Counted from the stretch's first letter, positions 1 to 64,000 are shown. The stretch is DNA of 64,000 bases from Clostridia bacterium (GCA_017534305.1 JAFWCU010000001.1:62001-126000); one strand, 5' to 3'. Program-made: numbers and translations. Notes: a model not told the origin generated them from the letters alone.

Positions 1-108
1 TTTATGGATGATTTTGAAGATGTAAATGCTGAAAAACCATGGCATGGTAATGAAAAATTGTGGGATAATCTTATTCCTGAGATAATAGTTAAAAATGAAT
101 TTGAATAA
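1..108 (+). CDS. C-terminal end of an unidentified protein (partial)
   Basis: An open frame enters from the left edge and ends with TAA at 106-108, giving 35 residues ending in IVKNEFE. The fragment is rich in acidic residues and contains WHGNEKLWDN. It is followed at once by a good intrinsic terminator, which supports it as the true end of a gene. Too little is present to name a family. Confidence 0.6.
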   Translation, partial: FMDDFEDVNAEKPWHGNEKLWDNLIPEIIVKNEFE

Positions 109-112
109 AATG

Positions 113-141
113 AAAGGACTCTTAAAAGGAGTTCTTTTTTT
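113..141 (+). terminator. Intrinsic terminator after the partial gene
   Basis: Nine-base-pair stem 113-121 / 129-137 with one G-T pair, a seven-base loop, and a T tract to 141. Confidence 0.85.
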
Positions 142-233
142 AGGTAATATCTAAAGTTTAAGCGTAATTATATTTTTTGTTTATAAAAACATAATTTATT
201 GAATTTATATTTACATAAAACATATAACTTTTC

Positions 234-263
234 TTGACAACATTAACCCCTAAAGTATATAAT
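234..263 (+). promoter_or_regulatory. Sigma-A promoter for the tcdA operon
   Basis: TTGACA at 234-239, 18-bp spacer, TATAAT at 258-263; both hexamers match the consensus perfectly. A start codon with an AGGTG ribosome-binding site (277-281) follows 24 bp downstream. Confidence 0.85.
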
Positions 264-286
264 ATTTCAAGAAAATAGGTGAAATA

Positions 287-987
287 ATGGATAAACAAAA
301 TATTAGAACTGAGATTCTTTTAGGAGAATCTGGTATAGATAAATTAAAAAACGCAACAGTGTTATATATGGCCTTGGTGGAGTTGGCTCTTTTGCTTGTG
401 AAGCAATAGCTAGAGCTGGTGTTGGTCATTTAATTTTAGTAGATATAGATGTTTATGAGGAATCAAATATAAATCGTCAACTAGGAGCACTTCATTCAAC
501 AATTGGAAAACGTAAAGTAGATGTAATGAAAGATAGAATTTTAGATATTAATCCAAATTGTGTTGTTGAAGGTTATGAGCCAAGTGAAATTGATGGTGGA
601 GAAGAGTATGCTATTAATGAGTCTGCAGATTATGTTGTAGATTGTATTGATACAATGAGCTCTAAACTTAGAATAATTGAAAGATGTAATGAAATAGGTG
701 TTAAGATTATTAGCGCAACAAGTGCTGGAAATAAACTTGATCCACTTAAATTTCAGGTTGCAGACATATATAAAACTACAGTGTGCCCAGTATGCAAAAT
801 ATTAAGAAAAGAGTTAAAAGCTCGTGGTATTAAGAAACACAAAGTAGTGTATTCTACTGAACTTCCTGTAGAGCAAAAGAAAGTTGTTACTGAAGGTGAA
901 AAAAGAGTGCTTGGAAGTATATCATTTGTTCCATCTGTTGCAGGACTAATAATTGCAGGAGAAGTAATTAAGGATATAGTTAAATAA
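287..987 (+). pseudogene. tcdA: tRNA threonylcarbamoyladenosine dehydratase (TcdA/YgdL, ThiF-E1 fold), frameshifted
   Basis: TcdA uses ATP to cyclise t6A37 in tRNA to ct6A. Translation from ATG 287 gives the family N-terminus (MDKQNIRTEILLGESG...LKNATVL) but runs into TAG at 407-409 after 40 codons. The nucleotide-binding motif YGLGGVGSFACEAI and the rest of the protein, including DIDVYEESNINRQ and VDCIDTM, continue in another frame to TAA at 987. Restoring one base between about 362 and 370 joins the halves into a roughly 233-residue protein of normal order. No slippery heptamer is present at the junction, so programmed frameshifting is unlikely. Either the gene is a recent pseudogene or one base was lost in sequencing. 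The promoter and ribosome-binding site are intact. The family call is strong; the true status of the frameshift is not decidable here. Confidence 0.8.
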
Positions 988-1006
988 TAAGTTTTGGAGG
1001 TAAGTT

Positions 1007-1498
1007 ATGGAAGGTAAATTAAGAAACATGACATCAATATATATTTTAGATGATAATGATAGAATGCTATTGTTGTATAGAATGGGCTCAAAAGTAATTA
1101 GTGACTCATACACAGGAACAGCAGGTGGTCATTTTGAAAATGATGAGTTAAATGATGCATATTCTTGTGTTATGCGTGAACTTAAAGAAGAAACACATTT
1201 AACAGCTGAAGATATTACTGAACCAAAACTTAGATATATAACTTTAAAAAATAAAAATGGAGAAATCCGTCAAAATTATTATTTCTTTGCTAAACTTTTA
1301 AATAATAAAAAGAAAATTGCTAGCAATGAAGGAACATTACAATGGTTTAGTGAGGAAGAAACAAAAGATTTAAAAATGCCATTTACTGCTAAATATGTTG
1401 TTAAACACTATATTAGTACAGGTAAAAATACAGATAAATTATATGGTGGAATTGCAGTAGAGTCTGGCGTTAATTTTACAGAATTATTAGATTTTTAA
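1007..1498 (+). CDS. Nudix hydrolase
   Basis: 163 residues. Nudix enzymes hydrolyse nucleoside diphosphates linked to another moiety. The box is recognisable at residues 42-67: AGGHFENDE followed by MRELKEETHL. The REL-EE half is complete, but the spacing between the first Gly and the Arg is about two residues longer than the canonical GX5EX7REUXEE. The substrate cannot be predicted. The gene starts 19 bp after tcdA, has a GGAGG-type ribosome-binding site, and is followed within 10 bp by the PP-loop gene, so it probably belongs to the same operon. Confidence 0.8.
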   Translation: MEGKLRNMTSIYILDDNDRMLLLYRMGSKVISDSYTGTAGGHFENDELNDAYSCVMRELKEETHLTAEDITEPKLRYITLKNKNGEIRQNYYFFAKLLNNKKKIASNEGTLQWFSEEETKDLKMPFTAKYVVKHYISTGKNTDKLYGGIAVESGVNFTELLDF

Positions 1499-1508
1499 GG
1501 AGATAATA

Positions 1509-2402
1509 GTGAAGGAAGAAAAAGAATTACCAAGATATAAAAAAATAGAAAATAGTATCACTTCAACATTTAGAAAAAGTATATGGCTTAAATTTGTAGA
1601 AGGTATCAATGAATTTAAAATGATTGAAGATGGAGATAAAATTGCAGTATGTATTAGTGGTGGAAAAGATTCAATGCTTCTTGCAAAATGCTTGCAAGAA
1701 ATACAAAGACATAGAAAAATGGACTTTGAACTTAAATTTATTGCTATGGATCCTGGATATAGTGAGGCAAATAGACAAAAAATAATAGATAATGCAAAAT
1801 TATTAAATATACCTTTACATATATTTAATAGTAATATATTCAATGTTGTAGAAAAAATAGATGATCATCCATGTTATATTTGTGCTAGAATGAGGAGAGG
1901 TCATTTATACAATGAAGCAAAGAGACTCGGATGTAATAAAATAGCTCTAGGTCATCATTTTGATGATGTTGTAGAGACTATTCTACTTGGAATGATGTAT
2001 GGAGCTCAAATGCAAACAATGATGCCAAAATTACATAGTACATTTCATGAAGGAATGGAACTAATTCGTCCACTTTACTATGTTAAAGAGGCAGATGTAA
2101 TTGAGTGGAGAGATTATAACAATTTAGAATTTATAAAATGTGCATGTAAAATAACTGAAAATAGACATTTAGATAGTGATGATTATGATTCTAAACGTTC
2201 TGAAATGAAATCATTGCTTAGACAACTAAGAAAAAATTATGATAAAATAGATATGAATATATACAATAGTACAAAGAATGTAAACTTGTCTACATTAATT
2301 TCATATGTCAAAGATGGAAAAACTTATCACTTTTTAGACGATTATGACAAAAAAGGATTGAAAGAATCTAAAAAAAGTGATAACTTTAAAGGGGAAGAAT
2401 AA
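1509..2402 (+). CDS. TtcA/TilS-type PP-loop ATPase, probable tRNA thiolation enzyme
   Basis: 297 residues, GTG start preceded by AAGGAG at a normal distance. N-type ATP pyrophosphatases adenylate a tRNA base before sulfur or amine transfer. The PP-loop motif CISGGKDSM lies near residues 48-56. A CYICARMRRG motif (about 119-128), the family motif LGHHFDDVVET, and a later CACK follow; these fit the cysteine pattern of the TtcA (2-thiocytidine-32) group, which holds an Fe-S cluster, rather than lysidine synthase. The last 80 residues are charged and poorly conserved. The position among tRNA-modification genes is consistent with this role. The exact nucleotide modified is an inference. Confidence 0.72.
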   Translation: MKEEKELPRYKKIENSITSTFRKSIWLKFVEGINEFKMIEDGDKIAVCISGGKDSMLLAKCLQEIQRHRKMDFELKFIAMDPGYSEANRQKIIDNAKLLNIPLHIFNSNIFNVVEKIDDHPCYICARMRRGHLYNEAKRLGCNKIALGHHFDDVVETILLGMMYGAQMQTMMPKLHSTFHEGMELIRPLYYVKEADVIEWRDYNNLEFIKCACKITENRHLDSDDYDSKRSEMKSLLRQLRKNYDKIDMNIYNSTKNVNLSTLISYVKDGKTYHFLDDYDKKGLKESKKSDNFKGEE

Positions 2403-2422
2403 TTTACTTGGAGGTAGATTAT

Positions 2423-2905
2423 ATGAAAATAATAGAATATGATTCAAAATATGAAGAAGATGCAAAAGACTTACTTGTAGAACTTGAAGAATATATTGTT
2501 TCAATTGATGAAGATGAACTAGACCAAGTAGGAGAAAGATATAGAGAAGAATATCTTGGAATACTTCTAGATAACATGGCAATGAAACAAGGAAAAGTTT
2601 ATCTTGCAATAGAAGATGGGAAAGCAATTGGCCTTGTTGCAGGTTCTATTAAAGAGTGGGAATATGCAGATCATTTAGATTATAAGTGCCCAAAAACTGG
2701 TATTGTTGAAGAGTTAATAGTTACAGCGAGAGTTAGAGCATTAGGAATTGGTAAAGAACTCCTTAAAAGAGTAGAACAATACTTTATAGAAAAAGGATGT
2801 GAATATTCAGATATTGATGTATTTGCATACAATAAAAATGCTATGAATTTTTATGGTAGAAATGAATATCATGCTAGAATGCATACATTAATTAAAAAAT
2901 TGTAA
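2423..2905 (+). CDS. GNAT-family N-acetyltransferase
   Basis: 160 residues. The start at ATG 2423 is chosen because GGAGG sits at 2410-2414; a longer reading from TTG 2408 would overlap that site. The acetyl-CoA-binding signature appears as VEELIVTARVRALGIGKELL (about residues 93-112), followed by the usual C-terminal AYNKNAMNFYGRNEYHAR. The family acetylates small molecules or protein termini; the substrate is unknown. The gene is 20 bp downstream of the PP-loop gene, so co-transcription is likely. Confidence 0.85.
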   Translation: MKIIEYDSKYEEDAKDLLVELEEYIVSIDEDELDQVGERYREEYLGILLDNMAMKQGKVYLAIEDGKAIGLVAGSIKEWEYADHLDYKCPKTGIVEELIVTARVRALGIGKELLKRVEQYFIEKGCEYSDIDVFAYNKNAMNFYGRNEYHARMHTLIKKL

Positions 2906-2927
2906 TAATATAAGAGAGGTTTTGATT

Positions 2928-3602
2928 ATGAAAAAGAAGATGATATTAACAGCTATATTAGTTATGGTGATTGGAATTTGTACATTTAATACAGTTAATG
3001 CTGCATATGAAGTGCAATCAGAAAAACTTCCAATTAAAACTATTATTAATTTAGTAGATGATGATAGTGAAGAAAAAGAAAATGTTGTACTTGAAAATGA
3101 GACTTTTAACTATGTATTAACACCATTAACAGAAGGTGCACCATTACCAGCTGGTAGTCAAGATGGAAGATGGAATATAAGTGTTAAAGGAGACTATAGA
3201 GATTATTTTATTGATTCAATAAAATTTATTAGACCTGGAATATATGAATATAAATTTGAGCAAATACCTGGTACAAATGAAGATATTCAATATGATAATA
3301 TGGTATATAAGTTAATTTATGATGTTTCAAATAATGAAACATATGATTCTTTAGTATGTAAAGTTATAATTACAGATGAAGAAGAAAACTATAAATATGA
3401 AGATGTGTTATATACAAATCTTTATACTAGCTCAGAAGTACCAGTAGATCCAGATCCACATGAAGATCCAGAACCAAAACCAGAACCTGTTCCAGAAGAA
3501 AAAATAGATACATCAGATATTAATGTTCTATTATATGTTGCTATATTTGTGGGTTCTGCTTACGTAATAACTAGAAAAATTAAATCTAAAAAAGAAAATT
3601 AA
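2928..3602 (+). CDS. Secreted, membrane-anchored protein with an FctA/Spy0128-like pilin isopeptide domain
   Basis: 224 residues from ATG 2928 (AGAGG at 2915-2919). A signal peptide of about 26 residues ends at VNAAYE. The mature part, with LTPLTEGAPLPAG, FIRPGIYEYKFEQIPG and YDNMVYKLIYDVS, matches the pattern of streptococcal pilin isopeptide-linkage domains (F-Y-x-L-P-x-APLP, GxYxYxIxE, YDxxxYxV). A Pro/Glu-rich linker follows (PDPHEDPEPKPEPVPEE), then IDTSD, a hydrophobic segment and a basic tail. The tail has the layout of a sortase signal but no LPXTG. No sortase or second pilin gene is adjacent, so it may be a monomeric surface protein. The domain call is by pattern, not by search. Confidence 0.65.
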   Translation: MKKKMILTAILVMVIGICTFNTVNAAYEVQSEKLPIKTIINLVDDDSEEKENVVLENETFNYVLTPLTEGAPLPAGSQDGRWNISVKGDYRDYFIDSIKFIRPGIYEYKFEQIPGTNEDIQYDNMVYKLIYDVSNNETYDSLVCKVIITDEEENYKYEDVLYTNLYTSSEVPVDPDPHEDPEPKPEPVPEEKIDTSDINVLLYVAIFVGSAYVITRKIKSKKEN

Positions 3603-3606
3603 TATG

Positions 3607-3637
3607 TAGAGTACCATTATTGGTACTCTAATATTTT
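3607..3637 (+). terminator. Hairpin after the FctA-like gene
   Basis: Perfect 10-bp inverted repeat 3607-3616 / 3621-3630 with a four-base loop, followed by a weak AT/T tract. Confidence 0.7.
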
Positions 3638-3648
3638 AAGGGGGAAAC

Positions 3649-4191
3649 ATGAAACATTTAGGAACATTAAAACTTGAAACTGAAAGATTAGTTTTAAGAC
3701 GTATTGAAGAAAATGATGCAAGAGAAATCTATGATGGGTTTATTAATCAAGAAGATTACTTATATTTTTTTAATAAAGAGCCAAGAACTTTAGATGAAGA
3801 GATTAAATCTTTAGAAGGTATTAATGAAAAATATGAGGATTTAGATTTATATAACTGGGTTATTGTTTTAAAAGAAAAAAATGCAATAATAGGTAGAGCA
3901 ACTTTAAATGTTGAACTGTATAATGAATGTGTTGAAATTAACTATTGTATAGACAAACGCTACGAAAACAATGGTTATATGACAGAAGCATTAAGAAAAA
4001 TAATAGATTTTTGTTTAAATGAACTTGAAGTTAATCGTTTTCAAGCAGGATGTGTTGTAGAAAATGTAAAATCTAAACATGTACTAGATAATTGCAATAT
4101 GCATCAAGAAGGTATTTTAAAAAGTTACATTAAGCTTCCAGATGGTTATCATGATATGTATATGTTTTCAATAATTAATGATAAGAAGTAG
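3649..4191 (+). CDS. RimJ/RimL-type GNAT acetyltransferase
   Basis: 180 residues. The opening LETERLVLRRIEENDAREI is the typical RimJ/RimL/SpeG-subgroup start. Later come YCIDKRYENNGYMTEALRKI, the acetyl-CoA-binding region, and CVVENVKSKHVLDNCNMHQE, the helix that usually reads N-x-x-S-x-x-L-E-K. The family acetylates ribosomal-protein N-termini, aminoglycosides or other amines; the substrate here is open. AGGGGG lies just upstream of the ATG, and a hairpin closes the gene on its 3' side, so it may be read from the upstream operon past the 3607 hairpin. Confidence 0.85.
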   Translation: MKHLGTLKLETERLVLRRIEENDAREIYDGFINQEDYLYFFNKEPRTLDEEIKSLEGINEKYEDLDLYNWVIVLKEKNAIIGRATLNVELYNECVEINYCIDKRYENNGYMTEALRKIIDFCLNELEVNRFQAGCVVENVKSKHVLDNCNMHQEGILKSYIKLPDGYHDMYMFSIINDKK

Positions 4192-4219
4192 TGAAATAAT
4201 ATTTCACTGCTTTTATTTT
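4188..4219 (+). terminator. Intrinsic terminator after the RimJ-like gene
   Basis: Ten-base-pair stem 4188-4197 / 4201-4210 with one G-T pair and a three-base loop, overlapping the stop codon; a T-rich run follows. Confidence 0.85.
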
Positions 4220-4342
4220 ACTATGTTTTCTTTTGTGAAAGTTTACGTAATTATGTGAATATTAAGTGAAAAAAAGCCTTTTTAAGTAAAACGCATGTTA
4301 TACTGAATATGTAAACTAAACGAAGAAAGGATGTAGTAAAAA

Positions 4343-4462
4343 ATGAAAAAAATAGAAGAAGTAATAAACATAGCAACACAAAGTAAAAGAAATATAGCAA
4401 TATCATCAGGAGCATTATTCCTATTTGGTTATTTAATAGGATTTATTATGATTAAATTCTAA
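4343..4462 (+). CDS. Small single-pass membrane protein (39 aa)
   Basis: A 39-residue ORF: charged N-terminus (MKKIEEVINIATQSKRN) followed by one hydrophobic segment (SSGALFLFGYLIGFIMIKF) that reaches the C-terminus. AAAGGA lies 11 bp upstream of the ATG, a little farther than usual. It sits alone between a terminator and the rubrerythrin promoter. I do not recognise it. The amphipathic-then-hydrophobic design resembles small regulatory or toxin-like membrane peptides, but nothing specific supports such a role. Confidence 0.45.
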   Translation: MKKIEEVINIATQSKRNIAISSGALFLFGYLIGFIMIKF

Positions 4463-4472
4463 TTGTTTTTTA

Positions 4473-4501
4473 TTGCTATTTAAACCTCTCTATGATAGAA
4501 T
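4473..4501 (+). promoter_or_regulatory. Probable promoter of rubrerythrin
   Basis: TTGCTA at 4473-4478, 17-bp spacer, TAGAAT at 4496-4501. No clear PerR or Fur palindrome was seen. Confidence 0.55.
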
Positions 4502-4534
4502 GAAAGTATCTTGAATTATAAGGGAGGAATTAAA

Positions 4535-5074
4535 ATGGAATTAAAAGGTTCTAAAACAGAAGAAAACTTAATGAAAGCTTTTGCAGGTGAGTCTCAAGCA
4601 AGAAATAAATATACTTACTTTGCATCAAAAGCTAAAAAAGAAGGATATGAGCAAATTGCTGCTATTTTTACAGAAACAGCGGATAATGAAAAAGAACATG
4701 CCAAAATGTGGTTTAAACTACTAAATGGTGGAGAAGTTCCTTCAACAATAGATAATCTTAAAGCAGCTGCTCAAGGAGAAAATGATGAATGGACAGATAT
4801 GTATCCTAAAATGGCAAAAGTTGCTAAAGAAGAAGGATTTGATAGGATTGCATATCTATTTGAAGCTGTTGGAAAAATAGAAAAAGAACATGAAGCAAGA
4901 TACTTAAAACTTCTTGAAAATGTAGAAAGCGGAAAAGTTTTTGATTGTGGAGAAGTTAAAGTTTGGAAATGTAGAAATTGTGGACACATTCATGTTGGAG
5001 AAAAAGCTCCAGAAGTTTGTCCTGTATGTTCTCATCCAAAAGCATATTTTGAAATTAGAGAAGAAAATTACTAA
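4535..5074 (+). CDS. rbr: Rubrerythrin
   Basis: 179 residues from ATG 4535, placed after GGGAGG; the longer TTG reading would translate the ribosome-binding site. Rubrerythrin reduces hydrogen peroxide in the cytoplasm of anaerobes. The N-terminal ferritin-like four-helix domain has the diiron ligand motifs (AGESQARNKY, TADNEKEHAK, EAVGKIEKEHEARY). The C-terminal rubredoxin-like domain binds one iron through WKCRNCGHIH and CPVCSHP. Domain order and length are normal. The gene stands alone between its own promoter and terminator. This is one of the better signs that the organism is anaerobic. Confidence 0.97.
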   Translation: MELKGSKTEENLMKAFAGESQARNKYTYFASKAKKEGYEQIAAIFTETADNEKEHAKMWFKLLNGGEVPSTIDNLKAAAQGENDEWTDMYPKMAKVAKEEGFDRIAYLFEAVGKIEKEHEARYLKLLENVESGKVFDCGEVKVWKCRNCGHIHVGEKAPEVCPVCSHPKAYFEIREENY

Positions 5075-5106
5075 AATGTAAAATTAATGATACAAATGTG
5101 TTAAAA

Positions 5107-5139
5107 AGCTGGTAAAACTCGTTTACCAGCTCTTTTTTT
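5107..5139 (+). terminator. Rubrerythrin terminator
   Basis: Ten-base-pair perfect stem 5107-5116 / 5122-5131, five-base loop, T tract 5133-5139. Confidence 0.92.
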
Positions 5140-5151
5140 ATATTAATATTA

Positions 5152-5181
5152 TTGAACAATTATGTTATTTAAGATAACATA
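5152..5181 (+). promoter_or_regulatory. Promoter overlapped by a palindrome (candidate operator)
   Basis: TTGAAC at 5152-5157, 17-bp spacer, TAACAT at 5175-5180. A perfect inverted repeat TATGTTAT-TTAAG-ATAACATA covers 5161-5181, that is, most of the spacer and the whole -10 element. A protein bound there would block RNA polymerase. The repeat has no T tract after it, so it is unlikely to be a terminator. Confidence 0.5.
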
Positions 5182-5217
5182 TATCATGAATAGTGTTAAA
5201 TATAAGGGAGGTAATAT

Positions 5218-5979
5218 ATGGCAACAAACGAAAAAACAAATGATGAAATAAAAACTGAAGAACAAATGGGATGGTATACACTTGAAGATGCCTTTGAAGG
5301 TATGAAAGATCTTGAAAGAAAAACAGGAAAAAAAGTTGAAATAACTTTTAATGGAAAAGCCTTAAATTCAGATATGAGTTTTGAAGAGGCTGAAAAGGCT
5401 GTTGTAGGTGAAACTGCTAAAGAACATTATGAAAGAATTAAAGATAAACCAGAAGACGAAAGAAATCCGTTAGATAAACAATTTATTGAAAATTATGAAT
5501 CTGGAGCTTTTGATTATGAATACATATCTGTAGATGAATATATGGTTTTAGACGATAAACTAGATTACATGAAGAAGAAATCTGAAGAAACTGGAATGAA
5601 ATATTATTGTAAACATAATGGTAAAGCTGTTAAATCAGATTATGATATAAAAAGAGCTATGATGGCAGTTAATGGTTGGACTGAAAAAGAATATGATGAG
5701 ATCGAAAAACAAGTTCAAGAACAGACTGAAAAACTAAAAAAAGAGCTTGAAAAACAAGAAATAGAAGCAACTGGACTTACTCCAGAAGAATATGAAGCTG
5801 CCAAAAAAAGAGCTGAAGAAAGAACAAAGAGAATTGAAGCTGTTGAAAATAATAAAAGAGAAAGAGATAATCTAAAAGATCAAGTTAATACTTTGAGTTA
5901 TCAATTAGAAGTAAAAAGGGATGATTTAGAAAATCTTAATAAAGAAGAACAAGAGATAGATAAAAAAGCCATTGAGTAA
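5218..5979 (+). CDS. Unknown cytoplasmic protein with an internal duplication and a coiled-coil tail
   Basis: 253 residues, no signal peptide, strong GGGAGG ribosome-binding site. Two related segments can be aligned by eye: KVEITFNGKALNSDMSFEEA (about 39-58) with EKAVVGETAKEHYE after it, and KYYCKHNGKAVKSDYDIKRA (about 127-146) with MMAVNGWTEKEYDE after it. Each has an NGKA-x-x-SD core followed by an acidic helix. From about residue 160 the protein is a long Glu/Lys-rich coiled coil. I do not recognise the family. It probably forms an operon with the next gene, which also ends in a coiled coil, and possibly with the secreted dockerin proteins beyond. Confidence 0.75.
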   Translation: MATNEKTNDEIKTEEQMGWYTLEDAFEGMKDLERKTGKKVEITFNGKALNSDMSFEEAEKAVVGETAKEHYERIKDKPEDERNPLDKQFIENYESGAFDYEYISVDEYMVLDDKLDYMKKKSEETGMKYYCKHNGKAVKSDYDIKRAMMAVNGWTEKEYDEIEKQVQEQTEKLKKELEKQEIEATGLTPEEYEAAKKRAEERTKRIEAVENNKRERDNLKDQVNTLSYQLEVKRDDLENLNKEEQEIDKKAIE

Positions 5980-5993
5980 AGAGGTGAAGCAAA

Positions 5994-6329
5994 ATGAATT
6001 TTTTCAAAAGAATGATTGAACGAATAAAAAGCTTTTTTAAAAAGGAAGAATTGATTATGCTTCCCGAAGTTGAAGAAGTAAATGAAGTTAAAGATGCTCA
6101 AGAAGAAAAAGAAGATGTTATAAAACCAAACATTTTTGATATTGAGTTATTACAAAGAAAATATGAAAATAACATAGTTTCACTAGATGAATTAACAGAT
6201 GAAGAACTTGAAATGTTAAATGATTTATATGTAAGTCAAATTGAGAAACTTAGAGTTATTAAGCAAGATAAAGAAAATCAATTAACTGAAATTGAAAATA
6301 AAATAAATAAGAAAAAAGCTGTTGTTTAG
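5994..6329 (+). CDS. Unknown small coiled-coil protein
   Basis: 111 residues; AGAGGTG precedes the ATG. The N-terminus (MNFFKRMIERIKSFFKKEE) is a basic amphipathic helix that could associate with the membrane surface. An acidic stretch follows. The C-terminal 60 residues (LLQRKYENNIVSLDELTDEE onward) are a predicted coiled coil ending in a Lys-rich tail. The gene starts 14 bp after the preceding one and ends 19 bp before the first dockerin gene. No family is recognised; partnership with the preceding protein through the coiled coils is only a guess. Confidence 0.65.
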   Translation: MNFFKRMIERIKSFFKKEELIMLPEVEEVNEVKDAQEEKEDVIKPNIFDIELLQRKYENNIVSLDELTDEELEMLNDLYVSQIEKLRVIKQDKENQLTEIENKINKKKAVV

Positions 6330-6348
6330 AAAGAATTAGGGGAGATAT

Positions 6349-7833
6349 ATGAAAATAAGTAGTAAATTAAGGAGAATTAGTGCATTTGTTGCTTGTGCTG
6401 TGCTTCTTGGAACTCATGTGAGCTTAGCAAGTACATTTAATTATAAAGACCACATAACATCGCTTCACACAAAGCAAGAAATAGAGCAAAAGTATAATGC
6501 ATCAGTAGATAGCAATTATCCGGAAAATGAATATAGTGTAAAGCCAAATTATCCTTCTACTGTTGGAAGTCTTAAACAAGTTGTAATAAATGATACATTA
6601 AGCAGAATTAATTATTATAGATGGTTATCTGGACTTAATGAATTAACACCAAATTATGATAAAATGCAAAGAAATCAAAAGGGTGCAATTCTACTTAATG
6701 AATTAGGACAACTTACTCATACTCCTGAGAAACCAGAAGGAATGAGTGATGAGTTTTACAATGAAGGATTTGCGGCATGTTATTATGGAACAGAACCAGG
6801 AGATGTATATTCTGGAAATGTTGCTTATGATAACTTCCATTCATTACCAGATTTAATAGATTTATACATAGCAGATATATACAACGGAGATACATCAAAT
6901 GGTGCGGTTGGACATAGACTTAGTATTCTAGATCCTTTTGGAACTAAAGCAAGCCTTGGAAAATGTGGAAACTTTTCTACATTGTCAATATATTATGAAT
7001 CTTCTGCAGAAGCGTATAATGCAGTGTCACCAGTAAAGTTGGATGTTCAACCATATTATGCATATCCTACAGCTGGATATTTTCCAAAACAATTCTGCTA
7101 TACTAATGAATATTGGTCAGTACTAGTGCCAGGAGGATATTATTTAAAGAGCAGTAAAATAGCTGTTACAATTGAATATGATGGGCAACAATATAGAGTT
7201 CCTTATGTTCAAGAAAGATCGTTTTTTGCTATAGATTTTAAACTACCAGACATTTTAATTAATAGACTTGGTGGACCAAACAAAACAATGCCAGAAGGAG
7301 ACTTTAAAGTAATTGTTACAGGATTTAAGATACCTGGTAATTCATATATGAATTTAGAGTATACAGTTAGCTTCTTTGATGCAGATATTCCAATCACAGA
7401 AATATATTTTGAAGAAGATAGTTATAATATTGAAGTTGGACAAGAAGCAAAAATTGAGCTTTTCTATAGTCCTGCAGCTGCTGATGTTGAAGATAACGAA
7501 ATAGTATGGACTATAGCAGATGAAAGTATTGCTTCAATTGATAGTGATGGAGTAGTAACAGCAAAAAGACCAGGTACTACTACAGCTTCAGTAACAATTC
7601 AAGGAATAACTAAGACATGCGATATAATTGTTTACGGAGATCCTGTTTATGAGCTTGGTGATGTAGATAGAAACAACATTATAGATGCAAATGATGCTAC
7701 TTATGTTTTAGAACTATATAAAGCTGCAAATTATTCACAAGATGATTTAACTCTTGGAGATTTAGATTTTAATAATATATTAGACTCTAATGATGCGTCT
7801 TTAATATTAGAATTGTATAAAACACGTGAATAA
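6349..7833 (+). CDS. Secreted CAP-domain protein with BIG2 and type I dockerin
   Basis: 494 residues. A signal peptide (MKISSKLRRISAFVACAVLL...LAS) leads into a CAP/SCP-like domain at about 75-225, seen from RINYYRWLSGLNELT, a conserved LTHTP and NGAVGHRLSILDPF. A bacterial Ig-like group 2 domain follows at about 350-425 (SYNIEVGQEAKIEL, IASIDSDGVVTAKRPGT). The C-terminus is a type I dockerin with two EF-hand-like calcium loops, GDVDRNNIIDANDATYVLEL and GDLDFNNILDSNDASLILEL. Dockerins bind cohesins of a scaffold or of the cell wall. The role of bacterial CAP domains is mostly unknown. A paralogue with the same order lies directly downstream. No LPXTG or membrane anchor is present, so attachment would depend on the dockerin. 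Confidence 0.85.
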   Translation: MKISSKLRRISAFVACAVLLGTHVSLASTFNYKDHITSLHTKQEIEQKYNASVDSNYPENEYSVKPNYPSTVGSLKQVVINDTLSRINYYRWLSGLNELTPNYDKMQRNQKGAILLNELGQLTHTPEKPEGMSDEFYNEGFAACYYGTEPGDVYSGNVAYDNFHSLPDLIDLYIADIYNGDTSNGAVGHRLSILDPFGTKASLGKCGNFSTLSIYYESSAEAYNAVSPVKLDVQPYYAYPTAGYFPKQFCYTNEYWSVLVPGGYYLKSSKIAVTIEYDGQQYRVPYVQERSFFAIDFKLPDILINRLGGPNKTMPEGDFKVIVTGFKIPGNSYMNLEYTVSFFDADIPITEIYFEEDSYNIEVGQEAKIELFYSPAAADVEDNEIVWTIADESIASIDSDGVVTAKRPGTTTASVTIQGITKTCDIIVYGDPVYELGDVDRNNIIDANDATYVLELYKAANYSQDDLTLGDLDFNNILDSNDASLILELYKTRE

Positions 7834-7836
7834 TAG

Positions 7837-7863
7837 ATAGCAGGAAGTTCCTGCTATTTATTT
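7837..7863 (+). terminator. Hairpin between the two CAP-dockerin genes
   Basis: Perfect nine-base-pair stem 7837-7845 / 7849-7857 with a three-base loop, followed by a short T-rich stretch. Possibly only a partial terminator, since the next gene is 30 bp away and no clear promoter was seen between them. Confidence 0.6.
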
Positions 7864-7892
7864 CCGGTTATTATATTATTGGAGGGAATTAT

Positions 7893-9389
7893 ATGAAAAA
7901 AATAAACTTTTTAAAGGCTTTTGCTTTGGTGATATTTTGTTCACTTTTATTAAATATTAGCAATGTTTTTGCTCAAGATTATTTATTCAATGAGAATGAA
8001 ATAACTGAAGCTCATACTAAAAAAGAAATAATTCAAAAAATGAATGATATTATTAAGTACAATTATAATAATAGTGAATATGCTGTTAATCCAAGTATAA
8101 AAGCTCCTTATGCTGCAGGAAGCTTGCAACAAGGGGTAATACAAGATACTTTAAGAAGTATTAACTTTTATAGATGGCTTGTTGGTTTAAATCCAGTTAC
8201 AGTAAAATATGATAAAATGGAAAGAAACCAAAAAGGTGCTGTAGTACTTGCAGCAAATAGGGTTTTATCACATACTCCAACAAAGCCTGCAGATATGGAT
8301 GAAGCTTTTTATCAAGAAGCATTTGCTGGATGTTATTTTGGTGCAACTCCTGGAGATTACTATTCAGGAAATGTTTCTTTAGATTCAAGTATAATGCCAA
8401 AAATAATTGATGGATATATTAGTGATATATATAATGCAAATACATCAAATGGAGCAGTAGGACATAGAAATAGTATTTTAGATCCTCTTGCATATTCTGC
8501 AAGTTTTGGTAAAGCAGGGTCATATTCTACACTTTCTGTATATTATGCTTTAAGTATAGCTCAATATAATTCACTTTCACAAAATGAATTTGTAGTTGAA
8601 CCATTCTTTGCATATCCAAGCTCTGGAAATTTCCCAAGATCATTGTTTAGAGCAAATGAATGTTGGTCAGTATTATTTATATATTCAGCAGAATATTCAA
8701 GTTCAATGAAAGCAACATTTGAATATAACGGAAAACAATATGTTGCTGATCAATTTATGAAAGAAGGATCTGAACCTATAGTAAGCTTTAAAATGCCTGC
8801 TGCTTTAATTAGAGATTTAGGAATAAGCAATAGTTCTAAAATGCCTGCTTGCAGCATTAGAGTTAAAGTTGAAGGATATAAAGTTGAAGATGGACAATCT
8901 AATGTTACTTTAGATTATACAGTTAATTTCTTTGATGAAAATAATATAGTTAATGATTTTACTTTAAGTCAAACAACTATTACATTAGAACAAGGAGAAA
9001 GCACAACAGTACCTTTAACACTTTTACCTTCTGGTGCAGTAGCAGATAGTATAGTTTGGTCTACAGAAGATACACATTATATTAGAGTAAGTGAAGATGG
9101 AACAATTAGAGCTATTAGACCAGGAACTGCGACTGTTAAAGTAAATGTTGATGGAATAGAAAAAACTATCACTGTTAATATTTCTGGAAACACTAATTTT
9201 CTTCTTGGAGATTTAGACAGAAATGGTGTAGTTGACGCAAATGATGCTTCAATTGCGCTTGAGTTATATAAATCTACAACTGGAGAGTTTGATGTTGAAG
9301 ATATACTACGTGGAGATTTAGATAATAATGATTTAATAGATGCAAATGATGCTTCATTAATACTAGAATTATATAAAACAAATAATTAG
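7893..9389 (+). CDS. Secreted CAP-domain protein with BIG2 and type I dockerin (paralogue)
   Basis: 498 residues with the same order as the gene before it: signal peptide (...LLNISNVFAQDYLF), CAP-like domain (RSINFYRWLVGLNPVT, LSHTPTKPADM, NGAVGHRNSILDPL), BIG2 domain (TITLEQGESTTVPLTL, RVSEDGTIRAIRPGT) and a dockerin pair (GDLDRNGVVDANDASIALEL and a second loop). The two proteins are clearly related over their whole length yet differ at many positions, so the duplication is not recent. The last 25 residues are identical to those of the next gene. A GGAGG site precedes the ATG. Loss of the dockerin would leave no visible means of attachment. Confidence 0.85.
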   Translation: MKKINFLKAFALVIFCSLLLNISNVFAQDYLFNENEITEAHTKKEIIQKMNDIIKYNYNNSEYAVNPSIKAPYAAGSLQQGVIQDTLRSINFYRWLVGLNPVTVKYDKMERNQKGAVVLAANRVLSHTPTKPADMDEAFYQEAFAGCYFGATPGDYYSGNVSLDSSIMPKIIDGYISDIYNANTSNGAVGHRNSILDPLAYSASFGKAGSYSTLSVYYALSIAQYNSLSQNEFVVEPFFAYPSSGNFPRSLFRANECWSVLFIYSAEYSSSMKATFEYNGKQYVADQFMKEGSEPIVSFKMPAALIRDLGISNSSKMPACSIRVKVEGYKVEDGQSNVTLDYTVNFFDENNIVNDFTLSQTTITLEQGESTTVPLTLLPSGAVADSIVWSTEDTHYIRVSEDGTIRAIRPGTATVKVNVDGIEKTITVNISGNTNFLLGDLDRNGVVDANDASIALELYKSTTGEFDVEDILRGDLDNNDLIDANDASLILELYKTNN

Positions 9390-9406
9390 TTTTATGGAGG
9401 TTAGAT

Positions 9407-10255
9407 ATGAATAGTAAAAAACTAAAGATGATATTTGGTGGAACTATACTTGCAAGTGCTATAGTGTTAAATAGTGTTAATGCTGTGGTTACAAGCAGTA
9501 CATTTTTAAAAGGAGATGTAAATAGAGACACAAAAATTACATTAGATGATTGTGAATTAATTAAGGAACATATAATGGAAGAAGTAACACTAGATGAAGA
9601 ACAATTATATCTAGCTGATGTAGATGGAGAAAATGGTATAACAGCTGCAGATTATGTTAAACTAAAAAACTATATTGAGGGAAGATCATATAGATTTTTA
9701 ATAGGTGATGTATCTAGAGATGGAAAAATAACTCAAGATGATGCAGATGTTTTATATGATCATATAAGTGAAACCAATTTACTAGATGGTGAGCAATCTT
9801 ATCTTGCGGATATATTCGAAGATGGTAAAGCAAATGGTAAAGATTATATTAGACTATTAGAAATTTTAAATGGTACATACAAAAGATATGAAATGGGTGA
9901 TGTTAATAGAGATGGTAAACTAACTCAAGAAGATGCAGATGATATTATGAAATATTATACTGGCAAAATTTCTTTTGATGATGAACAAAAAATTTTAGGT
10001 GACGTTGATGGTGATGAAAGAATAAATGCTCGTGATGCAAAATTGGTACTACAACAAATTGTTGCCAATACGCCTAAAGGAGACTTAGATTATAATGGCG
10101 TTGTAGATGCAAATGATGCTTCTGTTGCACTAGAATTATATAAATCACAAACTGCGACATCTGCTGATATTGCAGTTGGAGATTTAGATAATAATGATTT
10201 AATTGATGCTAATGATGCATCTTTAATACTTGAGTTATATAAAACAAATAATTAA
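9407..10255 (+). CDS. Secreted protein made of four tandem dockerin modules
   Basis: 282 residues: a signal peptide of about 27 residues and then eight EF-hand-like repeats, which pair into four dockerins. The loops start GDVNRDTKITLDD, ADVDGENGITAAD, GDVSRDGKITQDD, ADIFEDGKANGKD, GDVNRDGKLTQED, GDVDGDERINARD, GDLDYNGVVDAND and GDLDNNDLIDAND. The fourth loop is degenerate and may not bind calcium well. There is no catalytic domain. The last module is nearly the same as the dockerins of the two CAP proteins upstream, and the gene follows 17 bp after the second of them. A multidockerin protein could cross-link several cohesins, acting as an adaptor; that is inference. Confidence 0.88.
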   Translation: MNSKKLKMIFGGTILASAIVLNSVNAVVTSSTFLKGDVNRDTKITLDDCELIKEHIMEEVTLDEEQLYLADVDGENGITAADYVKLKNYIEGRSYRFLIGDVSRDGKITQDDADVLYDHISETNLLDGEQSYLADIFEDGKANGKDYIRLLEILNGTYKRYEMGDVNRDGKLTQEDADDIMKYYTGKISFDDEQKILGDVDGDERINARDAKLVLQQIVANTPKGDLDYNGVVDANDASVALELYKSQTATSADIAVGDLDNNDLIDANDASLILELYKTNN

Positions 10256-10261
10256 AGATTT

Positions 10262-10287
10262 GTGGTAGCTTAGGCTGCCACTTTTTT
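10262..10287 (+). terminator. Terminator of the dockerin cluster
   Basis: Eight-base-pair stem 10262-10269 / 10274-10281 with one G-T pair, four-base loop, six Ts. Confidence 0.88.
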
Positions 10288-10312
10288 ACACTTAATTATC
10301 ACAAAAAATTAG

Positions 10313-10341
10313 TTGAAAAAAAAGTACTGTTGTGGTATTAT
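10313..10341 (+). promoter_or_regulatory. glmM promoter
   Basis: TTGAAA at 10313-10318, 17-bp spacer, TATTAT at 10336-10341, followed by AGGAGG just before the glmM start. Confidence 0.7.
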
Positions 10342-10385
10342 ATCATTGTTATTAATACTTTTAGTATTAGAGGAGGAAAAAATTA

Positions 10386-11750
10386 ATGAGAAAATATTTT
10401 GGAACAGATGGAATTAGAAGAATAGCAAATTCTGAGCTTACTCCAGAACTTGTATATAAGGTAGCAAAAGCAGGAGCATATGCACTTACAAAACATACAG
10501 ATCACGCACCAACTATACTTATTGGTAGAGACACAAGAATATCTGGTACATTAATTGAATCAGCTATGATTGCAGGTTTCTTAAGCTATGGTGCAAACGT
10601 TAAAACATTAGGAGTTATGCCAACACCAGCTGTTGCATATTTAACTCGTAAATTTAAAGCAGATGCATCAGTAGTTATTTCTGCATCTCACAACACTTTT
10701 GAATTTAATGGTGTTAAATATTTTTCAAATAAAGGAATGAAAATTCCAGATAGCTTAGAAGAAGAAATTGAAGAAGTAATGGACTCTGGAAAATTAGATG
10801 AGTTTACAGCAGTAAATGATAAAATTGGTGTATGTGAAAATAGAGAAGATTTACTAGAAGAATATGTATTCTTCTTTAGGAAAATATTTGAAGATCACCT
10901 ACTAGATTATTTAGATGACAATTTCAAAGTGTTAATAGATACAGCAAATGGTGCAACTAGTGTTGTAGCAGATAAAGTATTTACTAAACTTGGAATCAAA
11001 CATGATGTAATTAATGATACTCCTGATGGAGTAAATATAAATAAAGCATGTGGATCAACTCATATGGAAGGATTAGCTCAAAAAGTTAAAGAAGGTGGAT
11101 ATTCATTAGGTATTGCATATGATGGTGATGGAGACAGATGTTTATGTGTAGATGAAAATGGAAACCTAATAGATGGAGATGCTATTTTAGCTATTACATC
11201 TAACTACTTAAGAGAAAAAGGACAACTTAAAGGAGATACTGTTGTTGCAACAGTTATGTCTAACTTAGGACTTAGAAAATATGCTCAAGATAATGGACTA
11301 AACTTTGTAGCAACAAATGTTGGAGATAGATATGTTCTAGAAAATATGCTAGAAAATGGATATAATCTTGGTGGAGAACAATCTGGTCACGTTATATTCT
11401 TAGATTATAACCCAACAGGAGATGGAATACTTACTTCTTTAATGCTAGTGCAAATATTACTAGAAAAGAAAATTAAAGCAAGTGAAGCTGCAAAGATTAT
11501 TACTATATTCCCACAAGTTTTAATTAATGCAAAGGTACCATCAGATAAGAAACAAGCATATAAAGAAGATGCTGAAATAATGGCAATGATTGATTCTATA
11601 GAAAAAGAATTTGCAGGAAATGGTAGAGTTTTAATTCGTCCATCAGGAACTGAACCTTTAGTTAGAGTTATGATTGAAGGTGAAAATCAAGAAATTCTTA
11701 ATGATAGAGCAAGAACACTTGCAGATTTAATTGAAAAGAAAATGAACTAA
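10386..11750 (+). CDS. glmM: Phosphoglucosamine mutase
   Basis: 454 residues. GlmM converts glucosamine-6-phosphate to glucosamine-1-phosphate, the precursor of UDP-GlcNAc and hence peptidoglycan. The start MRKYFGTDGIRR is diagnostic. The phosphoserine loop reads SASHNTFEFNG, the metal-binding loop DGDGDRC, the sugar-binding loop GGEQSGHVI, and the phosphate-binding loop RPSGTEPLVRVM. Length and domain order are normal. The Ser-loop and sugar loop separate it from the general phosphohexomutase at 57.8 kb. It is transcribed from its own promoter and ends at a terminator. Confidence 0.97.
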   Translation: MRKYFGTDGIRRIANSELTPELVYKVAKAGAYALTKHTDHAPTILIGRDTRISGTLIESAMIAGFLSYGANVKTLGVMPTPAVAYLTRKFKADASVVISASHNTFEFNGVKYFSNKGMKIPDSLEEEIEEVMDSGKLDEFTAVNDKIGVCENREDLLEEYVFFFRKIFEDHLLDYLDDNFKVLIDTANGATSVVADKVFTKLGIKHDVINDTPDGVNINKACGSTHMEGLAQKVKEGGYSLGIAYDGDGDRCLCVDENGNLIDGDAILAITSNYLREKGQLKGDTVVATVMSNLGLRKYAQDNGLNFVATNVGDRYVLENMLENGYNLGGEQSGHVIFLDYNPTGDGILTSLMLVQILLEKKIKASEAAKIITIFPQVLINAKVPSDKKQAYKEDAEIMAMIDSIEKEFAGNGRVLIRPSGTEPLVRVMIEGENQEILNDRARTLADLIEKKMN

Positions 11751-11785
11751 ATAATATATATTTAAATATATATTTATGATATAAT

Positions 11786-11819
11786 AAGGCAAAGATTTAT
11801 TCTTTGTCTTATTTTTTTT
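11786..11819 (+). terminator. glmM terminator
   Basis: Ten-base-pair stem 11786-11795 / 11801-11810 with one G-T pair, five-base loop, T8 at 11812-11819. A TATAAT-like element directly upstream could be a promoter for rsmE, but no -35 partner fits well. Confidence 0.85.
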
Positions 11820-11830
11820 GAGGTGAATAA

Positions 11831-12565
11831 ATGGCTAGAAGATTTATAGTTAGTAGTAATAATATTAAAGAATTAGAAAATGAGAAAATTTGTATTTATG
11901 GAGAAGAAGTAAAGCATATTCAAGTATTAAGATTTAATGTGGGAGATTATATTCATGTTAATGACTCAATATATAAAATAGATTCTATGTCAAGAGATAC
12001 TATCGAGCTTGAATTTGTAGAAAAAGCTAAAGTAATAGGTGTACCAAATACTAATATTACATTGTATATGGCATTTTTAAAATCAGATAAAATGGACTTT
12101 GTTGTACAAAAAGCAGTGGAGCTTGGAGTATCTAAAATTGTACCATTTTTTTCAAGTAATGTTATAGTAAAATTAGATGAAAAAGATAGACTAAAAAGAC
12201 AAACAAAATTACAAAAGATTGCAGATGAAGCATGTAAACAATGCGGAAGAACAGATACTGTAGAAGTTGCCACTTTTGTTAATTTTAAGGATTTGGAAAA
12301 AGAGTTTATCTTAGAGGATAAAGTTTTCTTTGCATATGAAGCTTCAAAGGAATCTTTAAGAGTTGAGATAAATGAGGCAAAGGAAAAAGATTTAAAAAAA
12401 ATTGGAGTTGTAATTGGTGCAGAAGGTGGATTTACACCTAAAGAGGCAGACGAGTTAAAAGAAATTGAAAACGTTGCAGTAGTAGGTCTTGGAGAAAGAA
12501 TTTTAAGAGCTGAGACTGCAGCACTAAATCTTATTTCAATTATAATATATGAAATGGAGGAATAA
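11831..12565 (+). CDS. rsmE: 16S rRNA m3U1498 methyltransferase
   Basis: 244 residues. RsmE methylates U1498 of 16S rRNA using SAM. The C-terminal SPOUT knot is evident from VVIGAEGGFTPKEADELK and VGLGERILRAETAALNLIS; the N-terminal PUA-like part has EEVKHIQVLRFNVGDYI. The GAGGTG site is six bases upstream. In many Firmicutes rsmE follows dnaJ and prmA; here it is far from the heat-shock operon and heads a group with an S66 peptidase and a folate enzyme. The next gene starts one base after the stop. Confidence 0.95.
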   Translation: MARRFIVSSNNIKELENEKICIYGEEVKHIQVLRFNVGDYIHVNDSIYKIDSMSRDTIELEFVEKAKVIGVPNTNITLYMAFLKSDKMDFVVQKAVELGVSKIVPFFSSNVIVKLDEKDRLKRQTKLQKIADEACKQCGRTDTVEVATFVNFKDLEKEFILEDKVFFAYEASKESLRVEINEAKEKDLKKIGVVIGAEGGFTPKEADELKEIENVAVVGLGERILRAETAALNLISIIIYEMEE

Positions 12566-12566
12566 T

Positions 12567-13583
12567 ATGGGAGTAATAATTTATCCAGAAAAATTAAAAA
12601 TAGGAGACACAGTTGCAACTACTGCTGTATCTATGCCTGCAAACGAAGAAAAAATAGATTTAGCATTAGATAATTTGAAAGAAATTGGACTTAAAATACA
12701 AGAAACATCAAATGTTAGAAATTTTGGTGGTATTGTAAGTAGTGATGGAAAAACACGTGCAGATGAGCTATTAGAACTATATAGAGATGCAGATGTAAAA
12801 TATATTATAGCATCTCGTGGTGGAGAATTTTTAATGGAAATGATGCCATATTTACACGAGAGTCGAGATGTAATAAAAAATAATCCTAAGTGGTTTCAAG
12901 GATATTCAGATCCATCTTTAATTAATCTATATATTACAACAAATTTCAATATTGCTACAGTAAATTTTGAAAATATTTCAGAATATGCTATGAAACCTAG
13001 ATTTAAAAATTTAAGTGATTCAATAGCTTTCATGTTTGACTCAAATGATGAGTATGTACAAGATAGTTTTGATTACTTCCAAATTGACGAATTTGAGGAA
13101 GGAAATTTAAAAGGGTATAATTTAACTGAGAAGAATGAATACGAGTCTAATTGTGGCAATGTGAGCTTTACAGGTAGAATAATTGGTGGATGTATAGATG
13201 TGTTTGCTCAAATTACTGGTACAGATATGGATAATGTATCAAATTTTGTTTCTCAATTTGAAGATGAAGGTGTTATTTGGTATATAGATAATTGTGAACT
13301 TCAACCTTGTGAATTTTATAGAAGGCTTTGGCAAATGGATCAAAGAGGATATTTTAAAAACATTTCTGGTCTTCTTGTGGGTAGATCGTTTGTACAAAAA
13401 CAAGATAATGAACTTTTTAGTTTTAAAGATGCAGTAGAACGTGCAATGAATAAATTTAACATTCCAATTATATATAATGTAGATATAGGTCATGTACCAC
13501 CACAGTTTTTCATTGTTAATGGATCACTTGCAACATTTGAATACAATGATGGAAAAGGAAGATTAATTCAAAAGTTAGTGTAG
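12567..13583 (+). CDS. S66-family LD-carboxypeptidase / MccF-like serine peptidase
   Basis: 338 residues from ATG 12567 (GGAGG 12556-12560; a longer reading from 12549 would overlap rsmE and the ribosome-binding site). S66 enzymes cut the L,D-bond of murein tetrapeptides or inactivate microcin C-type peptides. The nucleophile motif is visible as QGYSDPSLINLY, the catalytic Glu in IDNCELQPCEFYRR, and the His in DIGHVPPQFF. Length fits the MccF-like subgroup. No signal peptide, so it acts in the cytoplasm. Whether it recycles murein or detoxifies peptides cannot be told. Confidence 0.85.
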   Translation: MGVIIYPEKLKIGDTVATTAVSMPANEEKIDLALDNLKEIGLKIQETSNVRNFGGIVSSDGKTRADELLELYRDADVKYIIASRGGEFLMEMMPYLHESRDVIKNNPKWFQGYSDPSLINLYITTNFNIATVNFENISEYAMKPRFKNLSDSIAFMFDSNDEYVQDSFDYFQIDEFEEGNLKGYNLTEKNEYESNCGNVSFTGRIIGGCIDVFAQITGTDMDNVSNFVSQFEDEGVIWYIDNCELQPCEFYRRLWQMDQRGYFKNISGLLVGRSFVQKQDNELFSFKDAVERAMNKFNIPIIYNVDIGHVPPQFFIVNGSLATFEYNDGKGRLIQKLV

Positions 13584-13587
13584 AAAT

Positions 13588-14187
13588 ATGGATAAAAACG
13601 AGTTAAGAAGAAAATATATAGAAATTAGAAATAATATAGAAAAAAAGGAAGAAAAATCCTATATAATACAAAATGAAATTATTAAAACAGATGCATATAA
13701 AAAAGCACAAGTGGTGGCACTATATAAAAGTTTAGCTAGTGAGGTAAATACAGATTATTTAATTGAACATTCACTTAATTTAAAAAAAATAGTTTGTTTA
13801 CCAAAAGTAGAAGGAGAAGATATTAATTTTTACCAAATAAATGATTCTAAAGAAAAACTTTTAGCTAGTAAATTTGGAGTTTTTGAGCCTCAAGGTAATG
13901 TAAGAAGGATTATTCCTAAGGGAGCAATCGACATTGCAATAGTTCCAGGAGTTGCTTTTGATGAAAAATGTAATAGGCTGGGCTTTGGAAAAGGTTACTA
14001 TGATAGATTTTTAAAATCATCTGGTATTAAGACTATTGGAATTTGTTTTGAAAATCAAGTTTTAAAAGATGATATTATTCCTACTCAAAAACATGATGTT
14101 TTAATGGATTGTATTATTGCAGAAGAAAGAACTATTTCCAAAGATATACAAAAATACGATATTTATATAAAAGAAAAGGGGATGTAG
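13588..14187 (+). CDS. 5-formyltetrahydrofolate cyclo-ligase
   Basis: 199 residues. The enzyme converts 5-formyl-THF to 5,10-methenyl-THF with ATP. The N-terminal basic region (KNELRRKYIEIRN), the central VNTDYLIE, and the hallmark LGFGKGYYDRFL with the preceding AIVPGVAFDEKCNR support the call. The gene starts four bases after the S66 gene; the ribosome-binding site is weak, suggesting translational coupling. It converges on the - strand nuclease gene, and the two stop codons are separated by a single base. Confidence 0.93.
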   Translation: MDKNELRRKYIEIRNNIEKKEEKSYIIQNEIIKTDAYKKAQVVALYKSLASEVNTDYLIEHSLNLKKIVCLPKVEGEDINFYQINDSKEKLLASKFGVFEPQGNVRRIIPKGAIDIAIVPGVAFDEKCNRLGFGKGYYDRFLKSSGIKTIGICFENQVLKDDIIPTQKHDVLMDCIIAEERTISKDIQKYDIYIKEKGM

Positions 14188-14203
14188 CTTATTGCCACAT
14201 CCC
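14179..14203. terminator. Shared terminator between convergent genes
   Basis: GGGATGT at 14179-14185 pairs with ACATCCC at 14197-14203 around a loop that contains both stop codons. T-rich sequence lies on both outer sides when read on the relevant strand, so it can serve both genes. Confidence 0.7.
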
Positions 14204-14779
14204 AATTTTATGTCTTTTTGCATATATTTCAGCTTGTTCAAGATAATCTTGTAAAGTTATATTTGGCTTATAATAGTTGCTATTTGCAAGTCCATTTACC
14301 ACAAGTTCATAATTAAATAGAGATTTTTTTACTGTTTCTTCATTAATTTCATCTACTTTTTCTAACCAAATATAGCGAAGTAGTCTATCATAATCATCTG
14401 TATCAGTTACATCTTTTTGAAGATATATTGTTTTATTATATAGCTTTTCATTTGTGTATTCTGTTGCTTCTTTGCCATAAGGCTCAATCTCTTTTGTGTA
14501 TTCAGGACAATTTATACCTATAAAACGTACTTTATAATATTTCCCATCTATTGTTACTCCAATAGTATCACCATCTATTATTTTAGTAACGTAGGCTTCT
14601 TGAAATTCAATTTCTTCATTTTCATTATTTTGAGTATTATTTGTTATTATTTCTGTATTATTGTTGTTTTGATTGTTTTGAGCTTTTTTATTTAAAGCAT
14701 CTTTTAAATAATATGATGCAAATGCTGTTAAAGCAACTAAAACTAATATATATATTATTTTCTTTAAGTTATTTTTCAT
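14189..14779 (-). CDS. Membrane-anchored thermonuclease (SNase) homologue
   Basis: 196 residues. The start at 14779 is preferred because GGTGAT lies just upstream; a longer reading from 14824 lacks a ribosome-binding site. An N-terminal hydrophobic segment (IIYILVLVALTAFASYYL) is followed by an Asn/Gln-rich linker and an SNase domain. Active-site elements are visible: KIIDGDTIGV (Asp), YKVRFIGINCPE (Arg and Asp/Glu region) and YDRLLRYIWL (second Arg). Staphylococcal nuclease cleaves DNA and RNA with calcium. The absence of a clear cleavage site suggests a tethered enzyme on the outer membrane face. It is one of only two - strand genes in the window. Confidence 0.88.
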   Translation of the reverse strand: MKNNLKKIIYILVLVALTAFASYYLKDALNKKAQNNQNNNNTEIITNNTQNNENEEIEFQEAYVTKIIDGDTIGVTIDGKYYKVRFIGINCPEYTKEIEPYGKEATEYTNEKLYNKTIYLQKDVTDTDDYDRLLRYIWLEKVDEINEETVKKSLFNYELVVNGLANSNYYKPNITLQDYLEQAEIYAKRHKIGMWQ

Positions 14780-14861
14780 AGTATCACCATATTCATTATA
14801 TCTTAATTTATTCTTTTTTTCCATAGACTATTGTAATAATTAGTAATATTAGAACAAAAGT

Positions 14862-14890
14862 TTGACTTAAAATTTCATGTTTGATATAAT
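14862..14890 (+). promoter_or_regulatory. ruvB promoter
   Basis: TTGACT at 14862-14867, 17-bp spacer, TATAAT at 14885-14890. The -10 element lies downstream of the in-frame ATG at 14877, so that ATG cannot be on the transcript from this promoter. Confidence 0.8.
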
Positions 14891-14912
14891 AATCATGCAA
14901 GAGGTGAAAGAT

Positions 14913-15941
14913 ATGATAGAAGATAGAGTAATATCACCAGAACTAACATATGAAGATGAAGAATATGATGAGAATATAAATGAAAACTCTCTTCGTCCTA
15001 AAGTGTTTTCAGAATATGTTGGACAAGAAAAAGTAAAGGATAATCTAAAAGTATATATAGAGGCTGCAAAGTCTCGTGGGGAAGCATTAGACCATGTATT
15101 ACTATATGGTCCTCCAGGACTTGGTAAGACTACACTTGCAACAATTATTGCTAATGAAATGGAAAGTAATATTAAGATTACTTCTGGACCTGCAATAGAA
15201 AAAGCTGGAGATTTAGCTGCGATTTTAACTAACCTACAAGAAGATGATATACTTTTTATAGATGAAATACATAGATTAAATAAATCTGTAGAAGAAATAT
15301 TATATCCTGCTTTAGAAGATTATAGTTTAGATATTGTTATTGGTAAAGGACCAGCTGCAAAATCTATTAGATTAGATCTTCCAAAGTTTACACTAGTTGG
15401 TGCAACAACTAAAGCAGGATCGCTATCATCTCCACTTAGAGATAGATTTGGAATAATCCATAGATTAGAGTTATATACTGAAAAAGAACTTGCAAAAATA
15501 ATTACAAGAAGTGCAGGTATTCTTGGTACTCAAATAGATGAAGAAGCAGCACTGGAAATAGGCTCAAGATGTAGAGGTACACCAAGAATTGCAAATAGAC
15601 TTTTAAAAAGAGTTAGAGATTTTGCACAAGTAGAAAACAAAGATTTCATAAATTTAGATGTTGCACAAAGAGCATTAGATAGACTAGAAATTGATGAAAT
15701 TGGGCTAGATAATACTGATAGAATTATGCTTGATGCGGTAATTGAAAAATTTAATGGAGGACCTGTTGGACTAGATACTCTTGCTGCATGTATTGGTGAG
15801 GATAAAGATACAATAGAGGATGTATATGAGCCATACTTAATGCAAATAGGTTTTTTAACTAGAGGACCAAGAGGAAGAATGGCAACTCCTCTTGCATATC
15901 AACATTTAGGAAAAGAATATCCTTTTAAGGATAAAAAATAG
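14913..15941 (+). CDS. ruvB: Holliday junction branch-migration helicase RuvB
   Basis: 342 residues from ATG 14913, placed behind GAGGTG and behind the promoter. RuvB is the hexameric AAA+ motor that, with RuvA, drives branch migration. Walker A is [11 protein letters not shown], Walker [11 protein letters not shown], sensor 1 [12 protein letters not shown], and the arginine-finger region LRDRFGI. The C-terminal winged helix with [14 protein letters not shown] is typical. Unlike most genomes, ruvA is not adjacent; queH and an unknown gene follow within 12 bp. Confidence 0.97.
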
Positions 15942-15952
15942 AAGGAGAAATT

Positions 15953-16531
15953 ATGAAAAAAGTATTAATGCATTGTTGCTGTGCACCTTGCTTTATTACA
16001 ATTCAAGAAGATATTTCACAAAATGGAATGTTAATAAATGGACAAAGGGTCCCTGTTGAAATGACTGCTTTTTGGTATAATCCAAATATTCATCCAAAAG
16101 CAGAATATGATAGACGTCTAGATTCATTTATTAAATTTTGTGAAATGAAAGAACAAGATAAGGTTATATTAGATGAATATGATTTACAAGGCTTTACTCG
16201 TGATGTTGTAGAACAAGTAGGAGAAGGAAAAAAGTGGGATATTAGATGTAAGTATTGCTATTATAGAAGACTAGAAGCTGCATTTAAATATGCGGCGGAA
16301 AATGGTTATGATATAGTTTCTACAACACTTACAAGAAGTCCATTTCAAAATCATGATGCTATTAATTTTGTAGCAGAACTATTATCTAAAAAGTATGGAG
16401 TAGATTATGTTTATTCAGACTACAGACATACATATTATGAGGGACAAAAGAAAGCAAGAGAATATGGTCTTTATATGCAGAAATATTGCGGATGTGTTTT
16501 CTCATTTGATGCAGGAAAGTGGGTGTATTAG
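15953..16531 (+). CDS. queH: Epoxyqueuosine reductase QueH
   Basis: 192 residues. QueH (formerly DUF208) carries out the last step of queuosine synthesis in tRNA and replaces QueG in many bacteria. The N-terminal cysteine cluster MHCCCAPCF and the later RCKYCYYRRL and YCGCVFS provide the Fe-S and metal ligands. AFWYNPNIHPKAEYDRR and TTLTRSPFQNHD are family hallmarks. The gene sits 11 bp after ruvB and abuts the next gene without a gap. No other queuosine gene is in the window. Confidence 0.92.
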   Translation: MKKVLMHCCCAPCFITIQEDISQNGMLINGQRVPVEMTAFWYNPNIHPKAEYDRRLDSFIKFCEMKEQDKVILDEYDLQGFTRDVVEQVGEGKKWDIRCKYCYYRRLEAAFKYAAENGYDIVSTTLTRSPFQNHDAINFVAELLSKKYGVDYVYSDYRHTYYEGQKKAREYGLYMQKYCGCVFSFDAGKWVY

Positions 16532-17401
16532 ATGAAAAAATATTCTAAAGGACAATTAAAATTTAAAAGATTTGGCTTTGGTTTAGCTGTATTATTAGTG
16601 CTTGTTTTAGCATTTGGGCTTGTTATGCTTTTTGGCTTTTGTTTAAAGCACACTATTAATATTACTAGTACTACTAGTGAAGCTTCTAATGTTTCTGAAG
16701 AAATAGCTCAAAATTCTCAACCAATTATTATAGACAATCTTGTGGTTGGTGGACTTTATGGAAATAAATGGGTAAGTAGTAGTAAGTATTATTTAAAAAG
16801 TATTAATAAAGCAAATATAGATATAAATGTGTATACAAAAGATAAAAGCGCTGGAGCATATAAACTTGAAAGCTTGTATACATATGGAGATAGTGTATTT
16901 TGTAATACATCATATCCAAACTATATTGATGAATTTTTTGCGGTTCCAACACAAAATTATGCACTTTCATCTAATTTTAGCCAGACTAGTATTCAAGAAA
17001 TAGATTATGACTATGTAAAAAAAGCTTTGGGTATTTATAGAGCATATAATAATACAATCAATATTACTAATGTATATTCTGCATTTGTTAATGTAAATGA
17101 GCCTCTAAAACTAATTGCTGTTACAAGTAATCAAAAAGGTATTTATGGTGGAGTATATAATGCTATTATTGCAGTAGTTAATGGAAATGCAAAAATAGTA
17201 CAATATAGTTACACAAAAGACTTAGATAATGCTTTAGATTTTCCACTTTATTCTATAGAATTTGTAGCAGATTTAAATGGAGATGGAAATTCAGAAATTG
17301 TTACTCGTGAGGTAACAGAATTTAATGTAACTTATAATGTTTTTGAAAAACGTGGTTCAAAATATGTTAGGGTGTTAACTGAAACAATTAAGGGAAAATA
17401 A
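16532..17401 (+). CDS. Membrane-anchored protein of unknown function with a calcium-type DLNGDGN motif
   Basis: 289 residues; ATG lies immediately after the queH stop. One transmembrane segment at about 15-38 follows a short basic N-terminus, so the remaining 250 residues are probably outside. Near the C-terminus VADLNGDGNSEIVTREVTEF resembles an FG-GAP-type calcium loop. The rest is rich in Tyr, Asn and Ser with no family I recognise. Its place in the ruvB-queH transcript does not explain it. A good terminator follows. Confidence 0.7.
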   Translation: MKKYSKGQLKFKRFGFGLAVLLVLVLAFGLVMLFGFCLKHTINITSTTSEASNVSEEIAQNSQPIIIDNLVVGGLYGNKWVSSSKYYLKSINKANIDINVYTKDKSAGAYKLESLYTYGDSVFCNTSYPNYIDEFFAVPTQNYALSSNFSQTSIQEIDYDYVKKALGIYRAYNNTINITNVYSAFVNVNEPLKLIAVTSNQKGIYGGVYNAIIAVVNGNAKIVQYSYTKDLDNALDFPLYSIEFVADLNGDGNSEIVTREVTEFNVTYNVFEKRGSKYVRVLTETIKGK

Positions 17402-17409
17402 TATTAAAG

Positions 17410-17450
17410 GATAGATTTAATGAAAGTTAAATCTATCTTTTTTATTTTTT
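17410..17450 (+). terminator. Terminator of the ruvB-queH operon
   Basis: Perfect 10-bp stem 17410-17419 / 17428-17437, eight-base loop, long T tract. Confidence 0.92.
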
Positions 17451-17522
17451 ATTTTTTTAATTTGTTGATTATTTTTTTTATATATAATATTATTTAATTA
17501 TAGGTAAATGGAGGTTTTATAA

Positions 17523-18500
17523 ATGAAAAAGAACAAATCATTAATAACTATTGCAATAGTACTTTTAGTAGTAATAATTGCATGTGTTGCAGGTTATTTT
17601 ATAACCACATCAATAGTAGAGAATAATTTAAAGAAGGAAAAGGCTGCTCAAGAAGAGTATGAAAGGCAAATGACAGAGCCTTTATATACTTTAGAAAATT
17701 ATCCAAAAGTAGATGCATCTTTGGCAACTCAACCTTTAACAAATGCATTTATTAAAAACTTTACAGGGGACGAAAATATAGATGTAAGTACTTTAGATTA
17801 TACAAATACTCATCCTGGATATTTAAGACTTGTAGATAAAGAAGTAGATTTAATTGTTGTTACTCAACCAAGTGAAGACGAACTTCAATATGCAGCAGAT
17901 CATGGTGTTGAACTTGAAGTTACACCAGTTGTTAAAGAAGGTTTTGTTTTCTATGTAAATAAACAAAATCCAGTTGATTCATTAACTACAGATCAAGTAC
18001 AAGGAATTTACTCTGGAGAAATAACTAACTGGAAAGAAGTTGGTGGAGATGATGCTGAAATAGTAGCATATCAAAGACCAAGAAATTCAGGAAGTCAAAC
18101 TGGTATGGAAAATCTTGTTATGAAAGATAAAACATTAATGGAGCCAAAAACAGAAAACTTACTTGAGACAATGGCTCAAATAGTAAACTATGTATCAAAT
18201 TATAACAATGGTAAATATTCATTAGGTTATTCATATTTATACTATGCAACAACTATGTTTGAAACAATTGACCCAGAAGTTGCAAGTAACATTAAGTTAT
18301 TAGCTATAAATGACGTAAAACCTACAGCAGAAAATATTCAAGCTGGAAGTTATCCATATAATACAGCATATTATATAGTAACTAGAAAAGGTGAAGCGGA
18401 AGATTCACCAGCATATAAACTTAAAGAAATTATGCTTTCTGAAAGAGGACAAAGAGTAGCTCAAAAAGCTGGATATGTACCTGTTACACCTGTAAAATAA
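17523..18500 (+). CDS. PstS-like phosphate-binding-superfamily protein, membrane-attached
   Basis: 325 residues; GGAGG upstream. A hydrophobic N-terminus (about 8-30) is followed by a charged stalk and a periplasmic-binding-protein domain. GIYSGEITNWKEVGGDD, then AYQRPRNSGSQTGMENLVM, are the typical PstS-family sequences around the ligand pocket. A Cys in VIIAC could be a lipobox, but the hydrophobic run continues beyond it, so an uncleaved anchor is equally possible. No PstC, PstA or PstB gene is next to it. It probably shares a transcript with the following anchored protein, so it may act as a ligand sensor or scavenger rather than feeding a local transporter. Confidence 0.8.
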   Translation: MKKNKSLITIAIVLLVVIIACVAGYFITTSIVENNLKKEKAAQEEYERQMTEPLYTLENYPKVDASLATQPLTNAFIKNFTGDENIDVSTLDYTNTHPGYLRLVDKEVDLIVVTQPSEDELQYAADHGVELEVTPVVKEGFVFYVNKQNPVDSLTTDQVQGIYSGEITNWKEVGGDDAEIVAYQRPRNSGSQTGMENLVMKDKTLMEPKTENLLETMAQIVNYVSNYNNGKYSLGYSYLYYATTMFETIDPEVASNIKLLAINDVKPTAENIQAGSYPYNTAYYIVTRKGEAEDSPAYKLKEIMLSERGQRVAQKAGYVPVTPVK

Positions 18501-18512
18501 TGAGGTGATACT

Positions 18513-20387
18513 ATGAATGAAGAAATTGAAAAAACAAGTAGAAGTGGTGCTGATTCAATTTCAAATGATGTAGTAGCTGGACAAACACAAACAGTAGAAG
18601 TTGTAACAGAAAATGTAGAAAATAAAACTCAAGAAATTGAAAATGATAATATTATTTCTTCGGTTGAACCAAAAATGAATATTACAGTAGATAAGAAGGG
18701 TGGTAAAGTTAAAAAAGAAAAGAAGAATAGAAATACTAGAACTACCCTCCTAGTTCTTATTGTACTTCTAGTAGTTGTGGTTTCAATTGGAGTAACATAT
18801 TTAAAAATACAAGATTTAAAAGCTAAATATAAAATAGAAAAAGAAGTAGAAAGTGTTTTTGATGAAAGTGTTGAAAGAAAAGAAGATCCCGATTTAAAAT
18901 ATGTAGCCAAAATAGATGATACATATAGTTTTAATGATTTGTCATATAAGAGTTATGAATATAAGAATGGACAAATAGAAGATAGCAATAATAAAATACC
19001 ATACGACCAAGTATATCATTCTTTTAGAATAGTACAAGTTTCGGGATTAAAAGATAAAAATATTGAAAAAATGATTAATGATACGTTATTAAATGCAGCA
19101 TTATCGCTAGAAGGAACACCTGAAAGTCATGTTAATGGATATGAAAGTGTGATGGGAAATTTTGGAAATATTTTATCTATTCAAATTAATTATAGTGTTG
19201 GCAGAAGTGATACTATATATAAAGGTTATAATTTTAATTTAGAGACTGGTGAGCAAATTAATTTTAATGATATATTTGTATCTTCTGCACCTATTGCATC
19301 TATAATCTCTGATGCTATATTAAAAAGTGCTGCTTGGACTATTGATAAAGATAATAAGTCTTCAGGTGGTGGATACTATTCGGATATCGCAAATATAGAC
19401 TTTTCTGAAGCAGAAGATTTATCAATAAAAGCTGTAAATTATTATAAAGAATTAAATGGAAATTTAAACTTTACAGTTTCAACTGATGGAGTTACAATTT
19501 ATGATTTAGCAGAAAAAATAATACCTAAGTCAGAGAGAATGTATACTAGAAAAGCTTATATTGATTTGACAGAGTATAAAGATTATGTTGCAATTTATAA
19601 AAGATTTGCGTCAAATAAAGATTTATATGAGAAAAAACTTGGAAATGATGATGCCTATGTATTTGTTAATATGCAAGGATTATATTCAATGAGTCCAGAA
19701 TGTAGGTATGTTATAAATGAAAATAATTTTTTTGCAGATATGTATTTGTCTTATATTGCAGATGATTTGATGCCATTGGCAAAAAATTACATGGATAAGT
19801 ATTACTTAAATAATTTAAGGAATACTTCTATGCAAAATCCAAATAATTATTATAATTTTTCGGGTACAATGAACTTTGGCAATTTTGCTAAACCTGATTA
19901 TATTGATTATACAAATAAATATTCTATTCAAAATGGATATTTATATTATAATGGGGTAAGATATAGCATGCGTTTGGAGGTTGCCTTAGATGTATTAAAA
20001 AATTCTAATAAAGAAAAGTTTATAGCTGCTTTAATTAGTACATCAAGTTCACCATATGCATCGATAGGCTCTAGATCTATTGGAAGTTTTGATAAAACAA
20101 ATTGTGAAACAAATTATTTTTATAAAACTTTGTATTTCAAAGAGGATGGCTCTGTATTTTTAGAAGATGACGCAGTATATAAAGCAGACTATGTTTCTCC
20201 TTATCCATCAGAGGAAGAAATGAAAGATTTTGTATATAAACATGATCCTGAATATTCTTGGTTTTTCCAAAGACGTGGCTATGAAATAAAATATAAACAA
20301 GATGTATATGACAATGATCCAAATTATTATGATCATTATACAATTATAAATGAAAGAGCAAGAATGGAAAATGGTGAAGTTAGTTAA
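18513..20387 (+). CDS. Large bitopic membrane protein, possible DUF4163/DUF3298-type ectodomain
   Basis: 624 residues. A 77-residue hydrophilic N-terminus ends in a Lys/Arg-rich stretch, then one transmembrane segment (about 78-96) and a 520-residue outer part. Within it, a first region (YDQVYHSFRIVQVSGLKDKN...) and a second with YNFNLETGEQINFNDIFVSS resemble the DUF4163-DUF3298 pair found in RsiV and PdaC-like proteins; this is a pattern judgement only. The C-terminal 300 residues are Tyr/Asn-rich and not recognised. The gene begins 12 bp after the PstS-like gene (GAGGTGAT site), suggesting a functional pair at the cell surface. The thrS promoter begins 8 bp after its stop. Confidence 0.65.
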   Translation: MNEEIEKTSRSGADSISNDVVAGQTQTVEVVTENVENKTQEIENDNIISSVEPKMNITVDKKGGKVKKEKKNRNTRTTLLVLIVLLVVVVSIGVTYLKIQDLKAKYKIEKEVESVFDESVERKEDPDLKYVAKIDDTYSFNDLSYKSYEYKNGQIEDSNNKIPYDQVYHSFRIVQVSGLKDKNIEKMINDTLLNAALSLEGTPESHVNGYESVMGNFGNILSIQINYSVGRSDTIYKGYNFNLETGEQINFNDIFVSSAPIASIISDAILKSAAWTIDKDNKSSGGGYYSDIANIDFSEAEDLSIKAVNYYKELNGNLNFTVSTDGVTIYDLAEKIIPKSERMYTRKAYIDLTEYKDYVAIYKRFASNKDLYEKKLGNDDAYVFVNMQGLYSMSPECRYVINENNFFADMYLSYIADDLMPLAKNYMDKYYLNNLRNTSMQNPNNYYNFSGTMNFGNFAKPDYIDYTNKYSIQNGYLYYNGVRYSMRLEVALDVLKNSNKEKFIAALISTSSSPYASIGSRSIGSFDKTNCETNYFYKTLYFKEDGSVFLEDDAVYKADYVSPYPSEEEMKDFVYKHDPEYSWFFQRRGYEIKYKQDVYDNDPNYYDHYTIINERARMENGEVS

Positions 20388-20395
20388 TAAAACAA

Positions 20396-20424
20396 TTGAC
20401 TTCGTATCGTAAAAGTGTTATAAT
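20396..20424 (+). promoter_or_regulatory. Promoter of the thrS T-box transcript
   Basis: TTGACT at 20396-20401, 17-bp spacer, TATAAT at 20419-20424. Confidence 0.85.
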
Positions 20425-20432
20425 AATTACAT

Positions 20433-20665
20433 AACGTTGACGGGACGAGTAAGTTTTGAAACTGCTTAAAGAGAGAGTTAGTCATAGGCTGGAAGCTAAC
20501 TTAAGAAAGACTTAACTGAAGACTACCCCTGAGTTAGTAGGAAACTACCGTTTAGATTTTCGTATAAAAAATCATTAAATTAAGTAAAATATTAGGGTGG
20601 AACCGTGCAAATAATAATTTGTACCCCTATAGGCATTAAATGTGTCTGTAGGGGTACATTTTTTG
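20433..20665 (+). promoter_or_regulatory. T-box riboswitch controlling thrS
   Basis: The conserved T-box sequence AGGGTGGAACCGTG lies at 20594-20607. It is followed by a terminator: GTACCCCTA at 20621-20629 pairs with TAGGGGTAC at 20649-20657, then a T run to 20664. Upstream are a GACGAGTAA element and several helices expected of stem I. A Thr codon, ACC at 20525-20527, is the likely specifier. When uncharged tRNA-Thr binds, the antiterminator forms and thrS is transcribed. This fills the 407-bp gap between the flanking genes. Confidence 0.93.
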
Positions 20666-20700
20666 CTATACTTTATTACTTAAAAGGAGGAAATGGTTCT

Positions 20701-20736
20701 ATGTTAAATATTTTTGTTAAAGTCACGAGGGAGTAA
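20701..20736 (+). other. Possible 11-codon leader ORF between T-box and thrS
   Basis: A near-perfect AAAGGAGG at 20683-20690 is followed ten bases later by ATG and the short frame MLNIFVKVTRE-stop. Another frame, MVLC-stop, starts two bases after the site and is too close. A ribosome-binding site this strong before an 11-codon frame, in the leader of thrS, could mark a translated leader peptide or a remnant. It has a single Thr codon, so it is not a classical attenuator. Confidence 0.3.
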
Positions 20737-20794
20737 TATTATTTAAACAAAACGGAAAATTAAAAGAAAAAATAATATTATAGGAGTGATTAAA

Positions 20795-22585
20795 ATGAGT
20801 AAATATGTAAATAAGAATAATGAAGTTTATGAAGGAGAACTAGATTTAAATGTTTTAAGACATACTTGTTCTCATATAATGGCACAAGCCGTTAAAAGAT
20901 TATGGCCACAAGCTAAGCTTGCAATTGGACCATTTATTGAAAAAGGTTTCTATTATGATATAGATGTTGAACCAAAACTACAAGAATCAGATATGGAAAA
21001 AATAGAAGCTGAAATGAAGAATATTATAAAAGAAAACTTAAAAGTTGAAGCTTTTATTTTACCAAAAGATGAAGCTATAAAGCTTATGAAAGACAGAAAT
21101 GAGCCATATAAAGTTGAGCTTATTGAAGAATTACCAGAAGGAGAAGATATATCATTCTTTAAACAAGGTGAATTTGTAGATCTATGTACTGGACCTCATA
21201 TGCTATATACAAAAGCAGTTAAAGTTTTCAAACTTATGAGTATTACTGGAGCATACTGGAAAGGTGACGAGAAAAACAAAATGCTTCAAAGAATCTATGC
21301 TACAGCTTTTGATTCTAAAGAAGGACTAGATGAATATCTACAAGAGTTAGAAGATGCTAAACAAAGAGATCATAGAAAAATAGGTAAAGACCTAAAATTA
21401 TTTATGACTCATAGACTTGTTGGAGCAGGACTTCCTTTATATCTTCCAAATGGAGCAACTATTAGAAGAATCTTAGAAAGATATATTCAAGATAAAGAGT
21501 TAGAACTTGGTTATGACCATGTTTATACTCCTTCTCTTGCAACTACAGATTTATATAAAACATCTGGTCACTGGGATCATTATAAAGATGATATGTTCCC
21601 TGTAATGGAAATGGATAATGAAGCATTAGTACTTCGTCCAATGAACTGTCCACACCATATGTTAATATACAAGAATGAATTACGTTCATACAAAGATTTA
21701 CCAATAAAGATTGCAGAACTTGCAAACGACTTTAGATATGAAGATAGTGGAGCTGTATGTGGATTAGAGAGAGTTAGACAAATGTGTCAAAATGATTCTC
21801 ACTTATTTGTTAGACCAGACCAAATTAAAGAAGAAGTTGGTAAAGTATTAACTTTAATTACTGATGTATATCAAAAAGACTTTGGATTTTCACCAGATTC
21901 ATTTAAATATAGATTATCTTTAAGAGATAAAGCTAATAAAGAAAAATATATAGATAATGATGAAATGTGGGAGACTGCAGAAGGACAATTAAGAGAAATT
22001 CTTAAAGAACTTGGAATTGAATTTTATGAAGCAGAAGGAGAAGCAGCTTTCTATGGACCAAAAATAGATATTCAAATTAAGACTGCTCTTAACCATGATG
22101 TAACAATTCCAACATGCCAATTAGATTTTGCTCTTCCTGAAAGATTTGATTTAACTTATGTTGGAGAAGATGGTCAAGATCACAGACCTGTAGTTGTTCA
22201 TAGAGCAATCCTTGGTTCTTCAGATAGATTTATTTCTTTCTTACTTGAAGAAACTAAAGGAAATCTACCAATGTGGCTTGCACCTCATCAAATCAAAATT
22301 CTACCTATAGCAGATAGACATATTGAATATGCTAAAGCTCTTCAAGCTGATTTAAGAAAAGCAAAAATAAGAGTAGATGTAGATGATAGAGCAGAAAAAG
22401 TAGGATACAAGATTAGAGAAGCTAAACTTGAAAAGATACCTTACATCATAGTTGTAGGTGACAGAGAAGTAGATGAAAACAGAGTAAATGTTAATGAAAG
22501 AGGAGTAGAAGAAAAACAAGATATGGCAAGAGATGAATTTATTAGCCGTATGATTGAAGAAGCTAAAGTTCCATCAGATAGATAA
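20795..22585 (+). CDS. thrS: Threonine-tRNA ligase
   Basis: 596 residues from ATG 20795 (AGGAG 20782-20786; GTG 20786 overlaps that site and is rejected). ThrRS charges tRNA-Thr. The editing domain begins almost at the N-terminus with LRHTCSHIMAQAVKRLWP; the TGS domain found in the 640-residue enzymes is absent. Class II motifs are visible: ALVLRPMNCPHHMLIY (zinc Cys), RQMCQNDSHLF (zinc His), VVVHRAILGSSDRF (zinc His and motif 3). The anticodon-binding domain closes the protein (HQIKILPIADRHIEYA, GYKIREAKLEKIPY). Regulated by the T-box upstream and ended by a terminator. Confidence 0.97.
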   Translation: MSKYVNKNNEVYEGELDLNVLRHTCSHIMAQAVKRLWPQAKLAIGPFIEKGFYYDIDVEPKLQESDMEKIEAEMKNIIKENLKVEAFILPKDEAIKLMKDRNEPYKVELIEELPEGEDISFFKQGEFVDLCTGPHMLYTKAVKVFKLMSITGAYWKGDEKNKMLQRIYATAFDSKEGLDEYLQELEDAKQRDHRKIGKDLKLFMTHRLVGAGLPLYLPNGATIRRILERYIQDKELELGYDHVYTPSLATTDLYKTSGHWDHYKDDMFPVMEMDNEALVLRPMNCPHHMLIYKNELRSYKDLPIKIAELANDFRYEDSGAVCGLERVRQMCQNDSHLFVRPDQIKEEVGKVLTLITDVYQKDFGFSPDSFKYRLSLRDKANKEKYIDNDEMWETAEGQLREILKELGIEFYEAEGEAAFYGPKIDIQIKTALNHDVTIPTCQLDFALPERFDLTYVGEDGQDHRPVVVHRAILGSSDRFISFLLEETKGNLPMWLAPHQIKILPIADRHIEYAKALQADLRKAKIRVDVDDRAEKVGYKIREAKLEKIPYIIVVGDREVDENRVNVNERGVEEKQDMARDEFISRMIEEAKVPSDR

Positions 22586-22603
22586 TAGAATATGTAAAAA
22601 ACA

Positions 22604-22637
22604 AAAGGATGAATTCTTATTGAGTTCATCTTTTTTT
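22604..22637 (+). terminator. thrS terminator
   Basis: Thirteen-base-pair stem 22604-22616 / 22622-22634 with two G-T pairs, five-base loop, T tract to 22637. Confidence 0.9.
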
Positions 22638-22666
22638 GTTAATTATAATACATATGTGTTAAATTA

Positions 22667-22696
22667 TTGTTACAACAGTAGTAATTTCTTTATTAT
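22667..22696 (+). promoter_or_regulatory. Candidate promoter of adhesin 1
   Basis: TTGTTA at 22667-22672, 18-bp spacer, TATTAT at 22691-22696. Several other AT-rich -10-like elements lie nearby, so the exact site is uncertain. Confidence 0.45.
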
Positions 22697-22755
22697 ATTG
22701 TAAATATTATATAAAATATAGTTGTAGAATATGATAAAGAAAGGGGAAAGTGTAT

Positions 22756-25700
22756 ATGAAAAAAACAATACTTAAAGTATTCTGCTTTGTAGTTTTAACT
22801 GTTCTTGCAATGTGTATAAATACTAGAACTGTTCGCGCTGATGTTTATACATCTTCAAGAAATGCAGATATGGGCACATATGCTTCAGATACTAACTATT
22901 TTACACATTCAGCATCTGGTTCATATACGACTCATACAAAGTGGAGATATGGTTTGTTTGATTCTAATCATAACTTGATGGGTGCATGGTGTGTTCAAGC
23001 GCATGTTCAATATATCGTTGGTCAAACATACGAAACTACTGTTGGCTATCAAGTTTTAGATGAAAGAAAAGGCGCTATGATGAGTTATATAATATTACAT
23101 GGCGGATACAATGATCAAGAAAAACAAGCAGCAATTTGGGGCATTACAGATGGAACTGATGGCCTTTCTGCTGAAAATGGCGGAGATTTAAATAGAGTAT
23201 ATAACTTAATAAATGAAGCAAGTAATGCTTATGTTGGTGGAGGAGTTTGTAGAACAGGAAATACAGCAAGTTCTGTATCTTTTAATTCTGGCTCTTTATC
23301 CTACAATTATGTGGAAGCAGATGATGCTTTCGAATCAAATGAAATTACTGCTAGCGTTGGAGGAAGCGCTAGAATTTCATTTAGTGGACCAAATGGTTCA
23401 TACATGTTAGTAGATGGTGGAAGACAAACTGGTGAGGTAAATCTTGGTGGAGGAAATCACACTATAAAAATAGTTTGTCCAAGAACTCAATTTAAAGGAA
23501 CACATGCTACATCAATTAACGCACATTCAGATGGTGGTAGTGGTACTGAGTATTATGGAGCTACAGAATATCATGTAATTGCTACTAGAGCTGGTTATGA
23601 AGATTATACTCAAATTCTTGTTACACCAAATAGTGGTTCTTACAATGTTCCAGATACAAATATAAGTGTAAGTGGTAATGTTTCTCGTCCAGTTGGTAAC
23701 TTAGCAATACAAAAAATAGATGAACATAATGTTACTGTTGCTGGAGTAAGATTCCACATTACTGGACCTTATCATTTTGATGAATATATTACAAGTACAA
23801 AAGAATTAACAAGATTTACAGATGTAGATATAGGTACTTATACAATTACAGAATTAGAAGTAGTTCCAAACTTAATTCTAGATTCTAGAGCATTAACAAT
23901 AGGTGTAGATGAAAATAGAACAGCTACATATACTATGAAAAATAATTATGCTAAAGGTTCTTCAGATATGTCTAAAGGAGATGAAGTAACTGGTAAAATT
24001 CCTTTAGGAGATGCAAAACTTGAAGGAGCAATCTACGAGTTAAGAGCTAATGAAGATATATATGAAGGTGAAACTTTAATATACACTAAAGATCAATTAG
24101 TTGATACTAGAACTACAGATAGTGAAGGAAATACAACTAAAATAGAAAATTTACCAATGGGTAATTATTACTGGGTTGAAACTAAGGCTCCAGTAGGATA
24201 TAACTTAAATGATAGACATATAGAGTTCACTGTAGAATATGAGGGACAAAATGTTCCAAAAGTAACAAATGATCATATGTCTCATACAGATAAAATCATT
24301 ACTGGAAAAGTTGAAGTAATTAAAGAAGTTGGTGATCCAGATTCAAGTGAAAGTAGTTTGGCAGTAGGTGCTATATTAAAACTTACATTAGATAGTAATC
24401 CTACTCAAACTTATGAAGGTATCATTAATGAAGAAGGAAAAGCTGAATTTAGATGTGAAACTTTGAATCAATATGGTATATTTACAATTCCTTTTGGAAA
24501 ATATACAATTACTGAGGTTAAAGGTGCAGATGGCGAAGAAACAAATGACTTCTTTATTCAACCTGAGCCTGTAGATATAGACAAAGAAGATGATGATGAA
24601 TTAAGAATAGTAAGTGATGAACCTGTACCAGTTTGGTTAAAAATTGTTAAAAAAGACAAATCTACTGGTGATATTGTTCCACTTTCTGGAGCTAAGTTTA
24701 AAATTTGGGATGTTGACCATGAAAAATGGGTTGTTATGAGTGATATGTATAATGACATTTCTGAGTTTGTAACTAATGAAGATGGATATCTATTTACTCC
24801 AAAACAATTATATCCAGGAAATTATATTGTTTATGAAACACAAGCACCTGAAGGATATTATTTACAAGATGAATGGAGAATTCCAGATAATCCAAATGAC
24901 TTAGGAGATAAAACAAAAGGTGGAAAATTTATTACAATAAATAAAGTCGCTGCTAGAGTTCCAGAAAATATAGTTGACCCTGGTCCAATTGAAGTTGGTC
25001 AATATATGTATGAAGTTAATATGCCAGATAATCCATTATATGTGAATATTCAATTATACAAAACTGGTGAAAGATTAACTGATGCTCATACAGAAACTGT
25101 ATCTTATACAGAAACTGATGGAGATATCATAGAAAAAGAAAAATATATTGCAGATTATACTGTTGGAGGTTTAGAAGGAGTATCATTTAAGATTTATGCG
25201 GCCGAAGATATTTATACTCCAGATGGAGTTTTAAGAGTTAGAAAAGATACAGAAGTAGATGATATTACTACTGATGAAGAAGGTTATGCATATTCTAGAG
25301 AAGATTTATTCCCAGGAAATTATAAAGTAGTTGAATACGAAGTTCCTGAAGGATACGTTTTAGATACAACACCTAAATATGTTCCTGCAGAAAATAAAGA
25401 TCAATATGTTGAGTCAGCAACTGCAACATTAGAGATTAATGATGTAAGACAAAAATTAAAATATACTTTCCAAAAGATATTTGAACAATTCAAATATACT
25501 AATGGTTATGCACAAAAACATGCTGTATTTGGTATTTTTGCTAAAGAGCCAATTAAAACAGTTAGTGGTGAAATAGTAATAAATGCTAATGATATGGTAG
25601 ATTTACTTGAAGCAGATGATGATACTTTAGTTAAAACAGTAGAACTTCCTAAAGGAAAATACTATGTACAAGAATTATATGTATCATATCCTTATCTTTT

Positions 25701-26919
25701 AAGTAGTGAAAAAGTAGACTTTGAACTTAAATTTAAACCTGAAGGCAACAAAGATGTTGTAGAAGTTCAAGGACCAGATATTATAAACAAAGTTGAATAT
25801 GGATATGCTAGAGCTATAAAAGTTTCAACTTCAAATGATAATGGATTAATTACTTTGAATGAAAAGACTATTACAAGTGATAATTTCAAGAGAAGAATGG
25901 CTGATATGGCAACAACAATATCAACTATGAACAGGGAAGAAACAGAAGAGTATATTGAATCAGAAAAACTTAAAGTAATTCCTGACGCTGAATATGAACT
26001 TTGGTTAGATGAAGAAGGAAAGAGCAAATTAATGGAAATCAATCCTTTAACTGGTGATCAAACAGTTGCTAAATTTACTACAGATAATATTGGTGTTCTT
26101 GAATTATATGAACTTCCAAAAGGTGAATATTTCTTAAAAGAAGTTGAAGCACCAGCAAATTATCAACTTAAAAGAGGAGTTAAAAATATTTCAGTAACAG
26201 CTTCAAATCCTGAAGCTACTGTATATGATGTTATTGACGAAGATGCAATTATACCAAAGAATCTTCATAAAACAGATATCTTTACTGGTGAGAATGTTCC
26301 AAATTGTAAATTTGAAATAAAGGATAGTGAAGGTAATGTATTAATGTATGCAATAACAGATGAGGAAGGTAACGGCTATATACCAAATGATATGTTTGAA
26401 GAAGGAAAAACATATACTTATACAGAGATAGATGCCCCAGATGTATACAAAGAAGATGGAAGATTGTATGAATTAAATACAGAACCTCATGAATTTGTTG
26501 CGCATTTTGATGAAAATGGCTTATTAACTAACACTCTTATTGAGATTGAAAACTATAGACCAACAACAAATGTTAAATTTGTTAAAACAGATGAAGAGTC
26601 TAATTTAGTTCCAAATTGTAAATTTGAACTTAAGAGTGAAGAAGAAGGCCTATATTATGAAACTGGTGTAACAGATGAAAATGGTATCTACGTATTTGAA
26701 GATGTACCACAAGGTTGGTATACATATACTGAGCTTGAAGCTCCAGAAGAATATGATTTAGATACAACTCCACATAGAGTATATGTAACAGGAGATGAAA
26801 TGGTTATAGACTTCGTAAATACAGGAGATATTCCAGTTGTTGCAATTGCATGCTTAGCTATTGCATGTGTTGCAGGTATATCATTTATAACTATAAGAAA
26901 AGTTAAAGCTACAAAATAA
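22756..26919 (+). CDS. Surface adhesin: thioester domain plus Cna-B repeats (adhesin 1)
   Basis: 1387 residues from ATG 22756 (AGGGGAAA site). The signal peptide ends near VRAD. The first domain carries the hallmarks of a thioester domain: Cys79 in GAWCVQ and Gln124 in EKQAAIWGI, which in the family form an internal Cys-Gln thioester able to bind host proteins covalently. From about residue 310 come roughly nine Cna-B/SpaA-type domains, each ending in motifs such as YYWVETKAPVGYNL or YTYTELEAPEEYDL; such domains often hold Lys-Asn isopeptide bonds. The C-terminus has NTGD, a hydrophobic helix and a basic tail: the layout of a sortase signal without canonical LPXTG. No sortase is adjacent. Confidence 0.88.
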   Translation: MKKTILKVFCFVVLTVLAMCINTRTVRADVYTSSRNADMGTYASDTNYFTHSASGSYTTHTKWRYGLFDSNHNLMGAWCVQAHVQYIVGQTYETTVGYQVLDERKGAMMSYIILHGGYNDQEKQAAIWGITDGTDGLSAENGGDLNRVYNLINEASNAYVGGGVCRTGNTASSVSFNSGSLSYNYVEADDAFESNEITASVGGSARISFSGPNGSYMLVDGGRQTGEVNLGGGNHTIKIVCPRTQFKGTHATSINAHSDGGSGTEYYGATEYHVIATRAGYEDYTQILVTPNSGSYNVPDTNISVSGNVSRPVGNLAIQKIDEHNVTVAGVRFHITGPYHFDEYITSTKELTRFTDVDIGTYTITELEVVPNLILDSRALTIGVDENRTATYTMKNNYAKGSSDMSKGDEVTGKIPLGDAKLEGAIYELRANEDIYEGETLIYTKDQLVDTRTTDSEGNTTKIENLPMGNYYWVETKAPVGYNLNDRHIEFTVEYEGQNVPKVTNDHMSHTDKIITGKVEVIKEVGDPDSSESSLAVGAILKLTLDSNPTQTYEGIINEEGKAEFRCETLNQYGIFTIPFGKYTITEVKGADGEETNDFFIQPEPVDIDKEDDDELRIVSDEPVPVWLKIVKKDKSTGDIVPLSGAKFKIWDVDHEKWVVMSDMYNDISEFVTNEDGYLFTPKQLYPGNYIVYETQAPEGYYLQDEWRIPDNPNDLGDKTKGGKFITINKVAARVPENIVDPGPIEVGQYMYEVNMPDNPLYVNIQLYKTGERLTDAHTETVSYTETDGDIIEKEKYIADYTVGGLEGVSFKIYAAEDIYTPDGVLRVRKDTEVDDITTDEEGYAYSREDLFPGNYKVVEYEVPEGYVLDTTPKYVPAENKDQYVESATATLEINDVRQKLKYTFQKIFEQFKYTNGYAQKHAVFGIFAKEPIKTVSGEIVINANDMVDLLEADDDTLVKTVELPKGKYYVQELYVSYPYLLSSEKVDFELKFKPEGNKDVVEVQGPDIINKVEYGYARAIKVSTSNDNGLITLNEKTITSDNFKRRMADMATTISTMNREETEEYIESEKLKVIPDAEYELWLDEEGKSKLMEINPLTGDQTVAKFTTDNIGVLELYELPKGEYFLKEVEAPANYQLKRGVKNISVTASNPEATVYDVIDEDAIIPKNLHKTDIFTGENVPNCKFEIKDSEGNVLMYAITDEEGNGYIPNDMFEEGKTYTYTEIDAPDVYKEDGRLYELNTEPHEFVAHFDENGLLTNTLIEIENYRPTTNVKFVKTDEESNLVPNCKFELKSEEEGLYYETGVTDENGIYVFEDVPQGWYTYTELEAPEEYDLDTTPHRVYVTGDEMVIDFVNTGDIPVVAIACLAIACVAGISFITIRKVKATK

Positions 26920-26936
26920 TTTAAATTGTAGATATA

Positions 26937-26971
26937 AGAAGTAAGACAAATTTAAGTCTTACTTCTTTTTT
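26937..26971 (+). terminator. Adhesin 1 terminator
   Basis: Perfect 11-bp stem 26937-26947 / 26956-26966, eight-base loop, T run to 26971. Confidence 0.9.
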
Positions 26972-26972
26972 A

Positions 26973-27001
26973 TTGACTATAACTATTTTTGAGAGTATAA
27001 T
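26973..27001 (+). promoter_or_regulatory. Promoter of the 53-aa membrane protein
   Basis: TTGACT at 26973-26978, 17-bp spacer, TATAAT at 26996-27001. Confidence 0.75.
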
Positions 27002-27059
27002 CTAGAAAAAAAGTAGGGTAATATTTATTAAAATTAAGAATATGAATTGGAGCAAAACT

Positions 27060-27221
27060 ATGAGCCAAGCATCTAAGAAAGATCATATATCATTTATAAT
27101 AGCTTTTATTATAGGAGTAATAATATTAATAATATTTTTTGGAGTACTAAATAATTCTCAAAAAGAAAAGAATTTAGATAATACAAATGATTCACAATAT
27201 TGTGAATGTGTTAAGGAGTAG
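27060..27221 (+). CDS. Small membrane protein (53 aa)
   Basis: A 53-residue frame from ATG 27060 with GGAG at 27049-27052. Ten polar residues precede one strong transmembrane segment (ISFIIAFIIGVIILIIFFGV); an outer tail of about 24 residues ends in SQYCECVKE, with two cysteines. It has its own consensus promoter and terminator, which makes chance unlikely. The family is unknown. The Cys pair in the tail could form a disulfide or bind a metal. Confidence 0.65.
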   Translation: MSQASKKDHISFIIAFIIGVIILIIFFGVLNNSQKEKNLDNTNDSQYCECVKE

Positions 27222-27241
27222 ACTTTTGTTTACTCCTTTTT
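27213..27241 (+). terminator. Terminator overlapping the 53-aa gene end
   Basis: Eight-base-pair stem 27213-27220 / 27231-27238 running through the stop codon, then Ts to 27241. Confidence 0.8.
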
Positions 27242-27243
27242 AT

Positions 27244-27272
27244 TTGACATAATGTATATTAAATGTTATAAT
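27244..27272 (+). promoter_or_regulatory. Promoter of the 108-aa membrane protein
   Basis: TTGACA at 27244-27249, 17-bp spacer, TATAAT at 27267-27272; both hexamers are perfect. Downstream, GGAGG precedes a two-codon frame (ATG GAT TAA, 27301-27309) before the real gene. Confidence 0.85.
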
Positions 27273-27355
27273 TGTAATGTATTAAAAATGGAGGTAATAC
27301 ATGGATTAATATCCTAAATACAATTAAATATTAACTAATAAAATAAAGGAACAAT

Positions 27356-27682
27356 ATGACAAATTCTAAAAAAAGCAAATATATTTTTATAATTGGACTT
27401 GCTGTATCTGTAGGGCTTGCATTAAGTTCGGCAATAATTGGTCTAAATTATGAAAAAAACAAACAAGATCAATATGTTAAATGCATTGAGACATCTGCAA
27501 ATATCTTAGTTAATGATGGTAATACACCTTCAAATAAGATTATGCAAGTTGCTAAAGAGGCATGTAGTGACTATAATAAAAGCGAGCAAAATCCTGCAGT
27601 TACACTTGCAGAAATAGCAATATTTTTATTATTTGTTACTTTTATTGTATATATTATATTTATATCGCTTAAATTACAATAA
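27356..27682 (+). CDS. Small membrane protein with two transmembrane segments (108 aa)
   Basis: AAAGGA precedes the ATG. Topology: a short basic N-terminus, transmembrane segment at about 10-28 (FIIGLAVSVGLALSSAIIGL), an outer loop of about 55 polar residues with two Cys (VKCIETSANI, AKEACSDYNK), and a second segment at about 84-104. The paired cysteines in the loop may form a disulfide. I do not recognise it. The next small gene begins 14 bp downstream. Confidence 0.65.
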   Translation: MTNSKKSKYIFIIGLAVSVGLALSSAIIGLNYEKNKQDQYVKCIETSANILVNDGNTPSNKIMQVAKEACSDYNKSEQNPAVTLAEIAIFLLFVTFIVYIIFISLKLQ

Positions 27683-27696
27683 CTTGAAAGGATAAT

Positions 27697-27873
27697 ATGG
27701 ATAATAATTTTTTAGATTTAATTATAATTATTTTATGCTTTTTGGTCTTTCCACTTTTAATTTTATTTATCTTTGCTATATATGCATATTTTAAAGGTAA
27801 AAAGAAATATGAAGAGGAAGAAGAAAAAAAGGAAAGAGCTTGGGATGAATTTGAAGATATAAAATTCGAATAG
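27697..27873 (+). CDS. Small membrane protein with charged tail (58 aa)
   Basis: A 58-residue frame with GAAAGG upstream. One transmembrane segment (LIIIILCFLVFPLLILFIFAI) is followed by a cytoplasmic tail alternating Lys and Glu (KGKKKYEEEEEKKER) and ending in WDEFEDIKFE. Position and spacing suggest co-transcription with the 108-aa gene. A terminator follows. No family is recognised. Confidence 0.6.
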   Translation: MDNNFLDLIIIILCFLVFPLLILFIFAIYAYFKGKKKYEEEEEKKERAWDEFEDIKFE

Positions 27874-27882
27874 AATATATTG

Positions 27883-27912
27883 GAGTGAAATTAATAATTT
27901 CACTCTTTTTTT
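27883..27912 (+). terminator. Terminator of the small membrane-protein pair
   Basis: Perfect 10-bp stem 27883-27892 / 27896-27905, three-base loop, T7. Confidence 0.9.
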
Positions 27913-27976
27913 GCAAATTATAGAACAAAAACAGCGAAAAACATCTTTATTTTACATAAAAAACATATACTTTGAA

Positions 27977-27998
27977 TTTGTGAAAAAAATTTCACAAA
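27977..27998. promoter_or_regulatory. 22-bp perfect palindrome upstream of the hrcA promoter
   Basis: TTTGTGAAA-AAAA-TTTCACAAA, nine-base arms and a four-base centre, ending 27 bp before the -35 element of hrcA. Half-sites look like those of Rex or CRP/FNR-type regulators, but the separation is two bases longer than either consensus. No T tract follows, so it is not a terminator. Confidence 0.5.
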
Positions 27999-28025
27999 AA
28001 TTAATCAAAAAAGGTTAAATATTTG

Positions 28026-28054
28026 TTGACATTATCATTTAATAGGTGTATAAC
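28026..28054 (+). promoter_or_regulatory. Promoter of the hrcA heat-shock operon
   Basis: TTGACA at 28026-28031, 17-bp spacer, TATAAC at 28049-28054. Confidence 0.88.
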
Positions 28055-28065
28055 AATATATGAAT

Positions 28066-28092
28066 TTAGCACTCAAACATTTTAAGTGCTAA
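28066..28092. promoter_or_regulatory. CIRCE operator (HrcA binding site)
   Basis: TTAGCACTC at 28066-28074, nine-base spacer, AAGTGCTAA at 28084-28092. The consensus is TTAGCACTC-N9-GAGTGCTAA; only one base of the right arm differs. It lies around the expected transcription start, where HrcA would repress. Confidence 0.95.
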
Positions 28093-28111
28093 AAATAAAA
28101 TTGGTGATAAT

Positions 28112-29155
28112 ATGAGTTTAGATGAAAGAAAGAAAAAGATACTTTCTTCTGTAGTAGAAGATTATATTGAATCTGCAGAACCAGTAGGATCTAAAACTTT
28201 AGTAGAAAAATATCATCTAGATTATAGTTCAGCTACAATACGTAATGATATGAAAGAGCTTGAAGAAGAAGGATATCTTGAACAGCCACATGTTAGTGCT
28301 GGAAGAATTCCTTCAACTAAAGGATATCGTTACTATGTAGATAATTTAATGAAAGAGCGAAAATTATCTATGGTAGATATAGACTATATAAATAATACAT
28401 TAAGTGGCTATGGGGATGTGGATGATATATTTGAACAAGTCGCAGATGTTGTATCTAAAGTCTTATCTACACCTACAGTTATTACTAGAAATAATTCAGA
28501 TACAATTGAAAATATAAAAGTAGTTAAAATTTCAGATAATTTAGTATTAATTGTATTAATGTCTAAAAATGGAACTGTCAAAGATTGTATAGCAAAACTT
28601 ACAGATACTGTTGAAGATAAAGTTCTAGATAAAATGACTGATATTTTAAATCAGGATTTGACAGGAACTCCTCTTCAGGAATTACATTTGGCATTAAATA
28701 ATATAATTAAAAGAGATCTTGAAAATTTTTCAGTTGTAATGGAAGAAATAGTAAATAGTATTAAGTATGAAATGTCTAAGAACATGAAAAAACTTAATAG
28801 TGGTGTTGAAAAGATTTTAGAAAATCCTGAGTTTTCAGATGTTGAAACAGTTAAAAACTTTATTAATATGATTTCAACAAAGGAAATAATAGATTCTGCA
28901 CTCGATAGTAGTAAAGACAATAAATTAAGTATAGTTATTGGTTCAGAAAATAAAGAAGTATTATTAAATGATTATAGTGTTATTTCATTAGATATCTCTT
29001 CTGGAGATAAAAAACTTGGTAAGCTTTCAGTAATTGGACCAAAGAGAATGAACTATGCTAAGACAATATCCACATTGAAATATATTAATGATAAATTCAA
29101 TAATGCTTTGGGTTTAAATAAAGAAAAAGTAGAAAAGGGGGATAATAGTGAGTAA
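28112..29155 (+). CDS. hrcA: Heat-inducible transcription repressor HrcA
   Basis: 347 residues. HrcA binds CIRCE and represses the chaperone operon until GroEL becomes limiting. The winged helix is clear: SSATIRNDMKELEEEGYLEQ followed by PHVSAGRIPSTKGYRYYVD. The C-terminal GAF-like part contains LSIVIGSENKE and the usual LSVIGPKRMNYAKTISTL. The ribosome-binding site GGTGAT is moderate. The gene is autoregulated through the CIRCE directly upstream and overlaps grpE by eight bases. Confidence 0.97.
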   Translation: MSLDERKKKILSSVVEDYIESAEPVGSKTLVEKYHLDYSSATIRNDMKELEEEGYLEQPHVSAGRIPSTKGYRYYVDNLMKERKLSMVDIDYINNTLSGYGDVDDIFEQVADVVSKVLSTPTVITRNNSDTIENIKVVKISDNLVLIVLMSKNGTVKDCIAKLTDTVEDKVLDKMTDILNQDLTGTPLQELHLALNNIIKRDLENFSVVMEEIVNSIKYEMSKNMKKLNSGVEKILENPEFSDVETVKNFINMISTKEIIDSALDSSKDNKLSIVIGSENKEVLLNDYSVISLDISSGDKKLGKLSVIGPKRMNYAKTISTLKYINDKFNNALGLNKEKVEKGDNSE

Positions 29156-29711
29156 GAAAGATAAGGAAGAAGAAATCCTAGAAGAAGAGATGGTTGAAGA
29201 AACTATCCAAGAGGAAGAAGAGCAAGAAGATGAACAAGAAGTTAAAGAAAATTCTAAAATCGAAACTTTAAAAGCTCAACTAAAGCAAGAAAAAGAAAAA
29301 TCTGAAGAATATTATGAGCATTTAAAAAGAAATATGGCTGAATTTGATAACTTCAAAAAACGTATATCTAAAGAAAAAGATATGATGTACAATTCAATTT
29401 CTGCAGATATCGTTGGCAAACTTCTACCAACACTTGATACATTTGAAAAAGCACTTTCTGCTGAAACAACAGATGAATCATTTAAAGAAGGAATGCTAAT
29501 GATATACAATCAAGTAATTGACACTTTAAAAAGTATTGGTGTTGAAGAAATTGAAGCTATGAATACTACTTTTGATCCAAATATTCATGAAGCAGTTATG
29601 CATGTAGAAGATGAAAATTATGGTGAAAAAGAAGTAGTAGATGTATTTAGAAAAGGCTACAAAATTGGTGATAAAATAATTCGTCACACAATGGTTAAAG
29701 TAGCAAACTAA
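29148..29711 (+). CDS. grpE: Nucleotide exchange factor GrpE
   Basis: 187 residues with a GTG start at 29148 inside the end of hrcA and AAGGGG upstream, so translation is probably coupled. GrpE releases ADP from DnaK. A very acidic N-terminus is followed by a long helix (KAQLKQEKEKSEEYYEHLKR, then NMAEFDNFKKR) and the beta domain with FDPNIHEAVMHVEDENYGE and YKIGDKIIRHTMVKVAN. Operon order hrcA-grpE-dnaK-dnaJ is the Firmicute standard. Confidence 0.97.
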   Translation: MSKKDKEEEILEEEMVEETIQEEEEQEDEQEVKENSKIETLKAQLKQEKEKSEEYYEHLKRNMAEFDNFKKRISKEKDMMYNSISADIVGKLLPTLDTFEKALSAETTDESFKEGMLMIYNQVIDTLKSIGVEEIEAMNTTFDPNIHEAVMHVEDENYGEKEVVDVFRKGYKIGDKIIRHTMVKVAN

Positions 29712-29785
29712 TTATTAAATAAGTTAATTACTCATTTTTGAGTATAATAAATTTAAGTAACTTTGTATTTTAGGAGGTAATTAAT

Positions 29786-31624
29786 ATGTCAAAAGTTATA
29801 GGTATAGACTTAGGAACAACAAACTCATGTGTTGCCGTTATTGAGAACGGTGAACCAATAGTAATTCCAAATGCTGAAGGAGCAAGAACAACTCCATCTA
29901 TTGTAGCATTTGCAAAAAATGGTGAAAGACTTGTAGGTCAAGTAGCAAAAAGACAAGCGGTTACAAACCACGATAGAACAGTAATCTCTATTAAAAGAGA
30001 TATGGGTTCAGACAAAAAAATAAAAATTGAAAACAAAGATTATACACCACAAGAAATTTCAGCTATGATTCTTCAAAAATTAAAAGAAGATGCTGAAAAC
30101 TATCTTGGAGAAAAAGTAACTCAAGCTGTTATCACAGTTCCAGCTTACTTTACAGATTCTCAAAGACAAGCAACTAAAGATGCTGGTAGAATTGCAGGAC
30201 TAGAAGTTCTAAGAATTGTAAACGAACCAACAGCTGCATCTCTTGCTCATGGTTTTGATAAAGATGCAGAACAAAAAATCATGGTATATGACCTTGGTGG
30301 TGGTACATTTGATGTATCTATTCTAGATATTGCTGATGGTGTATTTGAAGTTATGGCTACAGCTGGTAACAACAGACTAGGTGGAGATGACTTCGACCAA
30401 AGAATTATGGACTACTTAGTAGCAGAATTCAAAAAAGACAATGGAATTGATTTATCTACAGATTCAATGGCTATGCAAAGATTAAAAGAAGCTGCAGAAA
30501 AAGCTAAAATTGAACTTTCTGGTGTAATGCAAGCTCAAATTAATCTACCATTCATTACTGCAGATTCAACAGGACCAAAACACTTAGATATTACATTAAC
30601 TAGATCTAAATTTGAAGAATTAATCGCAGACCTAGTAGAATCTACTGTAGGACCAGTTAACCAAGCAATGAAAGACTCTGGATTATCTTTTGATAAACTA
30701 GATAAAATCTTACTTGTTGGTGGTTCAACTCGTGTACCTTTAGTACAAGAAACAGTTAAGAAAATAACTAACAAAGAACCATATAAAGGAATCAACCCAG
30801 ATGAATGTGTTGCAATTGGTGCAGCAATTCAAGGTGGTGTATTAACTGGAGAAGTTAAAGACCTAGTATTACTAGATGTAACACCACTTTCACTAGGTAT
30901 TGAAACATATGGTGGAGTATTTACTAAATTAATTGAAAGAAATACTACAATACCAACTAAAAAATCTCAAATATTCTCAACTGCAGCTGATGGTCAAACA
31001 TCTGTTGAAGTTCACGTTTTACAAGGTGAAAGAGAAATGGCATCATACAACAAAACTCTTGGAAGATTTAGCTTAACTGGAATTCCAGCAGCACCAAGAG
31101 GAGTACCTCAAATTGAAGTTACATTTGATATTGATGCTAATGGTATTGTTCACGTATCTGCAAAAGATATGGCAACAAATAATGAACAAAAAATTGCTAT
31201 TACTGCTTCTACAAACTTAACAGAACAAGAAATTCAAAATGCTGTTAAAGAAGCTGAAGCACATGCAGCAGAAGATAAGAAGAGAAAAGAAGAAGTTGAA
31301 ATTAGAAACAACGCTGATTCTCTTGTATATAATACAGAAAAAACATTAAAAGATCTTGAAGGAAAAATTTCAGATGAAGAAAAATCTAAAGTTGAATCTG
31401 AACTTGCAAACTTAAAGAAAACTCTTGAAGGAACAGATACAGATGCTATTAAGAGTGCAACAGATAAATTAACTCAAGTTTTCTATGACTTAACATCTAA
31501 ATTATATTCTCAAGCATCTCAAGCACAAAATGCAACAGCAGGTGATTCTACAGAAAATACTGCTACTGGTGAAGACAATGTTGTTCACGATGCAGATTAC
31601 AAAGTAGAAGACGACAACAAATAA
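29786..31624 (+). CDS. dnaK: Chaperone DnaK (Hsp70)
   Basis: 612 residues, AGGAGG upstream. The ATPase domain has [33 protein letters not shown] and [12 protein letters not shown]. The substrate-binding domain begins after the linker [17 protein letters not shown] and the lid is helical. The short nucleotide-binding domain is the Gram-positive type. The C-terminus is acidic ([11 protein letters not shown]). It is repressed by HrcA with the rest of the operon. A hairpin after the stop may reduce read-through to dnaJ. Confidence 0.98.
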
Positions 31625-31650
31625 TTAGAGAAGAATAATAATTAAATATA

Positions 31651-31680
31651 AGGGTGGTGGCCTACCACCCTGTATTTTTA
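31651..31680 (+). terminator. Hairpin between dnaK and dnaJ
   Basis: GC-rich eight-base-pair stem 31651-31658 / 31664-31671, five-base loop, then GTATTTTTA. A weak terminator or a transcript-stabilising hairpin that would make DnaK more abundant than DnaJ. Confidence 0.6.
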
Positions 31681-31698
31681 GTATAGGGGGAAGGATTT

Positions 31699-32865
31699 GT
31701 GGCAGAATCTAAAGATTATTATCAAATTTTAGGTGTATCAAAAGATGCAACTGCAGATGATCTTAAGAAGGCATATAGAAAACTTGCAAAACAATACCAT
31801 CCCGATGCCCAACATACCGAAGCAGATAAGAAGAATGCAGAAGCAAAGTTTAAGGAAATAAATGAAGCATATTCAGTTTTATCTGATGATACAAAAAGAG
31901 CTCAATATGATAGATTTGGTTCTAACTTTGAACAAGCTGGATTTAGCGGTGGCTCATATGGAAGCTATGGCGGATTTGATGGTTTTGGTGGCTTTGGAGG
32001 CATGGATATTGACCTAGAAGATATTTTAGGTAGTGTATTTGGTGGTGGATTCTCATCATCTAGAAAGTCTTCTGGCCCTACAAAAGGAGCAGATATAAGA
32101 ACTACTTTGAACTTAAAGTTTGAAGAAGCTGCTTTTGGTGTTAGAAAAGAAATTAATGTTACTAGAAATGAAAAATGTGATACTTGTAATGGTTCTGGAG
32201 CTAAACCTGGAAGCAAGGTAATTACTTGTGATAAATGTGGTGGTAGAGGAAAAATACAAGTAACACAAAATACAATTATGGGATCATTTGCTACAGTTCG
32301 TACTTGTGATAAATGTTCTGGTTCTGGTAAAGTTATTCAAACACCATGTGAAAAATGTAGTGGAAAAGGAACTGTTAGAAAGAATAGAAAAATAGAAATT
32401 AATGTTCCAGCAGGTATAGATAATGGTCAAGCAATTCCTTTAAGAGGAGAAGGAGATGCAGGGCTTAAAGGTGGACCAAATGGAGATATTTATGTTGTAG
32501 TTAAAGTTGGTCCACACAAATACTTTAGAAGAGAAGGATATGATATCTTTGCAAACGTTAGAGTTCCATTTGCAAAAATGGTTCTTGGTGGAGATATTAA
32601 AATACCAACTCTTGAAGGTGAAATGGAATTTAGCATTCCTGAAGGAACAAGCAGTGGTACTAAGTTTAGAGTTAAAGATCAAGGTATTCCAATACTTAAT
32701 GGTAAAGGAAGAGGTGTTCTAGAATTTGTAGTAGACGTTGATGTACCTAAAAAATTAAATGATGAACAAAGAGATCTTCTAAAGAAATTTGCTGAATCAT
32801 TTGGAGATGAGGTAAATGTTAAGAAGAAATCTATATTCGATGATATAAAAAGTAAATTTAATTAA
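31699..32865 (+). CDS. dnaJ: Co-chaperone DnaJ (Hsp40)
   Basis: 388 residues with GTG start and a GGGGGAAGGA site. DnaJ stimulates DnaK ATPase and delivers substrates. The J domain has KQYHPDAQH (HPD loop). A Gly/Phe-rich linker follows (GFDGFGGFGGMD). Four zinc repeats are present: CDTCNGSG, CDKCGGRG, CDKCSGSG and CEKCSGKG. The C-terminal substrate domain is complete. This is a full type I DnaJ. Confidence 0.98.
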   Translation: MAESKDYYQILGVSKDATADDLKKAYRKLAKQYHPDAQHTEADKKNAEAKFKEINEAYSVLSDDTKRAQYDRFGSNFEQAGFSGGSYGSYGGFDGFGGFGGMDIDLEDILGSVFGGGFSSSRKSSGPTKGADIRTTLNLKFEEAAFGVRKEINVTRNEKCDTCNGSGAKPGSKVITCDKCGGRGKIQVTQNTIMGSFATVRTCDKCSGSGKVIQTPCEKCSGKGTVRKNRKIEINVPAGIDNGQAIPLRGEGDAGLKGGPNGDIYVVVKVGPHKYFRREGYDIFANVRVPFAKMVLGGDIKIPTLEGEMEFSIPEGTSSGTKFRVKDQGIPILNGKGRGVLEFVVDVDVPKKLNDEQRDLLKKFAESFGDEVNVKKKSIFDDIKSKFN

Positions 32866-32870
32866 TAAAA

Positions 32871-32897
32871 GTGGGGCAGTGTATGCCTCATTTTTTT
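32871..32897 (+). terminator. dnaJ terminator
   Basis: Eight-base-pair stem 32871-32878 / 32884-32891 with two G-T pairs, five-base loop, T7. Confidence 0.8.
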
Positions 32898-32905
32898 ACT
32901 TTTTC

Positions 32906-32934
32906 TTGACAAAATCTCCTTTACATAATATAAT
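32906..32934 (+). promoter_or_regulatory. Promoter of the SH3-VanW gene
   Basis: TTGACA at 32906-32911, 17-bp spacer, TATAAT at 32929-32934; both perfect. Confidence 0.9.
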
Positions 32935-32994
32935 CATTCGTGCAAAAAAAATTATTCATCCGGAAAATGATTATTAAAAGGAGGTAGAGAATTT

Positions 32995-34119
32995 ATGAAA
33001 GATTTTCTAAAAAGATTCATCATTGTTATAATTTTTTTGTTGGGAGTTATGGCAGCATTCATTCTTGCAAATTTGTATATGCAAAATAAGGAGAACAAAC
33101 CTACAGAAAACAAAGTAGAAGAACAGCAAACATTACCTGTTGAAGAAAAGGAAACAGACGAGATAGAAACATACAAAGAAACATATGGAGTAAACACTGC
33201 AAATTTGAATTTAAGAGATTTTCCTTCTTTAGATGGAAAAGTACTTGAGGTAATACCAAATAACTCAAATTTGAACGTTCTTGCTAAAATTAGGAATGGT
33301 TGGTACAAAGTATCTTATGGTAAAAATACTGGATATGTAAGTGGCGATTATTTGAAAGTCTTAACAGACGAAGAGAAGAAGGAAATAATTGCAGAAAAAG
33401 TATATTCTACAGATACATTTGCTAAAACTCAAGATTCATTAAATATTCGTGCAAGAGCCAATGTTAACTCGGATATTGTAACTACTTTAAACTCAGGAAG
33501 TGTTGTAAAAGTAATGGAAAAAATGCAAAATGGATGGTATAAAGTAGAAGGAAACTTGAAAGTTGGGTATGTTGATGGACAATATATTAAAATATTATCT
33601 CAAGATGAGTATAATGCTTTATCTTCTGATACTAACAATATGCTAAAACCAGATCAAAACATAATTGCTACATATACAGCTACAAGTAGTTATGGTGAAA
33701 GTAGCAGGTATAACATGCATGTTGCAGCAGATTATATTAATGGCACTATAGTTGAACCAGGACATACATATTCACATTTAGCAACTATTTTTCCAGATGG
33801 AAAAGAAAACAAGTATGTAGATTCATATGTACAAGTTAATGGAAAAGTTGAAATGGGAAATGGTGGTGGAGTTTGCATGAGTTCTAGTGTTTTATATGCT
33901 TCAATCGTTTCTGCTGAAGAAAAAGGAGTAAACACTGGACTTGTAGTTACTATGAGAAAACCACATACAAATCCTGTAAAATATGTTCCTGTAAAATATG
34001 AAGCAACAGTTGCAGGTCCAACATTAGATTTTAGTTTTAGAAACGTTAATCCTTATAGTGTTAGACTTGAGGCAAGCTACGATTATAACACATTAACAAT
34101 TACGATATACAAGGTATAA
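32995..34119 (+). CDS. Membrane-anchored protein with two bacterial SH3 domains and a VanW domain
   Basis: 374 residues, AAGGAGG upstream. An N-terminal transmembrane anchor (about 8-27) and an acidic linker lead to two SH3_3-type domains, at about 62-120 (ANLNLRDFPSLDGKVLEVIP, NGWYKVSYGKNTGYVSGDYL) and 138-200 (DSLNIRARANVNSDIVTTL, NGWYKVEGNLKVGYVDGQYI). The C-terminal half is VanW, with GGGVCMSSSVLYASIV and the closing RNVNPYSVRLEAS. SH3 domains of this type usually bind cell-wall peptides; VanW is found in vancomycin-resistance clusters and elsewhere, with unknown chemistry. The gene stands alone and is no evidence of resistance. Confidence 0.9.
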   Translation: MKDFLKRFIIVIIFLLGVMAAFILANLYMQNKENKPTENKVEEQQTLPVEEKETDEIETYKETYGVNTANLNLRDFPSLDGKVLEVIPNNSNLNVLAKIRNGWYKVSYGKNTGYVSGDYLKVLTDEEKKEIIAEKVYSTDTFAKTQDSLNIRARANVNSDIVTTLNSGSVVKVMEKMQNGWYKVEGNLKVGYVDGQYIKILSQDEYNALSSDTNNMLKPDQNIIATYTATSSYGESSRYNMHVAADYINGTIVEPGHTYSHLATIFPDGKENKYVDSYVQVNGKVEMGNGGGVCMSSSVLYASIVSAEEKGVNTGLVVTMRKPHTNPVKYVPVKYEATVAGPTLDFSFRNVNPYSVRLEASYDYNTLTITIYKV

Positions 34120-34125
34120 ATTTTT

Positions 34126-34157
34126 GCATTCTATGATAATCATAGGATGCTTTTTTT
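34126..34157 (+). terminator. SH3-VanW terminator
   Basis: Eleven-base-pair stem 34126-34136 / 34140-34150 with one G-T pair, three-base loop, T7. Confidence 0.93.
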
Positions 34158-34296
34158 ATATTAAAATAAAATTACATAAAATGCTACATTTTGCTATATA
34201 GCTGCTTTTTGAAGTATATTGAATTATTACAATAAAAACAATTGTTCAGTAAACATAATTATAATTAAATTATTTTAATAAATTAATACAAAAAGG

Positions 34297-34325
34297 TTGC
34301 AAAAACATTACCTCTATGTTACAAT
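34297..34325 (+). promoter_or_regulatory. Promoter of adhesin 2
   Basis: TTGCAA at 34297-34302, 17-bp spacer, TACAAT at 34320-34325. The transcript would carry a 5' leader of about 60 bases. The rest of the 274-bp gap is AT-rich with no other clear element. Confidence 0.7.
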
Positions 34326-34393
34326 AGTATTGCTTTGTTTTTGCACTTATGTTAATAGCAGGGACAAAAATTTAAAATAGGAGAGATGTTTTT

Positions 34394-37300
34394 ATGAAGA
34401 ATTGTTTAAAAAGTATTAAAAATCTAAAAATGAAAATCATTAGTTTAATACTTCTTGTAACATTATTAACACTTGAGTTTTCTCCATTTGCTGTTAAGGC
34501 AACTGCTAATCAGTTACAATTTTACGCAGCAGCAATCAGAGCAGTAGGCTATGATTCATACAATGGAAAAAATGTATGGTTTAGTAATGCTACACTTGGT
34601 GGACAAACTGCATATTGTATTGACTATACTTGTCCAGCTCCAAGTGGAACAATGACATTTAGAGATTACCTATCTGACCAAGGTATGGCAGTCTTAGTTC
34701 ATGGTTATCCAAATGCTTCAGCAGCTTCTTTAGGAGTTAATGATGATGATGAAGCATATATGGCAACACAAATGGCATTATGGGAAGTATTAAATAGAAC
34801 AGGAGAATCTCATAAATCTGGATTAATATTTAGAGTAGATAATGTTACTCCAAAATCTGGTATGGAAGGATTCTACCAAAGAACAACTGCTGCAGCAGCA
34901 AGACTTGTTGCTATGGCTGAAGCAGACCCATTTACAGATTTCCCTACAATGACAATCGACAATAGCGATGTTCAAGATAGAGGAAGCAAAGATGGTGACG
35001 CTTTAATTGGACCATATACAGTTACAATTTCTGGTAACTATGGTTCAACATTAAAATCTATTAGTGCATCATTAGTTAACGCTCCTGCATCAGCAAGAAT
35101 TGTTGATGGAAATGGTAATGCTAAAAATAGTTTAGCAAACGGAGATACAGTTTATGTTCAAATGAGCAGAAGTGAAGCTTCTACATCATTTAGCGTTAAC
35201 TTTAAAGCTGAATTAGATAAAATAGTTGGTGTAATTTATACAAAACCTGGTCAATCTGTACAAGACTATGTTACAACTTCAACAGAGCCAAATACAATTG
35301 AAAAAGATGTACAAATTAACTGGACTAAGAAAAATGATTTAGGTGAAATTCAACTTGTAAAAGTTGACCAAGATGATCAACCTGTTAAAGGTGCAGTATT
35401 CTCACTAACAAACTCTAAAGGAGAAAACTTAGGAGAAGTAACTACTGGATCAGATGGTAAAATTTCATTTTATAAAGTTCCTGAAGGACAATACACTTTA
35501 ACAGAAGTATCAGCTCCAGAAGGATATGTAATTAAAACTAAAACACAAAACGTAACAGTTGTTGCAGATAAAGTAACAGATGTTAAATTTGTAAATGAAA
35601 GAATAACTGGTAAATTAGTTATAACTAAAATAGATGACGCTAACAAGAGACTTGAAGGCGTAGAATTTGAAATCTATGATAAAGATGGATATTATCTAAC
35701 AACAGTTACAACTGATGCTGAAGGTATGGCTACAGTTAACCTAGATTATGGTACATATTTCTTTAAAGAAACAAAAGCACCTGCTGGATACGAAATGGAT
35801 GGAAATACATACAAATTTAGTGTTACAGATACAAATAGAACATACTATAAAACAGTTACAAATGAAAGATATAAAGGTTCACTTGTAATTGTTAAAACAG
35901 ATGATTCTCAAAAAGCTTTAGCTGGTGTTAAATTCAACATCTTAAATTCAAATGATGAAGTAGTTGCAACTATTACAACAAATGAAGATGGACTAGCAGG
36001 TGTTAAAAACTTACCACTAGGAACATATTACTATCAAGAAATATCTGCGCCAGAAAATGTTGTAATGGATACAGCAAAACATGAATTTAAAATAGAAACT
36101 AAAAACCAAGTAGTTAGAAAAGATATTGTTAATGAAAAAGTTAAAGGACAATTAATCATTAACAAAGTAGATAACAATAACGAAGTAATTGAAGGAGCAA
36201 AATTTGAAATTTATGATGCAAATGGAGTAGTTATAGATACTATTACTACAAATGCACAAGGTGTTGCAACCTCAAAATACTTTGGAAAAGGATCATATTC
36301 ATATAAAGAAATTTATGTTCCAGATGGTTATATTTTAGATTCAACAGTTAAAACATTTAACATTGAAACTAATAACCAAGTAGTAACAGAAAAAGTTGTA
36401 AACTTTATTGCTTCTGGTTCATTAAAAATTAACAAAGTAGATGAATATGGAAAAGCTCTTGCAAATGTTAAATTTGAAATCTATGACAAAAACAATACTG
36501 TTGTAGATACACTTGTAACAGATGCTCAAGGGAAAGCACAATCTAAACAATTACCACTTGGAGAATATACATTCAAAGAAGTTGAAGTTCCAGATGGTAT
36601 AGTATTAGATTCAACAGTTAGACCTTTTGCTTTAACTGTAAACAATCAAGTAATAACAAAAACAATTGTAAATGATTACATTAATGGTAAATTAAGAATT
36701 ATTAAAGTAGATGAAAATAGCAAACCACTTGCTGGCGTTAAATTCAACCTATATGATTCTAACAAAGAATATATAGCTACAATGGTAACTGATGAAAATG
36801 GTATTGCTGTTTCTCCTGATTTAGTAAAAGGATCATACTATTTCCAAGAAATAGAAGCTCCAGAAGGAATCGTTGTAGATAATACTATGTATGATTTCAC
36901 AATTGAATATGATGGACAAAATGTTGTTAAAAACTTAGTAAATAGATATGCTAAAGGTACTCTTGTAATTACTAAATATGATAGTACTGGTGCATTACTA
37001 GCAAATGTTAAATTCAACATTTTAAATGAAGCTAAAGAAGTAGTAGATACTATTACTACAGATGAAAATGGTAGAGCTGAATCTAAAAATCTTGTAGTAG
37101 GAAAATATTTCTATCAAGAAATAGATGCGCCTGCTCATGTAGTAATGGATAATAAATTACATGAATTCTCTTTAACTAAAGATAACGAAGTTGTAACAAA
37201 AGAAGTTGTTAATAAAGTTAAAGAAGGAAAATTAAAAATAATTAAAGTAGATGAAAATAACCAACCACTTGCTGGTGTTAAATTTAATATCTACGATGAA

Positions 37301-40042
37301 AATAAAGTATTAGTAGATTCAATGACTACAAATGCACAAGGTGTTGCTGAATCTGGAGAACTTGTTAAAGGAAAATACTTCTATCAAGAAGTAGAAGCTC
37401 CAGAAGGAATTATTGTAGATGACACTATGTATGATTTTGAAATCGTTGAAGATGGACAAAATGTTATCAAAAACATGATCAACTACTATGCTAAAGGTCA
37501 ACTTCAAATTACTAAATATGATAGTAACAATAAAGTATTATCTGGAGTTAAATTTGAAATTGCAAATAGTGAAGGTACAGTAGTAGAAACTATTACAACA
37601 GATGCATCAGGAAAAGCTATAACTTCAAGATTACCACTAGGAACTTATACATATAAAGAAGTAGAAGCTCCATCAGATGTTGTAATGGATACTGAAGCTC
37701 ATGAATTCAAACTTGAATACAACAACCAAGTTTTATACAAAGAAGTAGTAAACAAAGTAAAAGAAGGTACTTTAAAAATAATTAAAGTAGATGAAAACAA
37801 CAAACCTCTAGAAGGAGTTAAATTCAATATTTACAATGAACAAAAAGTACTTGTAGATACTATGACTACAAACAAACTAGGTATTGCTGAATCTGGTGAC
37901 CTTGTAAAAGGAAAATATTTCTATCAAGAAGTAGAAGCTCCAGAAGGAATTATAGTAGACAATACTATGTATCCATTTGAAATTGTAGAAGATGGACAAA
38001 ATGTTGTAGAAAACATGGTTAACTACTATGCTAAAGGTCAACTACAAATAACTAAAATAGACAACAAAAACAATACTTTATCAGGTGTTGTATTTGAAAT
38101 TAAAGATGGTAAAGGAAATGTAGTAGATACGTTAACTACTGATGCTCAAGGTAAAGCTACATCTAAAAAATTACCACTTGGAACTTATACATATAAAGAA
38201 ATATCAGCTCCATCAAATGTTGTAATGGATACTGATACTCATGAATTCAAACTAGAAACTAATAACCAAGTAGTAACTCGTGAAGTAGTAAATAAAGTTA
38301 TTGAAGGAAAACTAAAAATAATCAAAGTAGATGAAAATGATGAACCATTAAAAGGTATCAAATTTAACATTTACGATGAAAATAAAAATGTTATAGATAC
38401 TATTGTTACAGATGAAAATGGTGTAGCAGTATCTAAAGACATTGAAAAAGGAAAATACTTCTATCAAGAAATTGAAGCTCCAGAAGGAATTATAGTAGAT
38501 AATACTATGTATCCATTTGAAGTACAATATGATGGTCAAAACGTAATAGCTAATATGATTAACTACTACGCTAAAGGACAATTAAAAATTGTTAAATATG
38601 ATAGCAATAATAAAGTACTTTCAGGAGTTAAATTTGAAATTGCAGATAAGGATGGTAATGTAGTAGATACAATTACTACTGATGAAAATGGTAGAGCAAT
38701 TTCTAAAAAACTAATGCTTGGTACATATACATATAAAGAAGTAGAAGCTCCATCAAATGTTGTTATGGATACTACAGCTCATGAATTTGTATTAAATGAA
38801 AATAACCAAGTAATTACAAAAGAAGTAGTAAATAAAGTTAAAGAAGGAAAACTTAAAATCATTAAAGTGGATGAAAATGATGAACCACTACAAGGTGTTA
38901 AATTCAATATCTATGATGAAAATAAAAAACTAGTAGATACAATTGTTACAGATGAAAATGGTGTGGCAGAATCTAAAGAACTAGAAAAAGGTAAATATTT
39001 CTATCAAGAAATTGAAGCACCTGAAGGAATTGTAGTAGATAATACTATGTATCCATTTGAAATTGTAGAGGATGGACAAAATGTTATTGAAAATATGGTT
39101 AACTACTATGCTAAAGGACAACTTGAAATTACTAAATATACAAATAAAGGATCTGTTCTTAGTGGAGTAATGTTTAGAATTTACGATGAAAATGGAAAAG
39201 CAATTGAAGTAATTACAACAGATAATAAAGGTGTTGCAACTTCTTCAAAATTACCACTTGGAAAATATTATTACCAAGAAATTTCTACTTCAGAAAATTG
39301 TGTAATTGATACAAAAAAATATGAATTTGTATTAACTGAAAATAACCAAGTTGTTAAGAAAACAGTTGTAAATAAAGTTAAAGAGGCAACTTTAAAAATA
39401 ATCAAAGTAGATGAAAATGAAGTACCACTTCAAGGTGTTACATTTAATATCTATGATAAAAATATGAAACTTGTAGATACAATTGTTACAGATGAAAATG
39501 GTGTGGCAGAATCTAAAGAACTAGAAAAAGGAAGCTATTTCTATCAAGAAATTAAAGCTCCTCAAGGAATTAAAGTAGATGATACAATTTATCCATTTGA
39601 AATTGTTGAAGATGGACAAAATGTTATTAAAAACATGATTAACTACTATGTAAGAGGAAGCTTAAAAATCTACAAAGTTGCTGAAGATACAAACAAACCT
39701 CTTGCAAACGCAGAATTTACAATTTATGATGAGGCTAGAAATGCAGTAGCAACTGTTATTACAAACCAAGATGGTGTAGCTTCAGTAGATAATTTAGTTT
39801 ATGGAACATATTATTATAAAGAAACAAAAGCTCCAAACGGATATAAACTAAATAATACAGAATATCAATTAAACATTGAAGATGAATCTGAAGTTGTTTG
39901 TGTAGTTTATAATGTAAAAGATGAATTACCAAAAACAGGTTCTGGTGTAAGCACAGATATTCAAATCATTTTACTTGTTGCATTTATATCTTTAATTGGA
40001 TATGTTGCAATGAGCACTTTAAGAAAAAAAGAACAATTCTAA
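34394..40042 (+). CDS. Giant surface adhesin: thioester domain, 17 Cna-B repeats, LPKTG anchor (adhesin 2)
   Basis: 1882 residues. The signal peptide ends near AVKATA. The thioester domain has Cys75 in AYCIDY and Gln126 in ATQMALWEV, matching the family motifs YC-[ILV]-D and TQxALW. After a linker, 17 Cna-B domains of about 89 residues run from about 330 to 1845. Each opens like KLKIIKVDENNQPLAGVKF, has a central YFYQEVEAPEGI, and ends in VVN or MIN; these carry the Lys, Glu and Asn of an isopeptide bond. The later domains alternate between two types. The protein ends ELPKTGSG, hydrophobic segment, KKEQF: a canonical sortase A signal. Known relatives are extended stalks that present a covalent-binding tip. 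Confidence 0.95.
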   Translation: MKNCLKSIKNLKMKIISLILLVTLLTLEFSPFAVKATANQLQFYAAAIRAVGYDSYNGKNVWFSNATLGGQTAYCIDYTCPAPSGTMTFRDYLSDQGMAVLVHGYPNASAASLGVNDDDEAYMATQMALWEVLNRTGESHKSGLIFRVDNVTPKSGMEGFYQRTTAAAARLVAMAEADPFTDFPTMTIDNSDVQDRGSKDGDALIGPYTVTISGNYGSTLKSISASLVNAPASARIVDGNGNAKNSLANGDTVYVQMSRSEASTSFSVNFKAELDKIVGVIYTKPGQSVQDYVTTSTEPNTIEKDVQINWTKKNDLGEIQLVKVDQDDQPVKGAVFSLTNSKGENLGEVTTGSDGKISFYKVPEGQYTLTEVSAPEGYVIKTKTQNVTVVADKVTDVKFVNERITGKLVITKIDDANKRLEGVEFEIYDKDGYYLTTVTTDAEGMATVNLDYGTYFFKETKAPAGYEMDGNTYKFSVTDTNRTYYKTVTNERYKGSLVIVKTDDSQKALAGVKFNILNSNDEVVATITTNEDGLAGVKNLPLGTYYYQEISAPENVVMDTAKHEFKIETKNQVVRKDIVNEKVKGQLIINKVDNNNEVIEGAKFEIYDANGVVIDTITTNAQGVATSKYFGKGSYSYKEIYVPDGYILDSTVKTFNIETNNQVVTEKVVNFIASGSLKINKVDEYGKALANVKFEIYDKNNTVVDTLVTDAQGKAQSKQLPLGEYTFKEVEVPDGIVLDSTVRPFALTVNNQVITKTIVNDYINGKLRIIKVDENSKPLAGVKFNLYDSNKEYIATMVTDENGIAVSPDLVKGSYYFQEIEAPEGIVVDNTMYDFTIEYDGQNVVKNLVNRYAKGTLVITKYDSTGALLANVKFNILNEAKEVVDTITTDENGRAESKNLVVGKYFYQEIDAPAHVVMDNKLHEFSLTKDNEVVTKEVVNKVKEGKLKIIKVDENNQPLAGVKFNIYDENKVLVDSMTTNAQGVAESGELVKGKYFYQEVEAPEGIIVDDTMYDFEIVEDGQNVIKNMINYYAKGQLQITKYDSNNKVLSGVKFEIANSEGTVVETITTDASGKAITSRLPLGTYTYKEVEAPSDVVMDTEAHEFKLEYNNQVLYKEVVNKVKEGTLKIIKVDENNKPLEGVKFNIYNEQKVLVDTMTTNKLGIAESGDLVKGKYFYQEVEAPEGIIVDNTMYPFEIVEDGQNVVENMVNYYAKGQLQITKIDNKNNTLSGVVFEIKDGKGNVVDTLTTDAQGKATSKKLPLGTYTYKEISAPSNVVMDTDTHEFKLETNNQVVTREVVNKVIEGKLKIIKVDENDEPLKGIKFNIYDENKNVIDTIVTDENGVAVSKDIEKGKYFYQEIEAPEGIIVDNTMYPFEVQYDGQNVIANMINYYAKGQLKIVKYDSNNKVLSGVKFEIADKDGNVVDTITTDENGRAISKKLMLGTYTYKEVEAPSNVVMDTTAHEFVLNENNQVITKEVVNKVKEGKLKIIKVDENDEPLQGVKFNIYDENKKLVDTIVTDENGVAESKELEKGKYFYQEIEAPEGIVVDNTMYPFEIVEDGQNVIENMVNYYAKGQLEITKYTNKGSVLSGVMFRIYDENGKAIEVITTDNKGVATSSKLPLGKYYYQEISTSENCVIDTKKYEFVLTENNQVVKKTVVNKVKEATLKIIKVDENEVPLQGVTFNIYDKNMKLVDTIVTDENGVAESKELEKGSYFYQEIKAPQGIKVDDTIYPFEIVEDGQNVIKNMINYYVRGSLKIYKVAEDTNKPLANAEFTIYDEARNAVATVITNQDGVASVDNLVYGTYYYKETKAPNGYKLNNTEYQLNIEDESEVVCVVYNVKDELPKTGSGVSTDIQIILLVAFISLIGYVAMSTLRKKEQF
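37220..39650 (+). repeat. Higher-order tandem repeat of 540 bp inside adhesin 2
   Basis: Corresponding sequence (AATAAAGTTAAAGAAGG and close variants) recurs at about 37211, 37751, 38291, 38831 and 39371, exactly 540 bp apart. Each unit encodes 180 residues: one type-A and one type-B Cna-B domain. The copies differ at many silent and some coding positions, so they are not fresh duplications, but the exact period indicates unequal recombination in whole units. Confidence 0.9.
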
Positions 40043-40060
40043 TAAAAACTTAAATAGATA

Positions 40061-40100
40061 AAAAAAGAATACACTTTTATATTAAGTGTATTCTTTTTTT
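40061..40100. terminator. Bidirectional terminator between adhesin 2 and the - strand small gene
   Basis: Perfect 11-bp stem 40066-40076 / 40084-40094 flanked by A6 on the left and T7 on the right, so it serves both directions. Confidence 0.93.
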
Positions 40101-40299
40101 AGTATGAGCCATATCGTGTGATTTCAGATTTTTTAAAAGTTTTCACATCTGTAAATATTGTATCAACTACGTGCACAGTAATAGTATCTTTGTTGTCGTT
40201 CATCATAGATTTTAGTTTCTCAAATGATTCTTCTAGATATATTCTTCCTTCGTACTTAACATCTATGTATGATTTTGCAGAAAAAAATTCAAAAAACAT
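40099..40299 (-). CDS. Small protein of unknown function (66 aa)
   Basis: On the - strand, AAGGAGG lies at 40309-40315. The first ATG (40308) abuts it; the second (40299) is at a proper distance and is chosen. The product, MFFEFFSAKSYIDVKYEGRI followed by a helix and TITVHVVDTIFTDVKTFKKS, has no signal peptide and reads like a small alpha/beta domain. It has a good promoter on the same strand and ends in a terminator. No family is recognised. It diverges from spoVS, so the two may share regulation. Confidence 0.6.
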   Translation of the reverse strand: MFFEFFSAKSYIDVKYEGRIYLEESFEKLKSMMNDNKDTITVHVVDTIFTDVKTFKKSEITRYGSY

Positions 40300-40353
40300 A
40301 TCAATCATCCTCCTTTTAATTATAAAAGTTTATTTCTCATAACATCTATTATC

Positions 40354-40382
40354 ATTATACTACATAAAAATATATATTACAA
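40354..40382 (-). promoter_or_regulatory. Promoter of the - strand small gene
   Basis: Read on the - strand: TTGTAA (40382-40377), 17-bp spacer, TATAAT (40359-40354). Confidence 0.65.
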
Positions 40383-40456
40383 CTACTATTAATATTTCTT
40401 ATGTTACAAATTGTTATAATTCTACATTATTTTTAGCTTAAATAAGATTTTAATTA

Positions 40457-40485
40457 TTGCAAATTTTTTTTATATTATATATAAT
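40457..40485 (+). promoter_or_regulatory. spoVS promoter
   Basis: TTGCAA at 40457-40462, 17-bp T-rich spacer, TATAAT at 40480-40485. It looks like a vegetative sigma-A promoter, not a sporulation one. Confidence 0.7.
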
Positions 40486-40544
40486 CAAAATAAGGTAAGA
40501 GTAATCTTTCCTTAAGCAAAAGATAAAATCATAGGAGGTAGAAA

Positions 40545-40808
40545 ATGGATATATTAAAAATTTCAGCAAAATCTAGCCCTAATTCTGTAGCAGGAGCAAT
40601 AGCTGGTCTTGTTAAAGAGAATGGAAGAGCAGAAATGCAAGCAATTGGAGCAGGGGCTATAAACCAAGCAGTAAAGGCAGTAGCAATCGCAAGAGGATTT
40701 GTTGCACCAACAGGTGTAGAACTAGTTTGTTCTCCAGCATTCACAGAGGTAACAATAGATAACGAGGACAAAACAGGAATTAAATTCGTAGTTGAACCTA
40801 AAAATTAA
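40545..40808 (+). CDS. spoVS: Stage V sporulation protein S
   Basis: 87 residues, AGGAGG upstream. SpoVS is an Alba-fold small protein that affects spore-coat assembly and septation in Bacillus; it is also found in bacteria that do not make spores. The sequence MDILKISAKSSPNSVAGAIA, then QAIGAGAINQAVKAVAIARG, is highly characteristic. It has its own promoter and terminator. Its presence alone does not prove that the organism sporulates. Confidence 0.96.
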   Translation: MDILKISAKSSPNSVAGAIAGLVKENGRAEMQAIGAGAINQAVKAVAIARGFVAPTGVELVCSPAFTEVTIDNEDKTGIKFVVEPKN

Positions 40809-40836
40809 TTAAAAATATATTAAATTTAAAAATGTG

Positions 40837-40875
40837 GACTCAAGAAGATAAAAGTATATCTTTTTGAGTCTTTTT
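40837..40875 (+). terminator. spoVS terminator
   Basis: Long hairpin from GACTCAAGAAGATA (40837-40850) to its imperfect complement ending GAGTC at 40870, then T5. Confidence 0.82.
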
Positions 40876-40928
40876 ATGATATAATTGGGCAAGATATAAA
40901 TAGTATTAAGAAAGTTAGGTGTCGTGTT

Positions 40929-42716
40929 TTGAGTGCTAAGATAATAGATTCTCGTAGATACAAGACTATTACGAAGAGTCAACTAGAAAAGAAGAGAAAA
41001 AATAACGAAAATAGAATAAAAAAAGAAAAGAAAGTTAGCTTAAAAAAACAAGCTAAATCTTTCTCGCCTTTAAATACTACAAGCGATAACTCTTCAATTA
41101 TATCTAACATTAAACTTAAAATGCACACCAAAAAGAAAAAAGAACAAGAAATATTATTGTATGCACGACCTAAAAAAGAAAAAGTAATAAATACTGAAAA
41201 GAAGAGAATATATATTCCAAAACAAGTTATAATTGCAATTTGTATAGTTGCTGGAATTGTTTTATCTATATTATCTATTAAGATTACTAAAATAGATAAA
41301 AAAATATCTGAAACAGTGTTTAATAATGTAAATGAAACAACCTCAGATAATGTTCCACTTCAAACTAATTATAGTTTAAAAGTTGCATTGTCTAACTTAG
41401 ATACTACAAATGCATACTTAACAAATAACTTAATACTTAGTGACGCGTTTAGAAATATTAATCCAAGTTTGGTTAAAATTAGAAATAATTATGATATAAA
41501 CTATATGTTAGCAAAAAATATAGAAAAGATTACAGACACGGAATATAAAGTAACCTTAAGTGATACATATAAATATACAGTAGATGATATTAGATATTCA
41601 ATAGATAGAATAAATAATGAAGGGGAAAATTCATTATATTTTTCTAGAATTAATAATATTCAAGCTATTGAAAATATGGATGAGAAAAATACATTTAAAT
41701 TTGTTTTAGCAAATGTAGATCCATACTTTGTATATAAGTTAGATTTCCCAGTTTGGGATAATGAAGAAAAAATAAATGGTGGATATACATATGAACCATA
41801 TGATTCATATGTGGCATTTAATAGAACCAAAAATAATGGATACTTAAATCTAGAGAGTTTAACTATAATGTCATATAATTCTTTAGATGATATCATAAAA
41901 GATTTTGGCGAAGATAGAGTAGATTGTTTCTTTGCTACAAGTAATAATGATATGCAGCTTATTGGGAAAAAAGAATATAATGTAAAAAAATATAAAGATG
42001 GAGAGACATTATTTATCTTTGGAAACAAAGATTCAAAAGTATTTTCAAAAAAAGAAGTTAGAACGGCTTTAATGTATTCTTTAAATAGAGAAGACTTATT
42101 AAAAAAATCAGATAATAATTTTATTGAAATAATAGATTTACCTTTTTTATATTCTAGTATAAAATATAAATATGATATTGCAGGTGCAAAAAATGTTATG
42201 AATGCATCAGGTTGGTGGCAAAATTCAAATGGAATATATGCTACAGATAGTGATGGATATATTGAAGCAGCATTAAGACTTTTAGTAAATGCAGACGATA
42301 GTGAAAAAATGAACTTTGCACAAAATGTAAAAGATATGGCACGTGAAGTTGGTATATATATTGAAATAGAAGCTTTAAGCAAAGACGAGGTAATACAAAA
42401 AGTACAAAATAGAGATTATGATCTTGTACTTGCTAATATATATATTAATGATATTCCAGATGTAGAATTCTTAAGAGATTATATAGATATAAATAATGAA
42501 ACTACACAGGCATTTGAACAAGTTAAAAACAGCTCTGTAGAGGACCTTACAAATAATATACAAAATCTTGAGTATGTTTTAAGTGATGAAGTTGCATGTA
42601 TTGGTCTTTATGCAAGAAATATTAATATGGTATATCAAAAGTATTTATACTTTACAGATATAAATTATATGTATATATTTAGCAATTTGTCTCAAATAGG
42701 TAAAATTGCTAATTAA
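40929..42716 (+). CDS. Membrane-anchored family 5 extracellular solute-binding protein with a basic cytoplasmic tail
   Basis: 595 residues from TTG 40929 (AGGTG at 40917-40921). The first 97 residues are strongly basic and hydrophilic (KKRKNNENRIKKEKKVSLKK), then one transmembrane segment (about 99-118), then an SBP_bac_5 (OppA/DppA-like) fold. Supporting sequence: LSDTYKYTVDDIRYSIDRIN, KKEVRTALMYSLNREDLLKK, YDIAGAKNVMNASGWWQ and NRDYDLVLANIYIN. Normal members are lipoproteins serving an ABC peptide importer; this one has no lipobox and no permease nearby. It precedes pta by 19 bp, apparently in one operon. A sensory or scaffolding role is inference. Confidence 0.8.
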   Translation: MSAKIIDSRRYKTITKSQLEKKRKNNENRIKKEKKVSLKKQAKSFSPLNTTSDNSSIISNIKLKMHTKKKKEQEILLYARPKKEKVINTEKKRIYIPKQVIIAICIVAGIVLSILSIKITKIDKKISETVFNNVNETTSDNVPLQTNYSLKVALSNLDTTNAYLTNNLILSDAFRNINPSLVKIRNNYDINYMLAKNIEKITDTEYKVTLSDTYKYTVDDIRYSIDRINNEGENSLYFSRINNIQAIENMDEKNTFKFVLANVDPYFVYKLDFPVWDNEEKINGGYTYEPYDSYVAFNRTKNNGYLNLESLTIMSYNSLDDIIKDFGEDRVDCFFATSNNDMQLIGKKEYNVKKYKDGETLFIFGNKDSKVFSKKEVRTALMYSLNREDLLKKSDNNFIEIIDLPFLYSSIKYKYDIAGAKNVMNASGWWQNSNGIYATDSDGYIEAALRLLVNADDSEKMNFAQNVKDMAREVGIYIEIEALSKDEVIQKVQNRDYDLVLANIYINDIPDVEFLRDYIDINNETTQAFEQVKNSSVEDLTNNIQNLEYVLSDEVACIGLYARNINMVYQKYLYFTDINYMYIFSNLSQIGKIAN

Positions 42717-42735
42717 ATAAAGGGGGATTATTTAA

Positions 42736-43743
42736 ATGGAACTAAAAGGAATAGTTGCAAAAATGGCAGAACAAGTTAAATTGGATAAGAAAAAAATTGT
42801 TCTACCTGAAACTGAAGACAAAAGAGTACTAGCTGCTGCAGCAATTGTAGCTGAAGGTGGTTATGCAGACATAGTACTAATTGGTAACAAAGAAGAAATG
42901 GAAAAGGTATGTAGTGAAAATAACATTATTATGCCGTGGGACAAAGTTGAAGTTATGGATAATATGACTTCTTCTAAAAAAGATGAATATGCAAATCTAT
43001 TTTATGAACTTAGAAAAGCTAAAGGTGTAACAGAAGAACAAGCACAAGAAACTGTTAAAGACAAAGTATACTTTGGTACTTTAATGATTAAAGCAGGAGA
43101 TGCAGATGGTCTTGTTAGTGGTGCAATTCATTCAACTGCAAATACTTTAAGACCTGCACTTCAAATTATTAAAGCACGTGAAGGTGTTGGAAGTGTTTCA
43201 TCATTTTTCTTAATGGAATCTCCAAAAACTGATCTTGGAGAAAATGGTGTTTTAATATTTTCAGATTGTGGACTTATTGAATTCCCAACAAAAGAGCAAC
43301 TTGTAGATATTACTTGTGAAAGTGCAAATAGCTTTAGACAACTTATAGGAACTGAACCTAGAGTTGCAATGCTTTCATATTCTACTAAAGGTAGTGCAAA
43401 AAATGAAGCAATAGATAAACTTAATGAAGTACTTGGTATGTTGCAGGAAAAGCAAGTAGATTTTGCAGTAGATGGAGAGTTCCAACTAGATGCAGCTCTA
43501 GTTCCAGAAGTAGCAAAACTTAAAGCACCTGGAAGTGAAGTTGCAGGACATGCAAATGTTCTAATATTCCCTAACTTAGAAGCTGGAAATATTGGATATA
43601 AAATGGCACAAAGATTTGGCGGATGTTTAGCTATAGGACCTGTTACTCAAGGCTTAAAAAGACCAGTAAACGATCTTTCTCGTGGAAGCAGTGTAGAAGA
43701 TATAGTAGGAACAATAATTGTTACATGTATGCAAGCTAAATAG
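42736..43743 (+). CDS. pta: Phosphate acetyltransferase
   Basis: 335 residues, AAGGGGG upstream. Pta converts acetyl-CoA and phosphate to acetyl phosphate. The short, single-domain clostridial form is seen. Family sequences include KKIVLPETEDKRVLAAA, ADGLVSGAIHSTANTLRPAL and the C-terminal NLEAGNIGYKMAQRFGG, then GPVTQGLKRPVNDLSRG. It is paired with ackA 34 bp downstream; together they make ATP and acetate, the usual fermentation end step. Confidence 0.97.
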   Translation: MELKGIVAKMAEQVKLDKKKIVLPETEDKRVLAAAAIVAEGGYADIVLIGNKEEMEKVCSENNIIMPWDKVEVMDNMTSSKKDEYANLFYELRKAKGVTEEQAQETVKDKVYFGTLMIKAGDADGLVSGAIHSTANTLRPALQIIKAREGVGSVSSFFLMESPKTDLGENGVLIFSDCGLIEFPTKEQLVDITCESANSFRQLIGTEPRVAMLSYSTKGSAKNEAIDKLNEVLGMLQEKQVDFAVDGEFQLDAALVPEVAKLKAPGSEVAGHANVLIFPNLEAGNIGYKMAQRFGGCLAIGPVTQGLKRPVNDLSRGSSVEDIVGTIIVTCMQAK

Positions 43744-43777
43744 TTTAGTTAATATTAATAAAGGGAGGAGTTTTTAA

Positions 43778-44983
43778 ATGAAGATTTTAGTAATTAACTG
43801 TGGAAGTTCAACTATCAAATATCAACTTATTGATTTTGATAACAACAAAGAAGTAATCGCAAAAGGAAGATGTGATATGATAGGATATCCAGAATCTAAT
43901 ATGATTTATAATAATGTTAGAGATGGATATAAATCTAATTTTGATATTGCAATGCCTACACATAAAGAAGGTATGCAAGTATTATTTGATACTTTAATGG
44001 ATAAAGAACATGGAGTAATTGAGTCATTAGATGAAATATATGCAGTAGGGCATAGAATTGTACAAGGTGGAGATAAATTTACTCACTCAGTACTAGTAGA
44101 TGATAAAGTTATAGCAGATTTAGAAGAATTATCTGAACTTGCTCCATTACACAATCCTGGAGCTGTAATGGGAATTAAAGCAATGGTTGAGGTTGCACCA
44201 TCAAAGAAAAATGTTGTTGTTTTTGATACTGCATTCCATCAAACAATGCCAAACTATAACTATTTATATGCAATAGACTATAAATATTATACAGAAAACA
44301 AAATTAGAAGATATGGATTCCATGGAACTTCTTACCAATATATTTTAGGAAGACTTGAAGAAATCTTAGGAAAGAAAAAAGAAGATATAAATGCAATTGT
44401 ATGTCACTTAGGTGGTGGAGCATCTGTTTGTGCAATTAAAAATGGTAAATCATATGATACTTCAATGGGATTTACTCCACTTGAAGGACTAGTAATGGAA
44501 ACAAGATGTGGAGATATAGATGCTTCAATTGTTCTTAAAATAATGAAAGACAATAACTATACTCCTGAACAAATGGATGAAATACTAAATAAAAAATCTG
44601 GAAGACTTGGACTTTGTGGAATAGGAGATCAAAGACAAATGATTCAAGCTGAACGTGAAGGAAATGCGCAAGCAAAACTTGCAAGAAAAATTCAAACTCA
44701 TAGAAATAAAAAATACATTGGTGCATATATGGCAGAACTAAATAGGGTTGATGCTATAGTATTTACTGGTGGAAATGGCGAAAATAATGCTTGTGAGAGA
44801 GAAGATATGGTATCAGATATGGAATGCCTTGGTATCGAACTAGATAAAGAATTAAACAATGCTTCATCTGGAAAAGAAGCTAAAATATCTAAAGATTCAT
44901 CTAAAATTGGATTATATGTAATCCCAACAAACGAAGAAGTAGAAATAGCAAAACAAACAGTTGAGATTGTATCTGGATGTTAA
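43778..44983 (+). CDS. ackA: Acetate kinase
   Basis: 401 residues, GGGAGGAG upstream. AckA transfers phosphate from acetyl phosphate to ADP. The signature KILVINCGSSTIKYQLID opens the protein; YGFHGTSYQY, HLGGGASVCAIKNGKSYDTS and VFTGGNGENN are the other catalytic and nucleotide-binding motifs. Its last codons overlap the start of the M24 peptidase gene, so the two are translationally coupled. Confidence 0.98.
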   Translation: MKILVINCGSSTIKYQLIDFDNNKEVIAKGRCDMIGYPESNMIYNNVRDGYKSNFDIAMPTHKEGMQVLFDTLMDKEHGVIESLDEIYAVGHRIVQGGDKFTHSVLVDDKVIADLEELSELAPLHNPGAVMGIKAMVEVAPSKKNVVVFDTAFHQTMPNYNYLYAIDYKYYTENKIRRYGFHGTSYQYILGRLEEILGKKKEDINAIVCHLGGGASVCAIKNGKSYDTSMGFTPLEGLVMETRCGDIDASIVLKIMKDNNYTPEQMDEILNKKSGRLGLCGIGDQRQMIQAEREGNAQAKLARKIQTHRNKKYIGAYMAELNRVDAIVFTGGNGENNACEREDMVSDMECLGIELDKELNNASSGKEAKISKDSSKIGLYVIPTNEEVEIAKQTVEIVSGC

Positions 44984-46185
44984 AAGATTTTATAGATACT
45001 ATTAAAGATAAAAATACAATTTGGGTTATGGAAAATAGAGATAATGGAGATAGAATTTTTTCTAAATTTGTAACTCCTAATCTATTTTCTTCAACCTATG
45101 TAATAGTATCAAGTGAGGTTGCATATATATTTGTTCATAAATTAGATGAAGGAAACATAGGTGATTTAGATAAAAAATATTCTAAAGTGTTTGTATATAC
45201 ATCTGGAACAGAACTAAAAGAAAAAATAGCGCAATCACTTAAAGAATTGAATTATCCTAAAAAAATGCTTGTATCATATTCTACAATGTCAGATGAAAAT
45301 ACAGATGTTATAACTCATAGTAGTTATTTAAGAATGACAAGAATTTTTAGGGGAATATATAGAGATGCAGGCAAAAAGGTAAAAGTTAGAAGTGCAGAAA
45401 TGAATATTTACAATATTTTATCTAAAAATAGTAATGAGACACTAAATAGACTAAAAAAACTTGCTACTCTTACAGATGAAATATTAAATAAATCATTTGA
45501 AAGCATAAAATTAGGTCAAATGGAACTAGATATAGCCTATTCTACTAAAAAAATTATGAAAAAGGTAATGGATGAAAACAAAGAAAAACTTGGAATAGTT
45601 TCATATGACTTTGCTTGGGATATTTGTCCTATCGTTTTGGTTGGAAAAAACTTAGAAAAGGGAGGACACGCAAGTCCAAGCAATACAAAGATAAAACGTG
45701 GAGACACAGTGTATTATGACTTTGGTGTAAAAGCGGTTTTTAGTGATGGAGAAGTACTTTATACAGATATGCAAAGAATGGGATATATGTTAAAAGATGG
45801 TGAAAGTACTGCACCTTCTAAAGTACAACATGTTTTTGATACTTTAGTATCATCGATACAGCTTGGAATGGAAGCAATGAGACCTGGAGTTAAAGGATAT
45901 AAAGTAGATGAAATTGTACGTGGAAAAATTAAAGAAGAATTTAATAGAGATTATCCACATGCAACAGGGCATCCTGTAGGACACGAAGTGCATGGTGCTG
46001 GTGCTTTAATTTCAATGAGAGATTCAAAACGTGCAAACATGAAGCTAGTTGAAACCGGAGTATATACATTAGAGCCAAGAGTAGATATACCTAATGGTGG
46101 ATCTATAGAAGAAATGATAGAGGTAACAAAAGATGGTGGTGTTCCTCTATGCAAAATGCAAAAACAAATTTATTTAATTAAATAA
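44977..46185 (+). CDS. M24-family metallopeptidase (Xaa-Pro aminopeptidase-like)
   Basis: 402 residues from ATG 44977, overlapping ackA by seven bases. The N-terminal half is a divergent creatinase-type domain; the C-terminal half is the pita-bread catalytic fold. Probable metal ligands lie in TVYYDFGVKA, HATGHPVGHEVHGAG, YTLEPRVDIP and GSIEEMIEVT. M24 peptidases cleave N-terminal residues, often before proline. The first Asp ligand is present; the second normally lies about 11 residues later, and VLYTDMQR may provide it. No signal peptide. An M18 aminopeptidase follows, so both may serve peptide turnover. Confidence 0.85.
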   Translation: MLKDFIDTIKDKNTIWVMENRDNGDRIFSKFVTPNLFSSTYVIVSSEVAYIFVHKLDEGNIGDLDKKYSKVFVYTSGTELKEKIAQSLKELNYPKKMLVSYSTMSDENTDVITHSSYLRMTRIFRGIYRDAGKKVKVRSAEMNIYNILSKNSNETLNRLKKLATLTDEILNKSFESIKLGQMELDIAYSTKKIMKKVMDENKEKLGIVSYDFAWDICPIVLVGKNLEKGGHASPSNTKIKRGDTVYYDFGVKAVFSDGEVLYTDMQRMGYMLKDGESTAPSKVQHVFDTLVSSIQLGMEAMRPGVKGYKVDEIVRGKIKEEFNRDYPHATGHPVGHEVHGAGALISMRDSKRANMKLVETGVYTLEPRVDIPNGGSIEEMIEVTKDGGVPLCKMQKQIYLIK

Positions 46186-46198
46186 TAGGAGGTAGAAA

Positions 46199-47590
46199 AT
46201 GAGTATAAAATATGAGAAAAAAGATGTTTATTCTACAATGGAAGAACAAGATTTAGAAAATACTAACCTATATGCTAAAAGCTATATGGAATTCTTAGAT
46301 AAGGCAAGAACAGAATATCTTGCAGTAGAAGAAGCAATAGAAATTTTAGAAAATAATGGCTTTATATCAATTGAAGAAAAAGATTATTTAGAGCCAGGAG
46401 ACAGAATATATTTTGTTAATAAAAGTAAATCATTATATGTTGCAGTAATAGGTAATGATGATATTGTTAAGGGTGTAAACATAGTAGGAGCACATATAGA
46501 TAGTCCAAGATTAGATATTAAACCTATGCCATTAATAGAAAAAAGTGGAACAGCTCTTATGAAAACACAATATTATGGTGGAATTAAAAAATATCAATGG
46601 TTATCTATTCCACTTGCAATGTATGGTGTGATGTATAACAAAGATGGTGAGAAGATTAAAATTGCAATAGGAGAAGATGAAAATGATCCTGTATTTACTA
46701 TTGCAGATTTACTTCCACATCTTGCAAAAGATCAAATGAATCATAAAGCAGAATCTTTTGTTGATCCAGAAAAAATGAGTGTTATTGTTGGTTCTCTAAA
46801 AGATAAAGATTCAACTGAATCTGAAAAAGTTAAACAAAATATTTTGAGACTTTTAAATGAAAAATATGGAGTTGAAGAAATAGATTTTGCAAGAAGTGAA
46901 ATATCTTTTGTACCAGCTTTAAAAACTAAATTTATTGGATTAGACAGAGGACTTATTGGTGGCTATGGTCAAGACGATAGAGTTTGTGCGTATGCAACAA
47001 TTAGAGCAATAATAGATAGTGCAGATGAACTTGGAGAGAGTATTTCTAAAACAAATATTGCAATGATTGTAGATAAAGAGGAAATTGGAAGTATAGGAAC
47101 AACTTCAATGAATTCTCGTGCTTTTGATATGTTTGTTAATAAAATAATTGAAAAGACAAATAGTTTAGGCGTAGATAAATTAGAAGTATATTATAATTCA
47201 AGAGTTTTATCTGCAGATGTTACAGCTGGAATTAACCCCGAATATGAAGAAGTTCATGATATTCAAAATGGAAGTATGATAGGTTGTGGTATTTCTGTAG
47301 AAAAATATACTGGTTCTGGTGGAAAATATAGTGCAAGTGATGCAAATGCAAGCTATATGTCAGAAGTAATGTCACTTTTTGATAGAAACAATGTAATTTA
47401 TCAAGTGGGAACTTTAGGAAAAATTGAAAAAGGAGGTGGAGGCACTATTGCTTACATCCTAGCAGATAAAGGATGTGAAGTAGTAGATTGTGGTACACCA
47501 GTACTTGCAATGCACTCACCTTTTGAAGTTACATCTAAATATGATGTTTATATGACATACCTTGCATATAAAGCATTTTATAAGGATTAA
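46199..47590 (+). CDS. M18-family aminopeptidase
   Basis: 463 residues, AGGAGG upstream. M18 enzymes (aspartyl aminopeptidase / aminopeptidase I) are dodecameric zinc peptidases in the cytoplasm. Metal and catalytic motifs: GAHIDSPRLDIKP, GYGQDDRVCAYA, IVDKEEIGSIGT, and the C-terminal DCGTPVLAMHSPFE with the last His ligand. Length is normal. It lies 13 bp after the M24 gene and two bases before rodA. Confidence 0.93.
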   Translation: MSIKYEKKDVYSTMEEQDLENTNLYAKSYMEFLDKARTEYLAVEEAIEILENNGFISIEEKDYLEPGDRIYFVNKSKSLYVAVIGNDDIVKGVNIVGAHIDSPRLDIKPMPLIEKSGTALMKTQYYGGIKKYQWLSIPLAMYGVMYNKDGEKIKIAIGEDENDPVFTIADLLPHLAKDQMNHKAESFVDPEKMSVIVGSLKDKDSTESEKVKQNILRLLNEKYGVEEIDFARSEISFVPALKTKFIGLDRGLIGGYGQDDRVCAYATIRAIIDSADELGESISKTNIAMIVDKEEIGSIGTTSMNSRAFDMFVNKIIEKTNSLGVDKLEVYYNSRVLSADVTAGINPEYEEVHDIQNGSMIGCGISVEKYTGSGGKYSASDANASYMSEVMSLFDRNNVIYQVGTLGKIEKGGGGTIAYILADKGCEVVDCGTPVLAMHSPFEVTSKYDVYMTYLAYKAFYKD

Positions 47591-47592
47591 TA

Positions 47593-48717
47593 TTGTTTAA
47601 AAATTTATTAAGAAATACAGATTATATATTGCTAATAGCTACTATTATTCTAGTTATTATTGGAGTAATTGGAATATATAGTGCAGGATATGGAGAAGTT
47701 GATGGCTCAAATACAGAGTATCAAAAGCAATTAATTTGGTTTGGTATAGTGTTTGCTATAGAAATCTTTTTATGGGCAGTCGATACTCGAGCTCTTGAGC
47801 TTTTAGGATATGCAATTTATGCAGTAAGTTTTGTATTACTTATTGTTGTACTAGCTATGCCAAGTATATTTGGAGCACATAGTTGGATTTTAATACAAGG
47901 TTTTTCATATCAGCCATCAGAACTTATGAAAATAGGTTATATATTGTGTTCTGCTAAAGTTATGGCAATGTATTTAGAAAATAAAGAATCACCAAAACCA
48001 GACAAAAAGAAAAATTTAATATTATTATGTATAATCGCAGCACTATTTGTACTTCCTGTATTTTTAATTATACTTCAACCAGATTTTGGTACAGCTCTTG
48101 TATATTTAATGATAGCAGCTTTTATGGTATATAAATTAGGACTAAAATATAGATATATTGTTGCTGCTGTGGTTATTGCAGTAATACTTATACCAACTGT
48201 TTATAACTTTTTACCAGCCCATGCAAAAACTAGAATTGATGTTTTCTTAAATCCCGAACTAGATCCTTTAGGAGATGGGTATAATGCAATTCAATCTAAA
48301 ATTGCTGTTGGGTCTGGACAGTTACTTGGAACAGGTTTGCTTAAAGGTTCTCAAACTCAATATGATTATCTTCCTGTTCAATCTTCAGACTTTATATTTT
48401 CAGTAATTTCTGAAGAACTTGGCTTTTTTGCATCATGTGGAGTTGTAGTAGTTTATTTAGTTATGCTACTTAGAATACTTAAAGCATCAAGAGATGCAAA
48501 AGATTCTTTCACAGCTTTAATAGCTGTTGGAATAGCAGGAATGTTTGCATTCCATTTTATAGAAAATATTGGTATGACTATAGGGTTACTACCAATTACT
48601 GGAGTACCTTTACCATTTGTAAGTTATGGTGGGAGTAATTTACTTACATCTGGATTTGCAATTGGAATAATACTCAATATTTCTTCTAGAAAAAATGATA
48701 CTAGAATGTTTAGATAA
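47593..48717 (+). CDS. rodA: Peptidoglycan glycosyltransferase RodA (SEDS family)
   Basis: 374 residues with a TTG start; AAGGA lies eight bases upstream. RodA polymerises glycan strands for cell elongation with a class B PBP. About ten membrane segments are visible. SEDS motifs include YSAGYGE near the N-terminus, YQPSELMKIGYILC, LQPDFGTALVYLMIA and GVPLPFVSYGGSNLLTSG. The partner PBP2 and MreBCD are encoded in a second operon 7 kb downstream rather than beside it. The gene is the last of the operon beginning at the SBP-5 gene. Confidence 0.93.
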   Translation: MFKNLLRNTDYILLIATIILVIIGVIGIYSAGYGEVDGSNTEYQKQLIWFGIVFAIEIFLWAVDTRALELLGYAIYAVSFVLLIVVLAMPSIFGAHSWILIQGFSYQPSELMKIGYILCSAKVMAMYLENKESPKPDKKKNLILLCIIAALFVLPVFLIILQPDFGTALVYLMIAAFMVYKLGLKYRYIVAAVVIAVILIPTVYNFLPAHAKTRIDVFLNPELDPLGDGYNAIQSKIAVGSGQLLGTGLLKGSQTQYDYLPVQSSDFIFSVISEELGFFASCGVVVVYLVMLLRILKASRDAKDSFTALIAVGIAGMFAFHFIENIGMTIGLLPITGVPLPFVSYGGSNLLTSGFAIGIILNISSRKNDTRMFR

Positions 48718-48742
48718 TGGTAGTAATATCATTATCTTTTTT
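48713..48742 (+). terminator. Terminator of the pta-rodA operon
   Basis: Ten-base-pair stem 48713-48722 / 48727-48736 with one G-T pair, four-base loop, T6; it overlaps the rodA stop codon. Confidence 0.82.
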
Positions 48743-48743
48743 A

Positions 48744-48772
48744 TTGCAAAATGACATAAATAGTGATATAAT
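48744..48772 (+). promoter_or_regulatory. Promoter of the 79-aa membrane protein
   Basis: TTGCAA at 48744-48749, 17-bp spacer, TATAAT at 48767-48772. Confidence 0.75.
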
Positions 48773-48828
48773 CTAATCCTACATTAATAATGTTGTACCT
48801 CAAATTTAATTAAAAAGGAGGGATCTGT

Positions 48829-49068
48829 ATGATTTTAAAAATAATTATTGGGATTGTCGTATACATCCTAATACTTGCATTAATTTGCATCTTTTTAAAA
48901 GGAGCAACTAAGAATGAAAGGGAGTTTGAAGAGCGTCAAGAGTATGAAAGAATAATGAAGGAGTTGGAAAAAGAAGAGGAAGACAGAAAAATTGTAGATG
49001 CTGATATTATTGAAGAGAAAAACATCAGAGATGAAATCAGGGATGAAAGGAAAATAAAAAGGCCTTAA
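48829..49068 (+). CDS. Small membrane protein with charged helical tail (79 aa)
   Basis: AAGGAGGG precedes the ATG. One N-terminal transmembrane segment (LKIIIGIVVYILILALICIF) is followed by about 50 residues of highly charged helix (EFEERQEYERIMKELEKEEE) inside the cell. It has its own promoter and terminator, so it is surely expressed. It recalls the 58-aa protein at 27.7 kb in design, but not clearly in sequence. No function is assigned. Confidence 0.7.
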   Translation: MILKIIIGIVVYILILALICIFLKGATKNEREFEERQEYERIMKELEKEEEDRKIVDADIIEEKNIRDEIRDERKIKRP

Positions 49069-49086
49069 TCCATCACATATTTGAAA

Positions 49087-49114
49087 ATATAGCCATTAAT
49101 TTGGCTATATTTTT
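49087..49114 (+). terminator. Terminator of the 79-aa gene
   Basis: Perfect nine-base-pair stem 49087-49095 / 49102-49110, six-base loop, short T run shared with the next promoter's -35. Confidence 0.82.
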
Positions 49115-49141
49115 GCGTTTTACATAAAAATAGTGTATAAT
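49113..49141 (+). promoter_or_regulatory. Promoter of the ASCH gene
   Basis: TTGCGT at 49113-49118, 17-bp spacer, TATAAT at 49136-49141. The -10 falls inside any longer reading of the ASCH ORF and so fixes its start at 49169. Confidence 0.65.
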
Positions 49142-49168
49142 ATTTATGTTATTTATTGGAGGATAAAA

Positions 49169-49507
49169 ATGAAACATTATATGCATTTAAATAAAGAACC
49201 ATTTGAAAAGATAAAAAATGGAACTAAAACAATAGAAATGAGAATTTATGATGATAAAAGAAGAAAAATGCATAAAGGAGATATAATTGAGATAGAAAAT
49301 CGTTCTACAGGTGAAATTATGACTGTCGAAATAATAAATATGCATGTATTATCTTCTTTTGGCGAGATATATGCAAGATGGGATAAAATTTCACTTGGAT
49401 ATAACGAGGAAGACGTAGCAAAACCTGAGGATATGGAACAATATTATCCTAAAGAAGAAATAGAAGAAAACGGAGTTGTGGCAATAGAGCTTAAAGTTAT
49501 AAAATAA
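49169..49507 (+). CDS. ASCH-domain protein
   Basis: 112 residues from ATG 49169 with GGAGG just upstream. ASCH is a PUA-like RNA-binding fold; some members hydrolyse modified cytidines or act as coactivators. The diagnostic opening MHLNKEPFEKIKNGTKTIEM is followed by RRKMHKGDIIEIENRSTGE and the sheet ending in GVVAIELKVI. The whole protein is the one domain. The RNA target is unknown. Confidence 0.85.
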   Translation: MKHYMHLNKEPFEKIKNGTKTIEMRIYDDKRRKMHKGDIIEIENRSTGEIMTVEIINMHVLSSFGEIYARWDKISLGYNEEDVAKPEDMEQYYPKEEIEENGVVAIELKVIK

Positions 49508-49512
49508 TGCTT

Positions 49513-49532
49513 CATATTTGCTCATATTTGCT
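49513..49532 (+). repeat. Short tandem repeat before dus
   Basis: CATATTTGCT occurs twice without a gap, at 49513-49522 and 49523-49532, in the 111-bp gap between the ASCH gene and dus. No role is evident. Confidence 0.6.
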
Positions 49533-49618
49533 TTTTAATAGATTTTTTATAGTATGATATAAAGTTAATCTATAATACAATTAATTTCTTTAAAAGGCAG
49601 ATTTAGAAAGGATGAAAA

Positions 49619-50593
49619 ATGTTAGAAAAATATATTAAACCAATTAAAATTGGAAATATTGAAGTTAAGAATAATATATTTTTAGCACCTATGGCTGGAG
49701 TTACAGATATACCATTTAGAAAAATTTGTAGAAAGTTTTCACCAGGTCTTACGTTTACAGAGATGGCTAGTACAAAAGCACTTGAATTTAAAAGTGTTAA
49801 GACAGATAGAATACTTAATATAATGGAAGATGAAAGACCTTCTGTTGTACAAATATTTGGTAATGATAAGGATGTAATTAGACATACTATAGAAATGTTA
49901 AATGAAGATGATTCAATAGATATAATAGATATAAATATGGGTTGCCCTGCACCAAAACTAGTGAAAAATGGCGATGGAGCTGGTCTTCTTTTACATTTAG
50001 ATAAAGTAGAAGAAATAATTAAAGAGGCAACAAGTGTATCTAAAAAACCAATTACAGTAAAAACAAGAAAAGGTTTTAATAATGATATTATTACTGCAGT
50101 TGAAGTTGCAAAACTATGCGAAAAATATGGTGTAGCAATGATCACTGTTCACGGAAGAACTCGTGAAGAGTATTATACTGGAAAGGCAGATTTAGACATT
50201 ATTAAAGCAGTTAAAGAGGCAGTAAGTATTCCAGTAATTGGAAATGGAGATATAGTAGATGTTGAGTCTGCTGAGCATATGTTCGAATATACAGGATGTG
50301 ATGGAATAATGATTGCACGTGGAGCACAAGGGAATCCTTGGATATTTAAGAGTATTTTAGAATGTAAAGACTATGTTCCAACAAAATCTGAAAGATTATC
50401 AATGATACTAGAACACATAGATAATGCACTTGAATATGAAACATATGAAAAAAATGCAGTATTAAAGATGAGAAAACATATTGCGTGGTATTTGAAAGGT
50501 ATAAAAAATAGTACTGTAGTTAAAGATAAAATTAATAGAATGGACGATATTAACGAAGTTAAAAAGGCATTAATTGAGTTTTTAGGAGAATAG
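49619..50593 (+). CDS. dus: tRNA-dihydrouridine synthase (DusB type)
   Basis: 324 residues, AAAGGA upstream. Dus enzymes reduce uridines of the tRNA D-loop using FMN and NADPH. The TIM-barrel motifs are FLAPMAGVTDIPFRKICRKF, INMGCPAPKLVKNGDGAGLL (catalytic Cys), VTVKTRKGF-like VKTRKGFNND, MITVHGRTREEYYTGKADLD and IMIARGAQGNPWIF. The C-terminal helical domain (MRKHIAWYLKG) is normal. The B-type assignment rests on overall likeness to Firmicute DusB. Confidence 0.95.
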   Translation: MLEKYIKPIKIGNIEVKNNIFLAPMAGVTDIPFRKICRKFSPGLTFTEMASTKALEFKSVKTDRILNIMEDERPSVVQIFGNDKDVIRHTIEMLNEDDSIDIIDINMGCPAPKLVKNGDGAGLLLHLDKVEEIIKEATSVSKKPITVKTRKGFNNDIITAVEVAKLCEKYGVAMITVHGRTREEYYTGKADLDIIKAVKEAVSIPVIGNGDIVDVESAEHMFEYTGCDGIMIARGAQGNPWIFKSILECKDYVPTKSERLSMILEHIDNALEYETYEKNAVLKMRKHIAWYLKGIKNSTVVKDKINRMDDINEVKKALIEFLGE

Positions 50594-50610
50594 AAATATT
50601 CTCCTTTTTT
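50584..50610 (+). terminator. dus terminator
   Basis: Eight-base-pair stem 50584-50591 / 50598-50605 around the stop codon, then T6. Confidence 0.85.
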
Positions 50611-50611
50611 G

Positions 50612-50640
50612 TTGAATTATAGCACTTTTTTTGATATAAT
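50612..50640 (+). promoter_or_regulatory. ylmH promoter, placed for a leaderless transcript
   Basis: TTGAAT at 50612-50617, 17-bp spacer, TATAAT at 50635-50640. A start of transcription six to eight bases after the -10 falls at about 50646-50648, two to four bases before the ATG at 50650. Confidence 0.75.
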
Positions 50641-50649
50641 GTTTACATT

Positions 50650-51456
50650 ATGATAGATAAAGTTTCAAAGAGAAAATATTTAGAAAGAATACAGAACAAA
50701 GATGAAAAATTCTTTGTGGCAAGTGTATTAGATAAAGCTTCAAAATTTGAAAGAGAAAATTCATTTGAAATAACAGGATTTATGGATTTAAATGAGTTAA
50801 AACTTGCAAGAGAGGCGCTAGGACATTTTAATATTTCATATATTGTAAAAGGTGTAAATGATGAATTAGACAAAAAGAATATATTATTTATACCAGATTA
50901 TATGGAAGGTGTAGAAGATAGTGTATATTCAGATAACGTGGTATGCATTAAAATTATACCAGAGTCTAAAGATAAACTTGCTCATAGAGATTTTATGGGA
51001 GCTATATATAATTTATCTGTAGAACGCGAATATTTAGGAGATATAATTGTTAAAGATAATATTGCATACTTTTTTACAATGAAATCATTTGAAAAGTATT
51101 TTATAGAAAATATTGTATATGTTGGAAAATCTCCAGTTGAAACTAAAGTTATAGATATTTATTCTCAAGAAATTGAATCTTTATCTCAAAATTATAAAGA
51201 AAAAGACTATATTGTTCCATCTATGAGAGTAGATGCAATACTTAGCGAAGTATATGCTCTTTCTCGTTCTCAAACTAAGGATAAAATAGAAAAAGGTCAT
51301 TTATTCATTAATGATAAAGAGCAATATTTTCCAAGTACTCTTCTTGAGTGTGGAGATGTTGTTTCTTTTAGACAATGTGGAAAATTTAAAGTTGGAGAAA
51401 AGGTTAGGACTACAAAAAGTGGAAATATAGTGTTACATATAAAGCAGTATGCATAG
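50650..51456 (+). CDS. ylmH: YlmH-like S4-domain RNA-binding protein
   Basis: 268 residues. YlmH binds the ribosome or peptidyl-tRNA complex in Bacillus and helps rescue stalled large subunits. The N-terminal half has the YlmH pattern (KYLERIQNKDEKFFVASVLD, GFMDLNELKLA). The C-terminal S4 domain reads MRVDAILSEVYALSRSQTKD and then KIEKGHLFINDKE. The ATG at 50650 has no ribosome-binding site and lies just behind a consensus -10, so the mRNA appears leaderless; the N-terminus is complete there, and no later in-frame start would keep it. It heads the ylmH-mtaB-mreBCD-PBP2 operon. Confidence 0.88.
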   Translation: MIDKVSKRKYLERIQNKDEKFFVASVLDKASKFERENSFEITGFMDLNELKLAREALGHFNISYIVKGVNDELDKKNILFIPDYMEGVEDSVYSDNVVCIKIIPESKDKLAHRDFMGAIYNLSVEREYLGDIIVKDNIAYFFTMKSFEKYFIENIVYVGKSPVETKVIDIYSQEIESLSQNYKEKDYIVPSMRVDAILSEVYALSRSQTKDKIEKGHLFINDKEQYFPSTLLECGDVVSFRQCGKFKVGEKVRTTKSGNIVLHIKQYA

Positions 51457-51466
51457 GGAGTGAAAA

Positions 51467-52783
51467 ATGAAAGTTGCATTTTATACATTAGGTTGTAAAG
51501 TAAATCAATATGAAACAGATTTAATGATGAAAAGTTTTACAGATCATGGATATGATATAGTAGACTTTGAAGAAAAAGCAGATATATATGTTATTAATTC
51601 ATGTAGTGTTACAAATTTATCTACTAGAAAAACTAGACAATATTTAAGTAGAGCAAAAAAGCAAGGTGGAATTGTTGTTCTTGCTGGATGTTATGCACAA
51701 GAAATAGATAAAGATGAAAAACTTGAAAATGTAGATGTAATAATTGGTAACCAAGAAAAAAACAATGTAGTAGAAACTGTAGAAAAATATATTAATGAAA
51801 AAGATAATAAAAAAGAAAACGTTAAATCATTATATAAAGTATCAAATATTGGTGAAATAAAAAGATATATTCAAGAGGATAAATTAGTAATAGGTAGAGA
51901 AGTTAGAGAAAGTATTAAAATACAAGATGGATGTAATAATTTCTGTACATATTGTATTATTCCATATGTTAGAGGACGTATAAGAAGTAGAAGTATAGAT
52001 AGTATTATTTCTGAAGTAAAATCTTTGGTTGCTTCTGGTGTTGGCGAAATAGTTCTTGTTGGAATAGAAATTGCCTCATATGGAAAAGAACTTGAAGATA
52101 GTACTATTAATTTGATAGATGTAATTGATGAAGTTTCAAAAGTTGAAGGACTAAAAAGAATTAGACTTGGCTCAATAGAGCCTAGAGTTTTAACAGATGA
52201 AAATATAGTAAGACTTGCTAGTATTCCTAAACTTTGTCCACATTTTCATATTTCTGTACAAAGTCTAGATAATAGTGTTTTAAAAAGAATGAATAGACAT
52301 TACACTAGAGAAGATATTTTTCATATTGTAGATAAGATTCGTGATAATTTTGTAAATCCTGCATTTACTTGTGATATTATAGTAGGATTCCCAGGTGAAA
52401 CAGAAGAAGAATTCCAAAATACACTTGATGGTGTAAATAGAGTAGATTTTTATGAAGTACATGCATTCAAGTATTCTAAAAGAAAATGGACTGTTGCTGC
52501 TAAAATGCCAAACCAAGTGGATGGCAATGTAGCACATGATAGAAGTGAGAGATTAATTAGTCTTGCCAAAGAACATAAACAAAAATTCATATCAAATATG
52601 ATTGGAAAAAATGAAGATGTACTTGTAGAATCACAAAAAGGAAATATTGCTCAAGGATATACATCTAACTATGTTATGGTAAAATTTGATAGTGAAGAAA
52701 ATGTATTTGGGAAACTTGTAAATGTTAAATTAGAAAAAATAGAAGAGGATGTCATAATTGGACGAGTAAATAACTTGAAATAA
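51467..52783 (+). CDS. mtaB: tRNA t6A37 methylthiotransferase MtaB
   Basis: 438 residues, AGGGAGTG upstream. MtaB converts t6A37 to ms2t6A in tRNAs reading ANN codons. The N-terminal domain has three cluster-binding Cys (TLGCKVNQYE, INSCSVTN, LAGCYAQ). The radical-SAM motif is DGCNNFCTYCIIPYVRGR. Later HISVQSLDNSVLKRMNRHY and CDIIVGFPGETEEEF are standard. A TRAM domain ends the protein. The target base is the same one that TcdA (287-987) modifies. In Bacillus this gene lies in the dnaK region; here it is with mreB. Confidence 0.95.
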   Translation: MKVAFYTLGCKVNQYETDLMMKSFTDHGYDIVDFEEKADIYVINSCSVTNLSTRKTRQYLSRAKKQGGIVVLAGCYAQEIDKDEKLENVDVIIGNQEKNNVVETVEKYINEKDNKKENVKSLYKVSNIGEIKRYIQEDKLVIGREVRESIKIQDGCNNFCTYCIIPYVRGRIRSRSIDSIISEVKSLVASGVGEIVLVGIEIASYGKELEDSTINLIDVIDEVSKVEGLKRIRLGSIEPRVLTDENIVRLASIPKLCPHFHISVQSLDNSVLKRMNRHYTREDIFHIVDKIRDNFVNPAFTCDIIVGFPGETEEEFQNTLDGVNRVDFYEVHAFKYSKRKWTVAAKMPNQVDGNVAHDRSERLISLAKEHKQKFISNMIGKNEDVLVESQKGNIAQGYTSNYVMVKFDSEENVFGKLVNVKLEKIEEDVIIGRVNNLK

Positions 52784-52803
52784 ATGGTAAAAAGATATAT
52801 AAT
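52775..52803 (+). promoter_or_regulatory. Internal promoter for the mreB genes
   Basis: TTGAAA at 52775-52780, 17-bp spacer, TATAAT at 52798-52803. The -35 hexamer overlaps the last codons of mtaB. It would let DUF4321-mreBCD-PBP2 be expressed apart from ylmH-mtaB. Confidence 0.65.
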
Positions 52804-52833
52804 CATAAATGTTAAACGTGGAGGTTTGATGAT

Positions 52834-53088
52834 ATGAGAAGAACATTAATATTAATACTTTGTCTACTAGGACTAATAGTAGGTGTATTTGTAGGTCAAG
52901 CATGTGTTGGAACTCAATTTAATTGGCTATCTTTAGGTGGCCATATAGGATTTGATCCATTTGTTATGAATCTTGGAGTAATGACTCTTACACTTGGATT
53001 TACATGCATTATTAATATTGGTGGAGTGATTGGTCTTGTACTTTTTGCAGTACTTGCAAAATGGATTACAGGATGGTTAAAAATATAG
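52834..53088 (+). CDS. DUF4321-like small membrane protein
   Basis: 84 residues, GGAGG upstream. Two or three hydrophobic segments are present (LILILCLLGLIVGVFVGQA, NLGVMTLTLGFTCIINIGGV, IGLVLFAVLAKW) with an outer loop NWLSLGGHIGFDP. Proteins of this kind (DUF4321) are often encoded just before mreB in Clostridia; function unknown, probably linked to the elongation machinery by location. Confidence 0.8.
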   Translation: MRRTLILILCLLGLIVGVFVGQACVGTQFNWLSLGGHIGFDPFVMNLGVMTLTLGFTCIINIGGVIGLVLFAVLAKWITGWLKI

Positions 53089-53114
53089 CAAAATAATAAA
53101 AGAGGAGAAGTAGT

Positions 53115-54131
53115 ATGAAATCAATGTCAAAAGAAATAGGTATAGACTTAGGTACTTCATACACTAGAATTAGTGTTAGAGGAAGAGGTACTGTGTTGTC
53201 TGAACCTACAGTCGTAGCAATAAACAAAGTAACAGGAGAAATATTAGCTGTTGGAAATCAAGCAAAGGAAATGCTTGGTAGAACTCCAGACAATATTGTA
53301 GCTGTAAGACCATTAAAAGATGGTATTATAGCAGATTTTGAAGCAACTAGAATGCTTGTGCAAAATTTAGTATATAGAGTTGTTCCAAAGTCTTTATTTT
53401 ATAAGCCAAGAGTAATAATTACAATTCCTTCAAACATTACAGATGTAGAGGAAAGAGCGGTTGAAGGTGTTGGATATAGAGTTGGTGCAAAAGCTGTATA
53501 TTTGATTGAAGAAGTTATGGCTGCAGCAATTGGTGCAGGTCTTCAAATAGAACGCCCAGAAGGGTGCATGATAGTAGATATAGGTGGAGGTACTTCTGAG
53601 ATGGCTGTGTTATCTCTTGGAGGTATAGTTGCAGAAAATTCTGTAAGAGTTGCAGGAGATAAATTAGATAGTGATATTGTAGAGTATATTAGAAATAGAT
53701 TTAATGTTTTAATTGGTCTTACTGAAGCAGAAGAAGTTAAAAGACAAATTGGGTCTGCAAGTTCTGCAATGACTGAAGAGAAAATGAGCGTTAAAGGAAG
53801 AAATCTTTCTACAGGTTTACCAGAAACTGTATCAATTACCACAAAAGATGTAAATGAAGCAATTTCTGGATCTTTAGAGATTATACTTAAAGCAATTAAA
53901 ACTACTTTAGAAAATACACCACCAGAACTATCTTCAGATGTTATGAGCAAAGGAATAGTTCTATGTGGTAGTGGTTCTCTTCTTAAAAATTTAGATAGAT
54001 ATATTAGTGAACAAACAGGAATTCCTGTATTTATAGCTGAAAATCCAAGTGAATGTGTATCTAGAGGTGTCGCAATGAGTCTAGACAACATAGATTTGCT
54101 TAAAAAATCAGTTAAAAGTAAAAGACTATAG
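53115..54131 (+). CDS. mreB: Cell-shape protein MreB
   Basis: 338 residues; AGAGGAG lies seven bases before ATG 53115, which fits better than the in-frame ATG at 53124. MreB is the bacterial actin that orients wall synthesis. Phosphate-1 loop IGIDLGTSYTRISVRGRG, phosphate-2 IVDIGGGTSEMAVLSLGG, and the adenosine loop ISKGIVLCGSGSLLKNLD-like VMSKGIVLCGSGSLLKNL are clear. The usual membrane-binding hydrophobic pair may be in SFLFYKPRVIITIP-like KSLFYKPRVIITIP. It forms an operon with mreC, mreD and PBP2. Confidence 0.96.
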   Translation: MKSMSKEIGIDLGTSYTRISVRGRGTVLSEPTVVAINKVTGEILAVGNQAKEMLGRTPDNIVAVRPLKDGIIADFEATRMLVQNLVYRVVPKSLFYKPRVIITIPSNITDVEERAVEGVGYRVGAKAVYLIEEVMAAAIGAGLQIERPEGCMIVDIGGGTSEMAVLSLGGIVAENSVRVAGDKLDSDIVEYIRNRFNVLIGLTEAEEVKRQIGSASSAMTEEKMSVKGRNLSTGLPETVSITTKDVNEAISGSLEIILKAIKTTLENTPPELSSDVMSKGIVLCGSGSLLKNLDRYISEQTGIPVFIAENPSECVSRGVAMSLDNIDLLKKSVKSKRL

Positions 54132-54180
54132 AATACAATCTTTGTATAGTTGAATAATATAAATGATAGAAAAAGGATAG

Positions 54181-55020
54181 ATGCGAGTGGATTACGGAAT
54201 AGATTTTTCAGATAATGTACAAAAAAGAAAAAAGAAATTAATCTTTATTGCAGTCTTTATTGTTTTAGTAATTATGTTTGTTGCTTTTTTCTTTAGAAAT
54301 AGTAATAATAAAGTAGTATCAAAAGTAGCAACTGTGATATCTAAACCTATTATTGTAGTTTATGATTTGTTTAATAAAGATGATATCGGTTCTATGGATT
54401 TAGAAACATTAAAAGCTGAATATGAAGAGTTAAAGAAACAAAAAGAAGAATTAGAAATTCAAGCATTAGAGTCTCAAAAGATACTTGATGATAATCAAAT
54501 GCTAAAAGAAATGCTTGATATAAAAAAAGAGTATCAACATTATAAAACAGTGATGGGAAAAATTGTTTATCGTGAACATGATAATTGGACTCAAACATTT
54601 ACTATTAATGTTGGTACAAATGATGGTGTACAAGTAGATCAAACAGTAGTACATAAAGATGGACTAGTAGGCTATATATCTAGTGTAAGCGAAACTACTG
54701 CTACTGTCACAACAATATTAGATGTTTCAACATCAGTTAGTGTTAATATTAGTACTATTAACGAACCTGCTGTTGTAAATGGAGATTTAGAGCTTAAATC
54801 TCAAAATAAATTAAAATTAACATACATACCATTAGACACAGAAATAGCTGTATCAGATATGTTATATACATCTGGAATAGGAGTGAAATATCCTAGTTCA
54901 ATTCCAGTTGGTAAAATAATTGAAGTTGTAAATAGTAAAAATGATGTAAATAGATATGCTCTTGTTGAACCTTGTGTGGATATTTCTAAAATATCTGAGG
55001 TTGCTGTAATTATTAATTAG
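54181..55020 (+). CDS. mreC: Rod-shape protein MreC
   Basis: 279 residues, AAAGGA upstream. MreC is a bitopic protein that activates PBP2-RodA. One transmembrane segment (about 20-38, LIFIAVFIVLVIMFVAFFF) is followed by a coiled coil (LETLKAEYEELKKQKEELEI) and the paired beta-barrel domain with VGTNDGVQVDQTVVHKDGLV and YIPLDTEIAVSDMLYTSG. Length and order are normal. Confidence 0.95.
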   Translation: MRVDYGIDFSDNVQKRKKKLIFIAVFIVLVIMFVAFFFRNSNNKVVSKVATVISKPIIVVYDLFNKDDIGSMDLETLKAEYEELKKQKEELEIQALESQKILDDNQMLKEMLDIKKEYQHYKTVMGKIVYREHDNWTQTFTINVGTNDGVQVDQTVVHKDGLVGYISSVSETTATVTTILDVSTSVSVNISTINEPAVVNGDLELKSQNKLKLTYIPLDTEIAVSDMLYTSGIGVKYPSSIPVGKIIEVVNSKNDVNRYALVEPCVDISKISEVAVIIN

Positions 55021-55028
55021 AGGTGCTT

Positions 55029-55544
55029 ATGAAGAGTGTAATAAAAACAATAATTACAATTTTGCTTTTTATAATATCATTGCTATTACAATTATTCGTA
55101 TTTAATGATATCTCACTATTTGGATTTAAACCAAATGTGTTAATTATTTCTGTTATATTAGTTGGTATGTATACAAATATATATTCTACAGCATTTTATT
55201 CATTACTACTTGGCTTTGTTACAGATTTACTATTTGGAGTGCCTGGTTTTTATACTATAGTTTATAGTATACTTGGTGCAGTAGTTGGGTATGTTAGTGA
55301 TAGTTATATGAAAGAAAATGTATTCTCAGCTGTTATTTTAACAGCTGGTGGAGTTACTATATTAGAAATAATAGAATATATAAAGACAATGGCTATGGCA
55401 ACAAGGTATATTAGTTTTATGCATTTTGTTGGAGATTTACTTGTCACAGTATTGCTAAATATAGCTATTGTTAGTGTGTTTGCATTTGTTTTTGGTAAAA
55501 TAAATGTATTATTAGAAAAGAAAGAAGATAATATTTACTGGTAG
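55029..55544 (+). CDS. mreD: Rod-shape protein MreD
   Basis: 171 residues from ATG 55029 (AGAGG five bases upstream; the GTG at 55023 overlaps that site). MreD is the integral membrane partner of MreC. Five hydrophobic segments are visible, with FNDISLFGFKPNVLIISVIL and GFVTDLLFGVPGFYTIVYSI, the typical MreD stretch near the N-terminus. It begins eight bases after mreC. Confidence 0.92.
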   Translation: MKSVIKTIITILLFIISLLLQLFVFNDISLFGFKPNVLIISVILVGMYTNIYSTAFYSLLLGFVTDLLFGVPGFYTIVYSILGAVVGYVSDSYMKENVFSAVILTAGGVTILEIIEYIKTMAMATRYISFMHFVGDLLVTVLLNIAIVSVFAFVFGKINVLLEKKEDNIYW

Positions 55545-55557
55545 AGGAGGTGCAAGT

Positions 55558-57672
55558 TTGGAATTTTTAAAATCGAAATTAGAAAAGATAATGGAGATAT
55601 TGGAAAATAGAGAACTTGTGCTTTCTTTTATTTTGTGCATAATAGCGCTAGTTTTTCTAATTCAACTTTTTAATCTTCAAGTAATAAATGGTGTTTCATA
55701 TAGAGAACAAGCAGAAAATAAAATTGTAAGAACTGAAAGTATTGCTGCTTCTCGTGGTGAAATTTATGATAGAAATGGTGTATTGCTTGCTACAAATAGA
55801 TTAACTTATGATGTTGAAATATATAGAACTAAAGTTGGAGTAGAAAAAACAAATGAGGCAATAATAAAACTTGTAGATATTATTGAGAGAAATGGGGATA
55901 AAATTTATTCTACATTTCCATGTAATGCTTCAGGTGATAATTTTAGTGAAGAATATTTAAATAATGCAGAACTCAAAAATTCTTTTTTGAAGAATATTAA
56001 ACTAGATGAAAATGCAACATATCAAGATGTATTAAATTATTATTCTAAAAAATATGCTGTTGAAGAATATGATTTTAGAGATAAGATAAATGTTATAAAA
56101 GTTAAATATGAGGCAAATCTTAATGGATATTCGTTATTTAATGGAGTAGTTATATCTAAAGATATTTCTAAAAACTCTGTTGCACAAATTGAAGAATTAA
56201 AGAGTGAACTATATGGTGTAAATATTATATCTGTTCCACAAAGATATTATGCTTCAGATAATTTTGCTTGTCATATAATAGGATATGTAAGCAAGATTAA
56301 TACAGATGAATACAATAATTCTAAAGATGAAGGATATACAATTAATAGTATGATTGGTAAGTCTGGAGTTGAAGAATCTATGGAAAAATACTTAAAGGGT
56401 GTAGATGGAGTAAAGAAGGTTGTTACAGACTCTTTAGGAAATGTATCTAGTGAGCAAATTATTGCTGAGGCTTCTTCAGGTAAAGATGTAACTTTAACTA
56501 TAGATTATAGAATTCAAAATGTAGTTGAAAATGCTCTTAAAAATACTTTATGGAATCTTCAAACAGGAGGATATGGTAAAGAACCAATTTATGAAGCACA
56601 ATCTGGAAGTTGTGTTGTTTTAGATGTTGAAACTGGAGAAGTACTAGCTATAGCTTCTTATCCAGAATATAATATCAATAGTTTTGTAGATGGAATTTCA
56701 TCTTCCGAATGGAATTCATTAATATCTGATGCACAAAAGCCAATGTTTAATAGAGCAATTTCTGGTACGTATTCACCAGGTTCTACATATAAGATGTTAA
56801 TGGGAATTGCTGGACTTGAATCTGGTGGAATATATGTGGATGAGTATTATACTGATCCTGGAGAATACCCTTATGCGTATAAGCCAAAATGTTGGATTTA
56901 TACAGCACATCAAATTACACATGGTTCGATTAATCTTGCGGGTGCATTAAAAGGCTCTTGTAACTGCTATTTTTATGAGGTTGGAAGAAGAATTGGTATT
57001 GCTAACATTGTTCAATGGGCTAAAAACTTTGGACTTGGATCTAAAACAGGAATAGAACTATCAGGAGAGGCAAAGGGAAATATAGCAGGCGATGGTGTTA
57101 ATGAATGGTCACTTGGTGACACGCTTTCAGCATCAATTGGACAAAATACAAATCTATTTACTCCTATACAACTTGCAAATTATATTTCTACTATTGCAAA
57201 TGGTGGTACGTTAAATAAAGTATCTTTAATTAAAAATGTTGGAGATGATATTAATTCTGTGCCATTAAGTGAACTGGCAAATTATACAAAAGAATTTACA
57301 GGTGTAGATTTTCAGCCTAGAGATTTAGAAATTGATCCATCATATATTAATGCTGTTAAAGAAGGAATGTATGCTGTTACTACAGAAAATGGTGGTACAG
57401 CTGCAGATATTTTTGCAGATAGTAGAGTTGAAGTGGCCGGAAAAACTGGTACTGCTCAAGTAGCAAGTGGAGCAAACAATGCAATATTTGTAGGCTTTGC
57501 ACCATATAACAACCCTAAAATTGCCGTTGTTGCAATTGTTGAACATGGTGGAGAAGGGTACTATCTTGCAAACATGGTAAAAGAGATAACAAATGAATAT
57601 TTTGATATTTATAATTTTGATGGAGAAAAACAAAAGATACAAGAAGTTGTAAATGTTCATGTGGATTTTTAA
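55558..57672 (+). CDS. mrdA: Penicillin-binding protein 2 (class B transpeptidase)
   Basis: 704 residues with a TTG start, seven bases after AGAGGAGG. It cross-links peptidoglycan for elongation as RodA's partner. A transmembrane anchor lies at about 20-42. The dimerisation domain contains SIAASRGEIYDRNGVLLATN. The transpeptidase domain has the active-site GTYSPGSTYKMLMG (Ser of STYK), SCN in LKGSCNCYFYEVG and KTG in EVAGKTGTAQVASG. Last gene of the mre operon. Confidence 0.95.
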   Translation: MEFLKSKLEKIMEILENRELVLSFILCIIALVFLIQLFNLQVINGVSYREQAENKIVRTESIAASRGEIYDRNGVLLATNRLTYDVEIYRTKVGVEKTNEAIIKLVDIIERNGDKIYSTFPCNASGDNFSEEYLNNAELKNSFLKNIKLDENATYQDVLNYYSKKYAVEEYDFRDKINVIKVKYEANLNGYSLFNGVVISKDISKNSVAQIEELKSELYGVNIISVPQRYYASDNFACHIIGYVSKINTDEYNNSKDEGYTINSMIGKSGVEESMEKYLKGVDGVKKVVTDSLGNVSSEQIIAEASSGKDVTLTIDYRIQNVVENALKNTLWNLQTGGYGKEPIYEAQSGSCVVLDVETGEVLAIASYPEYNINSFVDGISSSEWNSLISDAQKPMFNRAISGTYSPGSTYKMLMGIAGLESGGIYVDEYYTDPGEYPYAYKPKCWIYTAHQITHGSINLAGALKGSCNCYFYEVGRRIGIANIVQWAKNFGLGSKTGIELSGEAKGNIAGDGVNEWSLGDTLSASIGQNTNLFTPIQLANYISTIANGGTLNKVSLIKNVGDDINSVPLSELANYTKEFTGVDFQPRDLEIDPSYINAVKEGMYAVTTENGGTAADIFADSRVEVAGKTGTAQVASGANNAIFVGFAPYNNPKIAVVAIVEHGGEGYYLANMVKEITNEYFDIYNFDGEKQKIQEVVNVHVDF

Positions 57673-57700
57673 GCAATAGATTTTTTCTATTGCTTTTTTT
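57671..57700 (+). terminator. Terminator of the mre-PBP2 operon
   Basis: Nine-base-pair stem 57671-57679 / 57687-57695, seven-base loop, T run to 57700. Confidence 0.9.
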
Positions 57701-57726
57701 ATCACAAAAGATTCACAATAGGTATC

Positions 57727-57756
57727 TTTACTAATTATAATTTGTTGTGATATAAT
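57727..57756 (+). promoter_or_regulatory. Promoter of the phosphohexomutase gene
   Basis: TTTACT at 57727-57732, 18-bp spacer, TATAAT at 57751-57756. Confidence 0.6.
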
Positions 57757-57775
57757 CTTGTCGAGGTGAAATTTT

Positions 57776-59146
57776 ATGAGCAAATATAATATTTACAAAA
57801 ATATCAGCCCTAATATATTTAGAGGATATGATATTAGAGCAGTTTATGGACAGGACTTAAATGAAGATATCGCTTACACAATAGGCCTTGGTTTTGGTTC
57901 ATATATTCAAGAGAAAGGATATACAAAATGTTTAGTTGGACATGATAACAGAACTTCTAGTGAACCACTATCTGATGCACTTATTGAAGGTATTACTTCT
58001 ACTGGTGTTGATGTAGTATTCTTAGGTCTTTGTACAACACCAATGTATTACTATGGACAAAAATTCTTAGGAATAGATCCTGGTGTTATGATTACAGCAT
58101 CTCATAATCCAAAAGAATATAATGGCTTTAAAATTGCTTTTGATGATTTTGGAAATGCTTGTGGACAAATGATTCAAGATTTTAGAGTATTTATTGAAGA
58201 AGGAAAATTTAAAAATGGAGAAGGTTCAGTTTCAACTTATGATATTAAAAATGAATACTTAAAAGCAATTAAAGAGTCAATTAGTTTAGGAGATAGAAAG
58301 ATTAAAGTTGTAGTAGATACTGCAAATGGTACAGCATCAATCATTGCTAAAGAAGTTTATGGAATGTTTGATAATGTTGAACTTGTACCACTTTATATAG
58401 ATTCAAATCCAGAATTTCCTAACCATCATCCAGATCCATCAGTTGAAGCGAATAATGCTGATCTTAAGGCTAAAGTGCTTGAAACTGGTGCAGATTTAGG
58501 TATAGGAATTGATGGAGATGGTGATAGAGTAGGAGTAATTGATGAAAATGGTAATATGATTTTCATAGATTTTTATGCTATCATTATTTGGAGAGACATT
58601 ATGTCTAAAGTACAAAACAAACATGCTTTGTTTGATGTTAAATGTTCTAAATCTTTAGCAGACGAAGTTGAAAGACTTGGTGGAATTCCAGTATGCTATA
58701 GAACAGGTAACTCATATATGAAAGCTAAAATGAGAGAAGGAGACTTTGCATTTGGTAGTGAACTTTCAGGACATGTATTTTTCAGAGATAAATGGGATAA
58801 TATAGATGATGGACTTTATGCAGGCTTAAGACTTGTAGAAATACTTTCAAAAACAGATAAATCTTTATCTCATCTTCTTGATGGTGTTAAACGTTATTAT
58901 GCTTCTCCAGAAATAATTATTAAATCTACTGATGACGAAAAGTTTAAAGTGATTGAAAAAGTTAAAGAATATTGTAGACAAAAAGGCTATCAAGTAAATG
59001 ATATAGATGGAGTTAGAGCAGAATTTGATAACGGTTGGGCTTTAGTTCGTGCTTCAAATACAGGACCAAATATTACAGCAAGATTTGAAGGAGTAACAGA
59101 AGAAGATAGAGACAAAATTCAAGAAGAATTTATGGCTTTAATTTAA
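57776..59146 (+). CDS. Phosphomannomutase/phosphoglucomutase
   Basis: 456 residues, GAGGTG upstream. The enzyme interconverts hexose-6- and hexose-1-phosphates to supply nucleotide sugars. Opening FRGYDIRAVYGQDLNED is typical of the AlgC-like PMM/PGM group. The phosphoserine loop is MITASHNPKEYNGFKIA, the metal loop GIDGDGDRVGVIDENG, the sugar loop GSELSGHVFFRDKW, and the phosphate loop RASNTGPNITARFEG. Its position before polysaccharide export and glycosyltransferase genes suggests it feeds that pathway. It differs from GlmM at 10.4 kb in the sugar loop. Confidence 0.93.
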   Translation: MSKYNIYKNISPNIFRGYDIRAVYGQDLNEDIAYTIGLGFGSYIQEKGYTKCLVGHDNRTSSEPLSDALIEGITSTGVDVVFLGLCTTPMYYYGQKFLGIDPGVMITASHNPKEYNGFKIAFDDFGNACGQMIQDFRVFIEEGKFKNGEGSVSTYDIKNEYLKAIKESISLGDRKIKVVVDTANGTASIIAKEVYGMFDNVELVPLYIDSNPEFPNHHPDPSVEANNADLKAKVLETGADLGIGIDGDGDRVGVIDENGNMIFIDFYAIIIWRDIMSKVQNKHALFDVKCSKSLADEVERLGGIPVCYRTGNSYMKAKMREGDFAFGSELSGHVFFRDKWDNIDDGLYAGLRLVEILSKTDKSLSHLLDGVKRYYASPEIIIKSTDDEKFKVIEKVKEYCRQKGYQVNDIDGVRAEFDNGWALVRASNTGPNITARFEGVTEEDRDKIQEEFMALI

Positions 59147-59161
59147 CTTTTTGTATAATAG

Positions 59162-59188
59162 AGAACATGCAAATGCATGTTCTTTTTT
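59162..59188 (+). terminator. Phosphohexomutase terminator
   Basis: Perfect nine-base-pair stem 59162-59170 / 59175-59183, four-base loop, T6. Confidence 0.92.
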
Positions 59189-59267
59189 ATGTAAATAAAC
59201 ATCTTTTATGTAATGTATTACAAGTGAATTCTATGAAGCGACTTAAAATGTTTTGTGAACGATTTGT

Positions 59268-59287
59268 GATAGCTTTTTGATAGCTTT
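59268..59287 (+). repeat. Direct repeat in the leader of the polysaccharide genes
   Basis: GATAGCTTT at 59268-59276 and again at 59279-59287, with TTTCAAAAACTTTCAA just after. It lies in the 297-bp gap before the ABC exporter, about 70 bp upstream of its likely promoter, and may be a regulator site. Confidence 0.4.
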
Positions 59288-59339
59288 CAAAAACTTTCAA
59301 TTTTACTCTAGTTTTGGGGCTGTTTTTTGTCTAAAATGC

Positions 59340-59368
59340 TTTTAAATTTATATTTGATATGATATAAT
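59340..59368 (+). promoter_or_regulatory. Candidate promoter of the polysaccharide export operon
   Basis: TATAAT at 59363-59368 with a weak TTTTAA at 59340-59345 (17 bp) upstream. Confidence 0.45.
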
Positions 59369-59443
59369 TTGGATGTAATGTCTAAGCAAAATATAATAAT
59401 TTTATGATTATAACAAAAGAAGATTTAAGAAAGGGAGTATAGT

Positions 59444-60226
59444 ATGAAAATTATTGATAAATTTAAAGAGATTTTTAAATATAGACATATGTTAATAACT
59501 CTAGTAAAGCAAGACATAAATGGTAGATATAAAGGCTCAATTTTTGGATTTTTATGGACATTACTTAATCCATTATTTATGCTAGTTATCTATTCTGTTG
59601 TTTTTCAGTTTGTATTTAAAAATAACATTGCACACTATCCTATATATTTATTCATAATGTTAATGCCATGGAATGCATTTAATAGTATGTTAATGGTAGG
59701 AACAACTTGCGTATCAAATAATGCAAGTATAATTAAGAAGGTTTATTTCCCAAGGGAAGTATTACCTCTTTCGGTAGTTATTAGTTACACAATACAATAT
59801 TGCTTTTCACTTATTGTAACAATAATAGCAATTTTAGTATCTGGTGTAGGACTTTCATGGTATGCATTAATGCTACCACTTGTAATGCTTGTACAAGTTG
59901 TATTTGCTTTTGCATTGATACTTATATTAGGAGCAATAAATGTATATGTAAGAGATGTTCAATATATGATGACACCAATTCTTATGATATGGATGTATGC
60001 ATCTCCTATATTGTATGATATTTCTATGGTACCTGAAAAATGGCAAAGTTTATATAGATTAAACCCAATGGTAACAATACTTACAGGATATAAAGATTTA
60101 TTATATAATAAACAATTACCAGATTTCCAAAATTTAGGAATTGTATTTGGAGCATCTGTAGTTTTTTGTATAGTTGGCTGGTTAATATTTAACAGATTAC
60201 AAAGACGTTTTGCAGAGGAGGTTTAA
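59444..60226 (+). CDS. ABC-2 polysaccharide exporter, permease subunit (Wzm/TagG type)
   Basis: 260 residues, AAGGGAG upstream. With the ATPase it exports a lipid-linked polysaccharide or teichoic acid across the membrane. The N-terminal amphipathic region LITLVKQDINGRYKGSIFGF and the start of the first membrane segment WTLLNPLFMLVIYSVVF are family hallmarks; about six membrane segments follow, with YASPILYDISMVPEKWQSLY and RLNPMVTILTGYKDLL near the end. The ATPase gene follows one base after the stop. Confidence 0.95.
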   Translation: MKIIDKFKEIFKYRHMLITLVKQDINGRYKGSIFGFLWTLLNPLFMLVIYSVVFQFVFKNNIAHYPIYLFIMLMPWNAFNSMLMVGTTCVSNNASIIKKVYFPREVLPLSVVISYTIQYCFSLIVTIIAILVSGVGLSWYALMLPLVMLVQVVFAFALILILGAINVYVRDVQYMMTPILMIWMYASPILYDISMVPEKWQSLYRLNPMVTILTGYKDLLYNKQLPDFQNLGIVFGASVVFCIVGWLIFNRLQRRFAEEV

Positions 60227-60227
60227 T

Positions 60228-60977
60228 ATGGCTAAGAAAAATAATGACATAGCAATATCTGTAAAAAACGTTACTAAAGAATTTACAGTATATGAAGATA
60301 AATCATATTTCCTAAAAGAAAAAATAGGACATTTAGGAAGAAATAAAAAAAGAAAACACGTAGTTTTACATGACATTAACTTAGATATTAAAAGAGGACA
60401 ATCTGTTGCTTTAATAGGAGTTAATGGTTGTGGAAAATCTACATTATTAAAACTTTTAAATCAAATTATATATCCTGAAAAAGGAAAAATAGAAATAAAT
60501 GGTAAAGTATCTTCTATGATTGAGCTTGGCGCTGGATTTAATACTGACTTTACAGGAAGAGAAAATATTTATTTTAACGCATCAATGTATGGACTTGGAA
60601 AAAAAGATGTTGATCCTATCATTGATCAAATAATCGAGTTTAGTGAGCTGGGAGAATTTATAGAAACTCCAGTTAGAACTTATTCATCTGGTATGTATAT
60701 GAGACTTGCATTTTCTATTGCCGTTAATGTGCAAGCAGAAATATTATTAATAGATGAAATTTTAGCTGTTGGGGATGCACATTTCCAACAAAAATGTTTA
60801 GAAAAGATGAAAGAGCTAAAAGCACAAGGAAAAACTATGGTGTTTGTATCACACAATATTCAACAAGTTAAAAGCTTTTGTGATAGAGCTGTTTGGATTA
60901 AAGAAGGCCATATGATTATGGATGGAACTGTTGATGATGTAACAGACGCTTACCTTAAAGAACAAGGAATTATATAG
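60228..60977 (+). CDS. ABC-2 polysaccharide exporter, ATPase subunit (Wzt/TagH type)
   Basis: 249 residues from ATG 60228 (GAGGAGG upstream; a longer reading would overlap the permease). Walker A GVNGCGKSTLLKLLN, Q-loop region SSMIELGAGFNTDFTGREN typical of the Wzt/TagH group, signature YSSGMYMRLAFSIAV, Walker B EILLIDEILAVGDAHFQQKC and H-loop FVSHNIQQ. The extended C-terminal carbohydrate-binding domain found in some Wzt proteins is absent, so the substrate is probably not recognised by a capped chain end. Confidence 0.95.
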   Translation: MAKKNNDIAISVKNVTKEFTVYEDKSYFLKEKIGHLGRNKKRKHVVLHDINLDIKRGQSVALIGVNGCGKSTLLKLLNQIIYPEKGKIEINGKVSSMIELGAGFNTDFTGRENIYFNASMYGLGKKDVDPIIDQIIEFSELGEFIETPVRTYSSGMYMRLAFSIAVNVQAEILLIDEILAVGDAHFQQKCLEKMKELKAQGKTMVFVSHNIQQVKSFCDRAVWIKEGHMIMDGTVDDVTDAYLKEQGII

Positions 60978-61001
60978 TCCTTAACAAGAGGTGTTATATA
61001 T

Positions 61002-62351
61002 ATGAAATTAGAAAAAGTATTAATATGTTTAGAAAAGATGGGAATTGGTGGTGTTGAAACTGCGGTTTTAAACCAAGTCGCTGCTTTGACTAAACAAGGA
61101 GTGGAGTGTGTTGTTCTTGCAGAAGAAGGAATATACTCTAATAAAGTAGTGGAAATTGGAGCAAAATTTATAGATTTTAAATTTCCCCTAAGAAATTGTA
61201 TTGATGGTGGTATAGTTAAAGAATTAATTAATATTATTAATGAAGAACAAATTACTCAAGTACATATTAATCAATTTCCATGTATGCAATATATGTTGTA
61301 TGCATGCACATATACAAACGTACCTTATGTTGCATATTTACATACAGGTTATGATTTAATAATACGAGAAGATGAATTAAATATATTTAATTGGTATTGT
61401 AAACAATATCCTATATTTAATGAATTATTCCCATTGTATTTTAAAAATGCATCAAAAATTGTTGCTATTACTCAAGTTGCTAAAGATTATTGTGCAAAAA
61501 GATACAATTTAGATATGGATAAAATTATTGTTTGCCCTAATAGCATTGACTTTTCTTTGTTTGAAGAAGAGAAAATTGTAGATAGTAACGAAAAAATATT
61601 TTTATCTATTGGAAGACTTGCTAAGGAAAAAGAAGAATCTCTTTTCCATACAATAGATTTTTATAAAAAGCTTAAAGAAAAAAATAATGCATTTAAATTG
61701 CAAATTGCTGGAGACGGCGATAGCAGGGAGGTAATAGAAAAGTACATTGAAGATAATAATATTAAAGATTGTACTTTTTTAGGGCAAATTAGCAATGTCC
61801 CTGAAGTAATGCATAAATCTTTTATAGTTGCAGGAGTTGGAAGATGTATAATTGATGCTATTGCATCTAAAACATTAGCTTTAATTGTTTCTAAAGATTC
61901 AGTAAGAGATTTTGTTACTCCGAAAAATTTAGGAAAATGTATAGAAGGGAATTTTTCGACTAGTGCAATTGATGCAAGAGACGAAGAAGAAATAATTGAA
62001 GACATATTGAATGTTACTTCAGAAAGTGAACTTGAAATAGTAAATGCTAATTACAAATTAGCAAAAGAAAAATTAGATATAAACAATAATATATTTATAC
62101 TTGACTCTAAAAAAGTAGTATATGATGTTCAAGAAGTATTAACTAGTTTCTTAAATGTAAATCATTATGTAGCAGAAAAGATAGATGAGTATGAAAAGAC
62201 AATTGAATACTTTAAAGAGGAAAATAGTAAGATACCAAGTTATCTTGAAAAAATAGATGATTTAAATGAAAAACTTCAAGCAATTTATGGAAGTAGAACA
62301 TATAAAATTTCAAAGAAAGTATCAAACATAATAAATAGAAAAAATAAGTAA
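61002..62351 (+). CDS. Glycosyltransferase, GT4-like (GT-B fold), with coiled-coil tail
   Basis: 449 residues, AAGAGGTG upstream. The N-terminal Rossmann domain has MGIGGVETAVLNQVAALTKQ, the usual acceptor loop. The C-terminal nucleotide-sugar domain contains IFLSIGRLAKEKEESLFHTI, LQIAGDGDSREVIEKYI and NIKDCTFLGQISNVPEVM. The expected E-x7-E of GT4 retaining enzymes is not obvious: the region after GVGRCIIDAIASKTLALIV is altered. The last 75 residues are a coiled coil ending in YGSRTYKISKKVSNII, a tail common in surface-polysaccharide transferases. It likely builds the polymer exported by the preceding ABC pair. Confidence 0.85.
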   Translation: MKLEKVLICLEKMGIGGVETAVLNQVAALTKQGVECVVLAEEGIYSNKVVEIGAKFIDFKFPLRNCIDGGIVKELINIINEEQITQVHINQFPCMQYMLYACTYTNVPYVAYLHTGYDLIIREDELNIFNWYCKQYPIFNELFPLYFKNASKIVAITQVAKDYCAKRYNLDMDKIIVCPNSIDFSLFEEEKIVDSNEKIFLSIGRLAKEKEESLFHTIDFYKKLKEKNNAFKLQIAGDGDSREVIEKYIEDNNIKDCTFLGQISNVPEVMHKSFIVAGVGRCIIDAIASKTLALIVSKDSVRDFVTPKNLGKCIEGNFSTSAIDARDEEEIIEDILNVTSESELEIVNANYKLAKEKLDINNNIFILDSKKVVYDVQEVLTSFLNVNHYVAEKIDEYEKTIEYFKEENSKIPSYLEKIDDLNEKLQAIYGSRTYKISKKVSNIINRKNK

Positions 62352-62365
62352 AGGAGTATGATAAT

Positions 62366-64000
62366 ATGAATGAATTAAAATTTTTTGATTTCTCAAAAGA
62401 ACCAGGAAAAGTACTAGAAAGAGATATAAATGTAAAAATAGAAAAACCTCTAATTAGTATTATTACGTCATACTATAATGCAAAAGATTATATAATGCAA
62501 ACTGCAAATTGTGTTTTTAATCAAACATTTCCATATTGGGAATGGATTATAGTTGATGATTGTAGTTCTAAAGAGGATCAAGAAATACTTGAAAAGCTAA
62601 AGAACATGGATCAAAGAATAGTATTATATAGAAATGAAGAGAATCTTAATGCTATTAAAACTAGAGATTTTGCAATTAAAAAAGCTAGTGCAGAGTTTAT
62701 TTATATTTTAGATTCAGATGATTTAATAGATAATACTGCACTTGAAACATCTTATGTGGCTATGATGACTCATCCAAAAGCCACTTGGGTGTATAGTAAT
62801 TCTGTTGGATTTGGTTCACAAGAGTATTTATGGTGCCCTCCTTTTGATACAGATAAAGAGAAAAAAGAAAATTTATTATGTTGTACTGCTTTAATTAGAA
62901 AACAAGCTGTACTAGATGTAGGATATATTTCTCCTGAAAAAGGATATGAAGACTGGTCTTTATGGTTAAGACTACTTGCTAATGGTGCAACACCACTTAG
63001 AATGTCATATTATTCTTTCTGGTATAGAAGGCACAATAAAGGAATACTAAGTAGCATTAACTCTAATAATTCTGCTATGAAAAAAGCATTTAAACAAATT
63101 AGAAAACTTGCTAAAAATGTTAAAGAAAAAGCAAATGCTATTCAATTTCCAAAAACTGATGATTATATTAGTTATGGTGCGCATCCTAAAGATTTTGACT
63201 TCGAAATGCCATTTATTCCAGTTGAAAAAAATCAAAAGAGAATATTATGTATTTTCCCTTGGTTAACACTTGGTGGAGCAGATAAATATAATTTACATCT
63301 TTTAGAAAAACTACATGAAGAAGGTTATGAGGTAACAATTGTTACAACTATTCCATGTGAATATGTTTGGAGACAAAAATTTGAAGATTATGCAAAAGAA
63401 ATTTTTGACCTTACTACTTTCTTAGACAAAAATGATTGGCCAGCTTTTATTAGCTATCTAATTAAATCTAGAAATTATGATTTATTATTCCAAAGCAATA
63501 GTATTCAAGGATATTATATGTTACCATGGATAAAATGTATGTATCCAGAATTACCAATAATAGATTATGTACATATGGAGGAATGGCACTGGAGAGATGG
63601 AGGATATCCAAGAGATTCTGTTGCCGTTGAAAAATATTTAGATCACACATATACATGTTCAGCATATTTAATAGATATTATGAAAAAAGATATGCATAAA
63701 CAGAAAGACAATATTGATGTTGTTTATATTGGAACAGAACATGATAAGTTTGATCCAGAAATAACTGAATTACCTAAAGATGAAGAATTAAAGAAACTTG
63801 AAGGTAAGAAAAAAGTTTTGTTCACATGTAGAATTGCAGAACAAAAGAGACCAATGCTTATGGTTGAAATTTTGAAGTACTTATGTAAGAGAAGAAATGA
63901 TATTGGTTTTGTTGTAGTAGGTGATGGAGACATGCTACCTGCTGTTAAAGAAAAAGCTCAAGCTTATGGAATTGCAGATAATATCGCTTGCCTTGGAGTA
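62366..64000 (+). CDS. Bifunctional glycosyltransferase, GT2 followed by GT4-like (partial)
   Basis: The frame opens at ATG 62366 (AAGGAG upstream) and is still open at the window edge after 545 codons. The first part is a GT-A (family 2) domain: ISIITSYYNAKDYIMQTANC, WEWIIVDDCSSKEDQEIL, YILDSDDLIDNTALET (DxD-like) and GYEDWSLWLRLLANG. From about residue 290 a GT-B domain starts with ILCIFPWLTLGGADKYNLHL, then VLFTCRIAEQKRPMLMVEIL and DIGFVVVGDGDML. Two transferases fused in one chain suggest two successive sugar additions. The true C-terminus is outside the window. Confidence 0.9.
   Translation, partial: MNELKFFDFSKEPGKVLERDINVKIEKPLISIITSYYNAKDYIMQTANCVFNQTFPYWEWIIVDDCSSKEDQEILEKLKNMDQRIVLYRNEENLNAIKTRDFAIKKASAEFIYILDSDDLIDNTALETSYVAMMTHPKATWVYSNSVGFGSQEYLWCPPFDTDKEKKENLLCCTALIRKQAVLDVGYISPEKGYEDWSLWLRLLANGATPLRMSYYSFWYRRHNKGILSSINSNNSAMKKAFKQIRKLAKNVKEKANAIQFPKTDDYISYGAHPKDFDFEMPFIPVEKNQKRILCIFPWLTLGGADKYNLHLLEKLHEEGYEVTIVTTIPCEYVWRQKFEDYAKEIFDLTTFLDKNDWPAFISYLIKSRNYDLLFQSNSIQGYYMLPWIKCMYPELPIIDYVHMEEWHWRDGGYPRDSVAVEKYLDHTYTCSAYLIDIMKKDMHKQKDNIDVVYIGTEHDKFDPEITELPKDEELKKLEGKKKVLFTCRIAEQKRPMLMVEILKYLCKRRNDIGFVVVGDGDMLPAVKEKAQAYGIADNIACLGV

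What the first reader, a model, noticed from the sequence alone, without database searches (positions are those of the whole stretch)
6349..9389. Two paralogous secreted CAP-BIG2-dockerin proteins
CAP domains joined to dockerins are unusual: dockerins are best known on plant-fibre enzymes, whereas CAP proteins are linked to host interaction, lipid binding or proteolysis. The two genes keep the same domain order but have diverged, so both have probably been maintained. There is no enzyme for polysaccharide degradation nearby, suggesting a non-cellulosomal use of the cohesin-dockerin bond.
Basis: partly seen in the sequence, partly recalled or inferred. Interest (0 to 1): 0.68.

Follow-up and report, generated by a model that had tools for sequence, protein, structure and literature searches.

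The report
Dockerin-tagged CAP proteins displayed on cells
A small-genome, uncultured, gut-type Clostridia bacterium appears to use the cohesin-dockerin 'plug and socket', best known from fibre-digesting cellulosomes, to hold about two dozen secreted proteins (CAP proteins, a protease, a lysozyme, adhesin-like proteins) on or near its cell wall.

Summary
In detail: window 6349-7833 and 7893-9389 encode two secreted paralogues (45% identical) built signal peptide-CAP-Ig-Big_2-dockerin. The sister species keeps all three genes under purifying selection. The genome has about 25 dockerin proteins, including five CAP proteins, a subtilase, a GH25 lysozyme, a transglutaminase, an LRR protein and InlB-repeat proteins. 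None carries a plant-polysaccharide enzyme and GH5 is absent. It also has cohesins: a cohesin-Big_2-dockerin protein, a 198-aa cohesin-dockerin protein, a membrane-bound one, and a weak one on a wall-anchored (PETGD) stalk beside another CAP-dockerin gene. Across 36 family genomes, CAP genes occur only where cohesins occur (17 of 17). Relatives repeatedly put CAP-dockerin next to a sortase-anchored cohesin stalk; more distant relatives carry SLH repeats in place of the dockerin. In every genome tested the CAP dockerins resemble that genome's other dockerins (72%) more than CAP dockerins elsewhere (38%), as expected of a shared receptor. Best reading: a non-cellulosomal surface-display system whose most frequent recognisable cargo is CAP proteins. 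Binding and CAP function are untested.

The parts
6349..7833 (+). CAP1: signal peptide, CAP plus Ig-like region (aa 43-344), Big_2 (aa 352-428), C-terminal dockerin (aa 436-490)
6475..7380 (+). CAP plus Ig-like region of CAP1; invariant His124 (6718-6720) and His189 (6913-6915)
7402..7632 (+). Big_2 domain of CAP1
   Evidence: Pfam PF02368 7e-7
7654..7818 (+). dockerin of CAP1, two calcium-loop repeats
7837..7857 (.). 9-bp inverted repeat between CAP1 and CAP2 (possible attenuator or RNA-processing site)
7893..9389 (+). CAP2: same architecture as CAP1
8022..8936 (+). CAP plus Ig-like region of CAP2
8958..9182 (+). Big_2 domain of CAP2
   Evidence: Pfam PF02368 5e-10
9204..9374 (+). dockerin of CAP2
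9407..10255 (+). poly-dockerin protein: signal peptide plus four tandem dockerins, no other recognisable domain
   Evidence: Pfam PF00404 8e-26 over the protein
9509..10060 (+). three dockerins of divergent recognition type (9509-9676, 9701-9868, 9893-10060)
10076..10240 (+). fourth dockerin, carrying the genome-wide common code (AN / LE / K)
10262..10281 (+). intrinsic-terminator-like hairpin followed by a T run, likely operon end

Best explanation
The two CAP proteins and the poly-dockerin protein are cargo and assembly parts of a non-cellulosomal cohesin-dockerin display system. Proteins are exported by their signal peptides. Their near-identical C-terminal dockerins act as a common tag and plug into cohesins. 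Some cohesins are held at the cell: one on a sortase-type (PETGD) Big_2 stalk (own genome C28, L031:8820-11336) and one with a membrane helix (own genome C10, L033:5802-7430). Others are soluble adaptors that end in a dockerin themselves (cohesin-Big_2-dockerin at C25, 198-aa cohesin-dockerin at C28). The poly-dockerin protein, with three divergent dockerins and one common one, probably bridges two cohesin specificities or cross-links adaptors. The payload is mostly surface-acting rather than fibre-degrading: five CAP proteins, a subtilase, a GH25 lysozyme, a transglutaminase, an LRR protein and InlB-repeat proteins. Shown by sequence: architectures, synteny, co-occurrence, and per-genome homogenisation of the dockerin. 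Inferred: actual binding, stoichiometry, the anchoring chemistry, and the role of CAP (in the window pair more likely a binding or adhesion module than a typical CAP active site).
For: (1) Own genome: 13 PF00404 hits at the default cut-off, about 25 dockerin proteins in all, and cohesin PF00963 at 2e-14 plus weaker ones. (2) 22 dockerins on mostly unrelated proteins share the same putative recognition residues in both repeats (one or two single exceptions) and end about 4 aa from the C-terminus. (3) 38 of 38 CAP dockerins are closer to non-CAP dockerins of their own genome (mean 72%) than to CAP dockerins of other genomes (mean 38%). CAP paralogues within a genome: CAP 30%, dockerin 73% identical; reciprocal-best CAP orthologues between genomes: CAP 63%, dockerin 46%. 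(4) Co-occurrence in 36 family genomes: CAP with cohesin 17/0/5/14, Fisher p 3e-6; CAP with at least 5 dockerin hits 16/1/0/19, p 2e-9. (5) Synteny: CAP-dockerin beside a PxTGD-anchored cohesin/Big_2 stalk, in several loci with a sortase (L043/L101, L104, L107, L108, L078, L069, L071, L080, L126, L128), and in the own genome at C28. (6) Relatives have CAP-Big_2-SLHx3, or a CAP-like region with ChW repeats, in place of the dockerin. (7) No GH5 and no plant-polysaccharide GH among the dockerin proteins. (8) Seven sortase hits in the genome.
Against: No cohesin-dockerin complex could be modelled or measured. The cohesin on the own genome's wall-anchored stalk is below Pfam's cut-off (19.1 against 24.1 bits) and is not hit by the session's cohesin model; it rests on orthology (L080 ortholog, 35% identity; cohesin model hits in L069, L071 and L080). 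The assembly is a MAG with 6.85% contamination, though the window's own contig also carries a cohesin, other dockerins and a sortase. Homogenised dockerins could partly reflect gene conversion or duplication, and in most relatives the non-CAP comparison dockerins come from nearby loci. Fisher tests ignore phylogeny.
Confidence: 0.72

Rival explanations
1. It is a divergent cellulosome- or mucinolysome-like glycan-degrading complex, and the CAP proteins are minor accessories.
For: Cohesin-dockerin complexes of known function mostly carry glycan-degrading enzymes; mucinolysomes occur in gut MAGs and include dockerin-bearing peptidases (PMC12997984); R. flavefaciens cellulosomes include transglutaminase- and LRR-dockerin proteins (PMC2930009).
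Against: Of the dockerin proteins, only one carries a recognised glycoside hydrolase (a GH25 lysozyme); no GH5 in the genome; no multi-cohesin scaffoldin found; CAP proteins are the most frequent recognisable cargo and track the system across genomes.
Confidence: 0.1
2. A secreted, cell-free multi-protein complex: pairwise cohesin-dockerin joining of secreted proteins, as in C. perfringens, without cell-wall anchoring.
For: The strongest own-genome cohesin (C25) and the 198-aa cohesin-dockerin protein have no anchor; C. perfringens precedent described in PMC12997984.
Against: Adjacent sortase-anchored cohesin stalks in about ten relative loci and in the own genome; SLH- or ChW-bearing versions of related CAP proteins; sortases in the genome.
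Confidence: 0.13
3. The dockerin-like ends do not bind cohesins at all and are calcium-stabilised caps or spacers.
For: Dockerin score is below Pfam's cut-off in CAP1 and CAP2; dockerin-like modules without known partners exist (established knowledge, not tested here).
Against: Cohesins are in the same genome and always co-occur with these CAP genes in the family; per-genome homogenisation of the dockerin, including the putative recognition residues, is not expected of a mere cap.
Confidence: 0.05

Closest known systems
Cellulosome of Ruminococcus flavefaciens FD-1 (sortase-anchored; group 4 dockerins on LRR and transglutaminase proteins)
   Same: Cohesin-dockerin logic, sortase-anchored cohesin, many non-CAZyme dockerin proteins (transglutaminase, LRR, unknown); its authors suggested that some of these may structure the cell surface (PMC2930009; sortase anchoring in PMC11557425).
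   Different: There the non-CAZyme set sits beside a large fibre-degrading machinery. Here no plant-polysaccharide enzyme was found among the dockerin proteins, no multi-cohesin scaffoldin was seen, and CAP is the most frequent recognisable cargo. The passages read of that paper do not mention CAP; 'SCP' does not occur in it.
Mucinolysome of Limousia (PMC12997984)
   Same: Cellulosome-like system in gut MAGs, wall-anchoring cohesin protein, dockerin-bearing peptidases.
   Different: Limousia carries 12 dockerin-CAZymes for mucin in one MAG and multi-cohesin scaffoldins; neither was seen here.
Clostridium perfringens cohesin (X82)-dockerin complexes (Adams 2008, as cited in PMC12997984)
   Same: Non-cellulosomal, single cohesins rather than multi-cohesin scaffoldins.
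   Different: There the cohesins sit on glycoside hydrolases; here on Big_2 stalks or small adaptors.
Bacterial CAP (PF00188) surface proteins with SLH repeats
   Same: Same CAP-Big_2 order; relatives of the window proteins in the same order carry SLHx3.
   Different: Attachment by SLH instead of dockerin; some of those SLH-type CAPs match PF00188 directly, the window pair does not.

Membership tests
Type I dockerin (PF00404) | Two tandem calcium-loop/helix repeats at the protein end | tested here: met
   Both repeats keep the calcium-loop residues in CAP1, CAP2 and gene 3's last dockerin; three helices at pLDDT about 74-91; matches to solved dockerins. Pfam cut-off passed by gene 3, not by CAP1 or CAP2 alone.
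Type I dockerin (PF00404) | Calcium-dependent high-affinity binding to a cohesin | not testable with these tools
   No complex prediction or binding data; cohesins are present in the genome.
CAP superfamily (PF00188) | Sequence match to the CAP domain | tested here: inconclusive
   Window pair not hit; 20 of 30 aligned members of the same domain family hit PF00188, best 2e-8. Membership is by transitive homology.
CAP superfamily (PF00188) | Conserved His/Glu cleft residues | tested here: not met
   Two His invariant in 30 of 30, but the Glu of the GEN motif is replaced in the window sub-group (SGN, NAN, NGN). AlphaFold model too uncertain in this region to look for a substitute.
Cellulosome | Dockerin-bearing plant-polysaccharide hydrolases | tested here: not met
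   None among the dockerin proteins scanned; no GH5 in the genome. GH48 and GH9 not searched genome-wide.
Cellulosome | Scaffoldin with multiple cohesins | tested here: not met
   Cohesin proteins found in the own genome and in the fetched relative loci each carry one cohesin.
Sortase-anchored cohesin protein | Cohesin plus LPXTG-like motif, hydrophobic helix and basic tail | tested here: met
   Met in relatives: L043 (SPTTGD; cohesin PF00963 6e-11), L069 and L071 (IPETGD), L080 (APETGD). The own-genome ortholog L031:8820-11336 has APETGD, a hydrophobic stretch and a KKILVK tail, but only a weak cohesin (19.1 bits).

The most novel reading that the evidence does not exclude
A surface-protein display system of gut Clostridia that uses the cohesin-dockerin bond instead of SLH, ChW or direct sortase attachment. 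It has an inverted scaffold: poly-dockerin proteins and cohesin-dockerin adaptors replace the classical multi-cohesin scaffoldin. Its main purpose is to build an adhesive or host-facing coat in which CAP proteins are the signature cargo.
Probability: 0.4. Interest if true: 0.82.

Novelty: new variant of a known kind. Interest (0 to 1): 0.68.

Why it matters
Cohesin-dockerin systems are almost always discussed as glycan-degrading machines; a 2010 study only speculated that some dockerins organise the cell surface (PMC2930009). Here is a genus-wide system with no plant-fibre enzymes found among its cargo in the genome examined, in genomes of 1.1-2.1 Mb, where the bond looks like a general surface-attachment tag. 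That makes the speculation directly testable with a handful of purified domains. It also offers many naturally diverged, species-specific cohesin-dockerin pairs, and a place to ask what bacterial CAP domains do.

Tried and rejected
AlphaFold of CAP1 with nine sequences: Big_2 and dockerin good, much of the CAP region pLDDT about 25-50, so no structural proof of the cleft; the listed Foldseek matches on it were mostly Ig-like proteins, none CAP. AlphaFold of a relative's cohesin-dockerin protein (L040): dockerin good, cohesin poor. PDB profile searches with CAP-only alignments found no CAP structure. First cohesin/dockerin alignment misaligned the cohesins and was discarded. One region request exceeded the size limit. 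Plasmid search: one distant Paenibacillus match (26%), not pursued. Rfam found nothing in the region. Literature: no paper in the library holds dockerin, cohesin and 'CAP domain' together; a broader search listed only CAP papers without dockerins; a lineage-name search gave nothing relevant. Cellulosome reading considered and rejected for lack of fibre enzymes.

Full report
Check of the observation. The two genes lie exactly where stated and have the stated order: signal peptide, CAP-like region, Big_2, dockerin. They are 45% identical over their full length. A third gene, 9407-10255, begins 17 bases after the stop of CAP2 and consists of a signal peptide and four tandem dockerins. A terminator-like hairpin lies just behind it. 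The sister species keeps all three in the same order (L039). dN/dS is 0.13, 0.11 and 0.21 for the three genes, so they are under purifying selection. Two sub-threshold points are worth stating. The dockerins of CAP1 and CAP2 do not reach Pfam's cut-off. The CAP domain of the pair is not hit by PF00188 at all. The dockerin identity rests on calcium-loop residues, profile matches to solved dockerins and a confident predicted fold. The CAP identity rests on an alignment of 30 members, 20 of which hit PF00188, best 2e-8.

The genome. The window lies on contig C10 of a 1.6-Mb MAG (96.6% complete, 6.85% contaminated). Pfam's dockerin model gives 13 hits at its default threshold; searching with CAP1 and then with its dockerin gives about 25 dockerin proteins. 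Twelve of them lie between C28:2.4 kb and 31.6 kb. In 22 proteins the dockerin ends about four residues from the C-terminus and has the same putative recognition residues (AN at 10-11, LE at 17-18, K at 21) in both repeats, with single exceptions such as SN in CAP1. That these positions are the recognition residues is taken from established work on type I dockerins. Other codes are found in the first three dockerins of gene 3, in a transglutaminase with an N-terminal dockerin, and in a Big_2 protein at C10:9.5-11.8 kb. Cargo by Pfam and the session's models: CAP in five proteins (two in the window; L029 3752-8254 and 8449-10749; L031 4884-8762), subtilase S8, GH25, transglutaminase, LRR_5, InlB/List_Bact repeats, SpaA, and several proteins with no informative hit. 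No plant-polysaccharide hydrolase appears among them, and GH5 is absent from the genome.

Cohesins. PF00963 hits the own genome at 2e-14 (C25, cohesin-Big_2x2-dockerin) and more weakly elsewhere. Seven sortase hits are present.

Relatives. In L043 the order is cohesin-Big_2x9 with SPHTGD anchor, CAP-Big_2-dockerin, cohesin with SPTTGD anchor, sortase. Similar sets recur in L104, L107, L108, L078, L069, L071, L080, L126 and L128, some without a sortase in the fetched stretch. The small cohesin-dockerin gene adjoins or lies close to the CAP-dockerin gene in L040, L064, L065, L066 and L067, in most of these with a poly-dockerin gene nearby. Across 36 genomes of the family, all 17 genomes with this CAP domain have cohesins, against 5 of 19 without it (p 3e-6), and 16 of 17 have at least five dockerin hits against 0 of 19 (p 2e-9). 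These tests ignore shared ancestry.

Shared-receptor signature. If all dockerin proteins of a genome use the same cohesins, their dockerins should resemble each other more than they resemble those on orthologous proteins elsewhere. This holds in 38 of 38 CAP proteins tested (means 72% and 38%). CAP paralogues within a genome are 30% identical in the CAP region but 73% in the dockerin (35 of 35 pairs). Reciprocal-best CAP orthologues between genomes (CAP at least 50% identical) average 63% in CAP but 46% in dockerin, the dockerin being lower in 99 of 120 pairs. Gene conversion or duplication could contribute, and in most relatives the comparison dockerins come from near the CAP gene; in the own genome they come from several contigs.

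Module swap. In another family of the same order, the same CAP domain occurs with Big_2 and three SLH repeats (L103, L105, L106, L116); a weakly matching CAP region occurs with ChW repeats (L117). SLH is an established cell-surface attachment module. The dockerin therefore occupies the attachment slot.

Mechanism. The best-supported reading is surface display: export, docking of the common C-terminal dockerin onto wall- or membrane-held cohesins directly or through cohesin-dockerin adaptors, and bridging by the poly-dockerin protein. Architecture, synteny, co-occurrence and homogenisation are shown; binding, anchoring and the role of the poly-dockerin are inferred. For CAP itself, two His are invariant but the 'GEN' Glu is lost in the window's sub-group, so a binding or structural role is more likely there than a classical CAP cleft activity; this is a weak inference.

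Compared with what is known. It works like a cellulosome's attachment logic but fails the cellulosome's defining tests (no dockerin-bearing fibre enzymes found, no multi-cohesin scaffoldin found). The nearest precedents are the non-CAZyme dockerin proteins of R. flavefaciens, for which a surface-structuring role was only suggested (PMC2930009), the Limousia mucinolysome (PMC12997984), and C. perfringens pairwise complexes (described there). No paper combining dockerin, cohesin and CAP domain was found in the library searched; that library lacks most subscription journals. Taxonomy: related records are titled uncultured Clostridia or Clostridiaceae MAGs, several with 'Lapin' (rabbit) isolate names; the gut habitat of the window's own genome is inferred from these.

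Noticed in passing
window 2922-3602: FctA/Spy0128-like isopeptide pilin-type protein with a C-terminal hydrophobic stretch (PF12892); similar pilin-like proteins and a sortase lie at the end of contig C10 (L035).
   Followed up: no
L030:11642-19294 (own genome C28:31.6-39.3 kb): GH94 protein beside a 1858-aa ORF next to the dockerin cluster; together they look like a cyclic beta-glucan synthase (recalled resemblance, not tested for the long ORF).
   Followed up: no
window 5218-6329: Two small proteins without a Pfam family (253 and 111 aa) directly upstream of CAP1, conserved in the sister species (L039); possibly the start of the same operon.
   Followed up: partly
L033:3531-5792 (own genome C10:9.5-11.8 kb): Protein with Big_2x2 and a different, asymmetric dockerin, next to a membrane-anchored cohesin gene; a dockerin hit in a frame of about 750 aa recurs in many genomes of the family, possibly an older, separate cohesin-dockerin pair.
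   Followed up: partly
L102, L111, L112: CAP proteins ending in three repeats of about 45 aa (type KYPDLKKAFGNDYEKAYEHFIENGIKEGRQGS); no Pfam family matched in the one scanned (L102:9243-11783); perhaps an undescribed surface-attachment repeat.
   Followed up: no
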